Origin: Candidatus Zhuqueibacterota bacterium
GTDB taxonomy: Bacteria; Zhuqueibacterota; Zhuqueibacteria; Oceanimicrobiales; Oceanimicrobiaceae
NCBI GenBank assembly: GCA_029262055.1
Contig: JAJDAD010000063.1
Span: forward strand, 124,001-188,000
Direction: 5' to 3'
Length of the DNA: 64,000 nt
Shown: positions 1 through 64,000 of the stretch, one piece after another
Numbering within the stretch: the first letter of the stretch is position 1
Layout of the letters: each line of letters begins with the position of its first letter
Program-made: the position numbers and the translations under genes
The notes under the pieces: model-generated
What the model saw: the letters and a program-made list of their open reading frames with translations, nothing else
What the model was told of the DNA's origin: nothing
The model's database searches: none

Positions 1-364
1 AGCCGTAGCCCTGCGGCTGGAAATAATCGAATGTTTTCCTCTCGAGATCGATGATCTCCATGCCCCCAAGCATGGTGTCGCAAATATAGATCTTGCCGTT
101 GTGAATTGCGATGCCGTACGGTTTGACGATCTCCTTTTCTTCTTTCTCCTTTCCCATAACATAGCTCTTGAGGCCGGATGTTTTTCCTGTTATGTCTTTT
201 GCAGAGCTAAATGTGGTCAAGAATTGAATCCGCGTCGTATCCGGCGGGGGAGGGAAAATCGTCAGGGAGTCTTCGACTGTGGGTTTTGTCAGTTGTGAAG
301 AACATGCCGTAGCCAGTATGGCTAGAGAGAGATGGAGCAGTAGCCTGGAATGTCTGAATTTCAT
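1..364 (-). CDS. beta-propeller (NHL/6-bladed type) lipoprotein, 3' end outside window
   Basis: The minus-strand frame is open from an ATG at 364 to the window edge, giving about 121 residues. It starts with a short hydrophobic signal ending in a lipobox-like LATAC, so the product is probably a lipoprotein exported across the inner membrane. The stretch after it (TTFSSAKDITGKTSG, then KPYGIAIHNGKIYICD) closely parallels the N-terminus of the propeller protein at 6825-7844 (TFSSTKDLGKKTG), so the two are paralogues. The repeat of G-I-A then K-I-Y-I-C-D is typical of NHL or 6-bladed beta-propeller blades. It lies 127 bp downstream of the tetrahaem cytochrome and may share its sigma54 transcript. 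The role is inferred: a propeller partner or scaffold for an extracytoplasmic cytochrome. No good ribosome binding site is visible at this start. Confidence 0.75.
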   Translation of the reverse strand, partial: MKFRHSRLLLHLSLAILATACSSQLTKPTVEDSLTIFPPPPDTTRIQFLTTFSSAKDITGKTSGLKSYVMGKEKEEKEIVKPYGIAIHNGKIYICDTMLGGMEIIDLERKTFDYFQPQGYG

Positions 365-491
365 ATGCGTGATACTCACTTATTAATACCAGAAAATGGA
401 AAGCAAGGGGAATAGCGATTCGATGGTCTGGTTGCTGAATTCATCGCTGCACAAATGCCAGATATGAACTTTTGTTCGTCACAATAGAGTC

Positions 492-1121
492 TTATTTGTC
501 ATGGCAGGTTAGGCAGAGGCCACTGCTTACATTGGAGATTCTTAACAGGTTGGCTAAGTTGGTGCTCCTGTGTACATCGTGGCATGAGGCACATTGCACC
601 TTGTTACTGATCAACAGGTCCGCATTTATCGTTCCTCCCAAACCTGAGTTTTGCGTGGTTGGATTGTATAACTCACCATCTGAGCTGGCGAGAGTCGCAT
701 CATAGACAAACGATACCGGATGGTCATTGCTAAGATCGGTGCCGAGCAACGCATCTCCAGTCACAAATTCGTTTCCGTTGATCGTACCACTGAAGTTATC
801 CACCGCGACGGTGCCGTCATGACAGCTCAGGCAAAGTTTTGACGAGCCATCAGGTTGCCCCATTGTAGCGTCCAGAGTACCACTGCTGTAGAGTGCAAAT
901 GTCGTGTTGGTTATTTCATGATTCCACAGCGGTGCGTCAGCTACTGTGGCATCCGCATTGTGTGGGGTGTGGCAGACAGCGCAAATTTCGTTGGTATTGT
1001 TCCAGGTTTCACCGGAAAAATCGTGTGCTGAGCCAGTGATTCCCTGGCCAAAACACAATCCGGAGAACACCATCACAATGCCGAAAACTAGCGCACTTCG
1101 AAAGATTGCTCTAGGCATCAT
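492..1121 (-). CDS. tetrahaem c-type cytochrome (doubled CxxCH family), secreted
   Basis: 209 residues with an N-terminal signal peptide (about residues 1-26, ending CFGQ). Four CxxCH haem-attachment motifs are present at residues 47-51, 97-101, 177-181 and 203-207, the last almost at the C-terminus. The first half (CHTPHN, then APLWN, LYSS, GQP, GSS, LCLSCHDGT) matches the N-terminal part of the 12-haem protein at 5119-6825, so this is a short paralogue of that protein. The start is fixed by a strong AGGAGG just before the ATG at 1121. The leader is about 115 nt from the sigma54 promoter at 1249-1262. The probable role is electron transfer in the periplasm or at the cell surface; the partner and acceptor cannot be read from the sequence. 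Confidence 0.9.
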   Translation of the reverse strand: MMPRAIFRSALVFGIVMVFSGLCFGQGITGSAHDFSGETWNNTNEICAVCHTPHNADATVADAPLWNHEITNTTFALYSSGTLDATMGQPDGSSKLCLSCHDGTVAVDNFSGTINGNEFVTGDALLGTDLSNDHPVSFVYDATLASSDGELYNPTTQNSGLGGTINADLLISNKVQCASCHDVHRSTNLANLLRISNVSSGLCLTCHDK

Positions 1122-1248
1122 TTCCTCCTAATTCGTTTCGTAGGTTATTCGTCACATTATTCCCCTTGCTGAACGTCAAATCTAAAGTTCCTAAGACCGT
1201 TGACCGATACTAGGTAGATACCCTTCAGATTTACTGTCCTACTTATCC

Positions 1249-1262
1249 GCAATTATGGTGCC
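1249..1262 (-). promoter_or_regulatory. sigma54 (-24/-12) promoter of the tetrahaem cytochrome
   Basis: On the minus strand the sequence reads GGCACCATAATTGC: GG, ten bases, GC, with GGCAC at -24 and TTGC at -12. This is a full match to the sigma54 core (GGCAC-N5-TTGC). Transcription would start near 1237, about 115 nt before the cytochrome ATG. An NtrC-type activator gene is the next gene upstream, and enhancer-like palindromes lie 150-200 bp upstream of the promoter. Confidence 0.75.
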
Positions 1263-1411
1263 GCAAACCGCCCCATTTTGCAACAAACATACTGGGAAGA
1301 GGGAGTGCTTGAAAACGGCGCAAGTTACAGAAAAACAACATCAATGTGTTTTTAGCCTGCACGAGGTGAAGATACAAGCCGTTGCAGGCGAGTCTTGTGT
1401 AACGGTTGCGT

Positions 1412-1448
1412 TGCGCCAAATAGCGCACAGCGAGTGCCATTTGGCGCA
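1412..1448. promoter_or_regulatory. tandem enhancer-like (UAS) palindromes for an NtrC-family activator
   Basis: Two copies of one motif occur here: TGCGCCAAATAGCGCA at 1412-1427 and, on the opposite strand, TGCGCCAAATGGCACT at 1433-1448. Their centres are 21 bp apart, two turns of the helix. Together they also form an 11-bp perfect inverted repeat (TTGCGCCAAAT with ATTTGGCGCAA). The spacing and the distance upstream of the -24/-12 promoter are those of bacterial enhancers bound by NtrC-like proteins. The same palindrome recurs at 4688-4703 upstream of the kinase gene. That the regulator encoded at 1649-3016 binds here is inference. Confidence 0.65.
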
Positions 1449-1648
1449 ATCAGGAAGAGAGTAAGTAAAAATTACAGAAAAGTAAAACAAGTAATGTACA
1501 TCCAAACGGAAGTTGGTATTGTCAGGATTTTGTTGCGGTTTCTTTGGGGCAGGTTTACCGGACAGACCAGGCCGCGATAGGGGCTTGTACAGAGGTTAGG
1601 AGCGCATTGAAGAAGACAAGAGAGTGCAGTTGCTAGTTTGGGCAATAG

Positions 1649-3016
1649 CTAGGTAGAGAGGGAGTGCTTCCGCATTTTATAGCGCAGGGCATGACGTGAG
1701 ATTTTCAATAGATTTGCCGCACGGGTTTGGTTGCCACCGGTGCGCTGCAGCGCCTGCTGGATAAGTTGTTTTTCGACGCCGCTCAGGGCAACGCCAGGTG
1801 ACGGCAAACTGAAAAGGTCGGATTCGTTGCCTGCAGGTGCCTGAGTGAGTTCCAACGGCAAATGTTGCACCCGGATTGTCTGGGTGTCCTCCAGAATCAT
1901 AATTCGTTCCAGCACATTGCGCAGTTCCCGGACGTTGCCAGGCCAGGTGTATTTCATCAGAACCCGCAGTGCTTCAGGGTCGATACCAGCTACGCGTTTG
2001 TTGAACTCTTTGTTGAATTGGTCGATGAAGAAGTTTGTCAAAAGTGAAATGTCAGACTCTCTCTCTCTTAGCGGCGGCAGATTTACAAGGATTACATTAA
2101 GACGATAGTAGAGGTCCTCGCGAAAGCTTCCTTCTTTCACCATTAGATCGAGTGCTCTATTCGTAGCGGCAACGATGCGTACATCCACATCGATATCTTT
2201 GGTGCCGCCAATGCGCTTGAATGTTTTTTCTTCAATAAAGCGCAGCAACTTTACCTGTAATGACGCCGATGCATCCCCAATTTCGTCAAGCAACACCGTA
2301 CCATGGTTGGCCAACTCGAACAGGCCTTTTTTGACCGCTTTTGCGTCTGTAAAGGCACCCTTTTCGTGACCGAACAACTCACTCTCGAGAAGGGTGTCCG
2401 GCATTGAGCCGCAATTCATCGCCATAAACGGTCCTTGTGAGCGGTCACTTTCGTAGTGGATGGCCTTGGCAACCAGGTCTTTGCCGGTTCCACTTTCACC
2501 ATTGACCAGCACGGTGGTCGCATCGTTTCGTGCGATTTTTCGAATCAGTGCAAAGACATGACGCATGTTGTCCGCGTCGCCGATAATGCTGCCGATTCCG
2601 TGTTCTTGCTTGAGCCGGTGGCGCATCCGGGTAACTTCCTGACTCAAGTCATGGTGCTGTAGCGCTCGATCGAGTACGGCCTTGAGCTCGTCGTAGGAGA
2701 ATGGTTTTTTGATATAATCGGTGGCGCCGATTTTGACCGCTTCAACCGTCGTCTGCACTGTGGCATAGGCTGTCATCATGATGACCACAATATCGGGCGC
2801 TTCGCGCTTCAGGCGGCGTAATGTCTCAAGGCCGTCGATGCCCGGCAGCTTAAGATCCAGTAAAACCACATCAGGCTCATGCTCGCGATACGCTTTGCAT
2901 GCGCTCTCACCGTCAGCGATGAGCGCGACCCTGCAATCATCGCTTTCGAGATCTCGCGCCAGCGCCCAGCTGACCAGTTTGTCATCATCGACGATGAGTA
3001 CTTTTCGATGGGCCAT
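1649..3016 (-). CDS. NtrC-family sigma54-dependent response regulator
   Basis: 455 residues with three domains. The receiver domain (about 1-120) has the acidic pocket DDD at 10-12, the phospho-acceptor Asp54 in LLDLKLPG, and a KKP loop. The AAA+ domain (about 145-370) has Walker A GESGTGKD and the GAFTDA loop that contacts sigma54. The C-terminus has a Fis-type helix-turn-helix (GGNQTRAANLLKISRHALRYK). The family activates sigma54 RNA polymerase from distant enhancer sites after phosphorylation. It is encoded 35 nt after the haem-containing kinase at 3052-4527, its likely phosphodonor. Probable targets are the -24/-12 promoters at 1249 and 4566. Confidence 0.95.
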   Translation of the reverse strand: MAHRKVLIVDDDKLVSWALARDLESDDCRVALIADGESACKAYREHEPDVVLLDLKLPGIDGLETLRRLKREAPDIVVIMMTAYATVQTTVEAVKIGATDYIKKPFSYDELKAVLDRALQHHDLSQEVTRMRHRLKQEHGIGSIIGDADNMRHVFALIRKIARNDATTVLVNGESGTGKDLVAKAIHYESDRSQGPFMAMNCGSMPDTLLESELFGHEKGAFTDAKAVKKGLFELANHGTVLLDEIGDASASLQVKLLRFIEEKTFKRIGGTKDIDVDVRIVAATNRALDLMVKEGSFREDLYYRLNVILVNLPPLRERESDISLLTNFFIDQFNKEFNKRVAGIDPEALRVLMKYTWPGNVRELRNVLERIMILEDTQTIRVQHLPLELTQAPAGNESDLFSLPSPGVALSGVEKQLIQQALQRTGGNQTRAANLLKISRHALRYKMRKHSLST

Positions 3017-3051
3017 CTTACCAAGTCCTATTCTACTGAGGTCTTTTCCGT

Positions 3052-4527
3052 TTACAGTAATGTGCCCACTGGCAGCTCTATGGTAAATGTTGTACCCTTC
3101 TCGGGGTTACTGTCAAAATAGATTTTGCCGCCATGCCGCACAATGATCTCCTGGCACAATGCGAGCCCGAGCCCGACACCGTTGACTTTTGTCGTCATAA
3201 ACGGTCTAAATATCTCATCACCCATTTCCGCCGGTACACCCACACCGGTATCTTGAACAACTAATTCTACTTTGCTTTCCCCGCTTTGCTCACCCAGCCG
3301 ACTGATGATGGTTAAGATGCCGCCGTCCGGCATAGCCTGCACGGCATTGATGACAAGGTTGAGAATGACCTGCTCAATTTGTTTGGGGTCGACCAGCACT
3401 TCGGGTAGGCTCTTGTCAAGGTCGCTGCTGATCTCGATCCTGCGCATGTCCGGCTGTTGATGCACGAATAACAGGATTCTCTCTATAATATTGTTGAGTT
3501 CCGTTGGGAATCGCTCAAGACGGCTGTGCCTTGCGAAGGTCAATAGCGATTCCAGATTTTGTTCAACACGATTGGCCTGTTTGACAATCTCCTCAAAGAT
3601 ATCATGGCGCTCATCTTCCGGGTCGGTTTCCCGCATTAGAGAATTTGCGGCAAAAACGATCCCTGAAATGGGGTTTTTGATTTCGTGGGCCATTCCCGCG
3701 GCCATCTCACCTATTTTCGCCAACGCCTCGGCTTGCATCAACTCCTCCCGGTGGTGCTCCATCAGGTGGCCTTTCGCCCTTTCGAGTCTCTGTGCCATCG
3801 CATTCAGTCCCCTTCCAAGCTGACCCAGGTCATCGTCTTGCGTGGTTTGAGCACGCGCGGAAAAATCACCTTTCTGCAGAGCCGTCATGGTTCGCCGGAG
3901 TTCTTGCACAGGTCTATCCACCGAGTGGATAAACAGAACCTCAGTGGCAACTGAAAGCAAAACAATCACGCCTATGGCGATGCCAAGAACTCCTACGAGA
4001 TCCCATTTGAGCGCAGCTATAGACACGGAGTCGGAGGTCGAAATCCAGGAAACTCCGTTAACCTTGCGCGCCGGATCGTGACAGTTCTGGCATACCTCGG
4101 CGTTTTCCAACTTGTGCCACCTTTCGAACGTCAAAGACCGATCTTCGGAAAATTGAACGATGCGGCTTGCGGCCTGCTCGCGAACAAATTCCTGAAAACT
4201 CTCAGATTCAATCTTCGTGCCCTCCTCCTCTCTATCGGAGGAAAAAGCAATGCGGCCGTCTATGTCGACAATTCGAACCTGGTTAAGGTGGTGTAGCCGG
4301 GATAGCTCCGGCAATATTTCGCGGGCCAAATCCGACTCATTCCGTTTCATGACACTGATGAGCAAATTGTCAACCATTTCAGATGCCGCGATTGCATCGG
4401 CTTTGAGATGCTCCTCGAGTGCTCCTACATGCAGTCTGTAGACAGCATAAAACGTCACCGCTGCTACAGAAGCAACGATCCAGATAACATGCACGATCAT
4501 GCGCGTTTTAAGTGTCTTGAAGAACAT
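3052..4527 (-). CDS. sensor histidine kinase with CxxCH haem c motif in the extracytoplasmic domain
   Basis: 491 residues. A first membrane helix (about 10-31) is followed by an extracytoplasmic domain (about 32-175) holding one haem c attachment motif, CQNCH at 146-150. A second helix (about 178-200), a HAMP linker (to about 255), a HisKA domain with His281 in AHEIKNP, and an HATPase domain (NLVINAVQAM, DTGVGVP, GLGLALCQ) follow. A covalent haem outside the membrane suggests sensing of redox state, NO, CO or electron-acceptor supply; which of these cannot be told. It is cotranscribed with the regulator at 1649-3016. A sigma54 promoter ends about 27 nt before the start codon, so the pair is probably autoregulated. 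Confidence 0.93.
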   Translation of the reverse strand: MFFKTLKTRMIVHVIWIVASVAAVTFYAVYRLHVGALEEHLKADAIAASEMVDNLLISVMKRNESDLAREILPELSRLHHLNQVRIVDIDGRIAFSSDREEEGTKIESESFQEFVREQAASRIVQFSEDRSLTFERWHKLENAEVCQNCHDPARKVNGVSWISTSDSVSIAALKWDLVGVLGIAIGVIVLLSVATEVLFIHSVDRPVQELRRTMTALQKGDFSARAQTTQDDDLGQLGRGLNAMAQRLERAKGHLMEHHREELMQAEALAKIGEMAAGMAHEIKNPISGIVFAANSLMRETDPEDERHDIFEEIVKQANRVEQNLESLLTFARHSRLERFPTELNNIIERILLFVHQQPDMRRIEISSDLDKSLPEVLVDPKQIEQVILNLVINAVQAMPDGGILTIISRLGEQSGESKVELVVQDTGVGVPAEMGDEIFRPFMTTKVNGVGLGLALCQEIIVRHGGKIYFDSNPEKGTTFTIELPVGTLL

Positions 4528-4565
4528 GGTTGGGGCCTGAAATTAAGTTATGTTCGAATCTATAT

Positions 4566-4579
4566 GCAATCGCCATGCC
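4566..4579 (-). promoter_or_regulatory. sigma54 (-24/-12) promoter of the kinase-regulator operon
   Basis: The minus strand reads GGCATGGCGATTGC followed by A: GG-N10-GC spacing, with GGCA at -24 and TTGCA at -12. The predicted start is near 4554, giving a leader of about 27 nt to the kinase ATG at 4527. An enhancer-like palindrome lies about 110 bp further upstream. Confidence 0.65.
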
Positions 4580-4687
4580 CAACAATTTGGTGCGTCTGCA
4601 TGGCATCCGGGGCGCTGATTTCAGGTGAATCTTCAGCGAGCTGTGCGGTCGCGCCCCTGGCACCGGAGGTAGTGGCCCATGAAGGCA

Positions 4688-4703
4688 TGCGCGAAATGGC
4701 GCA
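4688..4703. promoter_or_regulatory. enhancer-like palindrome (same motif as at 1412)
   Basis: TGCGCGAAATGGCGCA is a 16-bp palindrome with the same arms (TGCGC, GCGCA) and nearly the same centre as the site at 1412-1427. It lies 109 bp upstream of the -24 element at 4578-4579. The rest of the 590-bp gap from 4528 to 5118 holds overlapping open frames on both strands without recognisable proteins. Confidence 0.6.
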
Positions 4704-5118
4704 CCCCTGCAAGCCGAGCACTGAAGAGATTGGCCTGACATACCGATTGTCTTCTGTAGTTGGTCGGCCGTTGAACCAACGGGCGTATGAGATAGAAACG
4801 GAAAGGACGGTAATTCTGAGCCGCTGCCATTCTTCCTCGATTGCTGTACGGCAATTGCACTGTGGAAAGACCACAAGTCGGACAGCACTTTTGTGCGCCT
4901 GACACCTAAAGTAATCCAAATATTAGAAAAGTATCAAGGTATATCATGCAGGGGCAGCGCCGGAGGCCAGGGCATGCAGGCCGTGAGGTTGTGGGGGAGC
5001 ACTGCTCACAAAGATTCTTTCACAGACGAGACCTGACGGGACCAGCAAATCGACATCAGTTCTGACGGCGTTGTGAGGCAGAAATACGCCATACCACGAG
5101 ACCAGCGTTTTTCATCCG

Positions 5119-6825
5119 TTAGTTCTTGTAGTGGGCTCTATCGTGGTCTTCTCCGTGGCAACTCAAGTAGCATTCTCCCTCAAAAAGACCGGTATCTTCA
5201 AACCTCAACTGGCCGTCCTCATTAGAGGAGACAACTGATAAATCAAAGTTTATGAGGTGCGAGTTGGCGGTGGGACTTCCCTGGGAACTGCTAACGCCGT
5301 GAGGGTCGTGGCAGACATTGCAGGTCGTAAGCCCGCTCTCGGTATTCTCCTTAAGGTGTTGCTCGTGCACATCCCGGCCCACATCATCATTGTTGAAGAT
5401 GACGGTTTCGGAGTGACATTGGAAACAGAGCTCAAAGTCAAAGGGATTGTAGACGCTTTTGCCATCAATGGTACTGTAGTTGTATTTCAGGATTTGCGGA
5501 TATATCGAGCCGTGCGGGCCGGACGGAGCGCCTGAGCCGTTGCTGGCGTGACAGTCCGTACAGAAGATGATGCTGGATTCCGTCAAAGGCGAGATCAAAC
5601 TTGGTACGTTACCGTTCTTGCCGGGCCCCTCGATTGGGTGAAATGATGGGTTGGTGAGATCGAATTCAAGCCGGACATTGCTCTGCTCAATTTGCCTGCC
5701 TGTGGGACTGCCGGGCTTGTCGGGGCTGTCCGCGTGGCAGCGGTAGCAGAGCTCATATTCATATTGAATGGTCGTGACTGCGTTACCATCGGTATCGACG
5801 CCCTTGACCCCAAGGAGAAATCCGTTCGCGGCAGGGGCATTCGCGGTGCTGTTTCTGCTGGCGTGGGGATTGTGGCAATCCTGGCACTCCACATGCCGCG
5901 TCGAAACCACGTTGGCCTCGTACGGATCATGACTGCTGCTGTACGCAAAAACATCATGTATTTCCGGTCTGGTCAGCAGAGCCTTGATGTCGGTGCTGGC
6001 CACGCTTCCGTCATGACAGATGAGACAGTTGTCCTCCTCAGCCTGAAAATTCATCAAGCGCTCACTGCCTCCCGCATTGTGCGGATTGTGGCAATTCTCG
6101 CACGCGTTTTCCGACACAGTTGTGTACGGCGTGTGGAACCAGGGGTCGTTGCCGGAGACGTCCCAACCGGCATTGGATATCCTGTGCGCTGCAGCCGTGG
6201 ACCAGAACGCCTTGTCGTGGCAGTGCAAACACAGCTCGGAATCTCGTGTAGACGCCACCAGGAAATCACCGAGCACGTTTTCATGCGGGTCGTGGCAAGA
6301 GGTACATTGCATCTTGCCGTTTTCCAGTTTTACCGGGCCGGTCAGGGAAGCGGGGTCTGCAAGTTCGCCGTCCGCCGCCGCCAGGGCGGAGCTGTAAGTA
6401 AACGACAGCGGGTGGTCGTCTGATAGATCCGTGGTGAGATTTGTCGTTCCTGTGGGCATTGTTGTGACACCTGATTGGAAGCCTATCGTGTTGTTTCGGC
6501 TCAGAACGTTGCCGAGCGCGATAGTGCCATCATGGCAAGACAGGCACAAGAGTGAGGAACCTGTCGGTTGCCCGGGAGAGGCTTCCGCGGTTGAACTGCT
6601 GTACAGGGTATAATTCCCGCCGGGGTCAGGCCGGTTCCAAAGAGGCGCCTTTGGGCTGCTGTTGTGCGGCGTATGACAGAAGATGCAGACTTGCGATTCG
6701 CTGCTGGCCTTGACACTGCCTGGGCCGCCTGCCGACAGGTTGTGCAACGTGTTGACAACCGACTGTGAAAACAAGAGTGTAAATGGTTGCAGGCTCATGA
6801 AGAGAAGAGCAGAAAACCTGAGCAT
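5119..6825 (-). CDS. dodecahaem c-type cytochrome (doubled CxxCH family), secreted
   Basis: 568 residues with an N-terminal signal peptide (to about residue 20). It has eleven CxxCH motifs (CIFCH, CLSCH, CTSCH, CLHCH, CENCH, CLICH, CQDCH, CYRCH, CTDCH, CFQCH, CNVCH) and a last, spaced CYLSCH of the CxxxCH type, so up to twelve haems. Several motifs continue as CHDPH or CHNPH, as in doubled CxxCH domains. The first two haem segments match the tetrahaem protein at 492-1121. The ATG at 6825 overlaps the stop of the upstream propeller gene by one base (TGATG), so translation is coupled; a TTG three bases earlier is the alternative start. Multihaem proteins of this sort carry electrons across or beyond the cell envelope. 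The acceptor is unknown. Confidence 0.92.
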   Translation of the reverse strand: MLRFSALLFMSLQPFTLLFSQSVVNTLHNLSAGGPGSVKASSESQVCIFCHTPHNSSPKAPLWNRPDPGGNYTLYSSSTAEASPGQPTGSSLLCLSCHDGTIALGNVLSRNNTIGFQSGVTTMPTGTTNLTTDLSDDHPLSFTYSSALAAADGELADPASLTGPVKLENGKMQCTSCHDPHENVLGDFLVASTRDSELCLHCHDKAFWSTAAAHRISNAGWDVSGNDPWFHTPYTTVSENACENCHNPHNAGGSERLMNFQAEEDNCLICHDGSVASTDIKALLTRPEIHDVFAYSSSHDPYEANVVSTRHVECQDCHNPHASRNSTANAPAANGFLLGVKGVDTDGNAVTTIQYEYELCYRCHADSPDKPGSPTGRQIEQSNVRLEFDLTNPSFHPIEGPGKNGNVPSLISPLTESSIIFCTDCHASNGSGAPSGPHGSIYPQILKYNYSTIDGKSVYNPFDFELCFQCHSETVIFNNDDVGRDVHEQHLKENTESGLTTCNVCHDPHGVSSSQGSPTANSHLINFDLSVVSSNEDGQLRFEDTGLFEGECYLSCHGEDHDRAHYKN

Positions 6826-7844
6826 CAATCGTCCGTACGTAAGAGTTCAAATATCTGGATTCGCGCATTATAGCTATCAGCCACATAGATCATATTGTTT
6901 TTGGCAATAAATATGCCAGTTGGCAACCAGAACTCTCCCGGTTTACGACCCTGTGATCCGAAATTGGAGAGAAAAGTCCCCTGCCGGTCAAAAATCTGCA
7001 CGGTATTGAAAAGCGCATCCGCTACATAAATATGCCCGTAACTATCGGTCGCGAGCCCCTTAGGATGAGCGAAATAACCAGAGGCGTCACCCGCTTGTCC
7101 AAACTCGGATAGAAAATCACCGTCAGGAGAAAATATTTGTACTCTGAAATTCATGGAATCGATCACGAACACTGTTCCTTGATCATCGATCCAGAGAAAT
7201 GTCGGAAAATTGAACTCACCCGGAGCGCTGCCCCTCCTGCCGACGTATTTGACCACACCACCGTTCTTGTTCAGTACGACAAGTCGGTGTGCGCCCGTTT
7301 CCGCAAGCCAGATGTTTTTTCTAATATTCGAATACGCGATGCCCGTCGGCCGGGACAAGTCAAGGTCATGTCCCAAAGTGGTCATGGACTTACCGGAATT
7401 GTTCATCACAAAGACTTGATTCAACTGGGAGTCGGTGAAATAGATGGTGTTGTCCGAACCGGCACAGATGCCCACCAGGGAGGGGAGGGCAGCGTAATGT
7501 TTGAATTTAAGGATATTGAACTTTCCTCTTTTCTTGTCAATTCGGGAAACGAACCGTCCTCCTTGATCCAGCACCCACCAAGTCGAGTTGGATACCATGA
7601 GGTTAATCGGCCGGAGCAGCCGCCGGTTGTTTTTGCCGAAAAGGTAATTGAGGAGTCCACCGGCGACGCCGGTCTTCTTGCCCAGGTCTTTAGTGGAGGA
7701 AAATGTGCCGACCCACTCAATCCTGAAGCCTTCTTGCGTAGATTGTCCGAAGGTCCCGGTATCCTGGGCATACAGACATTGAGTTAAGCTGAAGAGTAGC
7801 AGAACGACCGAAACAAATACGAGTTCATCTCTGTGGTGCAACAT
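6825..7844 (-). CDS. secreted NHL-repeat beta-propeller protein paired with multihaem cytochrome
   Basis: 339 residues. A signal peptide (to about residue 27, CLYAQ) is followed by NHL-type blades with the recurring G-I-F/A, Y-V-A-D-S/A, R-I/V-Q-I-F pattern, for example GHIYVADALFNTVQIF, MIYVADSYNARIQIF and VFVIDSMNFRVQIF. Five to six blades can be counted, enough for one propeller. Its stop overlaps the start of the dodecahaem cytochrome, so the two are made together. The lipoprotein at 1-364 is a paralogue next to the other cytochrome. In other bacteria NHL-propeller genes sit next to extracellular multihaem cytochromes; a role in cytochrome assembly or surface display is inference. Confidence 0.85.
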   Translation of the reverse strand: MLHHRDELVFVSVVLLLFSLTQCLYAQDTGTFGQSTQEGFRIEWVGTFSSTKDLGKKTGVAGGLLNYLFGKNNRRLLRPINLMVSNSTWWVLDQGGRFVSRIDKKRGKFNILKFKHYAALPSLVGICAGSDNTIYFTDSQLNQVFVMNNSGKSMTTLGHDLDLSRPTGIAYSNIRKNIWLAETGAHRLVVLNKNGGVVKYVGRRGSAPGEFNFPTFLWIDDQGTVFVIDSMNFRVQIFSPDGDFLSEFGQAGDASGYFAHPKGLATDSYGHIYVADALFNTVQIFDRQGTFLSNFGSQGRKPGEFWLPTGIFIAKNNMIYVADSYNARIQIFELLRTDD

Positions 7845-7913
7845 GGCCTGCGTATCATCTTATTAAGAGGAGGAATTTCAGCTAGCCTGCACTATTCACA
7901 AATTACTTTTCTT

Positions 7914-8051
7914 GTCATCCTGGAGGGATCTTTTTTGGCAAAATCTGTGCCCGTCGATAGCCACCGGACCCGTTCAAAAAGGATTCCTCCTGAATGACGA
8001 TGTTTGGTTGATTTGTGCGCAATACGCTGATTCATGAATTATTCAGGCTAG
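7914..8051. repeat. dispersed palindromic repeat, copy 1
   Basis: About 138 bp shared with copies at 9648-9775 and 53426-53562. The left part forms an imperfect hairpin: GTCATCCTGGAGGGATC at 7914-7930 pairs with GGATTCCTCCTGAATGAC at 7981-7998. The right part ends in ATTCATGAATTATTCAGGC. The end of the repeat supplies the stop codon of the gene at 8048-9391. Its function is unknown; it resembles REP- or MITE-like non-coding repeats. Confidence 0.8.
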
Positions 8052-9391
8052 AAAGGCGTCACCGAAATCCCCACCAGAATCCCCCACTCGCGCGATTTTT
8101 TGATCGACTCAAATGCGCGGATGTCTCCGTTTCCGCTGATTTCGTTGACCCCCTCCAGGATGCCGCTGTTGGCAGTTGCGACAGTCAACAGCCAGCGCCG
8201 CAGAAACCGGGCGGAGAGTCCCAGGATAACCTGATCGCCCGGAGACTTGATCTCCGTACCGATGCTGACGCCGAGACTGGCAGAACCGTCGTTGCTATTC
8301 AGAAACTCCCAGGTCAGAAAAGCAGACATGTCCTGAGATAAGTCGTCATCGCGGATCAAGTTAAAGACCTCATTGCCGGCCAACGTCTGGACTTTTTCAA
8401 AATCGATATCGTCCAAAGATGAAATCACATAGCCGGCATGGAACATCACCGGCCGGGTCGATTGCACAAAATATTGCACGGAAACCGGCAACTGCTGGGC
8501 GGCAATGCTGTAGTCAGCGGCGTTGAAATTGTCCACGGTGAAAGTAGTGGTCACCAGAGTGCCCTGCGATTTCTTGCCTACCCTGATCTCCTTGCCGCGG
8601 TAGGTGTCCCTGCCCTTCTCAAAAAAGGCGTCAAACTTTGCCAGCACAGCGTCGTGAACCTGCAACTGCTGTTCATACAATTTGCCGGCATAATAGGCAT
8701 CCGTTGCGCCCTGCGCGCTGACGATCACGCCCTGCAGCGTATCCGTGCGCCCAATCAGATGATCGTCATCATCCTTGATTGCAACCGGGTTGAAAACCGC
8801 GGTGGTAAAGCTCTTTGAGGTCAGGATTTTGTCTCGTGCTTGTATTTTCAGGGCCTGCAACTGGGCCACGGCGCCGACGCCAATGGCTCCGTGCTGCACT
8901 CCCGGATCTTCGATTCGGTCCATTAAGTCGTCCAGGACACCTTGCGGCAGGCCGACATTTGTCGGGAAAGCCTCCAGAAAAGCGTCGAGCGCCCGGTCGC
9001 GAAGATTCAGCCAGGTGCGCCACTGGTCGAGGTAAAACAGGAATTCGTCTTTGGCTTTGACGGAATCCGGCAACGCGGCGATGCCGAGGGGTATTTGGTT
9101 GAACAGTTGGTTCCAGAGATCTTCCAGAACCCGGTATGACACGATCACTTCCTGCTCAACTTCGTGCTCCAGGTTGTAGCGCAGGTAATTGAAATGGTTG
9201 ACCTCGAATGAAATAAAAGTCTCCCGCGTGATTCTGCTCTGTTTGTAGAAGGTGTTTCTCAAACCAGGGTCTTGTTCGATAGCAAACCAGTTGACCGGGA
9301 TTCTCAGGCTGCCAGTTTGCGCCAAAGACGGCACGGTCAGAAAAAGAATTAAGCTGAGAAGGATGGATTTGGATATGGCCGGGTGTTTCAT
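8048..9391 (-). CDS. secreted protein of unknown function
   Basis: 447 residues from the ATG at 9391, chosen because AGGAGG precedes it by a few bases and a clear signal peptide follows (MKHPAISKSILLSLILFL, ending SLAQ). A longer frame reaches 9538 but lacks both features. The mature part is mostly helical, with a long polar central region (about 60-230), and then a strand-rich C-terminal half ending VGISVTPF. An aromatic C-terminal residue preceded by alternating hydrophobics is common in outer-membrane barrels, so the C-terminal half may be membrane-inserted. I do not recognise the family. It stands alone between two copies of the dispersed repeat. Confidence 0.7.
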   Translation of the reverse strand: MKHPAISKSILLSLILFLTVPSLAQTGSLRIPVNWFAIEQDPGLRNTFYKQSRITRETFISFEVNHFNYLRYNLEHEVEQEVIVSYRVLEDLWNQLFNQIPLGIAALPDSVKAKDEFLFYLDQWRTWLNLRDRALDAFLEAFPTNVGLPQGVLDDLMDRIEDPGVQHGAIGVGAVAQLQALKIQARDKILTSKSFTTAVFNPVAIKDDDDHLIGRTDTLQGVIVSAQGATDAYYAGKLYEQQLQVHDAVLAKFDAFFEKGRDTYRGKEIRVGKKSQGTLVTTTFTVDNFNAADYSIAAQQLPVSVQYFVQSTRPVMFHAGYVISSLDDIDFEKVQTLAGNEVFNLIRDDDLSQDMSAFLTWEFLNSNDGSASLGVSIGTEIKSPGDQVILGLSARFLRRWLLTVATANSGILEGVNEISGNGDIRAFESIKKSREWGILVGISVTPF

Positions 9392-9647
9392 AGCGCCCCT
9401 CCTATGAAATGGGTGGTAGGTTATCAGGAGCTTGACCAGGGTCTTGTCCTGACGATGACGTTTAGATTCTCCTCCGAGTAAGTCCTTTTTGCTGCTCTTG
9501 AAAATCTCACGCTCCCCCGGGAGAGGGAAAGTAGACAATCTTCATTCGGGTTGCAACTAAATCTTATAGTGCCTGCGCAAAGTTTTTCTTGAGATGATCG
9601 GATAGTTGTGCTATCTTCCGACTTGACCCTTCATAACTACCCTTCTT

Positions 9648-9775
9648 GTCATCCTGGCGGGATCTTTCTTGGTAAGAGCTGTGTCCGTCTACCGGACCCA
9701 TTCAAAAAGGGAATCCCCCGAATGACTGTGGTTGGTGGGTGCTCAATACGCAGATTCATGCATTGTTCAGGTTAG
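9648..9775. repeat. dispersed palindromic repeat, copy 2
   Basis: About 128 bp aligned with 7914-8051. It starts GTCATCCTGGCGGGATC, the matching arm GGGAATCCCCCGAATGAC ends at 9725, and it ends CAGATTCATGCATTGTTCAGG. It is shorter than copy 1 by a few bases in the loop. It fills most of the gap between the divergent genes at 9391 and 9819. Confidence 0.8.
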
Positions 9776-9818
9776 GAATTACTCGAACCTCGAGTCACTT
9801 TCAAATAGGGAGATTTGA

Positions 9819-10430
9819 ATGCCGTTTCCGCAGCCCTTCTACAAATGGCGGCCACACCCCTGGCACGGACTGGATCCCGGGGACAGCCCACCCAAAGTTG
9901 TAAACGCCTACATAGAGATAACACCATTCGATTCGGTAAAGTACGAGTTGGACAAATCCACGGGCTATATCCGTGTCGACCGGCCACAGCGCACGTCATC
10001 GCAACCACCGACGCTCTACGGCTTCATTCCGCGCACCTTTTGCGGACGCCGGGTTGCGGCGCTCTCTCCGAGTTCAGAAAAGGCAGATGGCGATCCTCTT
10101 GACATTTGCGTGATCAGCGAACGCCCGATCAATCGTGGCGAGATCATCCTGCGGGCCAAGGTTGTCGGCGGCCTGCAGATGGTCGATCACGGCGAAGCGG
10201 ACGATAAAATCATAGCCGTCCTCGAAAACGACAACATCTGGGGCGCCGCGGAAACTCTGAAAGATCTTTCAGAAATCATGATAGAGCGGTTACGCCACTA
10301 CTTCAGCACCTACAAGTATATTATCGGGGAGGACTTAAACGTGCAGATCGATCAGGTTTACGACCGGGAGCATGCCTTCGCCGTCGTCAATGCCTCCTTG
10401 CAGGATTACGCTGAAGAGTTTGGAAGCTGA
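9819..10430 (+). CDS. ppa: inorganic pyrophosphatase, family I
   Basis: 203 residues, close to the usual length of bacterial family I enzymes. It hydrolyses pyrophosphate to two phosphates in the cytoplasm, using Mg2+. Visible hallmarks are YELDKSTG (the substrate Lys/Glu region), the signature DGDPLDICV with its three metal-binding Asp residues near residues 90-95, and the later [10 protein letters not shown] segment. A GGGAG precedes the ATG. A TPR protein gene follows after 5 nt, so the two form an operon. Confidence 0.93.
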
Positions 10431-10435
10431 GAATC

Positions 10436-10942
10436 ATGGGCAAGAATCCCGATATGTTTGCCAATTACAAGATGAGCGCACGCGCGATGAAGTACTTCTT
10501 ACTGGCCTATGAGCAGCAGATGGCGGGTGAACTGGAAGCGGCAATCGTAAACTACCGAAAATCCCTGGCCGTCGAGCGCAGCGCCGAGGCCTTCACTTTC
10601 CTGGGCTGGACCTACAGTTTCCAGGGCAAATTGGCCGAAGCCATCGCGCAATGTCACAACGCCATTGCCGTCGACCCGGAGTTTGGCAACCCGTACAATG
10701 ACATCGGCGCTTACTACCTGCAGATGGGAAAAGCAAAAGAGGCCGGACCGTGGCTGGAAAAAGCCAAAAAGGCAGGACGGTACGATACGCCGGAATATGC
10801 CTGCTGCAATCTGGGCAGGGTCTACGAGCTGCGCGGACTGTGGCCGCTCGCGATGAGAGAATACCAGGAAGCCCTTAACATTCGTGAGGATTATTTGCCC
10901 GCCGAGGCCGCCTTTCTACGGCTGCAAATCTTGCTGAACTGA
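10436..10942 (+). CDS. TPR-repeat protein
   Basis: 168 residues made almost wholly of tetratricopeptide repeats, about four. The pattern W/L-G-x-Y plus A at the packing positions can be seen in SAEAFTFLGWTYSFQGKLAE, GNPYNDIGAYYLQMGKAKEA and EYACCNLGRVYELRGLWPLA. No signal peptide is visible, so it is probably cytoplasmic. TPR proteins mediate protein contacts; the partner is unknown. It sits 5 nt after the pyrophosphatase gene. Confidence 0.85.
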   Translation: MGKNPDMFANYKMSARAMKYFLLAYEQQMAGELEAAIVNYRKSLAVERSAEAFTFLGWTYSFQGKLAEAIAQCHNAIAVDPEFGNPYNDIGAYYLQMGKAKEAGPWLEKAKKAGRYDTPEYACCNLGRVYELRGLWPLAMREYQEALNIREDYLPAEAAFLRLQILLN

Positions 10943-10974
10943 GTCGTTCCACAGGACCTGCGCAGCACGACTCA
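10940..10974. terminator. inverted repeat between convergent genes, possible terminator
   Basis: TGAGTCGT at 10940-10947 pairs with ACGACTCA at 10967-10974. It begins on the stop codon of the TPR gene and lies between convergent genes. There is no run of T after it, so a terminator role is only likely by position. Confidence 0.3.
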
Positions 10975-10997
10975 CCGCTTTCTGCGCCGGAGACCGG

Positions 10998-11933
10998 TCA
11001 GCGCGCAGCCTCCGCTTCAGCCAACCACAATCGTCTCAACCCTTCATGAAACTCCACAATCGGCACGACTTTGAGAAGTTGCTTCAACTGCGTATTGTCC
11101 GCGAGAGAGTGCTTGATATCACCCAGTCTCTCCGGGCCAAATTCCGGTTTGCGGGATGAATTCGAGATTTCCTGCAAGTGCTCGACCAGACGCAGAAGGT
11201 TGTTGGAGCGGTTACAGGCCACGTTTATCACGGGGACGTGCTCGAACGGAGTGGCTGCTGCCGCCAGGTTGGCCTTGACCACATCCGCTACATAAACAAA
11301 ATCCCGGCTTTGCTCACCGTCGCCGTAGATGGTGTACTGCGCCTCTTTCTGAAAGCGATTCAGGAAGATTGAAATCACTCCGCTGTATTCAGACGATGGG
11401 TCCTGGCGCGGACCGAACACATTGAAGTAGCGCAGCGCCACGGCCTGCAAGCCATAGAGTTGGTGGAAGAGGTTGAGATAGTATTCGCCAGCCAGCTTGT
11501 GAAAGGCGTACGGCGACATCGGCTTGGGGGCCATGTCCTCTTGTTTCGGGAGTTCCGGATCGTCGCCATAAATAGCAGCCGACGACGCAAACACGACTTT
11601 CTTAACCCCGCTCTCCTTCGCCGCCGTCAGAACAGAAACAGTGCCTCCGACATTTATGGAATCGGTCGCAATGGGATTTTCGATGGATTTCGCGACCGAG
11701 GCTACGGCCGCTTCGTGAAAAATAACGTCGACCCCCTGCGTCGCCTGCCGCATCAAATCGAAATCACGGATATCCGCCTGCAGGAAAGTGATCCGGTTTT
11801 CAAATGTGTGCAGGTTGGAAAGTTTGCCAGTGGAAAGATCGTCGACAACGGTTACTTCGTGGCCTTCGTTTACGAGGGCCTCAGCGATGTGCGAGCCAAT
11901 AAATCCTGCCCCGCCTGTGACCAGGTATTTCAT
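10998..11933 (-). CDS. NAD-dependent sugar-nucleotide epimerase/dehydratase (UDP-glucose 4-epimerase-like)
   Basis: 311 residues, extended short-chain dehydrogenase family. TGGAGFIGSH at residues 7-16 is the Rossmann NAD-binding loop, and DDLSTG follows the second strand. The catalytic Ser is in ASSAAIYG, and the YxxxK pair is in SPYAFHKLAGE. RYFNVFGPRQDPSSEYSGVI is the usual substrate-side segment of the UDP-hexose 4-epimerase branch. It probably interconverts nucleotide sugars for surface polysaccharide. No other sugar genes are adjacent, so the substrate is not known. Confidence 0.88.
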   Translation of the reverse strand: MKYLVTGGAGFIGSHIAEALVNEGHEVTVVDDLSTGKLSNLHTFENRITFLQADIRDFDLMRQATQGVDVIFHEAAVASVAKSIENPIATDSINVGGTVSVLTAAKESGVKKVVFASSAAIYGDDPELPKQEDMAPKPMSPYAFHKLAGEYYLNLFHQLYGLQAVALRYFNVFGPRQDPSSEYSGVISIFLNRFQKEAQYTIYGDGEQSRDFVYVADVVKANLAAAATPFEHVPVINVACNRSNNLLRLVEHLQEISNSSRKPEFGPERLGDIKHSLADNTQLKQLLKVVPIVEFHEGLRRLWLAEAEAAR

Positions 11934-12079
11934 AGTCCATTCCTTTGTGTAGGGTATTCATCCTTAAGATCGGCATGAAGATATCATACCTTAGTCAACG
12001 GCGGTTTGCGCACACGGGTACGCACTTTCGTGGAAAACGTATGCTTAACTTGTGGAATGAAATGAACACGGCAGCCGGT

Positions 12080-13867
12080 TCAAACCAGCCCCTCCAGCTC
12101 ATCAAGCATCCGCTCGATCACCTGAAACCCACCCTGCCAGAAACTCTCTTGCTGGAAGTCCAGACCGACTTTTTCAATTTGTTTTGCGGGCCAGTCAGAA
12201 TCTCCGGCCGCCAGCAGATCGCGGTACTTGGGTACGAACGCACTGCCCTCCTGCTCAAATTGATTGTAAAGGGCCAACACAAAAAGTGCGCCAAAAGTGT
12301 AGGCATAGCAGTAAAAGCGGGTATGAATGAAGTGGGGAATGACGGACCAAAACCATTTTTCTTCATCGAGAAAATCGACGGAATCTCCGTAAAGCTCATC
12401 ACGGCGTTTCAGCCAGAGGTTGCAGAATTCATCTGCGCTCAACCGGCGCTGACCACCTTCCTGATGGGCGTCCAGTTCAAAACGAGTGTACATTGTTTGG
12501 CGGGAAATCGTCCCAAAAAAGTCTTCCAGCTTTGAAGAAAGAATCCGGATCCGGGTTTCACGATTCGGGTCTTCAGAAAGAAGCTTGCGGGTCAACAGCA
12601 TTTCACCGAATACCGACGCCGTTTCGGCCAGGATAAGGGGCGCGTGGAAGGTCAGGAGCGACTGCGATTCGCTCGCCAGCACCGTGTGCAAGGCGTGGCC
12701 AAGCTCGTGCGCCATGGTATAAACGCTATCGAGATTGTCCACGTAGTTGACCAGCACGTACGGATGCAGACTGGGGGCAACGCTGTAGCAGAAGGCGCCA
12801 CCACGCTTTCCGGGCCTAACTTCCGCATCGATCCAGTTCTCATCGAAGACCCGCTGTATGATGGCGCCGAACTCGGGAGAAAATCCGGCAAAACTCTCCA
12901 GCACCAGGGCCCTTCCCTCCTCAAAGGAAATTTTATGTTCCGACTTTGCCACCGGTGCATACAGGTCGCTGCCGCGCAGTTTCGGCAGGTCGAGCATTCT
13001 TGCTTTCAGACGACAGTATCTTTGCACCAGAGAGTTGTTGGCTGAGGTGACATCCATCATGGTTTGCACAACCTCGGTCGGCGCCTTATTTTTCAAATGA
13101 GTCGGCTGGATCGGGCTTTCGTAACCGCGGGCCTCCATCTCATTGGCATGGTCCTTAATGAGATTCCCGAAAATGTTGGAAAAAATCAAAGCATGCTCGC
13201 CATACCTGCCATCGTGGGCGGTCTTGGCTTTTTTGCGCAGGGCAGCGTCCGGGCTTCTGTGCAACTCGCGCAACTCGCTCTGTGTCAGGGTTTTGGTCTC
13301 GCCCGCGATCTCAAGTTGCCATTCAAAGGTTGCCGTAAACTCGTCATACAGGTTGACAAAGGCGGTTTTGCCGGTAAGGGTCTTGCGGTTCACTACCTTT
13401 TCTTCCGGCTCGGACAACGTGTAGGGTGTAAAAAGACGCAAGGATTCCAGGTAATGCCGGTATGGCTCCAACTTTCCCGTGGCGACAAAGTTCTGCAGGG
13501 ACTCATCCGGGATTTTCTGGAGTTCAAGTGCAAAAAACAACGTTTCGTTGCCGAAGCGGGTCAGCGCATCCTGCACCTTTGCCACCAACGCCTTATATTT
13601 ATCCGACCTGCCGTCGCCGGTGAACAGCAGATTGGCCATCGCGTACGGACGATAAGCGCTCTCCACGAGCTTCTCATAGTCCTGTAGCGCTTGCAGCAAG
13701 AGGTCTGCCGAGCAGTCCGGAGCCGTTATTTTTCCATAGTATTTACCCTGGAACTCCTGCGCCAATCCGATTAAAGATTCGATATCATGCGCCAGGCTGG
13801 GGTCATCCGCACCTCTGTAGAGATCGTCAAGATCCCAAACAACTCCGTGAGCTTTTTCCATTGGCAT
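12080..13867 (-). CDS. pepF: oligoendopeptidase F, M3 family zinc peptidase
   Basis: About 595 residues from the ATG at 13867 (the frame opens at 13906; a second ATG lies at 13861). It is a cytoplasmic zinc peptidase that cuts short peptides. The zinc site HELGH lies near residue 386 in MAHELGHALH, followed by the third ligand region in LAETASVFGEMLL. The upstream part has the helical M3 N-terminal domain with YRGAD at its beginning. The C-terminal FYCYAYTFGALFVLALY is typical of the PepF/Pz branch. There is no signal peptide. AAAAGGA lies rather far from the start. Confidence 0.92.
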   Translation of the reverse strand: MPMEKAHGVVWDLDDLYRGADDPSLAHDIESLIGLAQEFQGKYYGKITAPDCSADLLLQALQDYEKLVESAYRPYAMANLLFTGDGRSDKYKALVAKVQDALTRFGNETLFFALELQKIPDESLQNFVATGKLEPYRHYLESLRLFTPYTLSEPEEKVVNRKTLTGKTAFVNLYDEFTATFEWQLEIAGETKTLTQSELRELHRSPDAALRKKAKTAHDGRYGEHALIFSNIFGNLIKDHANEMEARGYESPIQPTHLKNKAPTEVVQTMMDVTSANNSLVQRYCRLKARMLDLPKLRGSDLYAPVAKSEHKISFEEGRALVLESFAGFSPEFGAIIQRVFDENWIDAEVRPGKRGGAFCYSVAPSLHPYVLVNYVDNLDSVYTMAHELGHALHTVLASESQSLLTFHAPLILAETASVFGEMLLTRKLLSEDPNRETRIRILSSKLEDFFGTISRQTMYTRFELDAHQEGGQRRLSADEFCNLWLKRRDELYGDSVDFLDEEKWFWSVIPHFIHTRFYCYAYTFGALFVLALYNQFEQEGSAFVPKYRDLLAAGDSDWPAKQIEKVGLDFQQESFWQGGFQVIERMLDELEGLV

Positions 13868-14184
13868 TCCCGTAAGTATTAAAAGTCCTTTTATTATGTC
13901 GGTCAAACAACGGGAAATTTAACATCCTTTCTCTTGGGATCAAGCGGCTTGTACTTTGCTGCCCAAATGACACACATACGCGCTGCGACTGACACAATGA
14001 CATCTGCCCGCGCGCAGATCGTTTAATTATCTGTCAGGGCTGCATGCCGATGTTTTGACGCCAGCAACAACTCATAGGGTTTAAATCATTAACAAACAGT
14101 ATATTACAAAAATCGCATCGATTTGGCATGCAATTTGAATAGAAGCAGACCTGAAGTCACGACCCGAGGATCGGAGACCAAAAT
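13868..14184. other. divergent intergenic region, nothing recognised
   Basis: This lies between the divergent pepF and the small membrane protein before clpB, so promoters for both should lie here. No CIRCE-type heat-shock inverted repeat was seen, and no convincing -35/-10 pair could be picked by eye. Confidence 0.4.
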
Positions 14185-14388
14185 ATGATTGGAATGCACG
14201 TACTTGACGATAGACTAAGAGACTCAGGTGAGCGGCTCAGACAAGCACTGGCTTTATGGGGCGCCGGGTTGCTGGTTACTGCCCTTATTATCATTGCAGT
14301 GCCCGAGATAGTGGGCTATCTTGTGGCGACCCTGGTCCTGGCCGCCGCATTGGTGGCGCTGACGGTTTCTTCTAAAATGAAAAAATAG
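14185..14388 (+). CDS. small membrane protein
   Basis: 67 residues. About 25 polar residues (DDRLRDSGERLRQAL) are followed by two hydrophobic helices (about 26-42 and 45-62) and a basic tail ending KMKK. GGAG lies 10 nt before the ATG. The gene is 100 nt upstream of clpB on the same strand and may be cotranscribed with it. No family was recognised. The layout suggests a hairpin-like inner-membrane protein. Confidence 0.6.
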   Translation: MIGMHVLDDRLRDSGERLRQALALWGAGLLVTALIIIAVPEIVGYLVATLVLAAALVALTVSSKMKK

Positions 14389-14488
14389 CACAGGCGGTGA
14401 ATTACAGTCGCGGAAGCCGGCAGATCCTGGAACCGTGACGCCTGCGTGACTGCAGCAGGACGACTTTGAACTGAAAAGGGAAAACCTG

Positions 14489-17110
14489 ATGAAATTTGAC
14501 AAACTGACTCTCAAGGCCCAGGAGGCTTTCTCTGCGGCTCAGGAGCTTGCGACCGAACATGGACAACAACAGATAGAAGTCGAGCACCTGCTCAAAGCCT
14601 TGCTCAATGCGCCGGATGGTCTGGCCGCCGTGATACTAAAAAAGATGGGCGCGGACGCCACAGCCATCGCAGACCGCGTGCAGCAGGAGATCGCCAAGCT
14701 GCCGCGCGTTTCGGGATCCGGGGCAGCGGGTAACATCTACATTTCAAACCGTCTCAACACCCTGCTGCAGGCCGCCACGGCAGAAATGAAGGAACTGAAA
14801 GACGAGTTCATTTCCATCGAGCATTTGTTGATAGCTATTTCCGCTGAAAAAGATGGTCCGTCCGCCAGGATTCTCAAAAAGCATGGGGTAGAGAAAGACA
14901 AGATCTACGCCGCACTTAAAGACATTCGCGGCAACCAACGTGTCACGGACCAGACGCCCGAACAAAAATACCAGGCCCTGGAACGATACGGCAGAGATCT
15001 TACCGTCCTGGCGGAAAGGGGTAAGCTGGACCCGGTCATCGGCCGCGACGAAGAAATCAGGCGTTCGATTCAGGTCCTGTCTCGCCGGACCAAGAACAAC
15101 CCGGTCCTGGTGGGAGAGCCCGGCGTCGGCAAGACCGCTATCGTCGAAGGCATCGCGCAACGCATCGCCAATGGCGATGTGCCGGAATCGCTGAAGAACA
15201 AGCGCCTGATTGAGCTACAGATGGGGGCCCTGATTGCAGGCGCCAAGTTCCGGGGAGAATTTGAAGAGCGCTTGAAAGCTGTTCTCAAGGAAGTTGAAAG
15301 CGCCGAAGGGCAGGTGGTTCTGTTCCTGGATGAGCTGCACACCATGATAGGCGCCGGCGCAGCGGAGGGAGCGGTCGATGCCGCCAACATGCTGAAACCG
15401 ATGCTGGCGCGCGGCGAATTGCGCATGCTTGGGGCCACCACACTGGACGAATACCGCAAACACATCGAAAAGGACAAAGCATTGGAACGGCGGTTTCAGC
15501 CGGTCCTGGTCGGTGAGCCCTCCGTCTCTGACACCGTCTCAATCCTGCGCGGCCTCAAAGAGAGATACGAGGTGCACCACGGGGTCCGGATAGCGGATTC
15601 CGCCATCATTTCCGCGGCAAATCTGTCCGATCGCTACATTTCTGAACGTTTCTTGCCGGACAAGGCCATCGATCTTATCGATGAAGCTGCCGCCAAATTA
15701 CGCACCGAAATTGATTCTATGCCGCAGGAAATCGACGAAACAGAGCGCCGGATTAAGCAGTTTGAGATCGAACAAGTCGCCCTGCGAAAAGAGAAAGATG
15801 ATGATTCCCGCCAGCGGCTTGACCGTCTGGGAACCGAGCTGGCGGAACTCAAGGAAAAATCGCACGGTCTGAAAGCAAAATGGCAAGTGGAAAAACAAGC
15901 GATCATGGAGGTCAGGTCGGCCAAAGAACAAATCGAACAGACCAGGCAGGCAGCCGACAAGGCCGAACGCGACGGCGATCTCAATCGTGCGGCAGAACTG
16001 CGCTACGGCACCCTGACGCAATTGGATCAGAAGCTGCAGGAGGCCAACGAAAAAATAAAAGAAGTAAATCAGGCCGGCGCGCTTCTCAAAGAAGAGGTGA
16101 CGGACGACGACATCGCCGACATTGTCTCGCGCTGGACGGGCATTCCGGTGGCGAGAATGCTGGAAGGAGAACGCGAAAAGATTCTGCAAATCGCAGACCG
16201 TCTGCGGCAACGCGTGGTCGGACAAGACGAAGCCATCGATGCGATTTCCTTTGCGGTACAGCGTTCGCGCGCGGGCCTGAGTCCGGAAGGGCAGCCAATC
16301 GGATCGTTCGTTTTTCTCGGTCCGACGGGGGTTGGCAAAACCGAGCTGGCGCGGGCGTTGGCGGAGTTTATCTTCGACGACGAGCACGCCCTGGTCCGCA
16401 TCGACATGTCGGAATACATGGAACAGTTCAGCGTTTCGCGCCTGATTGGCGCGCCCCCGGGATATGTCGGCTACGATGAGGGTGGTCAACTGACCGAGGC
16501 CATTCGGCGGCGGCCGTACTCAGTTGTGCTGCTAGACGAAATCGAGAAGGCACACCCGGAGGTATTTAATGTGCTGCTGCAGGTCCTGGACGAAGGCCGG
16601 TTGACCGATAGTCAGGGGCATGTGGTGAATTTTAAGAATACCATTATCATCATGACCTCAAACCTCGGCTCCGAATTAATCCAGGAGCGCTTTGCCGCGA
16701 GCAGCGATGCCGAGCGCGACAGTGTCTACGAAGAGACGCGCAAGCAGGTTCTGCAACTGCTGCAAAAGCAGATGCGGCCGGAATTCCTCAACCGCCTGGA
16801 TGAGATCATTGTCTTTCATCCTCTGACCCGCGCCCATATCCACGAAATCGTCGACATCCAGTTTGAGCAACTTGTGCGCAAAGTTTTGCAGCGCCAGGGC
16901 TTTGATGCCGTACTGACGGAGCAAGCTAAAGATCTCCTGACCGCGCAAGGATATGACCCGGTTTACGGCGCCCGCCCGCTCAAGCGCCTGATGCAACGCA
17001 AACTGATCAATGAGTTTTCGCGCATGATACTGTCGGGTGATCTGAAGAAGGATGACTCGATAAAAATAGATGCTAACGATGGGGAGTTGGTGTTTGCGAA
17101 AAGTGAGTAA
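14489..17110 (+). CDS. clpB: ATP-dependent disaggregase ClpB
   Basis: 873 residues, the standard ClpB length. It has the double Clp N-domain (1-145), a first AAA+ module with Walker [10 protein letters not shown] near residue 205, a long coiled-coil middle domain (about 410-530, rich in E/K/R), and a second AAA+ module with GPTGVGKTE near residue 613. The arginine-finger and sensor regions and the C-terminal D2 small domain are intact. The middle domain separates it from ClpA and ClpC. ClpB dissolves protein aggregates in the cytoplasm together with DnaK. A GAAAAGGGAAAA stretch precedes the ATG. Confidence 0.97.
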
Positions 17111-17470
17111 GGTGTCGACTCACTACCCACTCCCCGAACAAAGTGTTGACATTCGCGGACTCGACTCTTATCTTGATTTTTAGACGAACCTCGTAGACAA
17201 ACAAGTTCACAGAAAGCCCTGAAACCCTTCCCCAAAGTGCCACTCAGGGCTAAGATGTTGGAGACGTTGGAGAGTTTTGATGAAGTTGCGGCGTGCCAAA
17301 TTAAGTCGAGCAAGTAACTCGACTCTACCCTCTTCACCTCGTTGGCGTCATCCCAAATTCCATAATCTTATCCTTATTTTCAGCAGGCGTTGTGGGTCCT
17401 CATTGTTTCCCGCCCATTGCCTGTTAGAACCCACAGATAGATTTGTGCGACCTCATTACAGGAGATCGCG
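17111..17470. other. intergenic gap, nothing recognised
   Basis: 360 bp between clpB and the secreted protein at 17471. Only short open frames without recognisable content are present. No clear hairpin-plus-T terminator is visible after clpB. Confidence 0.4.
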
Positions 17471-18811
17471 TTGACCATCAAGCCTAAGATAGTCCTCTCA
17501 ATAATTCTTCCAATTGTGCTGCTCGCTTGTCTTGACCATTTGTACAGCCAGCCCGAAGCTGATTCACTATTAGCTCATTATCCTTTACATGTTGGTAACG
17601 CATGGGACTATTCAGGCGGTTTCTATTTCCACAACACATTGTTTTATCCAAATTGGACAATCATCACAGCAACAAAGGACAGCATTCATACAAACGGCAA
17701 GCAGTACACTGTTTTGGAGACTACTTCCTATGATATGAGCGGCCAAATTCATTCGGGCGCATTAGGTACAATTCGCAGGGAGACTACTCTAAAGCGAGTA
17801 GACAGTACCAGTTTTAATGTCTATGAAGTCTTACAGTTTTTTGAACCGCCCGTTGGCGATGAGCTGTTAGTAGATAGTCTGAAAGCCATGCAAGGGGACC
17901 AGATTATCACAAATTTTGGTGATTATGATATTATCCTACAACTTTTCAGGGTTTCGGAACAGGAACTTTTTGGCCACTTGCGCACCACCAGAACCATCGC
18001 AACAGTAGATGCATTGGTTGGTTTTCAATTCGCCACAGCTTCCGGTTTAGGAGAAACTGGTTGGACCGGCGGAGAGGGTGAAATACATTCTCGCACCTTG
18101 CAAGGAGCAGTAATAAATGGAGATTCTCTAGGTACGCTCGTTAGAGTGCATTCGCCCGGACTATCCGTCAAGAGAAATACACTACTCTTCTCGCAAGACA
18201 AAATGAGTCATCGTTTGTTTTTTGTGAACAATGAAAACGGCTTAACAATCATAGACTCAGTCAGCATAAAAAACGAAATGTCATTTTTTTCTCATCCGCG
18301 TTATCATGGTTTCGGGTTTGCTCACACAACATTCAGTAAAGGCCCCTTTCTGGTTTTTCCACGGGATTCCATTTTCCTGGACATATTTGTCAGAGAAGAC
18401 GTTCAGGATCCAGTCTTTGAGGATACATTACAGATTTTTGCCAAAGGTCTCAATGGTGCGGCAATTCCGAGAGTGGATATACCGGTGAAGGTCGATTTAG
18501 TCGTTTCAATACAGAGTCCCTCTAATCACACTACACAACTTCCCGACGCATTCAATCTGACCGCCTACCCGAATCCGATTTCTTCAGAGAACACACTAAA
18601 TATTGAATATCAATTAAGCAAAGCGGAAAATATTGAAATTGACGTTTATGACATTCTCGGCAGACACATTACTACACTGGCAAAGCAAAGAAAGAGCCTC
18701 GGCAAACATCACATCGCGTGGGCGGCGCCAGGACTTCCTTCAGGAACATATTTCATCACCATCGGCACTCAAAAACGAAGGCAAGCCATTCGTATTCAAC
18801 TTATGAAATAG
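17471..18811 (+). CDS. secreted protein with type IX secretion C-terminal sorting domain
   Basis: 446 residues from a TTG start placed 8 nt after GGAG. The N-terminus has a signal segment (PKIVLSIILPIVLLACL), which could end at a lipobox-like LLAC or at YSQ. The body (about 30-350) is strand-rich and not recognised. The last 85 residues are a type IX (Por) sorting domain: NLTAYPNPISSENTLNIEY, then a VYDILGR strand, LGKHHIAW and GLPSGTYFITI. Such domains are cut off during export through the outer membrane. A degraded copy of the end of this domain lies at 21195-21290. Confidence 0.8.
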   Translation: MTIKPKIVLSIILPIVLLACLDHLYSQPEADSLLAHYPLHVGNAWDYSGGFYFHNTLFYPNWTIITATKDSIHTNGKQYTVLETTSYDMSGQIHSGALGTIRRETTLKRVDSTSFNVYEVLQFFEPPVGDELLVDSLKAMQGDQIITNFGDYDIILQLFRVSEQELFGHLRTTRTIATVDALVGFQFATASGLGETGWTGGEGEIHSRTLQGAVINGDSLGTLVRVHSPGLSVKRNTLLFSQDKMSHRLFFVNNENGLTIIDSVSIKNEMSFFSHPRYHGFGFAHTTFSKGPFLVFPRDSIFLDIFVREDVQDPVFEDTLQIFAKGLNGAAIPRVDIPVKVDLVVSIQSPSNHTTQLPDAFNLTAYPNPISSENTLNIEYQLSKAENIEIDVYDILGRHITTLAKQRKSLGKHHIAWAAPGLPSGTYFITIGTQKRRQAIRIQLMK

Positions 18812-18920
18812 AATTCGAGTTTTTCACGCAGCGACAAGGGCGAAGGGTTTCTATGTTCGCTTCGGGTTTTCTCAGTGCACCATCAGGTTCTCAGTTCATA
18901 GAGTGACTGGCATTTAATTA

Positions 18921-18953
18921 CACTCGTTCCCACGCTCTGCGTGGGAACGAGTG
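18921..18953. repeat. REP-type hairpin
   Basis: A perfect 15-bp stem with a 3-nt loop: CACTCGTTCCCACGC, TCT, GCGTGGGAACGAGTG. The core GTTCCCACGC...GCGTGGGAAC is a palindrome found dispersed in many bacterial genomes. It sits just upstream of a RAYT transposase remnant, the usual partner of REP elements. Confidence 0.85.
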
Positions 18954-18954
18954 G

Positions 18955-19071
18955 CAAAGGAATGCCTCCAACATACGCCACCAGCTCAACTTCTTTAAGA
19001 AACAACACAAGACAGATCGCCGGTACCAGTTCTGGCAGGAGGGCTCACACTTGCTGTTTTGTGGAATAGCG
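18955..19071 (+). pseudogene. remnant of a REP-associated tyrosine transposase (RAYT)
   Basis: The plus frame starting at 18955 encodes about 39 residues without a start codon, including HQLNFFKKQHK and then RRYQFWQEGSH. The (R/K)YQFWQEG(S/F)H segment is characteristic of IS200-like RAYT transposases. The catalytic HUH and Tyr parts are not present nearby, so this is a fragment. Identification rests on about 25 residues. Confidence 0.6.
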
Positions 19072-19274
19072 CCGCTTACCGGCTGTATCATATTTATTCA
19101 CATTTCTCCCTTCAGTTGTGGCTAAAGTTGATTAGAATCAATGATCAGATTTTCTATTTGCAGTAGCAGGCTGATAGCCTGTTCTTTGAAGTGTCAGTGG
19201 GTTGGCGTATCAAAATGATCTTCCCCCATGTTAATTCAATTAGGAAGCGATAGTCTATAATGTCGAGGTGTAAG

Positions 19275-21101
19275 ATGTGCAGCTCCTTCAAGTTACTTGA
19301 GAAGACTTTTGTGGCGTCTGCTGTCCTGAGTTTTGCTTTCACTAGCAACGTTACCTCCCAAATCATCGAAGAGGATTTTGATGCCAATTTCTGTTTAATA
19401 GAAACAAATAGTCGAACCCATGAAGAAGCAAATAAGGCAGCCGCCTACATCAAAAATCAGGGAGGAAAAGTGAGCGTAATTGCAACACCCCGTTATCTTT
19501 TTGGCTGGGTGGCATCGGAGCTCCATGGGGATTTAATAGGAAATCAGAATATCGTTGCAATTCACACCAGCACCTACGACAAACATGACGATACGAATAC
19601 CTTGACTCAAAACGATCGAGCAACAATTAATTACTTTAATTCTGTGGTTTCCGGGGAAATACATCAAAAGGTCATCAATAAAGATGTAGAACCTGTATGG
19701 CCGTCTCAGGGCTGTATGCCGGTCAATGATAGGCTTCTTTCCTTAAGGCAGACAAATATGCAGGATAATTGCCTTGATGTTCCTATTTCGGAGCGCATGG
19801 TTGGGAATATCACCTGTGTCCTGATATTCGTCGAAAGTGATGGAACGATTGATCCGGATCTTTATACCTGGACAAACTCAGACCAGGAAATCATCTTTTC
19901 TGCCGCAGTCTCAAGCCTGAATATTTGGTCGTTTCATGCCAATCGATTCGGCCACGATTTGACTCTTACCATTCTATCCTATGACGAAGACGACCCCGAC
20001 GTTGTTAATCAACCGTATGAACCTATACTCAGAAATGGTGTGCAGTTTCATCACCTATGGGTAAATCCTATTATGGGAAAATTGGGATTTTCAGATGGCA
20101 ATGTGGTTAGCCGTGTAGCTCAGTTCAATAGAAATACCAAACAAAAAGCAAACGCAGACGGTGCGTTCACAGTGTTCATTCCGTATAATCCCGTAGTTCA
20201 GGGAGCATCTGGGATCTTTCCTGACGGCGCTTTCCCGGATGGTTGGGCTCAGCGCGGTGGTTCTTACTTTGTTTTGACATTTGAACGTTTACGGGTTTTG
20301 CCCCTAACTTTTGGGCATGAAATGGCGCACCTTTTTCATGCTCCGGATGAAAACCGGCAAATACCTTCGTGCAGTTTTGTTTTCAACGGTATTCAGAATC
20401 TTAACTCACGTAGCCATCCCTGCGACGGCTCTCAAGATTGTATCATGGCATCAACGAGTGTTGGGCAGACTAATTGGCTCTGCGATTATACCCCGGCTCA
20501 TATAGGCTGGACCTCTTTGACATCGAAACCTACAACTGTCTTCCCCATCGAAGACGGCCTCGTTGCCACTGGCAACGTCAGATTTCAATGGCATAAGAAC
20601 GTAGCAGACTCCTCAATCTACTCATTTTTGACTATTAAAAATGCCATTACGAACGAGATTGTTCACTGTGAAGGGTCTTTTTCTCTTTCTCAAAGCGGCA
20701 TTTCGCCGAGTTCCAATTCGAGAGTCGTCAATCTGGCACCCGGAAACTATAAGTGGTTTGTAGAAAACGGAAGCCGGTCTTGGTCAAGAGTTGCAAGTTC
20801 AGAGAGACATCTTACTGTTGTCTTGGATTTGCCTGAAACATTTGCTTTGCACCAAAATTTCCCCAATCCCTTTAACCCGGTCACAACAATTCGATATAGT
20901 CTGCAAGAATCAGGTGTTGCTAAGTTGGCAGTGTACAATCTGTTGGGGCAAAAGGTCGTAACCTTAATTGATAATGAAGAGAAGTCGTCCGGAGACCACG
21001 GATTGACTTTTGATGCCGGCAATTTGCCAAGTGGCATCTATTACTATAGATTAGAGTCAGCCAGTTTCACAGAAACCAGAAAAATGTTGCTTCTAAGATA
21101 G
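19275..21101 (+). CDS. secreted metzincin-like zinc protease with type IX sorting domain
   Basis: About 608 residues. The ATG at 19275 is preferred over the ATG at 19260 because GAGGTG lies 6 nt before it. A signal peptide (to about residue 30, VTSQ) comes first. The zinc site near residue 348 reads HEMAHLFHAPDE, which fits HExxHxxxxxD with Asp as third ligand, as in snapalysin-type metzincins. Six or more Cys around 370-400 (CSFVFNG, HPCDGSQDCIMA, LCDYTP) suggest disulfides. The C-terminal 85 residues are a classic type IX sorting domain (HQNFPNPFNPVTTIRYSL, VYNLLGQKV, LPSGIYYYRLES). Probable role: protease released or anchored at the cell surface. Confidence 0.85.
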   Translation: MCSSFKLLEKTFVASAVLSFAFTSNVTSQIIEEDFDANFCLIETNSRTHEEANKAAAYIKNQGGKVSVIATPRYLFGWVASELHGDLIGNQNIVAIHTSTYDKHDDTNTLTQNDRATINYFNSVVSGEIHQKVINKDVEPVWPSQGCMPVNDRLLSLRQTNMQDNCLDVPISERMVGNITCVLIFVESDGTIDPDLYTWTNSDQEIIFSAAVSSLNIWSFHANRFGHDLTLTILSYDEDDPDVVNQPYEPILRNGVQFHHLWVNPIMGKLGFSDGNVVSRVAQFNRNTKQKANADGAFTVFIPYNPVVQGASGIFPDGAFPDGWAQRGGSYFVLTFERLRVLPLTFGHEMAHLFHAPDENRQIPSCSFVFNGIQNLNSRSHPCDGSQDCIMASTSVGQTNWLCDYTPAHIGWTSLTSKPTTVFPIEDGLVATGNVRFQWHKNVADSSIYSFLTIKNAITNEIVHCEGSFSLSQSGISPSSNSRVVNLAPGNYKWFVENGSRSWSRVASSERHLTVVLDLPETFALHQNFPNPFNPVTTIRYSLQESGVAKLAVYNLLGQKVVTLIDNEEKSSGDHGLTFDAGNLPSGIYYYRLESASFTETRKMLLLR

Positions 21102-21194
21102 TATCATATGACCATATGAGGGGTCAAGGTATTGATAAAGGTCATTTTAGACATTTCGACCGAATGTCAAAAATGAGCTGGGAGGATTGAATTG

Positions 21195-21290
21195 CCTCCC
21201 AGACACGCACATTATTACACTGGCAAGGCAAAGAAAAAGCCCTGGCAACCATCAAATCGCGTGGGCGGTGTTGGTTTTTCCAATGCTTCA
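21195..21290 (+). pseudogene. remnant of a type IX sorting domain
   Basis: The frame reads THIITLARQRKSPGNHQIAW, nearly the same as HITTLAKQRKSLGKHHIAW at the end of the protein at 17471-18811. The similarity holds at the DNA level (compare 18659-18735). Nothing of a gene remains around it, so this is a partial, decayed duplication. Confidence 0.65.
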
Positions 21291-21630
21291 GCTCTGTCGC
21301 CTATTTGATGTTTATTCCGCCCCAGGCAGATCTACTGAATTCTCTAATTACCTGTTTTTGCAACTCTTCGTGCTGAATAGCCTACTTTGGGCATCAACGG
21401 TGGTTGCTACTTTTACGTTTGTCCACAAGAGATTCTGATGCATTCACGTAGGCTGAATTCTATTTTTGAACCCAGCACGATTTCACCATACAACCCAAAG
21501 CCTGCCTGAAAACGCAGGCCTGTTCCCATCTTAGACGTGCAAAAGTTGTATTGCACCTCTGATGGCACTATCTTTCTTGAGCCTTGGCCACGACTTTACA
21601 GATGACGCCACTGTTAGCTGAGAATACCCC

Positions 21631-21726
21631 TGCGACGCCAACGGCAACATGATAGAGAACAAGAACAAAGGCATCACCGCCATCGAGTACAAAATCTACA
21701 TCCCCCAAAACAAGTCGGCGAGGTGA
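21631..21726 (+). pseudogene. remnant of an RHS/YD-repeat protein
   Basis: The plus frame reads CDANGNMIENKNKGITAIEY followed by K and a few residues to a TGA. YDANGN...NKGI..IEYN is the standard repeat of RHS/YD proteins in this group. It is about 30 codons, with a stop just upstream and no start, so only a scrap is left. The rest of the gap from 21102 to 21825 contains small hairpins (for example 21178-21202) but no gene. Confidence 0.55.
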
Positions 21727-21825
21727 ACCAAGCAAACCAACTGTAACACTCCTCCGGAAATGTTGTCAAAGCATATGACAACGAATCAATTTGAACACAC
21801 CACTTTCCTGGAGGTTGCTACAGTT

Positions 21826-22236
21826 ATGCAGAACTTAAAGAACTTTGACGTACAAAGTGTCGCAGTTAACGCAGATGCGGAGCAGCTATTTGATTTTGTC
21901 GCCAGCCCCACAAATTTGCCGATTTGGACAAATGCTTTTAAGCAGGCAGACGATGAACATGCAATACTGGCAACCCCCCAGGGTGAGGTGCCAATTAGAC
22001 TTGAAGTCAAGGCATCTAAGGAGCATGGAGCAATTGACTGGTATATGCACTTTCCGGATGGAAGTTTGGGGACTGCCTATTCTCGGGTTACGCCAAACGA
22101 CGGCGGCAAGACGAGTGTTTTTACTTTCGTTTTGATGGCGCCGCCCGTACCTTTAGAGCAATTGGAGGGCGCGCTAGAGCAGCAAAAGGTAATATTGGCA
22201 GAAGAACTCAAAAATCTCTCAAACCAGTTTGCTTAA
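21826..22236 (+). CDS. SRPBCC-fold protein
   Basis: 136 residues from the ATG at 21826, chosen because GGAGG lies 10-15 nt upstream; a longer frame opens at 21760. The pattern of a START/SRPBCC (polyketide cyclase-like) lipid-binding fold is visible: VAVNADAEQLFDFVASPTNL with PIWT near the start, a strand-rich middle, and a long C-terminal helix (LEQLEGALEQQKVILAEEL). The ligand is unknown. It is followed after 33 nt by an ECF-like sigma factor, so the two probably form one operon. Confidence 0.75.
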   Translation: MQNLKNFDVQSVAVNADAEQLFDFVASPTNLPIWTNAFKQADDEHAILATPQGEVPIRLEVKASKEHGAIDWYMHFPDGSLGTAYSRVTPNDGGKTSVFTFVLMAPPVPLEQLEGALEQQKVILAEELKNLSNQFA

Positions 22237-22269
22237 GTAATCACGCAAAATTTCAGTGACTCCCCTGAC

Positions 22270-23151
22270 ATGACTAACCCATTTCCAGAAAAAATAAAAT
22301 CCGGGCTTACGGATGAGAATCTCATAGAACAGGCGTTGAACGGTGATAAGAAGAGCCTGGAAGCGTTAATCTATCGACACCAGCGGTGGATCTACAATGT
22401 TGCTCTGCGCATGGTCTGGGAACCTGAAGATGCCGCGGACATCACTCAAGAGATACTCATCAAGGTAATTACAAAGCTCAGTACATTCCGGGGGCAAAGC
22501 AGTTTCAGGACCTGGCTTTACCGGATCGTCAGCAATCATGTCATCAACATGAAAAAGTATAGAAGAGAATTCCAGGCATTATCCTTTGAACAATATGGTG
22601 ACAGTTTAGACAATGCCCTCGACGCAGAGCTGCCTGAACATTCAGAACCTCCTGTCGATGAGGAAATCCTAATTGAAGAGGCAAAGATTGGTTGTATGAA
22701 CGGCATGCTACTTTGCTTGGACCGGGAGCAGCGCCTGTTATACATTCTAGGCGAGCTGCTCCAGGTAGGCGATACCATCGGCAGCGAGATACTGGGAATC
22801 ACCAAGGTGAATTTCCGCGTGAAATTATCGCGGGCGAAAGCACAGCTCTACAACTTTATGAACGAGAAATGCGGTTTGATTAAGCGATCAAATCCGTGTA
22901 GATGTGTCCGCAAAACCCGGGCTTTCATAAAAGCAGGATATGTCGATCCGGAAAATCTGCGCTTTGTCTCAAATTACCGGAAGACCATCGAAGATGCGGC
23001 AAGCCGGAAAAGCAAAAATGTAGAAGACTTAATTCATTCCGATTACGCCAAACTCTATCGACAGCAGCCCTTTGTGGATTCACCCGATTTATTGGCATCC
23101 CTGAAGAAGCTGCTTTCTTCAAACAAAATCATAGAAACCTTGAATCTCTAG
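22270..23151 (+). CDS. ECF-type sigma70-family factor with C-terminal extension
   Basis: 293 residues, longer than a minimal ECF factor (about 180-200). Region 2 (about 35-100) shows YNVALRMVWEPEDAADITQE and GQSSFRTWLYRIVSNHV. Region 4 (about 155-205) shows DREQRLLYILGELLQVGDTIGSEILGI. It then continues with a Cys-bearing segment NPCRCVRKTRAFIKAGYVDP (about 215-234) and a helical tail of about 60 residues. No anti-sigma factor gene is beside it, so the extension may control it. It is cotranscribed with the SRPBCC gene before it. Confidence 0.88.
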   Translation: MTNPFPEKIKSGLTDENLIEQALNGDKKSLEALIYRHQRWIYNVALRMVWEPEDAADITQEILIKVITKLSTFRGQSSFRTWLYRIVSNHVINMKKYRREFQALSFEQYGDSLDNALDAELPEHSEPPVDEEILIEEAKIGCMNGMLLCLDREQRLLYILGELLQVGDTIGSEILGITKVNFRVKLSRAKAQLYNFMNEKCGLIKRSNPCRCVRKTRAFIKAGYVDPENLRFVSNYRKTIEDAASRKSKNVEDLIHSDYAKLYRQQPFVDSPDLLASLKKLLSSNKIIETLNL

Positions 23152-23203
23152 TCTAAATGGCCTAAAATGACAATTATGTCTGACCGGAAAAGGTAACACT
23201 GCA

Positions 23204-23830
23204 ATGCTCTCTGCGCTAGAAGCACTCGACCGTCTTTGGGAAGGAAATAATCGCTTCCGGTCGAACCTTCGAGGCCCCGGACCAAGCACTGACCCTGCAC
23301 GCCGTAGCGCTTTGGTAACAGGCCAGGAGCCGTTCGCTATCATTCTTGGCTGCTCTGACTCGCGCGTGCCGGTCGAGATTATTTTCGACCAGGGCCTGGG
23401 TGATTTGTTTGTCGTGCGCGTGGCCGGCAATATCGCCGCGCCGTCTCAGGTCGGAAGTATTGAGTTCGCTGCTGAGAAATTTGGCACCCGGTTGATTGTC
23501 GTCCTGGGACACTCAATGTGCGGAGCAGTCGTAGGCACGCTAAAAGAGATTGAGCACGTGACAACACTGGCGCCGGGCCTGCGTTCGATCATCGACCGCA
23601 TCCGGCCAACCGTCGAACCTTTGCGGGAGGCAGAACCTCAGCAGGGTTGGGATGAATTGGTGCGACGAGCGGTTCGCGCGAATATTCGTGCTTCGTGTCA
23701 GGATCTACGCCAAGGCTCGCAGACTCTTGAACGACTGATTCAAACGGACGGCCTTCTGGTCGTGGGTGGTGAGTATTCGCTGGAGACTGGAATTGTCGAT
23801 TTTTTTGAGGGGCTTCCTGAAACCGGATAG
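23204..23830 (+). CDS. beta-class carbonic anhydrase
   Basis: 208 residues, the usual length. It interconverts CO2 and bicarbonate in the cytoplasm. The zinc ligands are in CSDSRVPVE (Cys, with the Asp-Arg dyad) and in LGHSMCGAV (His, Cys). FVVRVAGN between them is the conserved strand. No signal peptide is visible. It begins 52 nt after the sigma factor gene and may be in the same transcript. Confidence 0.93.
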   Translation: MLSALEALDRLWEGNNRFRSNLRGPGPSTDPARRSALVTGQEPFAIILGCSDSRVPVEIIFDQGLGDLFVVRVAGNIAAPSQVGSIEFAAEKFGTRLIVVLGHSMCGAVVGTLKEIEHVTTLAPGLRSIIDRIRPTVEPLREAEPQQGWDELVRRAVRANIRASCQDLRQGSQTLERLIQTDGLLVVGGEYSLETGIVDFFEGLPETG

Positions 23831-23987
23831 CAGGACCCAAACGCATCTATGCAGTTTCCAGGCTTTTTTGTCGCCTTCCGGATAATTTTCTTTTCAATTT
23901 TCCAAACGCTCACTCCATATCCTTGTTTTCTCTATTTTTTGTTCTATCTTATTCGCAGCGTGAAAATTGGCAAAGCTCAGGATTAGA

Positions 23988-24512
23988 ATGATAAGCAACA
24001 GAACATTTTACTTTTGGAACGCTGTCGGGACTACCGTGGTTTTGACCTTCCTCGTTTGGCTGATCTATTTGCGGCCCGGGAGCGGCGGCAGGAGTGTGGC
24101 CATATCGTTCCTGCCTGCAGTTAATGCCGGGTTGAATGCGGCGGCGGCGCTATTCTTGGTCTCTGCATTCCGCGCCATCCGCAATGGCAATGAGAACCTG
24201 CACCGCAAGCTCATGGTCACGGCTTTTTGTATTTCGGGCCTGTTCCTCCTCAGTTACGTTTACTACCATAGTTTGCAGGGAGACACAAAGTTTCTGGGCG
24301 AAGGTTGGATCCGGCCCGTGTACTTCGCCATCCTGATCTCGCACATATTTCTGTCAGTCATCATGCTGCCGTTGATTTTTTCCTCACTTTTCTTTGGTCT
24401 CACTGACAGGCGCCGGCTGCACAAGAGGGTAGCCCGAATTGCGTTGCCGGTTTGGCTCTACGTTTCGGTCACCGGCGTTATTATCTTTTTCCTGCTACGC
24501 GCCTTCTCCTAA
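23988..24512 (+). CDS. DUF420 membrane protein
   Basis: 174 residues from the ATG at 23988, preferred over a TTG at 23967 because AGGA lies 5 nt before it. Five hydrophobic helices are visible. NAAAALFLVSAFRAIRNGNENLHRKLM, with its conserved His, and SYVYYHSL and HIFLSVIMLPL are typical of DUF420, a family related to proteins associated with haem-copper oxidase assembly. No oxidase genes are present nearby, so the role is not established. Confidence 0.82.
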   Translation: MISNRTFYFWNAVGTTVVLTFLVWLIYLRPGSGGRSVAISFLPAVNAGLNAAAALFLVSAFRAIRNGNENLHRKLMVTAFCISGLFLLSYVYYHSLQGDTKFLGEGWIRPVYFAILISHIFLSVIMLPLIFSSLFFGLTDRRRLHKRVARIALPVWLYVSVTGVIIFFLLRAFS

Positions 24513-24682
24513 CCCGCGCACGACCACCTTTCGGGCACGGCCGGCGTACCTGGGAACACCACATGACCATTGTACGGTCATCCGCAAGCGGCCAACTGTA
24601 AACCAATTTCGAATAATCCTAAAAAAAATGCTCTAGTTTGCCGCAAATCAGCAGATTGTAGTTATATTAGTTTAACAAAATT

Positions 24683-24714
24683 AGGTAATTACACTTTACT
24701 TCAATTAATTACCT
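24683..24714. promoter_or_regulatory. inverted repeat in an AT-rich leader
   Basis: AGGTAATTA at 24683-24691 pairs perfectly with TAATTACCT at 24706-24714. It lies in the 407-bp gap before the barrel gene at 24920. A second small hairpin (GGAGCC with GGCTCC) lies at 24783-24801. It could be an operator or part of a structured leader; no riboswitch class was recognised. Confidence 0.35.
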
Positions 24715-24919
24715 GGTGTATCTGGAGGTGGGGAAGGAAGCTTAAAGCAGATCGGTTTCCCGTTTGGAACCCTCTGTATGCAGGAGCCGGCCACTGGCTC
24801 CAATATTTCTGGCTCAATTAGTGGTTGGTCTTTCAACCTCGCCCTGGCACCGCGCGCTGCTGCTATTCACTATTCTTTCTGATGGGAATATTATCACTAT
24901 TTTGTATAGGAGAATTAGT

Positions 24920-25426
24920 ATGGAACGACTAAGCGGACGCCTATTGGGTGTGGCACTATCGCTCCTATTGGTCATTGCTGCCGGAACAAGCAATCTGCAG
25001 GCGCAGCAACAACCGGTCGATCGGAGCTTCGGACTTACGGGCTCGATCCAGAGTAGTCAAACGGTCATCCTGGTACCGATTTGGGTGAGCCAGACGCTGA
25101 ACATCGCGCCCGGATTCGGCTTCAGCTATCGGGAAGCTGTGGGGGCTCATTTCACCTTCCTTCTCGTTCCGCATTTTTACTTGGATATGGGACGAATCGC
25201 GCCGTATGTGTCCCTGCGCGCCGGCCTGATGGTTGATGCGCCCAAGAGAAGCGGCGATCAGGCTGATTTACTTGGCGGTATCGGGTTTGGTGGCGAGTAC
25301 TTCATCAATCCCAAATTCAGCATCGGAATAGAAGCGACTGTAGATGGCATAATCGAGGATGCCGGTGGCATAAATCGAATCGTTATTCAATCCGGAACAG
25401 CTGTTAACGGCACGGTCTATTTCTAG
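24920..25426 (+). CDS. small outer-membrane beta-barrel protein
   Basis: 168 residues from the ATG at 24920, preceded by AGGAG; the frame opens earlier (24764) without signals. A signal peptide ends at LQAQ (about residue 29). The mature part alternates polar and hydrophobic residues in strands with Gly-rich turns (GIGFGGEYFINPKFSIGIEA) and ends in TVYF with a terminal Phe, the signature for barrel insertion. It resembles OmpA/OprF-like 8-strand barrels in size. The function is unknown. Confidence 0.8.
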   Translation: MERLSGRLLGVALSLLLVIAAGTSNLQAQQQPVDRSFGLTGSIQSSQTVILVPIWVSQTLNIAPGFGFSYREAVGAHFTFLLVPHFYLDMGRIAPYVSLRAGLMVDAPKRSGDQADLLGGIGFGGEYFINPKFSIGIEATVDGIIEDAGGINRIVIQSGTAVNGTVYF

Positions 25427-25453
25427 GCCGTCAGCGTAGTTCTCGAAAAACAA

Positions 25454-25490
25454 TGCACAGCATCGGCCACTACGTGTCATGCTGTGCATG
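25454..25490. terminator. bidirectional hairpin terminator
   Basis: ATGCACAGCAT and ATGCTGTGCAT form a perfect 11-bp stem. On the plus strand ATTTTT follows 5 nt later, and on the minus strand TGTTTTTC follows at once. It ends the barrel gene and can also end read-through from the pst operon. Confidence 0.7.
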
Positions 25491-25685
25491 ATCATTTTTC
25501 AGTGTAGTGCCTGTCGTGGAGCAGCGAGAGCAGGCCGTCTCCCAGTCCAATCTGGGGAACGAGTATTTTCTTAGCCTCTGCCGCCTCATTATCGAAGTGA
25601 ATATTCTGGCCGCCGGACGATCACATCTGCCTGGTCCTGCCGCATCTTCAATGTCCTGATTCTCTTGAGAATCCGCCTCTAAACA

Positions 25686-26498
25686 TTAACAATCACAATA
25701 TTCTTCATTGAGGTACTTCCGGGTCAGCTCTTTCTCCGGATTGTGAAAGAGCTTCTGCTTGGACCCCTGTTCGATCACACCGCCGTTGCACATGAAAACC
25801 AGGTGATCCGCCACGCGTTGTGCTTGCTGAATATTGTGTGTCACAAATACAATTGTGTATTCTTTTTTCAGTTCGAGCATCAGTTCCTCAACCGCGCGGG
25901 ACGACACCGGGTCCAAGGATGAGGTTGGCTCATCGAGCAAGACGACCTTTGGTTTGACTGCCAGTGTCCGGGCGATGCAGAGCCGCTGCTGCTGACCAAG
26001 TGACAGAGTGACGGCCTTGTCATGCAGCCGGTGGGAAACCTCACGCCACAAGGCCGTCAACTTGAGATTATTCTCGACGATTTGCAGCCTTTCCTGTACG
26101 GTTAGTTTTTTCAAATCCTGCATCCCGAAAAGAACGTTCTCGGAAATCGACTTGGGAAAGACACACGGCTTTTGAAATACCATACCCACTTCCTGGCGCA
26201 GTTTGGCGACGTTGATGGATTCAGACATAATGTCCTTACCATCGACGTGGATTGTCCCTTTTGCACAGTAGCCAGCCACATCATCATTCATGCGGTTGAT
26301 GCTGCGGATCAAGGTGGACTTGCCGCTGCCCGATGGTCCGACGATACAGTTTATACGATATTCCTGAAAAGACACCGCTATTTCGCGCAAAATGTGGGCG
26401 GTGCCAAACCAGACGTTTAAGTCGTTGACCTTGACTGCGGCCGCCGCTTCCGGCAGTGCTCCCGGCTGGATAATTCTAAGTCCTGTTGAACGCGTCAT
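25686..26498 (-). CDS. pstB: phosphate ABC transporter ATPase PstB
   Basis: 270 residues from the ATG at 26498, which overlaps the pstA stop in ATGA; an upstream start at 26534 is less likely. It has Walker A GPSGSGKST, signature LSLGQQQR (the usual form is LSGGQQQR) and Walker B VVLLDEPTSSLDP, with the PstB-specific INRMND. It powers high-affinity phosphate import across the inner membrane. The C-terminus ends YCDC. It is the last gene of pstS-pstC-pstA-pstB; no phoU follows. Confidence 0.95.
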   Translation of the reverse strand: MTRSTGLRIIQPGALPEAAAAVKVNDLNVWFGTAHILREIAVSFQEYRINCIVGPSGSGKSTLIRSINRMNDDVAGYCAKGTIHVDGKDIMSESINVAKLRQEVGMVFQKPCVFPKSISENVLFGMQDLKKLTVQERLQIVENNLKLTALWREVSHRLHDKAVTLSLGQQQRLCIARTLAVKPKVVLLDEPTSSLDPVSSRAVEELMLELKKEYTIVFVTHNIQQAQRVADHLVFMCNGGVIEQGSKQKLFHNPEKELTRKYLNEEYCDC

Positions 26499-27343
26499 CT
26501 TAAACTCGAGGTTTTTAATTTCATTCTGCCCCACAATCCCAGCGTACTGAATACAGTGACCAGGGAAATCAAGACCAGGCTGGCCCCCCAGGCATTCTCC
26601 AATGCACGTGCATCTACGGCCTGCTGGGCCAACGCAAGAATGTGGGTCGGTAGAGACGTGACCGGATCAAGAAAGGATCCCGGGATATCGATGCCTGAAA
26701 ATGCTGTGGCGATAAACATGATCGGTGCGGTTTCGCCAATCGCGCGCGCCAGACCGAGAAACAAACCGGAGATCGCCCCTGAAGTTGCCTGCGGCAGCAA
26801 AACCTTAACGATCACTTGCCATCGGTTCAGGCCCAGAGCGCTTGCGCTTTCGCGGTAAATCTCCGGGACGCTGTTGATCGCATGGTAGGCCGCCAGCACC
26901 ACTGTCGGCAGCATCATGATCGCGAGAATGATTGAACCCACAAACCATGAGACACCGGTCTGCAAGACATTCACAAAAAAAATCAACCCAAAGATCCCGA
27001 ATATGACCGAGGGCACGCCGTTCAGCCCGTAAACAAGTATGGCACAGAGTTTTTGCACCCGCGCGTTGTGTAAATACTCGCTCTTGAAGATAGCCGTACC
27101 CAAAGCAAGCGGCAGACAAATGAGGGCCGCAAATAATATCAACAGCAGACTGCCAATAATCTGATAAAAGATGCCGCCCGCTGCGCCAAAGTTGCGGGAA
27201 GCAGCAAACAGAAATTCGAAGTTGATCGCCCTGATGCCATTCCATGTGATGATTGCAAACATGAAAAACAATACCAGTCCGCAAAGTCCGGCGGCAAACC
27301 AGGTCGCGGTCGAAAATACCCGGTTTGTCAATTCTCTACTCAT
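26495..27343 (-). CDS. pstA: phosphate ABC transporter permease PstA
   Basis: 282 residues with six membrane helices and the permease loop EIYRESASALGLNRWQVIVK that docks on the ATPase. GLARAIGETAPIMFIATA is a PstA signature. It starts inside the end of pstC (8-nt overlap) and overlaps pstB by 4 nt, so the operon is translationally coupled. With PstC it forms the phosphate channel. Confidence 0.95.
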   Translation of the reverse strand: MSRELTNRVFSTATWFAAGLCGLVLFFMFAIITWNGIRAINFEFLFAASRNFGAAGGIFYQIIGSLLLILFAALICLPLALGTAIFKSEYLHNARVQKLCAILVYGLNGVPSVIFGIFGLIFFVNVLQTGVSWFVGSIILAIMMLPTVVLAAYHAINSVPEIYRESASALGLNRWQVIVKVLLPQATSGAISGLFLGLARAIGETAPIMFIATAFSGIDIPGSFLDPVTSLPTHILALAQQAVDARALENAWGASLVLISLVTVFSTLGLWGRMKLKTSSLR

Positions 27344-28208
27344 AAAGCCGATCTTCCGGATTGTAAAAGTAAGTTAGGGAAATCGTTGTCACCAGCAGAA
27401 CAAATACGAGTAGAATCAACCCCATGAAAATCATGGCGCTGAAATGCAGAGATCCGAATGCTGTCTCCGCGATTTCGCGTCCGAGTTTGGAAGTCAGGGT
27501 TTGGCCGGGAACGAAAACGTTGTAAAAAGGCTCGGGAATTCGATCGATACTACCCACCACCAACATGACTGCCATGGTCTCGCCCAGCACTCGCCCCAGG
27601 CCCAGCAGAGCAGCGCCGATGATGTCCGGTTTGGCAATCGGCAACACGGCGTTTCTGATGACTTCGTAATTGTAGAATCCCAGACTTTTTGCAGCTTCAC
27701 GGTACTTTTGCGGCACATGGTGCAGGGCATCGTCAGACAGGGTGACGATGGTTGGTAAAACCATGACCGCCAGCAGCAAACCACCGGTAAAGACTGTGCG
27801 ACCGGACTGCAGATCAAAGGCCTGTTCCACCCAGACGCTAAGAAAAACCACCCCGATTAATCCATAGATAATCGACGGGATGCCGGCCAGCAGTTCCAGT
27901 AAGGATTTAACGTAGAGCCGTAAACCGGCAGGCAGAACTTCTGAAGTAAAAATCGCAGTGGCGATGCCGAGAGGCAGCGCGATGGCGATGGCAATAGCGG
28001 TGATCGCGACCGAACCGCAAATCATCGGCAGGATACCAAACTTGTCCTGGGCCGGGTTCCACTCGCTGGTGAACAACTGCAAACCGGTCTGCCGGATCGC
28101 ATCCCAACTGTTCATCAGCAGGAAAAGGATGATCACAAGAATCATGGCCGCACTCAGGAAAGTGCTGCCCACCACGTACCCCTTTCCAATCCTACTTGAG
28201 GCGGACAT
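27336..28208 (-). CDS. pstC: phosphate ABC transporter permease PstC
   Basis: 290 residues with six membrane helices. PQKYREAAKSLGFYNYEVIR is the ATPase-docking loop and GLGRVLGETMAVMLVVGS the family signature. LFTSEWNP in the first external loop is also typical. Its start overlaps the end of pstS by 17 nt. It is the partner of PstA in the inner membrane. Confidence 0.95.
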   Translation of the reverse strand: MSASSRIGKGYVVGSTFLSAAMILVIILFLLMNSWDAIRQTGLQLFTSEWNPAQDKFGILPMICGSVAITAIAIAIALPLGIATAIFTSEVLPAGLRLYVKSLLELLAGIPSIIYGLIGVVFLSVWVEQAFDLQSGRTVFTGGLLLAVMVLPTIVTLSDDALHHVPQKYREAAKSLGFYNYEVIRNAVLPIAKPDIIGAALLGLGRVLGETMAVMLVVGSIDRIPEPFYNVFVPGQTLTSKLGREIAETAFGSLHFSAMIFMGLILLVFVLLVTTISLTYFYNPEDRLYE

Positions 28209-29052
28209 AACCGGCTTCTTCTACTATGGTTTGTCCTTCTTCGCTCAAAACAAAATCGATGAACGTCCGGACATCGCCACGCGGCGGGCCGTTGCTGATC
28301 AAGAGCAACGCGCGCGTGATGGGGAACGAACCGTTCGCGATGTTGGCCAGCTCCGGCTGCACCAGCGAACCATCCGGCATAATGATGCTCAGACCCCGCA
28401 CATCCTTGTTTATCCAGGCATTTGAGAGCATACCGATGGCCGCATCGCTCTGAGCAATTGCGGTTTGCTCTTCATTGTTTGAGCCGAGGACCAAATCCGC
28501 GCCGGGCGCCGCCGCAACTTTGTCACCCAAAACAACCTGCATAAAAACGTGGCGGGTTCCTCGTGATTGCTCTTTGTCTACCACCAGTATTTCCCGCTCC
28601 GGGCCGCCCGCTTCTTGCCAGTTCCGGATTTCTCCGAGATATATTTTGCCAATTTGGGCCAGCGTCAACGCCTGCACACCCGAATCAAAAACCTCAGAGG
28701 AGACCACCGGCACCACCGCATCCCGCCCGATGGTATGCGTCACGAAATCGACCTCAGGGTAGTTGGTTAACTCAATCTGCGTGATATCCCGCGACGCCAT
28801 GCCGAGATCGATTTTTCTCTCTGCCAATTGGTTGATTCCGACCCCCGACCCGCCGGCATTGACGATAATGTTCACATCCGCGTGCTTAACCCTGAATTGT
28901 TCGGCGGCCTTGGACACAACCGGCAGAACAGTCGTGGAGCCGGCCACCTGAACGGATGCCGTTCTCGAACAACTGAACACAAGAATAAGAAACAGGCTAT
29001 CTAATGTTAGCGTTGCGAGGTTCTTCATCGATTTGTGAATGTTGTTCTTCAT
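28192..29052 (-). CDS. pstS: phosphate-binding lipoprotein PstS
   Basis: About 286 residues from the ATG at 29052 (a TTG at 29058 and an in-frame ATG further in are alternatives). The signal ends in ILVFSC, a lipobox, so it is a lipoprotein. AGSTTVLPVV and GSGVGINQL with KIDLGMASRDI are the phosphate-contacting loops of the family. IGMLSNAWI and RALLLISNG also match. It delivers phosphate to PstCAB. A small hairpin (AGCCG with CGGCT) lies just upstream in the leader; no PhoB box was seen. Confidence 0.93.
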   Translation of the reverse strand: MKNNIHKSMKNLATLTLDSLFLILVFSCSRTASVQVAGSTTVLPVVSKAAEQFRVKHADVNIIVNAGGSGVGINQLAERKIDLGMASRDITQIELTNYPEVDFVTHTIGRDAVVPVVSSEVFDSGVQALTLAQIGKIYLGEIRNWQEAGGPEREILVVDKEQSRGTRHVFMQVVLGDKVAAAPGADLVLGSNNEEQTAIAQSDAAIGMLSNAWINKDVRGLSIIMPDGSLVQPELANIANGSFPITRALLLISNGPPRGDVRTFIDFVLSEEGQTIVEEAGYVRLK

Positions 29053-29173
29053 AATCAAATATCGTTTAGCCGTCTTTCGGCTCTAAACTTCCTAAGTGAC
29101 CGATAAGATCAGAAAAACAAGCTTCTTGTGCAAATTATTTCAGGAAGTTGAGGGAAGGTTAGTGAAGGGGAGC

Positions 29174-29371
29174 TTACTTTTCAAACAGCATCTTCTTACA
29201 AACGCTCGTGTCGCCTGCCTGCAGTCGGTAAAAATACAAACCGGATGAGAGGTTGTCCGCTTTGAAAGCAAAGGAATGCAGCCCGGGTGTCAGAAACCCA
29301 GCTATTTTATTTAGAAAAATTGATTGCTTGAAAGAGTCAGTGTGGTCAGACTGTCTCAGGTTATTCCGTGG
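29174..29371 (-). pseudogene. remnant of a type IX sorting domain
   Basis: The minus frame ending at a TAA (29174) reads PGLHSFAFKADNLSSGLYFY and RLQAGD, then KKMLFEK. This is the end of a type A sorting domain. Upstream the frame decays and meets a stop at 29372-29374, and no signal peptide or body is present. It is the only recognisable content of the gap between pstS and the gene at 29564. Confidence 0.75.
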
Positions 29372-29563
29372 TCAGCCGACGCCTCCCGGGACTGCAGAAC
29401 TGTTAGGAGCGCAACATCAACCGTGGTAGAATCGAGAATTTCTTGTTCTGAAAAGGCACCCAACTCCCATTATACTATCTGTCGTTTCCAGCCAACGTGT
29501 TTCATAAACATTGCCTTTGTCTGGACTTCAGGTATGGGAATTTCATGAGTGAGCCAATGCCAC

Positions 29564-30532
29564 CTACTCTGAACTTTCCCCGATCAAGCGTTCTTCAAGA
29601 AACCTGGCCGCAGACATCACGGTCAAGGTCTGCACATCCCTGACTTCGCCATTTTCTATGTAGAACAGAGTCGGGGTCTGCGCCACCAGGGCGTTGAAAG
29701 AATCAGGATCGATCCTCTTGCTGCCGAAATTGGATGCGAACCGCTCTTCGAATTCCAGTAAGTCTATCTCGTCCCCGTAGGTCAAACCGTAAATCTTCTG
29801 TACGAGCCCGGTCTCCTTGTAGGTTTTCACATTTTCGATGGCGTCCCAGCACGAGCTACAACTGGTACTATAAGCAAAAATCACATAGGGGGAAACCGCC
29901 TCGGGCTCGATGTAATGCACCAGCGGGGTCGCACTGATCTGTTTGTGCAAAAAGGACGGCCCTGATTGCAACAGCGGCGTAACGCTTGAAATGCCAGAGA
30001 GCATAAAGGCAAGAGCGCCGGCGACGGCCAGCGTCAGCCACTGCCATCCGGCCAGAGGGCGCGGTTCCTTGCGTTGCTTCACTCGATAGAGATAAAGACA
30101 GAAAAGGATCAAAGCGGCGTTCCGGAGAAACGAAGCGATTGGCGAGCTTTGTAACACCGTCAGCCTGCCAAAGCAACCACAGTCCTGCACTCCCTGCACA
30201 AAATGGCCATAAGCAAAAGCCAGCGTGAAAAAGATCAGAGAGAGCAGCGAAGCCAGAACGAGTGACCGGGCAGGCCCGTTAAAAAGAAGCGCGAGGCCGA
30301 GCAGAATTTCCAGTGATGGAATCGGGATCGCGACGACCGTTAGCCAACCCGGAACGCCGTAGAGCTCCAGAGCGCTCTTGAATGAGTTAACGTCAAGCAT
30401 CTTTCCCACACCGGAAACAATGAAAAAGAGGCCCAACAGTAATCCGAACCAAAAGTGAATGGCCGGCGGACCGTTCTTAACCTCTCCGTCCGAGGCAGGG
30501 TCGGGTGTTCGTTTCTTTTCTGAAAGACTCAT
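29564..30532 (-). CDS. MauE/DoxX-like membrane protein with thioredoxin-like C-terminus
   Basis: 322 residues from the ATG at 30532, preceded by GGGG; the frame opens at 30586 without a binding site. Four membrane helices (about 30-165) form a MauE-like module: FIVSGVGKMLD, ALELYGVPGW and the conserved DCGCFG loop. A fifth helix near 180 leads to a domain outside the membrane with a CSSC redox motif (AYSTSCSSCWDA) and TPTLFYIENGEV, a thioredoxin-like pattern. It may pass reducing equivalents across the membrane, as MauE/DsbD-like proteins do. Substrate unknown. Confidence 0.78.
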   Translation of the reverse strand: MSLSEKKRTPDPASDGEVKNGPPAIHFWFGLLLGLFFIVSGVGKMLDVNSFKSALELYGVPGWLTVVAIPIPSLEILLGLALLFNGPARSLVLASLLSLIFFTLAFAYGHFVQGVQDCGCFGRLTVLQSSPIASFLRNAALILFCLYLYRVKQRKEPRPLAGWQWLTLAVAGALAFMLSGISSVTPLLQSGPSFLHKQISATPLVHYIEPEAVSPYVIFAYSTSCSSCWDAIENVKTYKETGLVQKIYGLTYGDEIDLLEFEERFASNFGSKRIDPDSFNALVAQTPTLFYIENGEVRDVQTLTVMSAARFLEERLIGESSE

Positions 30533-30665
30533 TAGAGCCCCGTTTGGGACAACCCATGCGGTTGCCTCATTGATTCCCGGACGCATGCTGCATGGAAACC
30601 CGCCTTCGTCGTGCTTGTCATTGCAGGACTAACCTGGTGCGTGCATGTAACGATTTTCGAACCAT

Positions 30666-30944
30666 TCACTTCGTGTTGACTGTCTTCGTTTCCCGCTCCC
30701 TTTGAATTAGTGAAAATGCCAAAAAAGGGATCGAATAAATCATCCCATTTAGAAAAAGCGCGAGAAGTATGGGTTTAGAACCAACAGTGTTTCCCAAGAT
30801 AAACTGAGTTAGCAAGACTCCGGGTACAAGGAGTGGCTTCAACAATTCTATGAAATATATTCCCAAACCAAGAGGCGCAATCGCAAAAAGAATAGAGCCT
30901 ATAATGAACCCATAAACTAAAGATCTAATAATTAATTTTGCCAT
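30666..30944 (-). CDS. small hydrophobic membrane protein, unknown
   Basis: 92 residues with about three membrane helices (7-27, 31-52, 60-80) and a charged tail (QRERETKTVNTK). No family is recognised. Base composition is more AT-rich than its neighbours. It lies just beyond the tRNA-Val terminator on the same strand, with no clear ribosome binding site. Confidence 0.55.
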   Translation of the reverse strand: MAKLIIRSLVYGFIIGSILFAIAPLGLGIYFIELLKPLLVPGVLLTQFILGNTVGSKPILLALFLNGMIYSIPFLAFSLIQRERETKTVNTK

Positions 30945-31008
30945 TACTACGATCTAGTCAAAGTTGCGTACGATTCTTGTCCAAAAGTGTCCATATTTGT
31001 CCCGAACC

Positions 31009-31044
31009 CAAAAAGGAAGGCCCTCAAAACTTGAGGGCGGCCTT
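31009..31044 (-). terminator. intrinsic terminator of tRNA-Val
   Basis: On the minus strand the stem CCCTCAA / TTGAGGG, extended by AAGG / CCTT across a small bulge, is followed by CCTTTTT. It lies about 30 nt after the tRNA 3' end. Confidence 0.8.
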
Positions 31045-31072
31045 CATATTGTTTCTTATCAACTTAACTTAG

Positions 31073-31146
31073 TGGGCGATACTGGATTCGAACCAGTGAC
31101 CTCTGATATGTGAGACCAGCGCTCTAACCAACTGAGCTAATCGCCC
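31073..31146 (-). tRNA. tRNA-Val (CAC)
   Basis: The minus strand folds as a complete 74-nt cloverleaf. It has acceptor GGGCGAT / ATCGCCC with discriminator A, D arm GCTC...GAGC, anticodon stem CTGGT / ATCAG with loop CTCACAT (anticodon CAC), and T arm ACTGG TTCGAAT CCAGT. The CCA end is not encoded. The anticodon CAC reads GUG valine codons. Confidence 0.95.
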
Positions 31147-31314
31147 GAAGCTTGTTTAATCAAAAACACGGTCGCACGAGAATGTTCACCTTAAACAGAT
31201 AGTACCTCGTACTACAAAAAACATACTCACTTTTTCAATTAAGAACAAGAAAAACGTTCTGTCAGATGCATCCCTCGTGCGGTCACAGAATCCCGCACAC
31301 GATAAGAAAATCCG

Positions 31315-33645
31315 CTACCGTTGCCTGACCCGGGCGAGCACGCCATCATAATCGTTAAACCGAACGCGCTCCGGACGGACCGGAAATGGTCCCAGTCGAA
31401 AAGTGCGTTGCCTGCCGGTCATGCTGACAACTTCCATCTTTCGACTGTCCGGCAGCTCTATGCCTACGGGGATAAACGCAAGGAAGTCCGGCTCCACATC
31501 CTCCTGCGTAACTGTGAGCTCGACAAAGTATCCCTCTGGTTCCTCCGTAATGGCGGTGGCGTAAATATAAGTAGGAACATCGACTCCGTAAACCCACTGC
31601 TCAAAAAACCACCGCATATCCCGGTCAAAATGCCGGTCGACGATTCTTTCAAAGTCAGCCGTTTGGGTGCGGCGACCGCCGTAGGTTTGGGCAAAGTCGC
31701 GCAGCATTGCGAGAAAGCGGGCATCGCTACCGGTTTCAAAATCGCGCAGCATAACGCGCAGCATGTGGAGCACGTAAGCGCCCTTCTCATAGACATTAAC
31801 ATAATAATCGATCGGGTGACGCGAACCAAGTCGCGCGCCCAGCCAAATGGGACCGGCTCGCAGCCCCTCGCTCTGTGCCAAGTCCGACTTGGAAAACCCG
31901 AATCGCCGCAAACCCAAACTGACTCCGATATGCCCCTTGTCAAGCAAGTCGTCTCTCCAGCCGGCAACAGACTCGAAGAAGCGCTTGTCGCCGTCCAGCA
32001 AAAACTGATTCATCAAAGCGCCGGAGTATTCTGCAAACGCCTCGCTGAGCCACTGATCGTGATAAGACTGCCAACCGACCAGATTGCCCCACCACTGATG
32101 CGACAATTCGTGTCCGCGCAATTCCTCCATCACGCCCTCAAGTTGTACGGAAAAGGTCAACGAGGTCAAAAACAGTGTTCCGGGGTAGCCGTTGCTTCCC
32201 TGACTCGGGGACTCGACAACCCGCAGATGCGAGTAGGGATAGCCGCCGATTAGATTTTCAAAAAAATGAAAGCTGCCGACCACATCGCTGCCGATTTGCT
32301 CGCGCACACGCTTTGAACGCGACTTCTCAGAGTAAACCTGGACCGACATTGAATCCGAAACCTGAAACGAACTCTCTTCAAATCTGCCGAAGCCAAAGGC
32401 CGCCGCCAATGACGGTACCTCCTGCACCCACTTTGAGTGTTTCTCCTCCCCCGTTTCCCATTCCTGCACCCGCACGCCTGTGGAGAGAACTTGCATGTTC
32501 TTAGGATGGGCGTAGGATATCTCATAAGTGGCCGGCTGCAAATACCCGGCTCTTGGGTACCAGTTGAGGCGGTGCTTCATAGCGTAGTTACCGTCCACGT
32601 TGGCGAGCAATTCTCCGGAATAGAAAACCGTCACGCGCCGGTTCTCACCGGCGGACATAGGCGAATCGAGCACCAGCTTGACAGCCGGTTCCTTCTCTTC
32701 CTTTATAAAGGCCAGAGAATCCCCCGTTGCACTCCGGACAGAATCAATTTCCAGCTCCACAAACAGGTCGAAAGACAGCACCCGAAGCCCATCGACGAGG
32801 GACTTAATCCTCATCTCCGCCGTATTCCTGACCTTGCCACTCTTTTGCAGGACGATTTTGAGTCGATAGTGCTCGACGGCAAACCTGTCAAGTGCCGGAG
32901 TTTCTTCTGGCGCCGCAAACTCAGAATCAAAGGAACAGAGCGTATAAAACGCTTTCGGCGCCCGATGCGGGAAATACTGAAAAAGCCCGACCTGCTCTTG
33001 CGCCAGTCGGTCAAGTACGTAGAGGCAGTAATTGGGAAAATTTGAATTCTCCTGGTCATTGCGCAGGACTGAAAAAAAGAACCCGGGACGGGACGGGTTC
33101 AGAAGGTCGCCTAGCAAACGGCTGTTCAGATTCATCCCTCTGTCTTGCAACAGAAAACCCTCCACCCGCTCCCGGAGCTTGCGGACTTGCTTAGGCATCT
33201 GCGCAGCATCCGGCAGCGTCCCGCCCACCAGCTCGGCAAAGGTCGAGTCGCTAAACCGGAAATAGGCGGCCGTGAAATTTTCATCCAGCGAATCGGCATC
33301 AATGAAACGGTGCAACTGATAGCGCTCGATTTCATTGGGGGGGATAAATCGAAAATTCAGATCGCCAAGAAAGACAGCACCGGTCAACTCATCATTGACC
33401 GTCTCAACAAAATAAAACGTCCCGCTCTTGAAATGAAATGTGCCCCGATCCTTCTTCAGGGTAAGATTCTCAACGGTCACAGCTCCCGCTTCATCGAAAC
33501 TCGCGTTTTGCAGTTGACGGTACAGGGCGAGTGGCCTGGTATGCACGGAATCCTCACTTGCTATTTCGGGAAGGCCACTGCTCCAAAGCCGGGGTACGCA
33601 AAGCAGGCCACAAAGCGAGACGATCATGATAAGAAGCCCAGTCAT
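31315..33645 (-). CDS. secreted M1-family aminopeptidase
   Basis: About 776 residues from the ATG at 33645 (a GTG lies 6 nt earlier). The N-terminal signal is MTGLLIMIVSLCGLLC. The gluzincin site HELSHQWWGN lies near residue 512, and the third zinc ligand Glu 18 residues later in WLSEAFAEYSG. The upstream GxMEN exopeptidase motif is not obvious; the equivalent region reads SNGYPGTLFLT. The N-terminal 250 residues are an extra domain not seen in short M1 enzymes. Substrates are probably peptides in the periplasm or outside. Confidence 0.88.
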   Translation of the reverse strand: MTGLLIMIVSLCGLLCVPRLWSSGLPEIASEDSVHTRPLALYRQLQNASFDEAGAVTVENLTLKKDRGTFHFKSGTFYFVETVNDELTGAVFLGDLNFRFIPPNEIERYQLHRFIDADSLDENFTAAYFRFSDSTFAELVGGTLPDAAQMPKQVRKLRERVEGFLLQDRGMNLNSRLLGDLLNPSRPGFFFSVLRNDQENSNFPNYCLYVLDRLAQEQVGLFQYFPHRAPKAFYTLCSFDSEFAAPEETPALDRFAVEHYRLKIVLQKSGKVRNTAEMRIKSLVDGLRVLSFDLFVELEIDSVRSATGDSLAFIKEEKEPAVKLVLDSPMSAGENRRVTVFYSGELLANVDGNYAMKHRLNWYPRAGYLQPATYEISYAHPKNMQVLSTGVRVQEWETGEEKHSKWVQEVPSLAAAFGFGRFEESSFQVSDSMSVQVYSEKSRSKRVREQIGSDVVGSFHFFENLIGGYPYSHLRVVESPSQGSNGYPGTLFLTSLTFSVQLEGVMEELRGHELSHQWWGNLVGWQSYHDQWLSEAFAEYSGALMNQFLLDGDKRFFESVAGWRDDLLDKGHIGVSLGLRRFGFSKSDLAQSEGLRAGPIWLGARLGSRHPIDYYVNVYEKGAYVLHMLRVMLRDFETGSDARFLAMLRDFAQTYGGRRTQTADFERIVDRHFDRDMRWFFEQWVYGVDVPTYIYATAITEEPEGYFVELTVTQEDVEPDFLAFIPVGIELPDSRKMEVVSMTGRQRTFRLGPFPVRPERVRFNDYDGVLARVRQR

Positions 33646-33651
33646 ACACAC

Positions 33652-34198
33652 AACTTAGAAAACCACGGCGGCAAACCCAAGTAAAGAATTGTTTAAATAG
33701 GAGCGCAGTCCACAAAAGAGTTGCCGAGGTCCCCGCACGCGCACGCGACAGCTATAAATTGAAATTTAGGATGTCACAAAGGGAATTGCGCTAAGTGTAG
33801 TAGGAACAAACGAAAACGTTGTAACAAACCAAATTACAAAAAGCGAGAGGTGTTGACATAAACATTGAACTTAGGCTCGGTAGGATATTTGAGGTAAAAA
33901 CGTGATTGCGGACCGTTGCAGAAACCAGGGCCATGCAGGCAAACAGATGAGCGTAACTATGTGATAAAACTAAAGTACAACAGCTTGCAACACGGCGCGT
34001 TGAAGACCGTTAGAAAGGACGCTTTGCTGGCGATTCGTTGCAACAAACAATGTGCAAAACTATGTACATGCCGAAATTACTTGAAAACATAAGGCATACG
34101 AAGGAGAGTTGTCATTGAGAATGTGCATTTTTGGTAAACTGAAGGAAACCCTAGGCTGACAGAATAGCATAGGAACTACGCTGAACCCAATGAGAAGG
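33652..34198. other. intergenic gap with one direct-repeat copy, otherwise nothing recognised
   Basis: 547 bp without a recognisable gene on either strand. The only notable element is CCGAGGTCCCCGCACGCGC at 33724-33742, repeated at 36298. Past it the composition turns AT-rich. Confidence 0.4.
33724..33742 (+). repeat. 19-bp direct repeat, left copy
   Basis: Identical over 19 bp to 36298-36316 in the same orientation, with partial identity for about 9 bp beyond. The two copies flank a 2.5-kb AT-rich block of unknown genes, as attachment sites or a duplicated target would. Confidence 0.55.
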
Positions 34199-34750
34199 TC
34201 ATGCCGGGCTCAAGCTTTCAGGAGGGATCACTTCTTTTTCTATCTCATTTTCGGGAATACTTACTAACATTCTTATCAGACTTTTGATTTCAGAGAAAAG
34301 TGACATTGCAAATATCAACGGAATCGCGAACGGGGAAAGAAGTACGAGAAGTACTCCATTGTTGAATATGAGAGCATAGCCAACGTTTTTATACAGTTCA
34401 CTGGTCAAGTTATTAATCTCTCCTAGTTTACACTCCTCTAATAGAGAATTACGCCTACTAATTATGTCAGCTACAACATCGTGATGATTCTTGACATACC
34501 TGTTTGCCCAGAACAGTGTCTTTAAATCCATTTGATGTAAGAACCGAATCGAAATATTGATTGATTCGTGCAAATCATGGTATAACTCATCACTAAGGTC
34601 ATTTGAATGAGTTATTTTGAGTGAGCGCAATTCATCGCGTATCTCAAAAATGCGGAGTCTGAACTTGAACCTAACTGAGGGTAGGATAATCCCGTCATAA
34701 ATGAAATGGATTATCACTAATGCAATAAATACAATTATTAAAGTTGCCAT
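34199..34750 (-). CDS. membrane protein of unknown function
   Basis: 183 residues. An N-terminal membrane helix (2-22) and two more near 125-155 flank a polar helical middle (about 30-115) rich in His, Asp and Glu. No family recognised. It follows the gene at 34754-35143 by only 3 nt, so the two form an operon. GC content is low compared with the flanking housekeeping genes, which suggests later acquisition. Confidence 0.6.
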   Translation of the reverse strand: MATLIIVFIALVIIHFIYDGIILPSVRFKFRLRIFEIRDELRSLKITHSNDLSDELYHDLHESINISIRFLHQMDLKTLFWANRYVKNHHDVVADIISRRNSLLEECKLGEINNLTSELYKNVGYALIFNNGVLLVLLSPFAIPLIFAMSLFSEIKSLIRMLVSIPENEIEKEVIPPESLSPA

Positions 34751-34753
34751 TTG

Positions 34754-35143
34754 TCACTCCTCCTCACTAGATTTAATTCCATCATGCATAAGGAATTTTT
34801 TTTGCCACTTGTCTCTCTCCTTGGCAAGCCTTTTCATATCTAATGTTATCATTCTACGTTGTGCTTTAGCGTGTACTAGCCACCCAATAAGGGAGACACC
34901 AGCAACAATCCATCCAACAAATCCACTAAATAGTTTACCCGTCAAATCGAAAACAAGTTTCGAAACGTCTTGACCAGGCATTTTGTATATTATGAGTAGA
35001 ATAATAACGAAAAGTGATGCTCCCAGAAATTGTCCTCTATTCATTGAATGTATGAGAACATCCCTGCACATCTGCGGAAACCCTACCGGGCGATATTGAC
35101 TATTCAAACCACGCCGGTTGTTTTTTGATCTGCGCTTACCCAC
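34754..35143 (-). CDS. two-helix membrane protein of unknown function
   Basis: 129 residues from a GTG at 35143. The basic N-terminus (GKRRSKNNRRG) is followed by helices at about 40-55 and 72-90 and a positively charged, helical tail (AKAQRRMITLDMKRLAKERD). No family recognised. First gene of a two-gene operon with 34199-34750. Confidence 0.55.
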   Translation of the reverse strand: MGKRRSKNNRRGLNSQYRPVGFPQMCRDVLIHSMNRGQFLGASLFVIILLIIYKMPGQDVSKLVFDLTGKLFSGFVGWIVAGVSLIGWLVHAKAQRRMITLDMKRLAKERDKWQKKFLMHDGIKSSEEE

Positions 35144-35294
35144 ATCTACACTAGCATTACCTTAAGTATCGATTGATTCAGTACTGTACTAAAGGGATTT
35201 TTCTGAAGGAGGCTTCGTCGAACGAAAATGTAAGTAGCAAACTGTTCAGAAGCAAGTACAATCTGAATAATCACTAAGGTGCAATATTTCCTAA

Positions 35295-35813
35295 TCATTG
35301 ACTTAATTGACGGTACGCCTCTATTTGTTGCTTCTCGCAGTAGTCACGCATGCGGAAGTCGTTGGGCCATTCGCTTGCGCACTTGGAGCGGACTTTGGCT
35401 AGTACACCCGTCATCGTGCGCGAGCGCAAGGCCTGCAGGCCAGCGTTCTGCTGATCCTGGCAGTACTTTCGCATTCTGAAGTCGTCAGGCCATTCGCTGG
35501 CACATTTTGAGCGAATCAAGGATGCTGCGGCGGCACTGGATGGGGGAGAAGCATTGGAACGTGCGGCCTTCTCCGATTGCTGGTCCCTGATAGCTGTATC
35601 GACCGCATCAGAGAACGGCTTAGACCAGTCTGTTTTTGGAACCCTTATCGTTGCTCCTGACTTGAGTTTGACCGTTATTTTTCCAGATCCATCGTCTTTG
35701 ATCGAGCTGGCTTTAAGTACTACTGCTTGCCATTCTTGTGCCAGGACAGTCTTTGGTGGCGGCATCATTCCTAGCAGTAGAGCGATGATAAGTGCTGTGA
35801 GATGATGTGACAT
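35295..35813 (-). CDS. secreted protein with two copies of a Cys-bearing repeat
   Basis: 172 residues. A signal peptide (about 1-25, ending VLAQ) is followed by a small strand-rich domain (about 28-65, IKDDGSGKITVKLKSG) and a linker rich in Ala and Ser. Two near-identical repeats follow: SKCASEWPDDFRMRKYCQDQ and SKCASEWPNDFRMRDYCEKQ. Each has two Cys that could pair as a disulfide. GGGAGGT precedes the ATG. The function is unknown. Confidence 0.7.
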   Translation of the reverse strand: MSHHLTALIIALLLGMMPPPKTVLAQEWQAVVLKASSIKDDGSGKITVKLKSGATIRVPKTDWSKPFSDAVDTAIRDQQSEKAARSNASPPSSAAAASLIRSKCASEWPDDFRMRKYCQDQQNAGLQALRSRTMTGVLAKVRSKCASEWPNDFRMRDYCEKQQIEAYRQLSQ

Positions 35814-36091
35814 TGGTGGGACCTCCCTTCACTTCGTTCGGTTGTACACTTAAACGATGCATATAGCATATAGATGAGAGAGCCGCACGTTGCGGAAAGA
35901 CCGTTGTGGTCTACATCAGCTTTTGTACTTGTAAGAGAGCAGGCATTTGTCAGTCATGTTCTCAATAAGTTCTCGATCCCCCCAGTCAATGCGGAATATC
36001 TTGCTGACGATTCTTTCGAGTTCATCATCGGCAAGTGGTCTTTCTCTTCCACCTTTGTCCTTGATTCGAATGTCGGCGGCATTCACTCGCT

Positions 36092-36366
36092 TTACAGCCT
36101 CAGATTCTGAAGTCCTTTCCCCGTAATAAGCCAGTCATAGTCTACCTCCATCAGCGTGGAGAGCTTGCGCAGGTCTTCGATGTTGGGTTCGCTTTTGTGC
36201 TGACCCAGTTGTGTACTGTGTTGAGATGCTTGCCCATACTTCGTGCCAGGGCTGTTTGTGACCAGTGCCCATTGGTCAAGATGGTCTTTAATCTTGACCG
36301 AGGTCCCCGCACGCGCTCGCAACAACAGGGCGAAGAAATCAGTTGATTTTCCACTCCTGAACCCAT
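36092..36366 (-). pseudogene. XRE-family HTH regulator broken by a frameshift
   Basis: One minus frame encodes LKTILTNGHWSQTALARSMG and KHLNTVHNWVS, a helix-turn-helix of the XRE (Cro/CI) type. The natural continuation KSEPNIEDLRKLSTLMEVDY and DWLITGKG lies in another frame. The switch occurs near 36185-36200. One indel therefore splits the gene; the two parts together would make a normal small regulator. It is divergent from the OPT transporter gene. The right copy of the direct repeat lies in its 5' part. Confidence 0.7.
36298..36316 (+). repeat. 19-bp direct repeat, right copy
   Basis: Same 19 bases as 33724-33742. It lies inside the 5' part of the broken XRE gene, where it encodes RVRGPR on the minus strand. 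Confidence 0.55.
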
Positions 36367-36412
36367 TAATTGTTACAATCCTGTTCAATCCCCAACAAAA
36401 TCGAGCGTATCT

Positions 36413-38371
36413 ATGGCGCACAAAAAAGGCCTGAACCGGCAGGCGTACGAGCCCGTTGCGGAAGGCGACACTTACGAACCGTATGTGCCGGCATCCGAAA
36501 GCCCGGTTGAGTTCAGCATAAAATCAGTCACGGCCGGCATTCTCTTTGGCATTTTGTTCGGCGCAGCTAACGCGTATCTCGGGCTGCGAGTCGGCCTAAC
36601 CATCTCCACTTCAATTCCGGTTGCGGTAATGACGGTCGCTGCGTTCAAGGCTCTGCAAGCGATGGGGCGCAAAGGCGGCATCCTGGAGGCGAACATTTCG
36701 CAAACCATCGGCTCGGCTTCGAGCTCAGTGGCCAGTGGCGTCATTTTCACCTTGCCGGCATTGTTTCTTTGGGGCCTGAAGCCGGAATTAATCCAGATGA
36801 CGGCGCTGGCTATGTTTGGCGGCTGTCTCGGAATCTTGTTCATGATCCCGCTCCGCCGCTTTCTGATTGAAAGAGAACACGGCAATCTTCCCTACCCGGA
36901 AGGCACAGCGTGCGCGGAAGTTCTGGTGGCCAGCGACGTCGGCGGCAGCCGGGCACGCAATGTCTTTCTCGGCCTCGGCGTTGGCGCCCTGGTCAAACTG
37001 CTGACCGGCGGAATTCGCATTATTCAAAGCAAGGTCCATTTTGACATCCCATTTTTAAAGAAAGGGCAGATCGGCCTGGATATTTCGGCGGCGCTGTTTG
37101 GCGTGGGATATATCCTCGGTCCCAGGATCGGCAGCATCATGGTCGGCGGGGCTTTCCTTTCCTGGTTGCTAATTATTCCGGCTATCGCGATCTGGGGCGA
37201 AGGACGCGCAGAACCGCTTTATCCGGAATTGGTAAAAACCATTGCCGAGATGTCGCCGCGCGAGCTTTGGACACGTTACGTGCGCTACATCGGAGCCGGG
37301 GCAGTGGCTACCGCGGGTGTCATCACGCTGATCCGTAGCATTCCGACCATGATAGCCAGCTTTAAGGTGGGCGCGCAACAAATGCAGGCCCGGCTGGAAG
37401 ACAAGAGCTTCGTCACTCCAAGAACCGGACAGGACTTGCCGCTAAAAGTCGTCCTCGTCGGCGTCAGCGTGATCGTTCTGGCGATGGTATTCGTGCCTTA
37501 TGTGTTTGGTACTGCCGCATCCCTGCCGGTGCGCTTGCTGGGCTCTGTTATGATCGTCATTTCGGCTTTTTTCTTTGTGACGGTGTCCTCCAGAATTGTC
37601 GGCCTGGTGGGCGTCACGTCGAACCCAACCAGCGGCATGACCATCGCGACTCTGCTCGCGACGTCGGGAATTTTTCTTTTACTCGGCTGGACCGATCAGA
37701 TCGGGATGGCCACTGCCCTGACCGTTGGCTGTGTGGTGGCAATCGCCGCCAGCATCGCGGGCGATACCTCGCAAGATCTGAAAACCGGCTTCCTGTTGGG
37801 TGGCACACCGAGAAAACAGCAGACCGGTGAGTTAATTGGGGTCCTGACGTCGGCGACGTTTGTCTGTTTGGCCGTTCTCCTGCTCGACGGCGCCTACGGC
37901 TTTGGAACCGACGAACTGCCGGCGCCGCAGGCCACATTGATGAAGATTGTGATCGAAGGCGTATTGCAGGCATCCTTGCCCTGGTCGCTCGTCGGCATCG
38001 GCGTGGCCATCGCACTGGTCGTAGAGTTGTTCCGCATCCCAAGCTTGCCCTTTGCTGTCGGCGTATACCTTCCTATCGGAACCCTGACCCCTCTTTTCCT
38101 GGGTGGTATGTTACGTCATTTCTTACAGAAAAAAGCCCGCGATGAAAACCAGGCAGCCTCCAGAAGAGAAGAAGGCGTCCTGTTTGGCTCCGGTCTGGTA
38201 GGCGGGGAAGGTCTGCTGGGAATCGGAATTGCAGCTGTGGCATTTTACCAGGGCAGTGCACCGAAAGGATTCGGCGTTGACTGGGCAGGACCAGCCGCGC
38301 CTTTTGTTGCTCTGCTGGGATTTGGGCTTCTAGCCGGCATGCTTGTTAAGTTTAGTACTGATCGAGAATAG
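36413..38371 (+). CDS. OPT-family oligopeptide transporter
   Basis: 652 residues with about 14-16 membrane helices. Family marks are [22 protein letters not shown] near residues 45-66, [51 protein letters not shown] and [20 protein letters not shown]. The family imports peptides or metal chelates by proton symport through the inner membrane. The gene is followed by a DoxX gene after 59 nt. Confidence 0.93.
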
Positions 38372-38430
38372 AACCGAAGGCACCTGCGCGTCTCAGGCCC
38401 TGATTTGACCAAACAAGGGAGGAAAGTACC

Positions 38431-38820
38431 ATGGCTGCATTTATTAACAAATATGAGTCCCAGACCTATGCTTTATTGCGAATCATGAGCGGTTTCTTGT
38501 TTCTCTGGCACGGCTCTTCCAAGCTTCTCGGTTTCCCAACCGCAGCACCGGATGCGCCTGCATTTATTATCTACATTGCAGGGTCCATTGAGCTGGTAGG
38601 CGGACTCCTGGTTATGATCGGGCTGTTTACGGGCTGGGCCGCCTTCCTGTCGAGTGGCCTGATGGCTGCCGCATACTGGATGGGACATGGCATGAAGGCG
38701 TTTCTACCGGTTCTTAACGACGGAGAGCTGGCTGTACTCTATTGCTTCGTCTTCCTCTTCATTTCCGCAAGAGGTTCCGGCATCTGGAGTATCGATGCCA
38801 TGCGTTCAGGTGAAGGTTAG
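38431..38820 (+). CDS. DoxX-family membrane protein
   Basis: 129 residues with four membrane helices. LLRIMSGFLFLWHGSSKLLG and IAGSIELVGGLLVMIGLFTGWA are typical of DoxX. GGAGG precedes the ATG by 8 nt. DoxX proteins are associated with quinone-linked or redox-protective complexes; which one here is not clear. Confidence 0.85.
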   Translation: MAAFINKYESQTYALLRIMSGFLFLWHGSSKLLGFPTAAPDAPAFIIYIAGSIELVGGLLVMIGLFTGWAAFLSSGLMAAAYWMGHGMKAFLPVLNDGELAVLYCFVFLFISARGSGIWSIDAMRSGEG

Positions 38821-39180
38821 AAACAACCGGAGATTCCTTCAACGGCGAGTTTGAAAATGAGCAATGCTCGCAGAGCACAATACAACCAACGATAAGGGCC
38901 GGCGCAGGTGCTTTTCATGGTTAAATGACTCTGACCTTCCCCGTGGCCCCGTTACGCCCGACGAACAGGCGCGGACGGGTACGGTTACAATGCCACGGGG
39001 GGAGCATCCTGCTCACAGCTTACCCCTCCGTCCCCGGGACGTTGCAAGCCTTTATGAAGAATCTACACTCGGCTTAACGAGCCGCTTTGAAGTCAGCGCA
39101 GACCGTAACCTATGACTTCACGAGGGCTGTCAGACTTTGGAGCACAGCACCTCTGTACCACTTACAAAGGATATAAAACC
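38821..39180. other. intergenic gap, nothing recognised
   Basis: 360 bp between doxX and the amidase. An open frame extends the amidase upstream to 39112, but it has no binding site and would bury the signal peptide. Confidence 0.4.
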
Positions 39181-40749
39181 ATGGGCAACCGCATTACGGT
39201 GCAGGTCATTCGGGCCGCCAGGTTGGCGTCATTGCTATTGCTGTTTTCCTGCCAGCGTTCACCTTCTACACAAGTATTTCAGGTAACCGAAGTCACTATC
39301 GCGGAGGTTCACCGGGCATTCCTGGAGGGGCGGGTAACCAGCCAGGCGCTGGTACAACGATATCTGGATCGCATCGCGGCTTACGACCAGCCAACCCGCC
39401 TGAACGCACTGGTGGTCATCAACGCGCACGCTCTGGCGCGCGCACAGGAGCTGGACGCGGAGTTTGAGCGCACCGGAAAACTGCGGCCTTTTCACGGCAT
39501 TCCGATTATCGTAAAGGACAACTATGATACCAAAGACATGCAGACCGCCGGCGGATCACTGGCCTTGAAGGGGTCAATCCCGCCGGATGATGCCTACCAG
39601 GTGCGCAAATTGCGCGAGGCCGGCGCAATCGTTCTGGGCAAATCAAACATGGCGGAATGGGCGTTCAGTCCGTATGTCACAGCCAGCTCCATCGCCGGCA
39701 TCACAAGAAATCCATACGATCTCAGCCGCGTGCCGGCCGGTTCGAGCGGCGGAACCGGGGCAGCTGTTGCCGCCAATCTCGGTGTTATCGGTTTGGGTAC
39801 TGACACGGGGAATTCGATCAGGGGTCCTTCGTCACACAACGGCTTGGTCGGCATCCGCTCTACCATGGGTCTGACCAGCCGCGATGGCATCATTCCGCTT
39901 TTCCTGCGCAATGACATCGGCGGTCCGATGGCGCGCACCGTGGCAGACGCCGTGCGCTTGCTGGAGGTGATTGCCGGATACGATCCCGCCGACCCGGTGA
40001 CTGAACGGTCCAATGGCAAAATCCCGGACAACTACACGCAATTCCTTGACGAGGACGGATTACGGGGCGCCCGGTTGGGCGTGTTCCGGCACTACATTAA
40101 CACGCCTACTATGGACGCGGAAATCAAACAGATAACCGAAAAGGCGATTCGCGATATGCAGGCCCAAGGCGCCGAGATTGTCGATCCGTTTTCCATCCCG
40201 GGTTTTGCAGTTATGATAGAAAATATTTGGTGCGATGTCTTTCAGCACGATGTTGACAACTATTTGGCGACATTGGGTAAGTCCGCGCCCTACAAAAGTC
40301 TGGCAGAGATCGCAGCCTCCGGGCTATACTTGCCCTATATCGAAGATGGCATAAAAGAGGAGCTCGGCTTTACGACACCGCCGGCGGAACGCGATCCGCC
40401 CTGTCTCGACCTTTACAACACGGAACGCAACATCGTCTTTCGCGACGCTGTGCTGCAGGCGATGCAGCGGCATAACCTCGACGCCATCATCTACCCCACC
40501 TGGAGCAACCCTCCGCGAAAGATCGGTGACATGGATAGCCCGGCAGGGGACAACAGCCAGGACCTTTCGCCACACACCGGACTGCCGGCGATTACGGTTC
40601 CCACCGGTTTTACAAAGGCGGGACTTCCCGCCGGAATGACCTTTATTGGTAAACTGTTCGGCGAACCGGAGCTGATCCGTTTCGTCTACTCCTACGAGCA
40701 AGCCACGAAGCACCGCAGGCCTCCAGCGCAGTTTCCTGAGCTTGATTGA
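39181..40749 (+). CDS. amidase-signature hydrolase, lipoprotein
   Basis: 522 residues from the ATG at 39181, preceded by AAAGGA. A signal with lipobox LLFSC predicts a lipoprotein. The Ser-cisSer-Lys triad of the amidase signature family is visible: Lys in [20 protein letters not shown], cis-Ser in [17 protein letters not shown], and the nucleophile Ser in [12 protein letters not shown]. The C-terminal [20 protein letters not shown] also fits. It hydrolyses an amide outside the cytoplasm; substrate unknown. Confidence 0.92.
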
Positions 40750-40772
40750 CCATACCCGGCGAAACGGGGATT

Positions 40773-41765
40773 TCAGTAATCACTGATGGAGAGTTGCAAT
40801 TCCGGCACGGGTCTCGGATATTTTTCCAGATGTAGATAATCCCAGGTTGCCAGGGCAATCATGGCGGCATTGTCCGTGGACCAGCGCAGCGGCGGCAGGC
40901 AAAGCTCAACATCCATTTCGCGGCAGAGTTGCGCGGCTTGCGAGCGTAGTTGTGGACTGGCGGCCACCCCTCCCACCACGACCAAAGATGCCGACCGCCA
41001 ATCGAGCAGCGCACGCCGGCATTTTGTGAGGAGGACGTCCATGATGGCTTCCACAAACGATGCCGCCACATCTTTCAGGACCGGAGCTTCGGTCTCCGCC
41101 AGATACCTGGAAACCGCGGATTTAAGCCCTGAAAACGAAAACTCCAGGCCGTCATGCAGCATCGGCCGCGGAAAGGCGACAGTGGGGCTGCCCTGCGAAG
41201 CCATTTTGTCGACAACCGGACCACCCGGATAGCCGAGACCGAGCATCCGCCCCACTTTATCATAGGCTTCACCGACGGAGTCATCGCGCGTCGACCCGAG
41301 CAGTGTTATTTTGCCGGGGTCCTGCATTTGCGCCAGAAAAGTATGCCCGCCTGAGACCAGTAAAATGATGGCCGGGTATTTGACCCGGGCCTGCTCAAGG
41401 TCGGCGCTGCGCAAGTGCCCTCGCAGGTGGTTTATACCGATTACCGGCACGCCCCAGCCCATGCCGAGGCCCGCCGCGGTGTGTAGCCCAACCAACAACG
41501 AACCGATCAAACCCGGACCTCTGGTGACTCCGATGGCTCGCAAGTCGCCATGGGCTATGTTCGCTTCGGAAAGGGCCTGTTCAATCGCCGGTAAGATTGC
41601 CACAACATGCGCGCGGCTGGCAAACTCAGGGTAGATGCCACCATATTCTGCGTGGATTTCAGTCTGCGTAGCAATTACTGAGGTCAAAACCTGTCCTGCA
41701 GCATTCACCACCGCCACCGCGGTATCGTCACAAGAGGATTCAATTCCTAAAACGAGGCTTTCCAT
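40773..41765 (-). CDS. tsaD: tRNA N6-threonylcarbamoyladenosine transferase TsaD
   Basis: 330 residues from the ATG at 41765. TsaD moves the threonylcarbamoyl group from its AMP adduct to A37 of ANN-decoding tRNAs, with TsaB and TsaE. Marks are LGIESSCDDTAVA, GVTRGPGLIGSLLVG, the metal-binding HxxxH in NHLRGH, and LLVSGGHTFL. It is the last gene of a four-gene operon holding the whole t6A pathway. Confidence 0.95.
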   Translation of the reverse strand: MESLVLGIESSCDDTAVAVVNAAGQVLTSVIATQTEIHAEYGGIYPEFASRAHVVAILPAIEQALSEANIAHGDLRAIGVTRGPGLIGSLLVGLHTAAGLGMGWGVPVIGINHLRGHLRSADLEQARVKYPAIILLVSGGHTFLAQMQDPGKITLLGSTRDDSVGEAYDKVGRMLGLGYPGGPVVDKMASQGSPTVAFPRPMLHDGLEFSFSGLKSAVSRYLAETEAPVLKDVAASFVEAIMDVLLTKCRRALLDWRSASLVVVGGVAASPQLRSQAAQLCREMDVELCLPPLRWSTDNAAMIALATWDYLHLEKYPRPVPELQLSISDY

Positions 41766-41770
41766 ATTTC

Positions 41771-42373
41771 TCAACCAATAAACTCCAGTAGCTCTGCTTT
41801 TGAAATGGTGCCCTGCCGTTCGATAACCGGTGGATCATGACGGCAGTTGATGAGGGTCGACGGCACCGTAGCAAGCATTCCGCCATCGATAGCCATGTCG
41901 GGCTTATCTTGGAGCTGGGCTAACACGTCCTGCATGTTGTTGGACGTGGACACGCCATGCTTGTTCGCACTTGTGACCAGAAGCGGCCCGGTCCTGCGCA
42001 GGACTGCCAGGAGCCGCCTGTCATCGGGAATCCTTACGGCCACTTCTTCCCGCCCCGCGAGCCACGGTACCAAAGGCCCGGCAGTAAAACCCATGGCAAA
42101 AGTAAGTGCACCGGGAACAAACCTTGATTGCAACAACTGTTGCAGGCGCTCATTGACCTCGAGTCCCAAAGATGCCAACTCACCGGCTGAGGCCACCATT
42201 ATCGGCAGATTGACAGTCCCAGGCCGACCCTTGAGCGCAAAAAGTCGTGCAACCGACTCATCGAAACGTGGGCTCACCGCAAGCCCATAAACGGTATCAG
42301 TCGGGAGGAGCACAATGCCGCCGCCCATCAGGCAATCGGCTAACGCTACTACTTCATTTTCCTGCTTACTCAT
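41771..42373 (-). CDS. tsaC: threonylcarbamoyl-AMP synthase (TsaC/Sua5/YrdC family)
   Basis: About 200 residues from the ATG at 42373, which overlaps the end of tsaB by 8 nt. It makes threonylcarbamoyl-AMP from Thr, bicarbonate and ATP. GGIVLLPTDTVYGLAV, LFALKGRP, FVPGALTF, VAVRIPDD and LLVTSANKHG are the family motifs. Only the YrdC domain is present, so this is the short TsaC form. The gap to tsaD is 5 nt. Confidence 0.93.
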   Translation of the reverse strand: MSKQENEVVALADCLMGGGIVLLPTDTVYGLAVSPRFDESVARLFALKGRPGTVNLPIMVASAGELASLGLEVNERLQQLLQSRFVPGALTFAMGFTAGPLVPWLAGREEVAVRIPDDRRLLAVLRRTGPLLVTSANKHGVSTSNNMQDVLAQLQDKPDMAIDGGMLATVPSTLINCRHDPPVIERQGTISKAELLEFIG

Positions 42374-43028
42374 CGAGCATCTCAGATTGTTCATTTATTG
42401 GAATAGCTATGTGGGGAAACCGCTTTCCGCGCTCCGCAATCGGATAAGCCATCTCCATAAACGTTCTAGCCTGACCGACCCGGATGCCGCTGTCATGGAT
42501 TTTCGAGTCAGGCAAAAGCTCCTGTACGGAACTCCTATAGGCGCCGGCGACAGTGAACTCACCCAGTCCAGCAGTCAATTCTGAAGTGATCTCTTCCAAC
42601 GCGCCAAACTTCATTGCGGTGACCGCGCCCTGGTCATACAGGCCCAGGTAAGCGCTTCCCTTGGCCGCCCTGGCGGTGCAGAGAACCGGGAGCCGGTTCT
42701 TTTTCCAGGCTTCAAAGCCCATCAACTCGAATGCAGTGAACGGGCAAACCGGTATTCTCAGACCAAGGGCCAGCGCATTCGCAAACGAAACTCCGGAACG
42801 AACTGAGCCGAGCCCACCCGGCCCGATGTTTACCGCAATGGCTGTAATTTGACTTGTGCGTTTCCCAATAATCTGCAGGCCGCGCTCAACCAGCAGTGCC
42901 AAGTCTCTCTCATCCGGCAAACTCGACTTATCAAACGGTTCGGAAGAATCGAACAGAACATTCCCATCGATTCCAAGAGCGACGCCGAACGGTCGCGATG
43001 AGGTCTCGATAACCAGAACTAGAGCCAT
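42366..43028 (-). CDS. tsaB: TsaB, t6A complex scaffold
   Basis: 220 residues from the ATG at 43028 (a TTG at 43034 that overlaps the tsaE stop is possible). It is a degenerate ASKHA fold that pairs with TsaD. LVIETSSRPFGVALG at the start, AVNIGPGGLGSVRSGVSFANAL and PVLCTARAAKGSAYLGLYD are typical. It follows tsaE at once and runs into tsaC. Confidence 0.9.
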   Translation of the reverse strand: MALVLVIETSSRPFGVALGIDGNVLFDSSEPFDKSSLPDERDLALLVERGLQIIGKRTSQITAIAVNIGPGGLGSVRSGVSFANALALGLRIPVCPFTAFELMGFEAWKKNRLPVLCTARAAKGSAYLGLYDQGAVTAMKFGALEEITSELTAGLGEFTVAGAYRSSVQELLPDSKIHDSGIRVGQARTFMEMAYPIAERGKRFPHIAIPINEQSEMLDE

Positions 43029-43030
43029 CT

Positions 43031-43510
43031 TCAAAAGCCGGATAATTTATTCTTGAGCAGTGCCATCTCTGAAGCCCAGCGCTCACCAACAAACGAAAAC
43101 GTCACCTTCCGTTGATTTTCGTCGCGCTCCAGGAAATCGAATTTTACAGACAGGTAATCTGCGAACTCCCCGGCAACCATGTCGCCCCATTCCACAACGG
43201 TGATGGATTCAGAAAAACACTCATCCAGGCCAAGGTCCAAAAATTCGTCCAGGCCGGACAAGCGATAAACATCGATGTGCAGCAAATTCCCCGATCCGTG
43301 CCGGTAAAAATTTGCAATCGTAAACGTCGGACTCGTAACCAGGTCGGTGCAGCCCAGAGCATTGGCCAACGCCTTGACAAAATGGGTTTTGCCCGCAGCC
43401 AGCGAACCTGTGAGGATGACTGCGTCACCGAACCGGAGTATCGGCGCTATGGTCGCTGCCAGCCGGGATGTATCCGCGGCCCCCGAAGAAACAACGCTAA
43501 ACGTATCCAT
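43031..43510 (-). CDS. tsaE: TsaE, P-loop ATPase of t6A synthesis
   Basis: 159 residues. The P-loop is GSLAAGKTHFVKALANALG (unusual Ala-Ala for the common G-x-G-K), followed by TSPTFTIANFY, HIDVYRLSG and VVEWGD, all TsaE features. It drives turnover of the TsaB-TsaD complex with ATP. First of the four tsa genes; a membrane protein gene lies 30 nt before it. Confidence 0.92.
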   Translation of the reverse strand: MDTFSVVSSGAADTSRLAATIAPILRFGDAVILTGSLAAGKTHFVKALANALGCTDLVTSPTFTIANFYRHGSGNLLHIDVYRLSGLDEFLDLGLDECFSESITVVEWGDMVAGEFADYLSVKFDFLERDENQRKVTFSFVGERWASEMALLKNKLSGF

Positions 43511-43540
43511 ACGTATGTTGCTCGCGTCTTTGCGCTCCGC

Positions 43541-43897
43541 CTAAAACGGTTTGGTCAGCGCCAGGTAGGCGGCAATACAACCCAGGATAAGCGCCACCGC
43601 ACCCACCTGTGTTGCCATGCCGGGTTTGCGATTCAGGACTGCGGGAAGTCCGCCAAGGATGAGCCAGATCACCAATTTCGCTACAATCCAGCCGTCGAAC
43701 GCTATCCCCAGCTTGGCCATGAGGCCGAAGCCGGCTATTAGTGCAATCAGCAGGCCGCTCCCGAACAATATCCCGAGTACCTTCTTGACCTGCATATTTG
43801 AATCAGCAACCAAACTGCGGACGACTGCGCCTCCAATAGACAAGAAGATTGCAAAAACTGCCACCAGATGAAGAACTTTGTAGAAAGTGTAAGACAT
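43541..43897 (-). CDS. four-helix membrane protein (SirB-like)
   Basis: 118 residues with four membrane helices. YTFYKVLHLVAVFAIFLSIGG at the start with its conserved His, and WIVAKLVIWLILGGLPAVLNRK in the third helix, resemble SirB-like small membrane proteins. Function unknown. It leads directly into the tsa operon on the same strand. Confidence 0.7.
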   Translation of the reverse strand: MSYTFYKVLHLVAVFAIFLSIGGAVVRSLVADSNMQVKKVLGILFGSGLLIALIAGFGLMAKLGIAFDGWIVAKLVIWLILGGLPAVLNRKPGMATQVGAVALILGCIAAYLALTKPF

Positions 43898-44140
43898 TTC
43901 GTCCTCGCATTTATGTTAAACTTCCAGACCGATTGACCTGTACGAATGGGCGGTTAAGGTTCCCCGAACCCAGGTCTAATATACATCCGGGCATGAAAAA
44001 TGCAAGCGGCAAAATCAGGTCTGCAGGTTACCCTCCCTGCCTGCAGGCAACCATTCGCGAACAATATCCCAGGTTGCTTTTGTCCGCTATCAGTGTATCT
44101 TTTAAAGCAACCCCGCTCTTCATCAACCCAAGGAGGCAGC

Positions 44141-45859
44141 ATGGCCGCCCTCAGACTCAAAGCAGTAGCTGGAATCGTTCTATGCCTTTTCTTTGCACGC
44201 ATCAATGGTTTAAGTGCCGCCGGCCAGACAACCACAAAGGCCAAAAACGGCATGGTGGTGTCCTCATCCATGATCGCTTCCGAAGTCGGCCGGAACATTC
44301 TGAGAACCGGAGGCAATGCCACTGATGCGGCAGTGGCGACCGCTTTTGCCCTTGCTGTAACATTGCCGGCAGCCGGTAATGTCGGCGGTGGTGGTTTCAT
44401 GGTTTATCACGGTGCCGATGGCGAGATCACTTCCTTCGATTTCCGGGAAAAAGCACCGCTGGCAGCCGGCCCCGACATGTACCTCGACCAGGATGGCAAT
44501 GTCAGGGACAATTCAAACCACGCCGGGTTGCTGGCGGTAGGGGTTCCGGGCACAGTCGCAGGGCTGTATCTCGCTCACCAGCGCTTGGGCAGCAAACCGT
44601 GGGCGGAACTGGTAGAACCGGCTGTACGTCTGGCGGAGGAAGGTTTTGAGTTGACTTGGGGGATCTACACCGACGCCACCGGTCGGCTGAAGCCACGGTT
44701 CAAGAAATATCCATCCACAACCAAAGTCATGTACAAAAGCGATGGCGATTTCTATGAGCCGGGCGAACTCTGGCAGCAGCACGACCTGGCGCGCACCTTG
44801 CGCAGAATTCAGCAGCAGGGGCCGGACGGATTTTACAAAGGCGAAACAGCCCGCAAGTTGGCGCAATTCATGAAGAACAATGGCGGTCTCATCACTGAGG
44901 CCGATCTGGCAAAATACCGGGCCATAGAACGCAAACCGGTGCACGGCACCTACCGTGGCTATGACGTCTACTCGATGCCTCCTCCCAGCTCGGGCGGCGT
45001 GGTACTGATCGAAATGTTGAACATTCTCGAAAGCTATGATTTGAAAAAAATGGGGCATAACTCCGCACTCTATCTGCACCTAGTTACAGAGGCGATGCGC
45101 CGTGGATTTGCGGACCGGGCGCTATTTCTTGGCGACCCGGATTTTAACCCGGAGATTCCCTTAGAAAAGTTGCTGTCCAAAAGCCATGCGCAGCAGCAGC
45201 GGACCAACATCGCGCTGTCGGTTGCGTCCAAAAGCGATTCAGCAATGGCGACTCAACCGGAAGAAGGAACACACACCACCCACTTTGCCGTGGTCGATTC
45301 GGACGGCAATACCGTGTCACTCACCTACACCATCGAGTATTGGTATGGTACCGGCATTATTGCCGAAGGACTCGGTTTCTTTCTAAACAATGAAATGGGA
45401 GATTTCAATGCAGTACCGGGATTAACGAATTCAAAGGGACGAATCGGTACTGCGCCGAACCTCATCGCTCCGGGAAAACGCATGTTGTCGAGTATGACGC
45501 CAACGATAGTTGCCAAAGACGGCAAGCCGTTGATGGCAATCGGCAGCCCGGGTGGCCGCACCATCATCAACACAGTATTGCAGGTGATCCTGAACGTCCT
45601 GGATCACGGCATGAACATCGGCCGGGCAGTAGAAGCCGGTCGAATCCATCACCAATGGTTGCCGGATGTAACGGTATTCGAGCCCTGGTCCATGTCATTG
45701 GATTCCCAGCGCCTGTACAAGAGTATGGGGCATAATCTCAGGGAGAAACCGTATGGCGGACAGGGCCGGGCTATGGGAATTCTCATCAATTATGCGGATG
45801 GCGTGCTTGAAGGTGCGGCCGATACTCGCAGCCAGGATGGCGGAGCAGCGGGATTTTGA
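44141..45859 (+). CDS. ggt: gamma-glutamyltransferase
   Basis: 572 residues from the ATG at 44141, placed after AGGAGG. A signal peptide (to about residue 28) sends it to the periplasm. The precursor self-cleaves before Thr379 in GTHTTHFAVVD to give large and small subunits. GGNATDAAVATAFALAVTLP, GGGGFMVYH, PPPSSGGVVLIEMLNIL and GSPGGRTIINTVLQVI are family segments. It transfers or hydrolyses the gamma-glutamyl group of glutathione and similar compounds. Confidence 0.95.
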   Translation: MAALRLKAVAGIVLCLFFARINGLSAAGQTTTKAKNGMVVSSSMIASEVGRNILRTGGNATDAAVATAFALAVTLPAAGNVGGGGFMVYHGADGEITSFDFREKAPLAAGPDMYLDQDGNVRDNSNHAGLLAVGVPGTVAGLYLAHQRLGSKPWAELVEPAVRLAEEGFELTWGIYTDATGRLKPRFKKYPSTTKVMYKSDGDFYEPGELWQQHDLARTLRRIQQQGPDGFYKGETARKLAQFMKNNGGLITEADLAKYRAIERKPVHGTYRGYDVYSMPPPSSGGVVLIEMLNILESYDLKKMGHNSALYLHLVTEAMRRGFADRALFLGDPDFNPEIPLEKLLSKSHAQQQRTNIALSVASKSDSAMATQPEEGTHTTHFAVVDSDGNTVSLTYTIEYWYGTGIIAEGLGFFLNNEMGDFNAVPGLTNSKGRIGTAPNLIAPGKRMLSSMTPTIVAKDGKPLMAIGSPGGRTIINTVLQVILNVLDHGMNIGRAVEAGRIHHQWLPDVTVFEPWSMSLDSQRLYKSMGHNLREKPYGGQGRAMGILINYADGVLEGAADTRSQDGGAAGF

Positions 45860-46013
45860 GCTTCGCAGCCCATAACTGCCCTATTTTGGTCGAAAATTTC
45901 CGTTAAGAACAGGTAACGTATCTTTCATATTTATTCAGAAATTGATAGCTTTAGTCGACTTAATTAGGAGGATTCGACCAGAGAATTACATTAGTCTTTG
46001 CGAGGAGACCAGT

Positions 46014-46256
46014 ATGCAAAATAATCCAAGGATAGGGTTACGTGTGAAGCGGGTCGACAATCAGGAGATCAAGCAGCTTAATGCCTTGATCAAGAGATTG
46101 CCTGAGACCCAGTACGGCGAGTTCTACGTTCAGAGCGATGAAGAATGCGACTTCTGTTTTACAGTCACTCTTGTCGATGAAGAGCAGGTGGACAAGACGT
46201 TGTCCCAGATTTGTGAATTCGTCGCCGAAGAAAGAATCGAGATTATCAACGCCTAA
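46014..46256 (+). CDS. small soluble protein of unknown function
   Basis: 80 residues from the ATG at 46014, fixed by GAGGAGA 6 nt upstream; the frame opens at 45942. No signal peptide or membrane helix. The sequence alternates strands and helices (GEFYVQSDEECDFCFTVTLVD, then VDKTLSQICEFVAEERIEII), consistent with a small alpha/beta fold. Not recognised. Confidence 0.6.
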   Translation: MQNNPRIGLRVKRVDNQEIKQLNALIKRLPETQYGEFYVQSDEECDFCFTVTLVDEEQVDKTLSQICEFVAEERIEIINA

Positions 46257-46576
46257 TCTCGCACTCTGATCTGCATTTCCCGGAGATGTTCTTGATGGTG
46301 CGCCCCGGTGGCTGCTGCACCGGTGCCTAGTAGCATCAAGTTCGACTCCCCCAACGTTTGTAAAGCGCAGCGCGTTATGGCAGGGACCTGTGCGGTCCCG
46401 ATCAGCGCAGACGCAAAACGTCCCGACCAGTCTGATTGAGCAGAAATCACTACTGATGACTGCTCCCGCCAAAACCGCACTCTATCGCCCGCCCCTTACA
46501 CCAGGCCACCGTCATCAGGAATGGTTTTCAAGAGAAATTCGCACTTGATATTCGGGGAATATTTGGCGACGATGCG
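46257..46576. other. gap before the flavoprotein fusion, nothing else recognised
   Basis: 320 bp. The reading frame of the following gene stays open back to 46460 without an ATG, GTG or TTG before 46577, so its true start may have been lost or moved. No promoter was recognised. Confidence 0.4.
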
Positions 46577-48814
46577 GTGGTTCATATACTGAATACATCA
46601 TCCCCTCATCCCATAACGAGAGACCGAATGGTAGATTTGGTAGCACAGACCAAGGGCTTTATGACCAGCCTTTTCGAGAAAAGATTCGACCCGGCGTTGG
46701 TGAGACTCCCGCAAGTAGACAGCCGGAATGAAAGCACCGTCAAGGGCCTTTACCTCATAGGAGAAGTGCGTGGGACGCCGCTCATCAAGATGGGCCTGAA
46801 TGCGGGCAATGGGCTGATCAATGACTTGTTCGAGAACAAGCCGCCGCTCGACCTCCCAGGTGACACTCATGATCTCCTGATCGTCGGTGCCGGGGCTGCC
46901 GGTATTGGCGCGGCAAACCGGGCGCAGGAACTTGGCATAAAATACCTGGTGCTTGAGCAGGGGAAACCGGCCAACCTGATCAACTCATTTACAAAAGGCA
47001 AGCCGCTGTTCATGGAGCCACTGGACGTGCCTTTGGAATCGTCGATGTGGTGCGAGGAAGGCAGGAAAGAGGACCTGCTGAAAAACTGGGAACGACAGAT
47101 CTCGGAACGCAAATTGAACATCCAGTCGCACGAAACAGTTACCAACATCCAAAAGTCGTCAGGTATTTTCGTTGTGACCTCCTCGAAGGGAACGTATAAA
47201 GCAAAGTATGTCATCGTCGCCATCGGCAAGTCCGGCAATCCCCGTAAGGCCGGCGTTCCCGGAGAAAAAGAATATGCGGAAAAAATCGCGCACTTTCTTT
47301 CGGACCCGGATGAGTTCGACGGCAAAGACATCCTGGTCTATGGCGGTGGTGATGTGGCGGCAGAAGCTGCCATCGCCCTGGCGCCACGCAACCGCGTCAC
47401 CCTCGTTACCATCGATCCCGAATTCATTTTTCCGAAGAAACGTAACGTTGACAAGTTGTTGGCTTTGGAGCAAGAAAAAAAGCTCGAAATCCATTTTGAC
47501 ACACAACTCAAGGAGGTAGGCCCGGACTACGTAAAGTTCGGAAAGGGCAATACTGTTGAAGAGAAGAGGAATGATCAGGTCTTTGAAATGATCGGAGCAG
47601 AGTTGCCGATAAAGTTTTTCAACAAAGTCGGCATCAAACTGGAGGGCAGTTGGGACATTGCGCGCTACCTCTACCTGGCGGCGATGTTCATCATATTCTA
47701 TTCGGTGTACGCGATCAAAGCACCCTGGTGGCCGTTCAACCTGCACGACTTTTCAGATGCTTCCGGCAGCACCATCAACTGGAAAACCTATCTGACTTTC
47801 GGCTTTGATTTTGGTGGATTCACCAAACACATTTCACCGAGCTTTTGGTACGCGGGACTCTATACTGCCTTCATGTCGTATTTCGGCGCCAAGGCTTACG
47901 TACGCTGGGGCGTCAACTTCAACGACAGCTACCAGAAAAAGCGTTACACTACGCTTATTGCCACGCAGTGGACTTTGGGATTCTTGATTCCGGAGTTTGT
48001 CATGTGGTGGCTGCACCACAAGGCCGGCCCAAGCACCTTTCTTGGCAGTCCGGATTATTCCTGGAAGGCATACGGCTTTGAATATGCCTGGCCATTGCAG
48101 TTTCACCAATTTTTTTACGACATCAGCGTCTTCTATATTGTCTGGGGGCTGCTGACAACATTTGTTCTCATCCCCATTCTGTCCATTCACCACGGCAAGC
48201 GTTACTGCACCTGGTTTTGCGGATGCGGCGGTTTGGCGGAAACCTGGGGTGACCAATGGCGCCATAAGGCACCCAAGGGCCGGCGCGCAAAAGCCTGGGA
48301 ATGGATGAACATGGCAGTCCTGGTGTGGGCATTTGTCACCACTATCCTGGTCGGTGGCAACATGTTGTTCGGGTCTCTCTACTATGACGATATCTATCAC
48401 TGGTTCGGCTTCCTGTCCGGAGTTGGAGAAAGTTCGCGGGCGTGGTATTCGTACATCGCGGATTTCTGGTTGGTTGGTGTGATCCCGGTTACCCTTTATC
48501 CATTCTTTGGTGGGAAAATCTGGTGCCGCTACTGGTGTCCGCTGGCAAAATGGATGCAAATCTGGAGCAAGGCATTCGGCAAGCTCGGTATCGACAGCAA
48601 CGAAAAATGCATAACCTGCGGCGAATGTTCACGCTATTGCGAAGTCGGCATCGATGTAATGAGCTTTGCAAAGAACCAGGAGCGCTTTTCAAACGAGAAT
48701 ACCTCCTGCATTCAGTGTGGCATTTGTATCACAGTTTGCCCGATGGATGTTTTGTCCTTTCAGACGAATGGCAGCGTAAAACTCCATTCTGCCACGGAAG
48801 TAGAACACGCCTAA
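46577..48814 (+). CDS. flavoprotein-NapH/NosR-like membrane ferredoxin fusion
   Basis: 745 residues from a GTG at 46577; an ATG at 46628 is the alternative and the frame stays open upstream. Order of parts: a 95-residue lead whose GLYLIGEVRGTPLIKMGLN resembles the end of an FAD oxidoreductase; a thioredoxin-reductase-like part with FAD loop GAGAAGIGAA (104-113) and NADPH loop VYGGGDVAAEAA; then six or so membrane helices with CTWFCGCGG and WCRYWCPL. Two 4Fe-4S clusters come last (CITCGECSRYC and CIQCGICITVCP). The redox CxxC of thioredoxin reductases is absent. The layout suggests electron passage between NAD(P)H, flavin and a quinone or periplasmic partner; direction is unknown. Confidence 0.85.
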   Translation: MVHILNTSSPHPITRDRMVDLVAQTKGFMTSLFEKRFDPALVRLPQVDSRNESTVKGLYLIGEVRGTPLIKMGLNAGNGLINDLFENKPPLDLPGDTHDLLIVGAGAAGIGAANRAQELGIKYLVLEQGKPANLINSFTKGKPLFMEPLDVPLESSMWCEEGRKEDLLKNWERQISERKLNIQSHETVTNIQKSSGIFVVTSSKGTYKAKYVIVAIGKSGNPRKAGVPGEKEYAEKIAHFLSDPDEFDGKDILVYGGGDVAAEAAIALAPRNRVTLVTIDPEFIFPKKRNVDKLLALEQEKKLEIHFDTQLKEVGPDYVKFGKGNTVEEKRNDQVFEMIGAELPIKFFNKVGIKLEGSWDIARYLYLAAMFIIFYSVYAIKAPWWPFNLHDFSDASGSTINWKTYLTFGFDFGGFTKHISPSFWYAGLYTAFMSYFGAKAYVRWGVNFNDSYQKKRYTTLIATQWTLGFLIPEFVMWWLHHKAGPSTFLGSPDYSWKAYGFEYAWPLQFHQFFYDISVFYIVWGLLTTFVLIPILSIHHGKRYCTWFCGCGGLAETWGDQWRHKAPKGRRAKAWEWMNMAVLVWAFVTTILVGGNMLFGSLYYDDIYHWFGFLSGVGESSRAWYSYIADFWLVGVIPVTLYPFFGGKIWCRYWCPLAKWMQIWSKAFGKLGIDSNEKCITCGECSRYCEVGIDVMSFAKNQERFSNENTSCIQCGICITVCPMDVLSFQTNGSVKLHSATEVEHA

Positions 48815-48822
48815 ATCAGTCT

Positions 48823-48863
48823 GTTCTCTGTTGGGGTAGTTACGACGCCTGCCCCAACAGAAC
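48823..48863. terminator. strong hairpin after the flavoprotein fusion
   Basis: CTGTTGGGG and CCCCAACAG form a perfect stem, extended by GTTCT / AGAAC with small offsets. No T run follows directly, so it may stabilise the 3' end rather than terminate. Confidence 0.45.
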
Positions 48864-48964
48864 ACGCCCCGCTAGTTTCTTGTTGAAAGAGTGTTTTATT
48901 GTCTTAACTTCTGTATATCTGCATTTAGTTTTCAGACCTCATCAGGGATCTCAATCGAGTTGAT

Positions 48965-49639
48965 ATGGAATCGGCCCGCAAGCCAAGGGTAAAGATTTGT
49001 TGCATCCAAAGCGTGGACGAAGCGTGGATGGCAGTCCAAACCGGCGCAGCGGCCCTCGGCCTGGTTTCCGCAATGCCAAGCGGGCCGGGTGTGATCTCCG
49101 AAGAGGAGATTTACCAAATAGCGACACAAGTGCCGCCGGGCGTGAGCACCTTCCTGCTGACCTCCAAACAAAGCACGACGGAGATAATCGCACAGCAGAA
49201 ACGTTGCTGCGTAAATACCATCCAGATCGTCGACGTACTGCGCGAAGGCGAGTACCAAGACTTCCGTGATGAGCTACCGGGTATAAAGGTCGTGCAGGTC
49301 GTCCACGTTACAGGCCCGGAATCGGTCACAGAAGCCGTGGACCTTTCGCAAAAGGTCGATGCCATCTTGCTCGACTCCGGCAACCCCAATCTGGCAATTA
49401 AGGAGATTGGGGGAACCGGAAGGACCCATAATTGGTTACTTAGCAAGACCATTCGTGAAAAAGTAGCATGCCCCGTCTATTTGGCCGGTGGTCTCAAACC
49501 CGGGAACATCGCCGACGCATTCGCGACTGTTGCACCTTTTGGTCTCGATATTTGCAGCGGGGTACGGACGGATGGCAAGCTCGATCAGCAAAAGCTTAAG
49601 TCCTTTTTTGACGAGATAAACAAAGTTGTACACTTATAA
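48965..49639 (+). CDS. trpF: phosphoribosylanthranilate isomerase (TrpF)
   Basis: 224 residues, a TIM barrel of the usual size. TrpF performs the Amadori step of tryptophan synthesis. VKICCIQ at residues 9-15 holds the catalytic Cys (most enzymes read KICGI), AILLDSGN the catalytic Asp, GGTGRTHNW the loop, and YLAGGLKPGNIADAF plus LDICSGV the phosphate-binding end. No other trp genes are nearby, so a relative with another substrate is possible. It overlaps the next gene by 14 nt. Confidence 0.85.
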   Translation: MESARKPRVKICCIQSVDEAWMAVQTGAAALGLVSAMPSGPGVISEEEIYQIATQVPPGVSTFLLTSKQSTTEIIAQQKRCCVNTIQIVDVLREGEYQDFRDELPGIKVVQVVHVTGPESVTEAVDLSQKVDAILLDSGNPNLAIKEIGGTGRTHNWLLSKTIREKVACPVYLAGGLKPGNIADAFATVAPFGLDICSGVRTDGKLDQQKLKSFFDEINKVVHL

Positions 49640-50894
49640 GAACCAGAATACTCTTTGGGTCAGGAACAGCAAGAACACGAGTTTTGCGGTTGTCACGCGA
49701 ATCATCTGTGTACTCCTCTTGACTCTACCCGGCCAGCGCGTGCTGGCGCAAAACGCCGCCGTAGTAAACCCCAATCCTCTGCTGGTCGCGGCAGACACAC
49801 TGGACTTTTCGGATAACCCTGCCCTCCTCCATCGTATCACTTCGGCGCCACATGGTTACTTCCGGTTCATCAACATTCCATTCAGCAAAGAAGTCTGCCG
49901 GCGGTTCACTGACCTGTTGTCGGGCACGCCTTCCTTTAATCTGCACGGGGACGCGCACATCGAGCAATATGCCATGACGGATCTCGGGCGGGGATTGACC
50001 GATTTCGATGACTCATCGACAGGTCCGGCTGTGATTGATCTGATGCGCTTCGGCGTATCTCTGCACCTGACCTGCAAAGCAAACGGCTGGGCTGAGCAGG
50101 CGGGCGAGCTCTACGACACGTTCATTTCAGGTTATCGAGTTGCCTTGAACGACAAGAGTGCCGAGGCGCCGTTGCCGTCGCTGGTCAAACGAATTAAGAC
50201 AAAGTTCAAGTTTGACCGGGTCAAGTATTTCCAGTGGATTGAATCGATCATGCAGCCGATGACGGAAGAAGAGAAGGCCGATCTCAGGGCGGCCATGGCC
50301 CCGTATTTTGACATGATGATTTATGAAAAGCCGGAACTGCCGGAAGAGTTTTTCAAAATCAAAGAGCTTGGGTCTCTGAGCCTTGGGATTGGTAGTGCCC
50401 GCGACATCAAATTTCTGGTCAGGATCGAAGCGAAGACTAGCAGTCCGCTGGACGACCTGGTGCTGGAGGTAAAACAGGTGCGGGACCTCAGCGCAATCGA
50501 CTGCATCACGATCGCCCAAAAAAATGATCCTTTCCGTGTCATGGTGGGACAAGCCCGCATCGCTTATGAGCCGTACAGATTTCTCGGCTATGCCCACTTG
50601 AATGACATGAGCTTTTGGGTGCACTCGTGGGTGGACAATTACAAAGAAATCGACATGGCGGAGTCCTTTCAATCAGTTGCAGAACTGGAAGAGATCGCTT
50701 TCGATGTGGGTGTGCAGCTTGGCCGCGGACACATCAATCAGATTGCCGCACCCTTGGATGTACAGTTGCGGCGTGAGCAGATCCGCCTCTTGAATAGGTA
50801 TGAAGACCATATCAGAGAAGGATGCTATGAGCTTGCGGAACTGACCATGGCAGCCTGGAACAGCTTTCGGGAAGAAGCAGGGGAAATCAACTAA
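49626..50894 (+). CDS. DUF2252 protein with signal peptide
   Basis: 422 residues. DUF2252 has a kinase-like (APH) fold. Seen here are FNLHGDAHIEQY, LTDFDDSSTGPAVIDLMRFG (the metal and catalytic Asp area), SLGIGSARDIKFLV and AIDCITIAQKNDP. Unlike most family members it begins with a membrane-crossing signal (ITRIICVLLLTLPG style, ending VLAQ near residue 42), so it appears to act outside the cytoplasm. It starts inside trpF. Substrate unknown. Confidence 0.85.
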   Translation: MYTYKNQNTLWVRNSKNTSFAVVTRIICVLLLTLPGQRVLAQNAAVVNPNPLLVAADTLDFSDNPALLHRITSAPHGYFRFINIPFSKEVCRRFTDLLSGTPSFNLHGDAHIEQYAMTDLGRGLTDFDDSSTGPAVIDLMRFGVSLHLTCKANGWAEQAGELYDTFISGYRVALNDKSAEAPLPSLVKRIKTKFKFDRVKYFQWIESIMQPMTEEEKADLRAAMAPYFDMMIYEKPELPEEFFKIKELGSLSLGIGSARDIKFLVRIEAKTSSPLDDLVLEVKQVRDLSAIDCITIAQKNDPFRVMVGQARIAYEPYRFLGYAHLNDMSFWVHSWVDNYKEIDMAESFQSVAELEEIAFDVGVQLGRGHINQIAAPLDVQLRREQIRLLNRYEDHIREGCYELAELTMAAWNSFREEAGEIN

Positions 50895-51065
50895 TGTAAC
50901 CCCGGAACCGTCACCGGAAACAACTCTGCACCGTGCGGCTTCCCAGCGCGGCGTGTTCGCCTGCATCAGCAGAATGGAAGTGAGGATGCGGCAATAGCGC
51001 TTTTGATTTGCTTTGTATTCGGCTATTATTATTTTAGGTTTTCTTCTTGACCAGATGGAGGATGT

Positions 51066-51629
51066 ATGGCATCAGTTGGAGATTTTCGCAATGGGATGGC
51101 TTTCAAACACAACGGCGACATTTGGATCGTCAACGAATTTCAGCATGTGAAGCCCGGCAAAGGCCACGCATTTATCAGGACAAAACTGCGACAGCTTAAG
51201 ACGGGAAAAGTTGTGGAATTCACGTTCAGGCAACACGACAACATTGAGGAAGTCAGGCTGCAAAACAAGGAAATGCAGTTTCTGTACGCAGCCGGAGATG
51301 AGATTTGCCTAATGGATAACAGCACCTACGACCAGTTAAATGTTCCGAAATCTCTGTTTGGTGAGCAGAGCAAGTTTCTCAAAGAGGGCAATCAAGTCAA
51401 TGTGCTCTTTCTAGAAGGGACAATCGTCGAAGCCACCCTGCCCATGTTTATTGAACTGGAAGTCAGTGAGGCCGAGCCGGGCGTTAAAGGCGACACTGTT
51501 TCCAACTTACAAAAATCAGCACGCCTTGAAACAGGAGCAGATCTGCAAGTCCCTCTTTTTATCAAGGTAGGCGACGTGTTGAAAATAGACACCCGCACAG
51601 GACGCTATATTGAACGGGTAAGCAGGTAG
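51066..51629 (+). CDS. efp: elongation factor P
   Basis: 187 residues, standard length. EF-P rescues ribosomes stalled at proline stretches. The tip loop reads HVKPGKGHAF, with Lys32 in the position that is modified in many bacteria; His after Gly is unusual (Gly or Ser are common). VEATLPMFIELEV and SARLETGADLQVPLFI are normal for domains II and III. A TGGAGG precedes the ATG. No EpmA, EarP or other modifying enzyme is adjacent. Confidence 0.96.
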   Translation: MASVGDFRNGMAFKHNGDIWIVNEFQHVKPGKGHAFIRTKLRQLKTGKVVEFTFRQHDNIEEVRLQNKEMQFLYAAGDEICLMDNSTYDQLNVPKSLFGEQSKFLKEGNQVNVLFLEGTIVEATLPMFIELEVSEAEPGVKGDTVSNLQKSARLETGADLQVPLFIKVGDVLKIDTRTGRYIERVSR

Positions 51630-51677
51630 AGAACAACGATACCTTTATCTACCGCGTAACACAGGCAGCATTTGAAG

Positions 51678-51712
51678 AAAGGGGATGGCCCAGTAGGGAC
51701 ATCCCTTTTGTT
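51678..51712 (+). terminator. intrinsic terminator after efp
   Basis: AAAGGGGATG-G-CCC, loop AGTA, GGG-A-CATCCCTTT, followed by TGTTT. About 50 nt after the efp stop. Confidence 0.75.
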
Positions 51713-51822
51713 TATAGTCAAACCTTGGGTAAAATCGACGAACTCGAACTCATTGTACGTGAACTCCCCACACCTTTGGCAAAGGCCTCAATCGTGAGGG
51801 CGTTGCGATTTTTGACACAGCC

Positions 51823-51867
51823 GCAAAAACGAAAAGAGGTTGCCCACTCGCGGTGGACAACCTCTTT
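51823..51867 (-). terminator. intrinsic terminator of the small membrane peptide gene
   Basis: AAAGAGGTTG-T-CCAC / GTGG-G-CAACCTCTTT on the minus strand, followed by TTCGTTTTTG. It lies 35 nt after the stop at 51902. Confidence 0.75.
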
Positions 51868-51901
51868 GTAGTTATGTCGCTTGAATTCTAGGTCGTTTAG
51901 T

Positions 51902-52018
51902 CTAAATCATAAACCCTTTGAACAAAAAGAGCAGGTACACCACCGCCAACCCCATCAGCAGCAGCATGAATCTCTGATAATATATTCTACGGTAAACCTT
52001 CACTTGCATAAATGACAT
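51902..52018 (-). CDS. 38-residue single-helix membrane peptide
   Basis: From the ATG at 52018 (another ATG at 52009) the minus strand encodes a basic start (QVKVYRRIYYQRF) and one long hydrophobic helix (MLLLMGLAVVYLLFLFKGF). AGAGGG lies 3 nt before the first ATG. A hairpin with T-rich tail follows the stop, as expected of a real single-gene unit. Arg/Lys before the helix predict that the N-terminus stays in the cytoplasm. Too short for most gene finders. Function unknown. Confidence 0.6.
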   Translation of the reverse strand: MSFMQVKVYRRIYYQRFMLLLMGLAVVYLLFLFKGFMI

Positions 52019-52135
52019 ATTCCCTCTGTTTGGCACACGGCATTTTTAAGAACGACAACATAGCATTTTTCGCCCATTTATCCAAGAAAAATGTTCGTGC
52101 CAGACGGCTTTCCTCTCACCCCCTATCAAATACTC

Positions 52136-53347
52136 TCAATGGCTACCATGCGGTCTGTCGATGCCCGCCACCTGCTGCATTACCTCAGGATATTTTAACC
52201 CGGAGCCGGTATTGAACAGCACGACCCTGTCCTGCTTGTCCACTTGGTTACGCTCGGCCAGGTGCTTCAAAGCAGCCCAGGTCGCAGCGCCTTCCGGGCA
52301 AACCACAAGCCCCTCGGCTTCGGCCAACTCGGCAACGGCTGCCATGATTTCATCGTCCGAAACTGAGATCGCCAAGCCCCCGCTCTCCTGTAACGCTTTC
52401 AGGATAAGCTTGTCCCCGAAGGCTTTCGGAACGCGCAGACCTGCCGCAACCGTATTGGCATTCTCGAAAAACTGAGAATCGGGTGCCCCGTTATCGAAAG
52501 CCCGCGTGATCGGGTCGCAGCCCGAGGATTGTACGGCAATCATTCTGGGCAGGGCGCCCGTGAGCCAGTTCATCTGCTTCAGTTCGGCAAAGGCCTTCCA
52601 CATCCCGATCAGGCCGGTGCCGCCACCGGTCGGATACAAAATGACATCGGGAAGGTCCCAATCGAGTTGCTCCGCCAGTTCAAGCCCCATGGTTTTCTTC
52701 CCTTCCAGACGGTAAGGCTCTTTTAAGGTGGACATGTCGAACCAACCGTGCTGCGCCTTACCGGCCGCGAGCTGTTTGCCACAGTCGCTGATAATCCCGT
52801 CGACAAGTGTTACGTCGGCTCCTGCGAGCTGAGTTTCAAGAAGATTGCTGCGCGGCACATCTTTCGGCATGAAAACGAAACAAGGCAAACCGGCCCGTGC
52901 CGAGTAAGCAGCCAGGGCGCCGCCTGCGTTACCCGCGGTCGGAACGGCAACACTCCGCACGCCCAATTCGCGTGCGCGCGAAACAGCCATTGCCATCCCC
53001 CGTGCCTTGAAACTGCCAGTTGGCAGCGGCGCTTCATCCTTGACCCAGACGTTCTGAAGGCCTGCCTGACCAGCGATGCTTCTGAGCGACAGAAGAGGCG
53101 TCATGACTTCTCCGAGGGTGACGATATTTTCCTCGCGTTGTAGCGGCAAAAGCTCGCGATAGCGCCACATACCGGCGGGCCGCTGCCGCCACATTTCCCT
53201 GGTTAGCAGATGGCCAGCCTGGTCGAGATCGTAGCAAGCGACAAGCGGTTGATTGCAGGCAGCGCAAAACGTTTGCAGTTCGGAATGAGCAAACTTCTTA
53301 CCACATTGACTGCACTCGAGATGGGTTAACAGAGATTGGGGGGACAT
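52136..53347 (-). CDS. thrC: threonine synthase
   Basis: 403 residues from the ATG at 53347 (a GTG lies two codons earlier). It converts phosphohomoserine to threonine with PLP. An N-terminal zinc ribbon (CSQCGKKF, CAACNQPL) is followed by the PLP Lys in PTGSFKARGMA and by the phosphate-binding PTGGGTGL. PTAGNAGGALAAYSA is typical of the archaeal/FCB-like short type. It stands alone, with the third copy of the dispersed repeat upstream. Confidence 0.88.
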   Translation of the reverse strand: MSPQSLLTHLECSQCGKKFAHSELQTFCAACNQPLVACYDLDQAGHLLTREMWRQRPAGMWRYRELLPLQREENIVTLGEVMTPLLSLRSIAGQAGLQNVWVKDEAPLPTGSFKARGMAMAVSRARELGVRSVAVPTAGNAGGALAAYSARAGLPCFVFMPKDVPRSNLLETQLAGADVTLVDGIISDCGKQLAAGKAQHGWFDMSTLKEPYRLEGKKTMGLELAEQLDWDLPDVILYPTGGGTGLIGMWKAFAELKQMNWLTGALPRMIAVQSSGCDPITRAFDNGAPDSQFFENANTVAAGLRVPKAFGDKLILKALQESGGLAISVSDDEIMAAVAELAEAEGLVVCPEGAATWAALKHLAERNQVDKQDRVVLFNTGSGLKYPEVMQQVAGIDRPHGSH

Positions 53348-53425
53348 AAGCACCTGACCGGAATATTATTCCAATAGTTAGTTAATAGCTTGAACAAACT
53401 GGACGATTAATAAAGTCTCTTTCTG

Positions 53426-53562
53426 GACATCCTGGAAGGATCTCTGTTTGGCAAAACCAGTGCCGTTGGGCGCTGCCGGACCTGCGCCAAAAAGATTCCT
53501 CCTGAATGACTGTAGTTGCCCGATTTGAGCCGATACGCGGATTCATGAATCGCTCAGGCTAA
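53426..53562. repeat. dispersed palindromic repeat, copy 3
   Basis: About 137 bp aligned with 7914-8051. It starts GACATCCTGGAAGGATC, the matching arm AGATTCCTCCTGAATGAC ends at 53510, and it ends GGATTCATGAATCGCTCAGG. The middle differs most. Confidence 0.8.
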
Positions 53563-53632
53563 CATTTCTCACTTCGCAAATGACAAATAACCAAACGTTT
53601 TTTTCAACTCAACAACCTCCCCGGAGGGGACA

Positions 53633-53659
53633 GATTCAAACTCGTTAAGCGTTTGAATC
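53633..53659. other. perfect inverted repeat
   Basis: GATTCAAAC at 53633-53641 pairs with GTTTGAATC at 53651-53659, a 9-bp stem with a 9-nt loop. It lies in the gap downstream of the YhaM-like gene and may act in its 3' end; there is no T run. Confidence 0.35.
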
Positions 53660-53748
53660 AGGGGTGGGTATGTGGCACGGGGCAAGCACCGATGCAATAG
53701 TCCTCCGATAATTGGCTGGAAAGCAAATATGCAAATGGGGATCGTTTG

Positions 53749-54696
53749 TCATTCATTTTCGCCAAAATAAAAATACCGCTCCATCAGATTGACGTACGAA
53801 CTCCACCTGTGGCTACCTTCCCGCTTCTTTATCCTGAGGAATGCGTTTGCCTTGGAGTCGATTTCATCGGCGTAGTAGAGCAGCAACGCTTCCAGCGTCA
53901 TGGGAACCACGGGCGAGGCTTGCTCAAGCTTGCCCTGGTGGCTAAGAATCAGATGAATAAGCCGGCGCTGCAGCTCCTCAGGGAATTCCGGCATTAGTGC
54001 AATTTTCTCATTCACGAGTTGCGATCCCAGAACGATGTGGCCAAGCAGTCTGCCTTCGTCTGTAAAGTCTATCACGGTCTTGTAGGTGTAAGTGTAAATC
54101 TTACCAATGTCGTGCAGCAGGCCGCCAGCCACCACCAAATCGCGGTTGGCGTCCGGATAAATCGCAGCCAGCTCGCAGGCGATGTCGGTGACACACAGAG
54201 TGTGCTCCAGCAAACCGCCGATGTAGTTATGATGCCACAGTTTTCCACCGGGTGCGTGCGCAACTTGGTTTCGCAGGCGCTCATCGCCAAAGATAGACTG
54301 CAAGAGTATCTTGAGCGCTCCCTGCTCTACGCTCTCGATTGTTTCATCCAGCTTTCGGAGTAAGTCCTCAAGGTTCTGGTCGACTTTTGGGATAAGCTGT
54401 GCCCAATCGATATCATCGCGTCTACCGGCCTTGCGGATTTTTTGAATGCTAAGGTGCTTCTTGTTCTTGAAATCGATAACGTGCGCCTTCAGCTTGACAA
54501 CATCGCCAACCTCAAGTGAGTCGTAGACTTTCTTGGCTTCATTCCAGAAACTCCCGCTGATTCTGCCGGCGGCGTCTCCCAACTCCAGAGCGAGATAGAG
54601 CTCCTTGCTCTCCCTGCTCGTACGGATTTCTTTCTTTCTCAAAACAAAAAAGGAGATCACTTCATCTCCCGGCTGTAAATCTACGCTCAAAGACAT
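53749..54696 (-). CDS. YhaM-like 3'-5' exoribonuclease (OB fold + HD domain)
   Basis: 315 residues, the length of YhaM. An N-terminal OB fold (about 8-90, ISGSFWNEAKKVYDSLEVGD) is followed by an HD domain. Metal ligands are seen in WHHNYIGGLLEHT, GGLLHDIGK (the HD pair) and LILSHQGK. Such enzymes degrade single-stranded RNA or DNA from the 3' end in the cytoplasm. GGAGGGGA precedes the ATG. The penicillin-acylase-family gene ends 16 nt upstream on the same strand. Confidence 0.88.
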   Translation of the reverse strand: MSLSVDLQPGDEVISFFVLRKKEIRTSRESKELYLALELGDAAGRISGSFWNEAKKVYDSLEVGDVVKLKAHVIDFKNKKHLSIQKIRKAGRRDDIDWAQLIPKVDQNLEDLLRKLDETIESVEQGALKILLQSIFGDERLRNQVAHAPGGKLWHHNYIGGLLEHTLCVTDIACELAAIYPDANRDLVVAGGLLHDIGKIYTYTYKTVIDFTDEGRLLGHIVLGSQLVNEKIALMPEFPEELQRRLIHLILSHQGKLEQASPVVPMTLEALLLYYADEIDSKANAFLRIKKREGSHRWSSYVNLMERYFYFGENE

Positions 54697-54712
54697 CTTC
54701 CCCTCCCTTTGT

Positions 54713-57124
54713 TTATTTCTGTGGGACCAAAGTCAGGTGGTTTGCTGCAGTTTCAGCAAGCAATTCTCTGTTCGTGTGCACCGTGTGGTAATTGCCGGAC
54801 AACCAATCATCGGTCTGGTCGCTGTAGTGCTCGCTCATACGCTGCCCCGACTGCCCGGATGTGATGATGGACAGAGAGCGTTCCGGCTGCGACAGATCAA
54901 AAATTTGCCGGGTGGATGGCCCGACCACAACATCAAACGGATGTGCCAGACGGTACTCGGCGCTGTTGATTGTCCCGGTCGATCCACCGACTGAGTAGGG
55001 TCCCAGATTCAAAAGAAACGCGAGTGACTCGTGTCGTCCGAGCGGATGTTTCATGGTCAGTGTGTGGACTTTGCCCCAGCGCCAATCGCTGATATTATCA
55101 CCGACCAATTTCTGCAGAATGTTCCCGGCGTCCGTCAAGCTCCGCAAAACAATGTCTTCCTTACTCTCAACCGCAGCCGTGCTTATGTCATCGAACCAGA
55201 CCGAGTCGCTCCCGGACAGAAGCGTAACCATTACTCGAAACGGTACGTTTCCGGTCCGGATGTAGATATTGAAAAGCTCTTCGCCCATTTCATCTTTCAA
55301 AGTGTTTTCCGTGGCGGCCACGAAAAAGGCGTGAAAGATCGCCGGCGCCACCGATTCCGGTGACTCTGTGCCGTCCCACTCCCGCATTAGCTTGAACAGA
55401 CTCACCCAATCGCGCGAGGCCGGATCATCAAGCTTGTGTGCTGCCGTTTGATGAATAACCTGCATGATCTCCTGCGCCAGAGCCGATTGCACATTCAACT
55501 GCATCTCCTTGAAATCCTGAACGGAAAAACTTTCGCCGGCTCCGAGCAAGCGGTGAATTCGTTCAGCCCGGCTCGGCGGCTCCCACAGGTTTGAAATGTA
55601 GTAGGGATAATGGTCGTCGACGATTTTATTGTTGGCCGTGGCAAGGTAGCCATTCTTTGGATTAAGCGCGTTAGGCAGCCGGTCAAATGGAACTTCGCTC
55701 AGCCAGCGGCCCTGCCGCTTCCAGCCCGCATGAGGCAGGATCCCGGTAGCCTTGTGCCGTACAGGAACGCTGCCGGCAAGATGATAACCGATATCACCAG
55801 CGTCCGAGGCGAAAAGGAAATTCTGCGCCGGCACCTTAAAGTCTCGCAAAGCCGTCACAAAATCCTGCCAGTTTTGGGCCTGCATGATTCCGAGGTTGGC
55901 AGAGAGCTCATCGCTGGGAGTCTGGCCAACCCAACGCATGGAAACAACTCTGCCGCTGTCGCCGACAACTGGATGCAGGTCCGAAACCACCGGGCCATTG
56001 CCGGTCGACTTGACCTGAAGCAGAACGGTGGGGCCATCTTTAACTTCGATCTCTTCCTCGACTACCTTAAAATCCTGCCACTCACGTCCATCCCAGTAGC
56101 GGGCAAGGCTATCCGGCGAAATGCGCTCCAGATAAAAATCAACATCGTCCACCATGCCGTTGGTCAGCCCCCACGCAATGCGCTGATTGTGTCCGATGAC
56201 CACGCCGGGTACACCCGGAAGGGACACGCCGGCTGCGTCTATTTCACCTCCGGAGAGATGCATTTCGTACCACAGCGACGGGGTCATGAGCTCGAGATGC
56301 GGGTCATTGGCCAACAGAGGTTTCCCGCTGCTCGTCCTGTCCCCGGACACGACCCAGGAATTGCTGCCCAGGCGCCCACCCCGGCTACCTAGCAAATCCA
56401 ACATTCCCATTCCTGCCTGAACAAAGGTACTGATCGACGGCAGCAGACTGTCATCCTGCGAGAGAATAAAAGGGCCAGTCCCGGGAAAATCGGGAAAAAC
56501 CTCGGCGGCCTTCTTCGCGCCGAACTTTCTGACCAGCTCATGTAGCGTCAGGTCGACATACCAACTAAAGGAGAGCTTCCACGCCATGAAGCGGGTAAAA
56601 GCGATGCTGTCGCTGACCTGCCAAGGCTCAGGCTCATAGCCCAGGAGGGCAAACTCGATCGGCAGGGTTGAACCGTTTTGGGCAATGAAGGCATTGATGC
56701 CGTCAGCATACGCCTGCAGGACAGCACTGGATTGCGGCGACAGTTTGGCTTCAATGTCCCGGGCAATTCTGGCAAACCCGATCACGCGCGCAAATTTGTC
56801 CAACTCGACCGCCTTACTCCCCAATACTTCCGAGAGCTTGCCACAAGCCAGCCGCCGGAAAAAGTCCATTTGCCAGAGACGGTCCTGGGCGATTACGTAC
56901 CCGGCAGCACGAAACAAGTCTGCTTCACTCTCAGCAAAAATATGCGGTACGCCCACTGAGTCGCGATAGACATGGACCGGTTTGTCAACGGCGCTGAAGT
57001 GCAAAGCGCCGTCCATCGGCGTTAGTGACTCGGTCAGAAATCTGTAGAGGAAAACGAGTAGAATGAATGCCAGGAGAAGAAAAAAAACAACGCTGTTCGC
57101 GAGGACCCTCCACCCTCTGCTCAT
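54713..57124 (-). CDS. penicillin acylase family (S45) N-terminal nucleophile hydrolase
   Basis: 803 residues. One membrane helix (10-30) anchors it to or leads it through the inner membrane. The precursor self-cleaves at Gly253-Ser254 in LGSNSWVVSG, making Ser254 the N-terminal nucleophile of the beta chain. The alpha chain carries DSVGVPHIFAESEADLFRAAGY. GLTNGMVDDVDFYLER and TANNKIVDDHYPYY are further family segments. Family members split acyl groups from amides, including quorum-sensing lactones; the substrate here is unknown. Confidence 0.92.
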   Translation of the reverse strand: MSRGWRVLANSVVFFLLLAFILLVFLYRFLTESLTPMDGALHFSAVDKPVHVYRDSVGVPHIFAESEADLFRAAGYVIAQDRLWQMDFFRRLACGKLSEVLGSKAVELDKFARVIGFARIARDIEAKLSPQSSAVLQAYADGINAFIAQNGSTLPIEFALLGYEPEPWQVSDSIAFTRFMAWKLSFSWYVDLTLHELVRKFGAKKAAEVFPDFPGTGPFILSQDDSLLPSISTFVQAGMGMLDLLGSRGGRLGSNSWVVSGDRTSSGKPLLANDPHLELMTPSLWYEMHLSGGEIDAAGVSLPGVPGVVIGHNQRIAWGLTNGMVDDVDFYLERISPDSLARYWDGREWQDFKVVEEEIEVKDGPTVLLQVKSTGNGPVVSDLHPVVGDSGRVVSMRWVGQTPSDELSANLGIMQAQNWQDFVTALRDFKVPAQNFLFASDAGDIGYHLAGSVPVRHKATGILPHAGWKRQGRWLSEVPFDRLPNALNPKNGYLATANNKIVDDHYPYYISNLWEPPSRAERIHRLLGAGESFSVQDFKEMQLNVQSALAQEIMQVIHQTAAHKLDDPASRDWVSLFKLMREWDGTESPESVAPAIFHAFFVAATENTLKDEMGEELFNIYIRTGNVPFRVMVTLLSGSDSVWFDDISTAAVESKEDIVLRSLTDAGNILQKLVGDNISDWRWGKVHTLTMKHPLGRHESLAFLLNLGPYSVGGSTGTINSAEYRLAHPFDVVVGPSTRQIFDLSQPERSLSIITSGQSGQRMSEHYSDQTDDWLSGNYHTVHTNRELLAETAANHLTLVPQK

Positions 57125-57139
57125 AGAAGTGCGCTGCGC

Positions 57140-57886
57140 TTAGAAGTACTCAAAATATCCGATCTTGAACTCACGAGCGACATGGTTGGAACCGTTTTCG
57201 AACAAATTCTTCAGGTTAACTTGCAGGAACAGACGATCAGAGAAGCCCCATTGCACGCCCGCATTGAAATAACCGGTGCCGGAACCAAACTGAAGGTCGT
57301 TCTCGTTATCATTGATGCCAAAATCATATTCAGCAAAAGCCCGGACCTCCCGGTTTAGGCTGAAATCGGCTCCTAAGAAGAAATTAAGTTCGTTGTCATC
57401 GTCGTCATCCTCGAGGCTTACATTCAATCCGGCATGCAATCCCAGGTTGAACAGAATAGCGTAGTTCTTGCTGGCCACTGCAAAAATGCCACGTGACTTG
57501 GTTTCGTAACGGTTCAGGGCATTGTCATATTTGCCGTAGCCCTGTGAGTCGAAACCCAAGGTTACGGCCGGCAGGACAAAGGTCTCGTCAAGCACCCGCA
57601 GCCGCGCCTGAATTCCGGGATCCGGGTTCCAGTCGATATCGCCCTCGCCAATGATGTTTTCACCGCCGTAGGATATACCGAACATAAAACGCGGAGAAAG
57701 CCCGACACTGACCCGCCCGAGCAAACCGCCGTTTGCAAACATGCGGAGATCGATAGCGTAACTGCCCCGGTCCAGTGTCCCGGCTGTTGGCAAATCGATG
57801 AGCTGCCGTTGCTCGACGTACTGTTGCGCAAATGCAAATCCCGGCAAAGTCATTGCCAGGCATAAGACCACAATTCGTATTTTCAT
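57140..57886 (-). CDS. outer-membrane beta-barrel protein
   Basis: 248 residues from the ATG at 57886; the frame opens at a TTG at 57928, and the only GGAGG lies 27 nt before the ATG, so the start is not certain. The signal peptide ends FAFAQ. The mature part is a run of amphipathic strands with Asp-rich turns (SLEDDDDDNELNFFLGA) and a C-terminal Phe (KIGYFEYF). It somewhat resembles YjbH-type barrels. Function unknown. Confidence 0.75.
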   Translation of the reverse strand: MKIRIVVLCLAMTLPGFAFAQQYVEQRQLIDLPTAGTLDRGSYAIDLRMFANGGLLGRVSVGLSPRFMFGISYGGENIIGEGDIDWNPDPGIQARLRVLDETFVLPAVTLGFDSQGYGKYDNALNRYETKSRGIFAVASKNYAILFNLGLHAGLNVSLEDDDDDNELNFFLGADFSLNREVRAFAEYDFGINDNENDLQFGSGTGYFNAGVQWGFSDRLFLQVNLKNLFENGSNHVAREFKIGYFEYF

Positions 57887-57928
57887 GAAATTGTCTAGCA
57901 GGTTAATGTTAGTCCTCCCTGAACCCAA

Positions 57929-58387
57929 TTACTTAATCTCGGCGCCTGCCTCCCAATCAAAGCCGATTTCCGCGTCGTCGTGAGCGATCCGGCCCTCTTC
58001 ATCGGGATTGTAGGTCTTGGAAGTGATGTATAAAAGATGTGCGACCGAGCCCAACACGCGGCAGCCATGAGCGACGCCCGGAGGAATTCTCAGGACCTTT
58101 CCGCCGTAATTCTCACCTAGAAACACAGTTTGTGTTTTCCCTTTGCTCGCTGAATCGGGTCGCTTGTCGTGCATCCCCACTTTGATATTCCCGACGGGGA
58201 CGTACCACCAATCGACCTGCGTCTTGTGAATGTGCCACGCCTTGGCAACGCCCGGATACATCAGTGAATGGCTAAACTGTCCAAAGCCTTCGGCAAAAAA
58301 ATCGTCGGTTACTCTGATAATCTCCCTAAAAAAACCACGCTCGTCCGGATAAGTATTCAACTCCTTGAGAACAACTCCTTCAATCAT
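57929..58387 (-). CDS. RmlC-like cupin (dTDP-4-dehydrorhamnose 3,5-epimerase family)
   Basis: 152 residues, shorter than typical RmlC (about 180). LNTYPDERGFFREI at residues 10-23 and AWHIHKTQVDWWYVPVGNIKVG carry the cupin strands and the conserved His. PPGVAHGCRVLG is the lid segment. The catalytic His/Asp of true epimerases cannot be confirmed. No other dTDP-sugar genes are next to it, so it could act on another nucleotide sugar. Confidence 0.8.
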   Translation of the reverse strand: MIEGVVLKELNTYPDERGFFREIIRVTDDFFAEGFGQFSHSLMYPGVAKAWHIHKTQVDWWYVPVGNIKVGMHDKRPDSASKGKTQTVFLGENYGGKVLRIPPGVAHGCRVLGSVAHLLYITSKTYNPDEEGRIAHDDAEIGFDWEAGAEIK

Positions 58388-58480
58388 TAAACGCTCCTTG
58401 TTTACCGGGGGTGAAGTCTGGCTAAAAAACTGCCTAATATAACCAATCGCTCTTTTTGTGTCAACTCATTTGCCGGTACT

Positions 58481-58515
58481 AAAACACAGAAAGGAAGGTC
58501 ATGCACCTTCCTTTC
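58481..58515 (-). terminator. intrinsic terminator of the metallophosphatase gene
   Basis: A perfect 11-bp stem, GAAAGGAAGGT / ACCTTCCTTTC, with a 5-nt loop, followed on the minus strand by TGTGTTTTAG. It lies 27 nt after the stop at 58543. Confidence 0.8.
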
Positions 58516-58542
58516 ATGTATTCAAACAACTGTTCAACATTC

Positions 58543-59481
58543 TTAGTGAGTACCCGACTTGTCTCCGGCGCTCACTGCATCAAACTCTTTAACCAGTCCC
58601 GCAAGCGTGATGTCGTCAGCTATCTTGCGATTCAGGGAGACCGCCTTGCCCGAGACCACATTCACATCACCCCTGGCTACTTCAAAATCTATTTGGCCCA
58701 GGTATTTGCCCTTTGAACCCGGCTGCATGACGCACGTAGACCCGATCATGGATGGCTCGCGCGATAGGTTCCACCCGTGACCACTGACGACAAAGTCCAG
58801 ACCAGGTAACTCCTGCGCAAAGCTTTTCGATTTTTCAAATCCCAGATGCGACAAAGCGATGACGACGTCACACTTGTCCGCCAGCTCAGCTACCACGCTT
58901 TGGGCGGCGGTGATGGGGTCGCGAATTTCGAGCCCTTGCTTTTCCCCCACCATGCGCGGATTAGTCGGCTTGGACACAACACCGAAGATACCGACCCTGG
59001 TACCATCGACTTCTTTGATCACATACGGATCCGCAAAGAGCTCCTCGCTGCCATACTTATAAACATTGGCCGAAACAAAAGGCAATTGATGGTCATTGCG
59101 CATTTCGGTTAGAAACTCACTGCCATACTGCAAGTCCTTTTCACCGAGGTTGATGGCATCATAGTGCAGGGCCGCCATGCCACGCAGCAAAAAGGTAACT
59201 TTGGTCTTTTGCGCCTCTGAAACCGTGGTGCCAAAATCACCGCAATCCACCAACAGTTGTGCGGTTCCTGCTTTGCTTGTGCTGCTTATATAGCTGGCTC
59301 GCCGAGCCAGTCCGCCAATCGGGTTAGCCTTTCAGCCACACGGTTTCAGGTAACCGTAAACATCACTCGTAAAAAAAAGCTGCACGGCAGTTTTCGCCTG
59401 AGCGAGAATCAAGCCCGGGCTCAGAAGAAAAATAGCCATCAAGGCATAGCTGCCAATCTTTCTCTGGTAAGAGTGCGACAT
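58543..59481 (-). CDS. UshA-like metallophosphatase, probable selenoprotein (in-frame UGA at codon 50)
   Basis: 312 residues if UGA at 59334-59332 is read as Sec50. The ATG at 59481 follows GAGG; the signal peptide ends LILAQ (28). Metallophosphatase segments on both sides of the UGA are in one frame: FFTSDVYGYLKPCG, then Sec, then KANPIGGLARRASYI, LVDCGDFG, NLGEKDLQYG, IALSHLGF and VVSGHGW. Relatives have PCGC with Cys at the UGA position. The 26 codons between the UGA and the next possible start (59253) are open and conserved in pattern. A hairpin fitting a bacterial SECIS begins 22 nt after the UGA. UGA is an ordinary stop elsewhere here. A nonsense mutation is the alternative. Confidence 0.8.
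59294..59310 (-). promoter_or_regulatory. bacterial SECIS-like hairpin
   Basis: CTGGCTC, loop GGC, GAGCCAG: a perfect 7-bp stem whose loop begins 28 nt after the UGA and whose first two loop bases are G. These features match the general bacterial SECIS rules (loop 16-37 nt from UGA, G in the first two loop positions). The hairpin lies within the codons for LARRAS. Confidence 0.65.
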
Positions 59482-59658
59482 CGGATTAACCTCACGTTTT
59501 AAATATCGTAATGCCTGCTGTTGCAAGTCATGGCCGCGTTACGGCTTAAGCATTCTGCAAAATAATATTTATTGGGCTATAAAACAATCACAAATTGCCG
59601 AAAGAAAACGCTACCTGTGAAAAAACCATCCTCTGAGCGCGTAAATCCTGCCCCCCGC

Positions 59659-60708
59659 TCACTTGGCGGCCACCACTCTCAATATCTCCGAGTAACTCTG
59701 CAAGGCGTCTCTTACTGCCAACCCCCCGCTTTCGCCGAATACGTCCACGAGCTTCCGGTAGTCGCGCATGGTGATGTCCTCCCCCATCGCCCGGTGTAAT
59801 TGGTGCAGCAGATCGTGAAAGTCCATATCCGCGTCCGGATTAAAATCAAGCCCGAGTTTGTCCTGCAGGTCCTGTGGGTTATAAAGATAGACACGGCCTA
59901 TGGCTTTCTCGGCGGTCCGGTGCAGGAAGGCCAGTTCCTCTTTGTGTTCGCGCCAGGCCGGGTCTTCTCTGATCAGAGCACCGATGTGTCCTGCTGCCGG
60001 GCCGACATTGTCCGAGGCCTTGGCTTGCTCATCCAGGTAGGCCAGGTATTGCACGGCCACGCCAGCATCCAGGAGCGATGCTGCGATTTCGTGCAGCTCC
60101 CCTGGCTCTGCTTTTGCCGGAGCTGCTTGTGCAGCGGCCCGGGGTGGCACAACCGGTACCGGCCCAGTAACGGTCTTCGCTTGCCGCGACTTTTCGACGG
60201 CAGCTCGCCTTGCTGCCATTTTTTCCCGCCTGGCCTGTGCTGCCATCTGTTCCTGCTCAAGCATCGCCATAAAGAACTTGAACTCGTTTTCGGACATTTC
60301 AGATATCGGCTTATTCTTCAATTGCTCAAGCTGTTCCTCCAGGCTTATGTCGGTTTTTGCACTTGCCTTACCACGCTTCTTCCCGGTCTCCCTGGCTTCC
60401 TGCGACGCCAGTGAACTGTCCTTACGAAAGGCTTCGTACTCGGCAAGAGACAGAACTGTGCCGTCCCGTAACTTGACGCCCTGCACCTTCTCCCGTGGCA
60501 GAACTTCACCGTACTCATAAGCCTGCTTCCAATGGCTGGCGTTGAATACGATTTTAGTATCTGTGATATCGAGCACCTCAGCCTTGATGCGTGTGCCATC
60601 ATTGAGCACAATACTGACGGACTCTTCCTGCTTGATGGTGGTCCTGGTGGTTGCACAACTGCTGAGTAAAAAACAAAAAACAGCGAGAACAAACGGTAGT
60701 CTACTCAT
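59659..60708 (-). CDS. lipoprotein of unknown function
   Basis: 349 residues. The signal ends in LLSSC, a lipobox. A small strand-rich N-terminal domain (about 28-90: IVLNDGTRIKAEVLDITDTK, then VLPREKVQGVKLRDGTVLSL) looks like an SH3/Sm-like barrel. A long charged, Ala-rich coiled-coil region (95-200) and a helical C-terminal half follow. No family recognised. It lies 37 nt after the GWxTD/TPR gene and is probably in its operon. Confidence 0.65.
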   Translation of the reverse strand: MSRLPFVLAVFCFLLSSCATTRTTIKQEESVSIVLNDGTRIKAEVLDITDTKIVFNASHWKQAYEYGEVLPREKVQGVKLRDGTVLSLAEYEAFRKDSSLASQEARETGKKRGKASAKTDISLEEQLEQLKNKPISEMSENEFKFFMAMLEQEQMAAQARREKMAARRAAVEKSRQAKTVTGPVPVVPPRAAAQAAPAKAEPGELHEIAASLLDAGVAVQYLAYLDEQAKASDNVGPAAGHIGALIREDPAWREHKEELAFLHRTAEKAIGRVYLYNPQDLQDKLGLDFNPDADMDFHDLLHQLHRAMGEDITMRDYRKLVDVFGESGGLAVRDALQSYSEILRVVAAK

Positions 60709-60745
60709 GGTTTCACTCTCTCCCTGGCAGAACCGGCGGTCCCAC

Positions 60746-63034
60746 CTATTTAGTAACTAAATGCAAATCGACGGACTTCTCAATACTTCTCGCCTCGACC
60801 AAATCGTTCACGGTAACACGCAGTTGGTAGAGCCCTGCTTCCAGGCCACTGACATCGAAACTGACATATTCGATCATGTCTCTCGATGTTCCGCTGCGCT
60901 CATCCCGCAAAGACACACTCTTCTTTTTTCCGCCGAATCCGAATAGTTTCCCCAGACCTCTTCTCTTCTTCTTAAGTTGAACCAGTTCGTGGATGGTTTC
61001 CACCGATGTCTCACCTTCCGCATCCCGACTCAGGTTATAAATCTCGTAGTAAACATGGATGGCTTGATTCAGTGTAAATTCCGCGGCCGGGTTTGGCACA
61101 ACTTCCAAATCGCCGCGGCGAAACGGACCAGCCGCCCCAGCCGGGTTGATTGCTGATGCCAAAACCAAATCGCTGGCGGCCAGAGTGGACCGGTCAAATG
61201 ACGGCACAGAGACTTCGAAGTTCTCCCCGCCGAGGCGCCGGTATTCCTTTTGTCGAACAAAAAAGGAAAGGTTGTAAAGTTCCGGCTCCAGTTCAAAGCT
61301 GTGAGCCAGGATAAACTGGTCCCCGAAAACGTGTGCTGACCGCGGAGGATCTAGTTCTTCCCGCTTGAATATCCTTCCGACTTCCTCGAAGCCCGTGCTT
61401 AGGACGGCGCTACCGAATTCGATTGAGTCGGATTGTGCGGAAGCCAACGGAGCGAGCGGTGTGGAAAAAAACACCTCCAGCCGGGTCCGGCCACCCTCGC
61501 CGCGAAAATTCGCAACGTGATAGGGAACCGTCAACGCCTCCGTTTTCTTGTCCCAGGTGTGGTAATCGCTCTGCATCGCAATCTCGACCATCTCGCTGCT
61601 GGCCTCGGCCATCCGCAACAGGTTGCTGCTTAACTCGCCGGTCGACTTTGCCAGGTAAACATTTGAAATCGAGTGATCCCACCCCAGGCGATCCGATAGC
61701 ATTTCACGGTTTTCGATGGAGGGTGTCAGGCGCCAGTTGTTTCCGGTCGCGAACCGCGCGATCATAAAATGAAAAATGAGCTTGGGCCGGTCTTCCCTTT
61801 GATGGTAAAGCCAGGATTCGTTGGTTGCCACAAACTCGCCTGCGGTCCGCGCCAAATCATCGGGCTCACCGTGCCGAATGAAAATCAGCCCCTTGTCGTT
61901 GAATTCCTGGTTCAACGCGTAGAACCGGGGGAAACGCAGATATTGTACCCGGTCCGGATTGTTCACCCGTGACCGCACGCCGTCAAACCAATAATCTTTC
62001 TCCGCCTTTATCAGGCGCCGATAGTGTTCGACAAGCCTAAAACTACTTTCTGCCGCTGGGACGAGCTCTCGTCTGCGCCAGAACGCCCGGATAAAGTCTC
62101 CCTTTGCAGCAAGCCCAGCGCTGTCGAAGGTATCCAGTTCAGAATCCTTGAACAAATATTTGGCGTCATTGAAAAAAAACAAGGCATCGGCGGGCGTGCG
62201 AATGGCGGCAACGGCGGTCCAGTAAAACTCGCTGGCGGCCGGCTCTTTTCCCTGCTGTACCAGAAGTCTCACCAGTGCAAGATAGGCCGGGATCTTTACA
62301 GAATTCTTTCCACCCGCCAAAAGCGTACCAAAGATGTCTTCGGCCTCGGCCAACTTGCCTTGACGCCTGAGGTTTTCTCCCTCAAGATAGCGCACCCAAT
62401 CTTCGCCGACATTTGCAAAAAGTGTGCTCTTTTCAGCCCGGGAGGCGTGCACCAGATAAAGTCGATAGAGATTATATATATCTACCTGGGCCTGCGCCAA
62501 GTCTGGGCGTTTACGAAGTTGGCGATGACCCCAGTCCAGGGCCTGGCGCCAGTGATCGCGTCTGCGTTCCAGGAAGGCCCGCTGCATCAACACATCCGAA
62601 TAACTGGAATCGATGGCCATGACGAGGTCAAACTGCCATTCGGCTTTCCCGAAGTCCTTGCTGCGCAGAAGCAAGCTCTTGAATTTTCCTGTCTCTCGAA
62701 ATGCGATGCCGAGATTGAGGTTTGCTTCAAGATCTTCCGGACTATCCTGTAGAATCCTCCGATTCCATTTCTTCACGTCTCCCCAGTCAAAGGTAGCTTT
62801 TGCTACCCTGGACAAGGCCCGTAAGGCTGGCAGCGAGTGCGCGTCGTGCCGCAAAACTTCCTCAAAATTTTTCTTCGCCTGTTTGAAATCATGAGAAATA
62901 AGGAGGCTATCCCCCGAAGCCAGCAGCCTTTGTGCACTGTCATCGGCGAAAGGGTAAACCGGAACGAACGTTGGTGCCGCGCAGAAAAAAGAGAACAGAA
63001 AGAGAAGAGAAAGTAGTCGCTGCATAATCAACAA
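60746..63034 (-). CDS. TPR and GWxTD-domain protein, secreted
   Basis: 762 residues. A signal peptide (to about residue 20) leads to TPR-like repeats (about 30-290, e.g. ALRALSRVAKATFDWGDVKK). The central VQYLRFPRFYALNQEFNDKG and LIFIRHGEPDD match GWxTD-domain proteins, a family common in FCB and Acidobacteria-type lineages. The C-terminal 250 residues are strand-rich. The role of the family is not established. It follows the FadL-like gene by about 100 nt with a terminator between. Confidence 0.8.
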   Translation of the reverse strand: MLIMQRLLSLLFLFSFFCAAPTFVPVYPFADDSAQRLLASGDSLLISHDFKQAKKNFEEVLRHDAHSLPALRALSRVAKATFDWGDVKKWNRRILQDSPEDLEANLNLGIAFRETGKFKSLLLRSKDFGKAEWQFDLVMAIDSSYSDVLMQRAFLERRRDHWRQALDWGHRQLRKRPDLAQAQVDIYNLYRLYLVHASRAEKSTLFANVGEDWVRYLEGENLRRQGKLAEAEDIFGTLLAGGKNSVKIPAYLALVRLLVQQGKEPAASEFYWTAVAAIRTPADALFFFNDAKYLFKDSELDTFDSAGLAAKGDFIRAFWRRRELVPAAESSFRLVEHYRRLIKAEKDYWFDGVRSRVNNPDRVQYLRFPRFYALNQEFNDKGLIFIRHGEPDDLARTAGEFVATNESWLYHQREDRPKLIFHFMIARFATGNNWRLTPSIENREMLSDRLGWDHSISNVYLAKSTGELSSNLLRMAEASSEMVEIAMQSDYHTWDKKTEALTVPYHVANFRGEGGRTRLEVFFSTPLAPLASAQSDSIEFGSAVLSTGFEEVGRIFKREELDPPRSAHVFGDQFILAHSFELEPELYNLSFFVRQKEYRRLGGENFEVSVPSFDRSTLAASDLVLASAINPAGAAGPFRRGDLEVVPNPAAEFTLNQAIHVYYEIYNLSRDAEGETSVETIHELVQLKKKRRGLGKLFGFGGKKKSVSLRDERSGTSRDMIEYVSFDVSGLEAGLYQLRVTVNDLVEARSIEKSVDLHLVTK

Positions 63035-63094
63035 AGGTCAGACTGTGCAACCCTTGTAGCCCAAGCAAGAGTGTTTAGTTAAGTCGAAAAGAGC

Positions 63095-63128
63095 GGCCAC
63101 CAGCCTCACCGGAAAAAGGCTGATGGCC
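63095..63128 (-). terminator. terminator after the FadL-like gene
   Basis: GGCCATCAGCCT / AGGCTGGTGGCC on the minus strand with one mismatch, followed by GCTCTTTTC. It begins 9 nt after the stop of the barrel gene. Confidence 0.65.
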
Positions 63129-63136
63129 AACTATCC

Positions 63137-64000
63137 TCAGAAACGGAAGGCGAAAGAAACAAATACTTTGTTTACCTTGATGTCCTCAACATAGTCGCCA
63201 ATGTCATTGGTTTGAGACAGGCCATTATTAAAACGTTTCCAGAAACCGTGGACGTAGGCCAGATCCAGGCGAACCTGTTTGTCAACCAGAAAACCAAGCC
63301 CGGCTGAGAGAAACTGCTTGTCCTCGTCGCTATCCGCATCCTGGAACACAGATGGGTCGAGGAAGTAGCCGGCTCTAAAACTCAACCCGGTTAGCGGCAA
63401 AGTAAATTCGCCTCCAAGCCTGACGCGGGTGGTGGCGCGGTAGGTATTTCGAATGGTGCGATTGGCCTCGTTTTCAGTTACCGGATTGCCGTTTTCGTCA
63501 GTAAATGGCGGATCGCTGTTGTACTCGATCTGAGACCAGTCATTATATTCCACGTCCCCGGAAAAGACAAAGTTGAGCAGGTGCAAAGACGCCCCACCCG
63601 AAAATGCCCACGGAGACTGAATCTCGTACTCGGTAACGCCTTCGTCAAAGAATGACTCATCCCCATCAACCACACCATCATCACCCAACAACTCAGTATC
63701 AGTAAAGAAGTTCTCGTCGACATTCAGTATGATCGGTGACGCGATGGTAGCGCCGAGGTGAAGCATAGGGCTAACCCGAAAGAGCCCCCCGACCTTCGCA
63801 TTGAAACCGGTAATATCTGAGTTGACATTGTCTTCGACAGTGAAAGTGTCAAAGGTCCACAGGTCGTCACGATCACTCTCGAAAAAGGTGGACTCAAAGT
63901 CAGTTCCACCGGCCCAGAAGTTTAATCCCAAGCCCACAGAAACGTTCGGGGAAACGTCGACCGCGCCAGCCAGGCTCCACAGATTCAGGCTGCCGTGCTC
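63137..64000 (-). CDS. FadL/OmpP1-type outer-membrane transport protein, 5' end outside window
   Basis: 288 residues of the C-terminal part are present; the frame is open to the window edge. SPNVSVGLGLNF, GFNAKVGGLFRVSPMLHLGATI and RVRLGGEFTLPLTGLSFRAGYFLDPSVF are strands typical of FadL-like barrels, which let hydrophobic compounds through the outer membrane. It ends FVSFAFRF with the terminal Phe needed for barrel insertion. Acidic loops (DDGVVDGDESFFDEG) face outside. Confidence 0.85.
   Translation of the reverse strand, partial: EHGSLNLWSLAGAVDVSPNVSVGLGLNFWAGGTDFESTFFESDRDDLWTFDTFTVEDNVNSDITGFNAKVGGLFRVSPMLHLGATIASPIILNVDENFFTDTELLGDDGVVDGDESFFDEGVTEYEIQSPWAFSGGASLHLLNFVFSGDVEYNDWSQIEYNSDPPFTDENGNPVTENEANRTIRNTYRATTRVRLGGEFTLPLTGLSFRAGYFLDPSVFQDADSDEDKQFLSAGLGFLVDKQVRLDLAYVHGFWKRFNNGLSQTNDIGDYVEDIKVNKVFVSFAFRF

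Follow-up and report, generated by a model that had tools for sequence, protein, structure and literature searches.

A short-form UshA-like protein with a predicted selenocysteine in a conserved Cys-Gly-Sec motif

The window, i.e., the whole 64,000-nucleotide stretch of DNA analyzed here, carries on its minus strand a gene (58543..59481) that almost certainly encodes a selenoprotein, as judged from sequence comparison. The product is likely to be secreted, to have a UshA-type fold without phosphatase function, and to use Cys48 and Sec50 as a redox pair. On the basis of profile matches, it is a haem-less variant of an already catalogued selenoprotein family. The new part is modest and consists of the haem-less short form, which scores under the family cut-offs. 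The earlier note on this DNA had proposed a selenoprotein and had set down beforehand three observations that would speak against it, namely a genome lacking selB, selC, and selD, homologues with a residue other than Cys or Sec at the site, and TGC or TGT in place of TGA. None of the three came true, and the selenoprotein reading is supported.

The full-length gene has 312 codons including the UGA taken as Sec, starts with ATG at 59481, and ends with a TAA stop. Open-reading-frame analysis of the joined frame (59481-58543) finds a sole interruption, the TGA at 59332..59334 on the minus strand. Frames 59481-59335 and 59253-58543 have the same phase, with this one UGA and 26 open codons between them, which confirms the initial description of the locus. 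The predicted selenocysteine is residue 50 in the motif P47-C48-G49-U50, and both its position and the surrounding pattern YLKPCG-U-KANPIGGLARR are as first noted. A ribosome-binding site, GAGGT (59489..59493, minus strand), is seen in the sequence 7 nt before the ATG. Residues 1–29 (MSHSYQRKIG...LILAQA; 59395..59481, minus strand) were judged by eye to be a probable signal peptide, and the AlphaFold2 model has an N-terminal helix spanning residues 5–20.

The class survey comprised 63 genomes, and 41 homologues entered the alignment. The codon of residue 50 is TGA in 40 of the 41, these 40 lying in 39 genomes, and TGC only in the homologue L030. Homologues occur in all eight genomes belonging to the same family, with TGA in seven and TGC in one. 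L079, a homologue from another part of the phylum, has PCG-TGA as well. Cys48, Gly49, residue 50 (UGA or Cys), the GG, and the RR are invariant in the 41-row alignment; hence, residue 50 shows the Cys/Sec exchange looked for and nothing else. The genome of L030 (G003) is 96% complete. It has no selA and no SelB over the cut-off, and a tRNA-Leu is its top hit in the tRNA-Sec search. This amounts to a natural experiment: in the one genome where selA, selB, and tRNA-Sec went undetected, residue 50 is Cys and the downstream hairpin is missing. A contig search with an alignment of the part after the UGA brought up metagenome-assembled genomes (MAGs) named 'candidate division KSB1' and 'Caldithrix sp.' as relatives. 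A contig search with exact pieces of the single divergent window protein, one of them with U written as Cys codons, gave no match, and a plasmid search gave UshA, SoxB, and nucleotidase relatives only, among the best-scoring matches listed.

A putative bacterial SECIS apical stem-loop of 7 bp with the loop GGC is located at 59294..59310 on the minus strand, 21 nt after the UGA. Its start on the 22nd nucleotide and its stem had been described correctly. Since the protein sequence fixes part of the stem, the hairpin of a single gene is weak evidence; a fully paired 7-bp stem arises by chance in 5.8% of random codings of LARRAS with local codon use. Thermodynamic folding of the 50-nt region is insignificant (z = −1.0) and was therefore left out of the evidence. 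We also scanned the window for other joined TGA frames followed by a hairpin with a G-initial loop, and found, besides the selenoprotein gene, one chance match antisense to the penicillin amidase gene at 55592. It is the comparison among homologues that lifts the hairpin above chance. The hairpin is kept in all 40 TGA homologues and is absent from the TGC homologue. Across the 40 genes it starts 18 or 21 nt after the UGA, has at least four and up to seven consecutive pairs beside the loop, and has GGA, GGC, or, once, GTC as the loop. The wobble-wobble pair Ala-3/Arg-3 is T-A in 31 genes, C-G in eight, and T-G in one, with zero mismatches, whereas codon use would give 39% pairing. The real alignment has a covariation score of 0.275 versus 0.174 ± 0.018 for shuffled data, and none of 500 shuffles, which keep relatedness in, reaches it. 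None of the slid registers comes near the observed score. A SECIS-like stem-loop with G in the loop, confined to Sec forms, is one of the general marks of a bacterial selenoprotein and is what this family displays.

The genome holding the window (G000; 5.74 Mb, 97% complete) has candidate division KSB1 MAGs as relatives. A check for selA, selB, selC, and selD had been proposed, and selA (548.7 bits), selB (335 bits), selD (363 bits), and tRNA-Sec (67 bits; ARAGORN anticodon TCA, i.e., tRNA-Sec(UCA)) were all found, with selD adjoining selB on contig 3. SelD of this genome appears to be a selenoprotein too, having an in-frame TGA in ACAG-U-ASKL (L016, contig C3, about 90805-91731). A 2022 paper on KSB1 reported selABD and did not report selC (PMC9012183). 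In our covariance-model search, 43 of the 63 class genomes, including G000, have a tRNA-Sec of at least 62 bits. In all 39 genomes that carry the TGA form, one or more of selB, tRNA-Sec, and selA were found. The awkward case is G012, a 100%-complete MAG that keeps the TGA gene (L040), the hairpin, and selA; neither selB nor tRNA-Sec was detected in it, and its best tRNA-Sec match is a tRNA-Ser. It reflects either an assembly gap or a Sec system in the course of being lost, and we count it against the favored reading.

If the TGA were instead a true stop, the locus would be a pseudogene, or it would encode a 49-residue N-terminal peptide and a separately started downstream protein. Standard gene calling indeed yields a 236-aa ORF with a TTG start at 59253. 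A protein started there would be without its signal peptide, first strand, and invariant GG-L-A-RR, and the Cys homologue L030 is one continuous ORF. The stop recurs at the identical codon in 40 homologues with both flanks conserved, by which the pseudogene reading is rejected, and we regard a true stop as very improbable. The TGA is one base away from TGC and TGT, so that a sequencing error, or recoding to Trp or another amino acid, could be imagined as well. The identical TGA across 39 genomes speaks against both, and sequencing error is excluded because 40 homologous genes share the TGA at this site. UGA is an ordinary stop in the window, where TGA closes 11 of the 31 open frames that are ≥250 aa long. 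The substitution seen in the homologues is Cys, in a genome without Sec genes, and never Trp, and G000 possesses a tRNA-Sec; Trp recoding was rejected accordingly. Recoding or error is the least credible of the alternatives, even more so than a true stop. Insertion of selenocysteine thus stands as the preferred reading of the TGA.

The name that the earlier note had given, UshA-like (seleno)protein, is real. It belongs to NF041198 (UshA_like_PCGU), the best NCBIfam match of the window protein (E 2e-54, profile positions 14-269 of 519), which has the family's PCGU/PCGC motif at the same place in the N-terminal metallophosphatase-like domain and the same fold. The score of 184.9 bits does not reach the curated cut-off of 275, because the haem domain is absent. 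The last ~125 positions of NF041198 (about 394-519) match a cytochrome c554-like multihaem domain; the window protein lacks this C-terminal domain and has no CxxCH motif. Within the class, six of 41 members bear a haem domain of the cytochrome c554 type with four CxxCH motifs each, and the same number pass the cut-off. In single scans, four haem-bearing members all passed, and the window protein and two other short members failed. The window protein and 34 relatives are without the multihaem domain and under the cut-off. On the family tree, three or more gains or losses are required to explain where this domain occurs. One genome (G046) has haem-fused and short TGA copies together (L032 and L053), and the two forms may have separate roles in view of this co-occurrence.

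The second family model, NF049981 (UshA_like_Sel_2, 'UshA-like (seleno)protein family 2'), resembles the window protein in describing a short, one-domain UshA-like selenoprotein, but its motif is CxxU rather than CxU. It matches with E 6e-21 and 75.1 bits against a cut-off of 140, out of reach for all class members (best E 5.3e-22, 78.5 bits). A 2008 study of Global Ocean Sampling data (PMC2398784) had already counted UshA-like CxU selenoproteins (COG0737), and a 2026 review lists both UshA-like families, one with CxU and one with CxxU (PMC13188914). The SoxB thiosulfohydrolase (TIGR04486) is of the same superfamily and matches residues 54-299 with 107.7 bits, far under its cut-off of 550. SoxB is not known to contain Sec.

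The AlphaFold2 model of the joined protein, built from the 41-row alignment, has a pLDDT of 92. Its best Foldseek match is E. coli UshA (1oid), with a TM-score of 0.79 by query length. Hence, the protein shares the catalytic N-domain fold (calcineurin-like; 58585..59400, minus strand, by motif mapping and Foldseek) with 5'-nucleotidases such as E. coli UshA and human CD73. Unlike these enzymes, it has no C-terminal substrate domain, has lost most metal ligands, and has gained Cys-Gly-Sec. Specifically, the DxH motif reads D40-V-Y42, GNHE reads G113-E-K-D, and GHxH reads G-H235-G-W237. Only one of the 41 family members has the DxH His, and none has the GNHE Asn or His; the bridging Asp of GD is kept in 17 (24 have Gly instead) and the His of the fourth motif in 19. 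PF00149 scores 12.2 bits against a gathering score of 21.5, and the metal-ligand set of an active enzyme is incomplete. The initial term 'metallophosphatase' therefore describes only the fold, as the greater part of the metal site has been lost.

A selenoprotein could still be an active metal-dependent phosphoesterase, in which the Cys-Sec pair acts as a regulatory switch or supplies replacement metal ligands. The UshA fold and the retention of Asp40, Asp82, His212, and His235 are in keeping with such an enzyme, and Glu114 could stand in for the Asn ligand. Yet 40 of 41 members lack the DxH His, all lack the GNHE Asn and His, and Gly occupies the place of the bridging Asp in more than half. 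The true 5'-nucleotidase paralogues of the class, one of them in G000, keep DxH, DxGD, GNH(E/D), and GHxH wherever the motif search was readable. We consider an active phosphoesterase unlikely, although with better prospects than the two alternatives concerning the TGA. As most of the two-metal phosphoesterase center is lost, the window protein is probably not a phosphatase; residual metal binding is possible, because the four residues named above are kept.

We favor the reading that the protein is a secreted selenoprotein on a former hydrolase scaffold. SelB with Sec-tRNA(Sec) would insert selenocysteine at the UGA (59334-59332) under the direction of the downstream GG-loop hairpin. The product would be exported, and its nucleotidase N-domain scaffold has probably lost hydrolase activity. 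From its place in the sequence, Cys48-Gly49-Sec50 is predicted to sit next to the former metal site, on the loop that follows the first strand and precedes the invariant GG-x-(A/S)-RR turn. Cys48 and Sec50 probably work as a redox pair, which would cycle between thiol/selenol and selenenylsulfide on an extracytoplasmic substrate. The cytochrome c554-type CxxCH motifs of six relatives support a role in redox or electron transfer. In the fused relatives, the haem domain would donate or accept the electrons; in the short form, they would go to a separate partner.

No conserved redox gene was found next to the short forms, and outside the own family, the neighboring genes offered no hint of function. 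In same-family genomes (window 52136-63034 and L071-L076), there is a conserved tendency of gene order with parts missing or inserted in some genomes. The order runs from a GWxTD/TPR protein, a 350-aa lipoprotein, the selenoprotein gene, and a dTDP-sugar epimerase-like gene to a ~260-aa probable outer-membrane protein, a penicillin amidase, and an OB/HD-domain protein.

Automatic annotation depends on family models such as NF041198 for translating UGA. Short-form genes score under its cut-off, and are therefore likely to be mis-annotated as truncated or split genes, with loss of the signal peptide and the active-site loop. We tentatively propose, from the sequence comparisons, that the haem-less branch, which contains Sec almost uniformly in one KSB1-related class, may have put a dead 5'-nucleotidase scaffold to use as a secreted Cys-Sec oxidoreductase. 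Such a protein would act on a substrate of its own and stand apart from the haem-fused NF041198 proteins, and it escapes the present annotation cut-offs. The loss of most metal ligands together with an invariant Cys-Gly-Sec makes this family a testable case for a hydrolase fold converted to redox chemistry.
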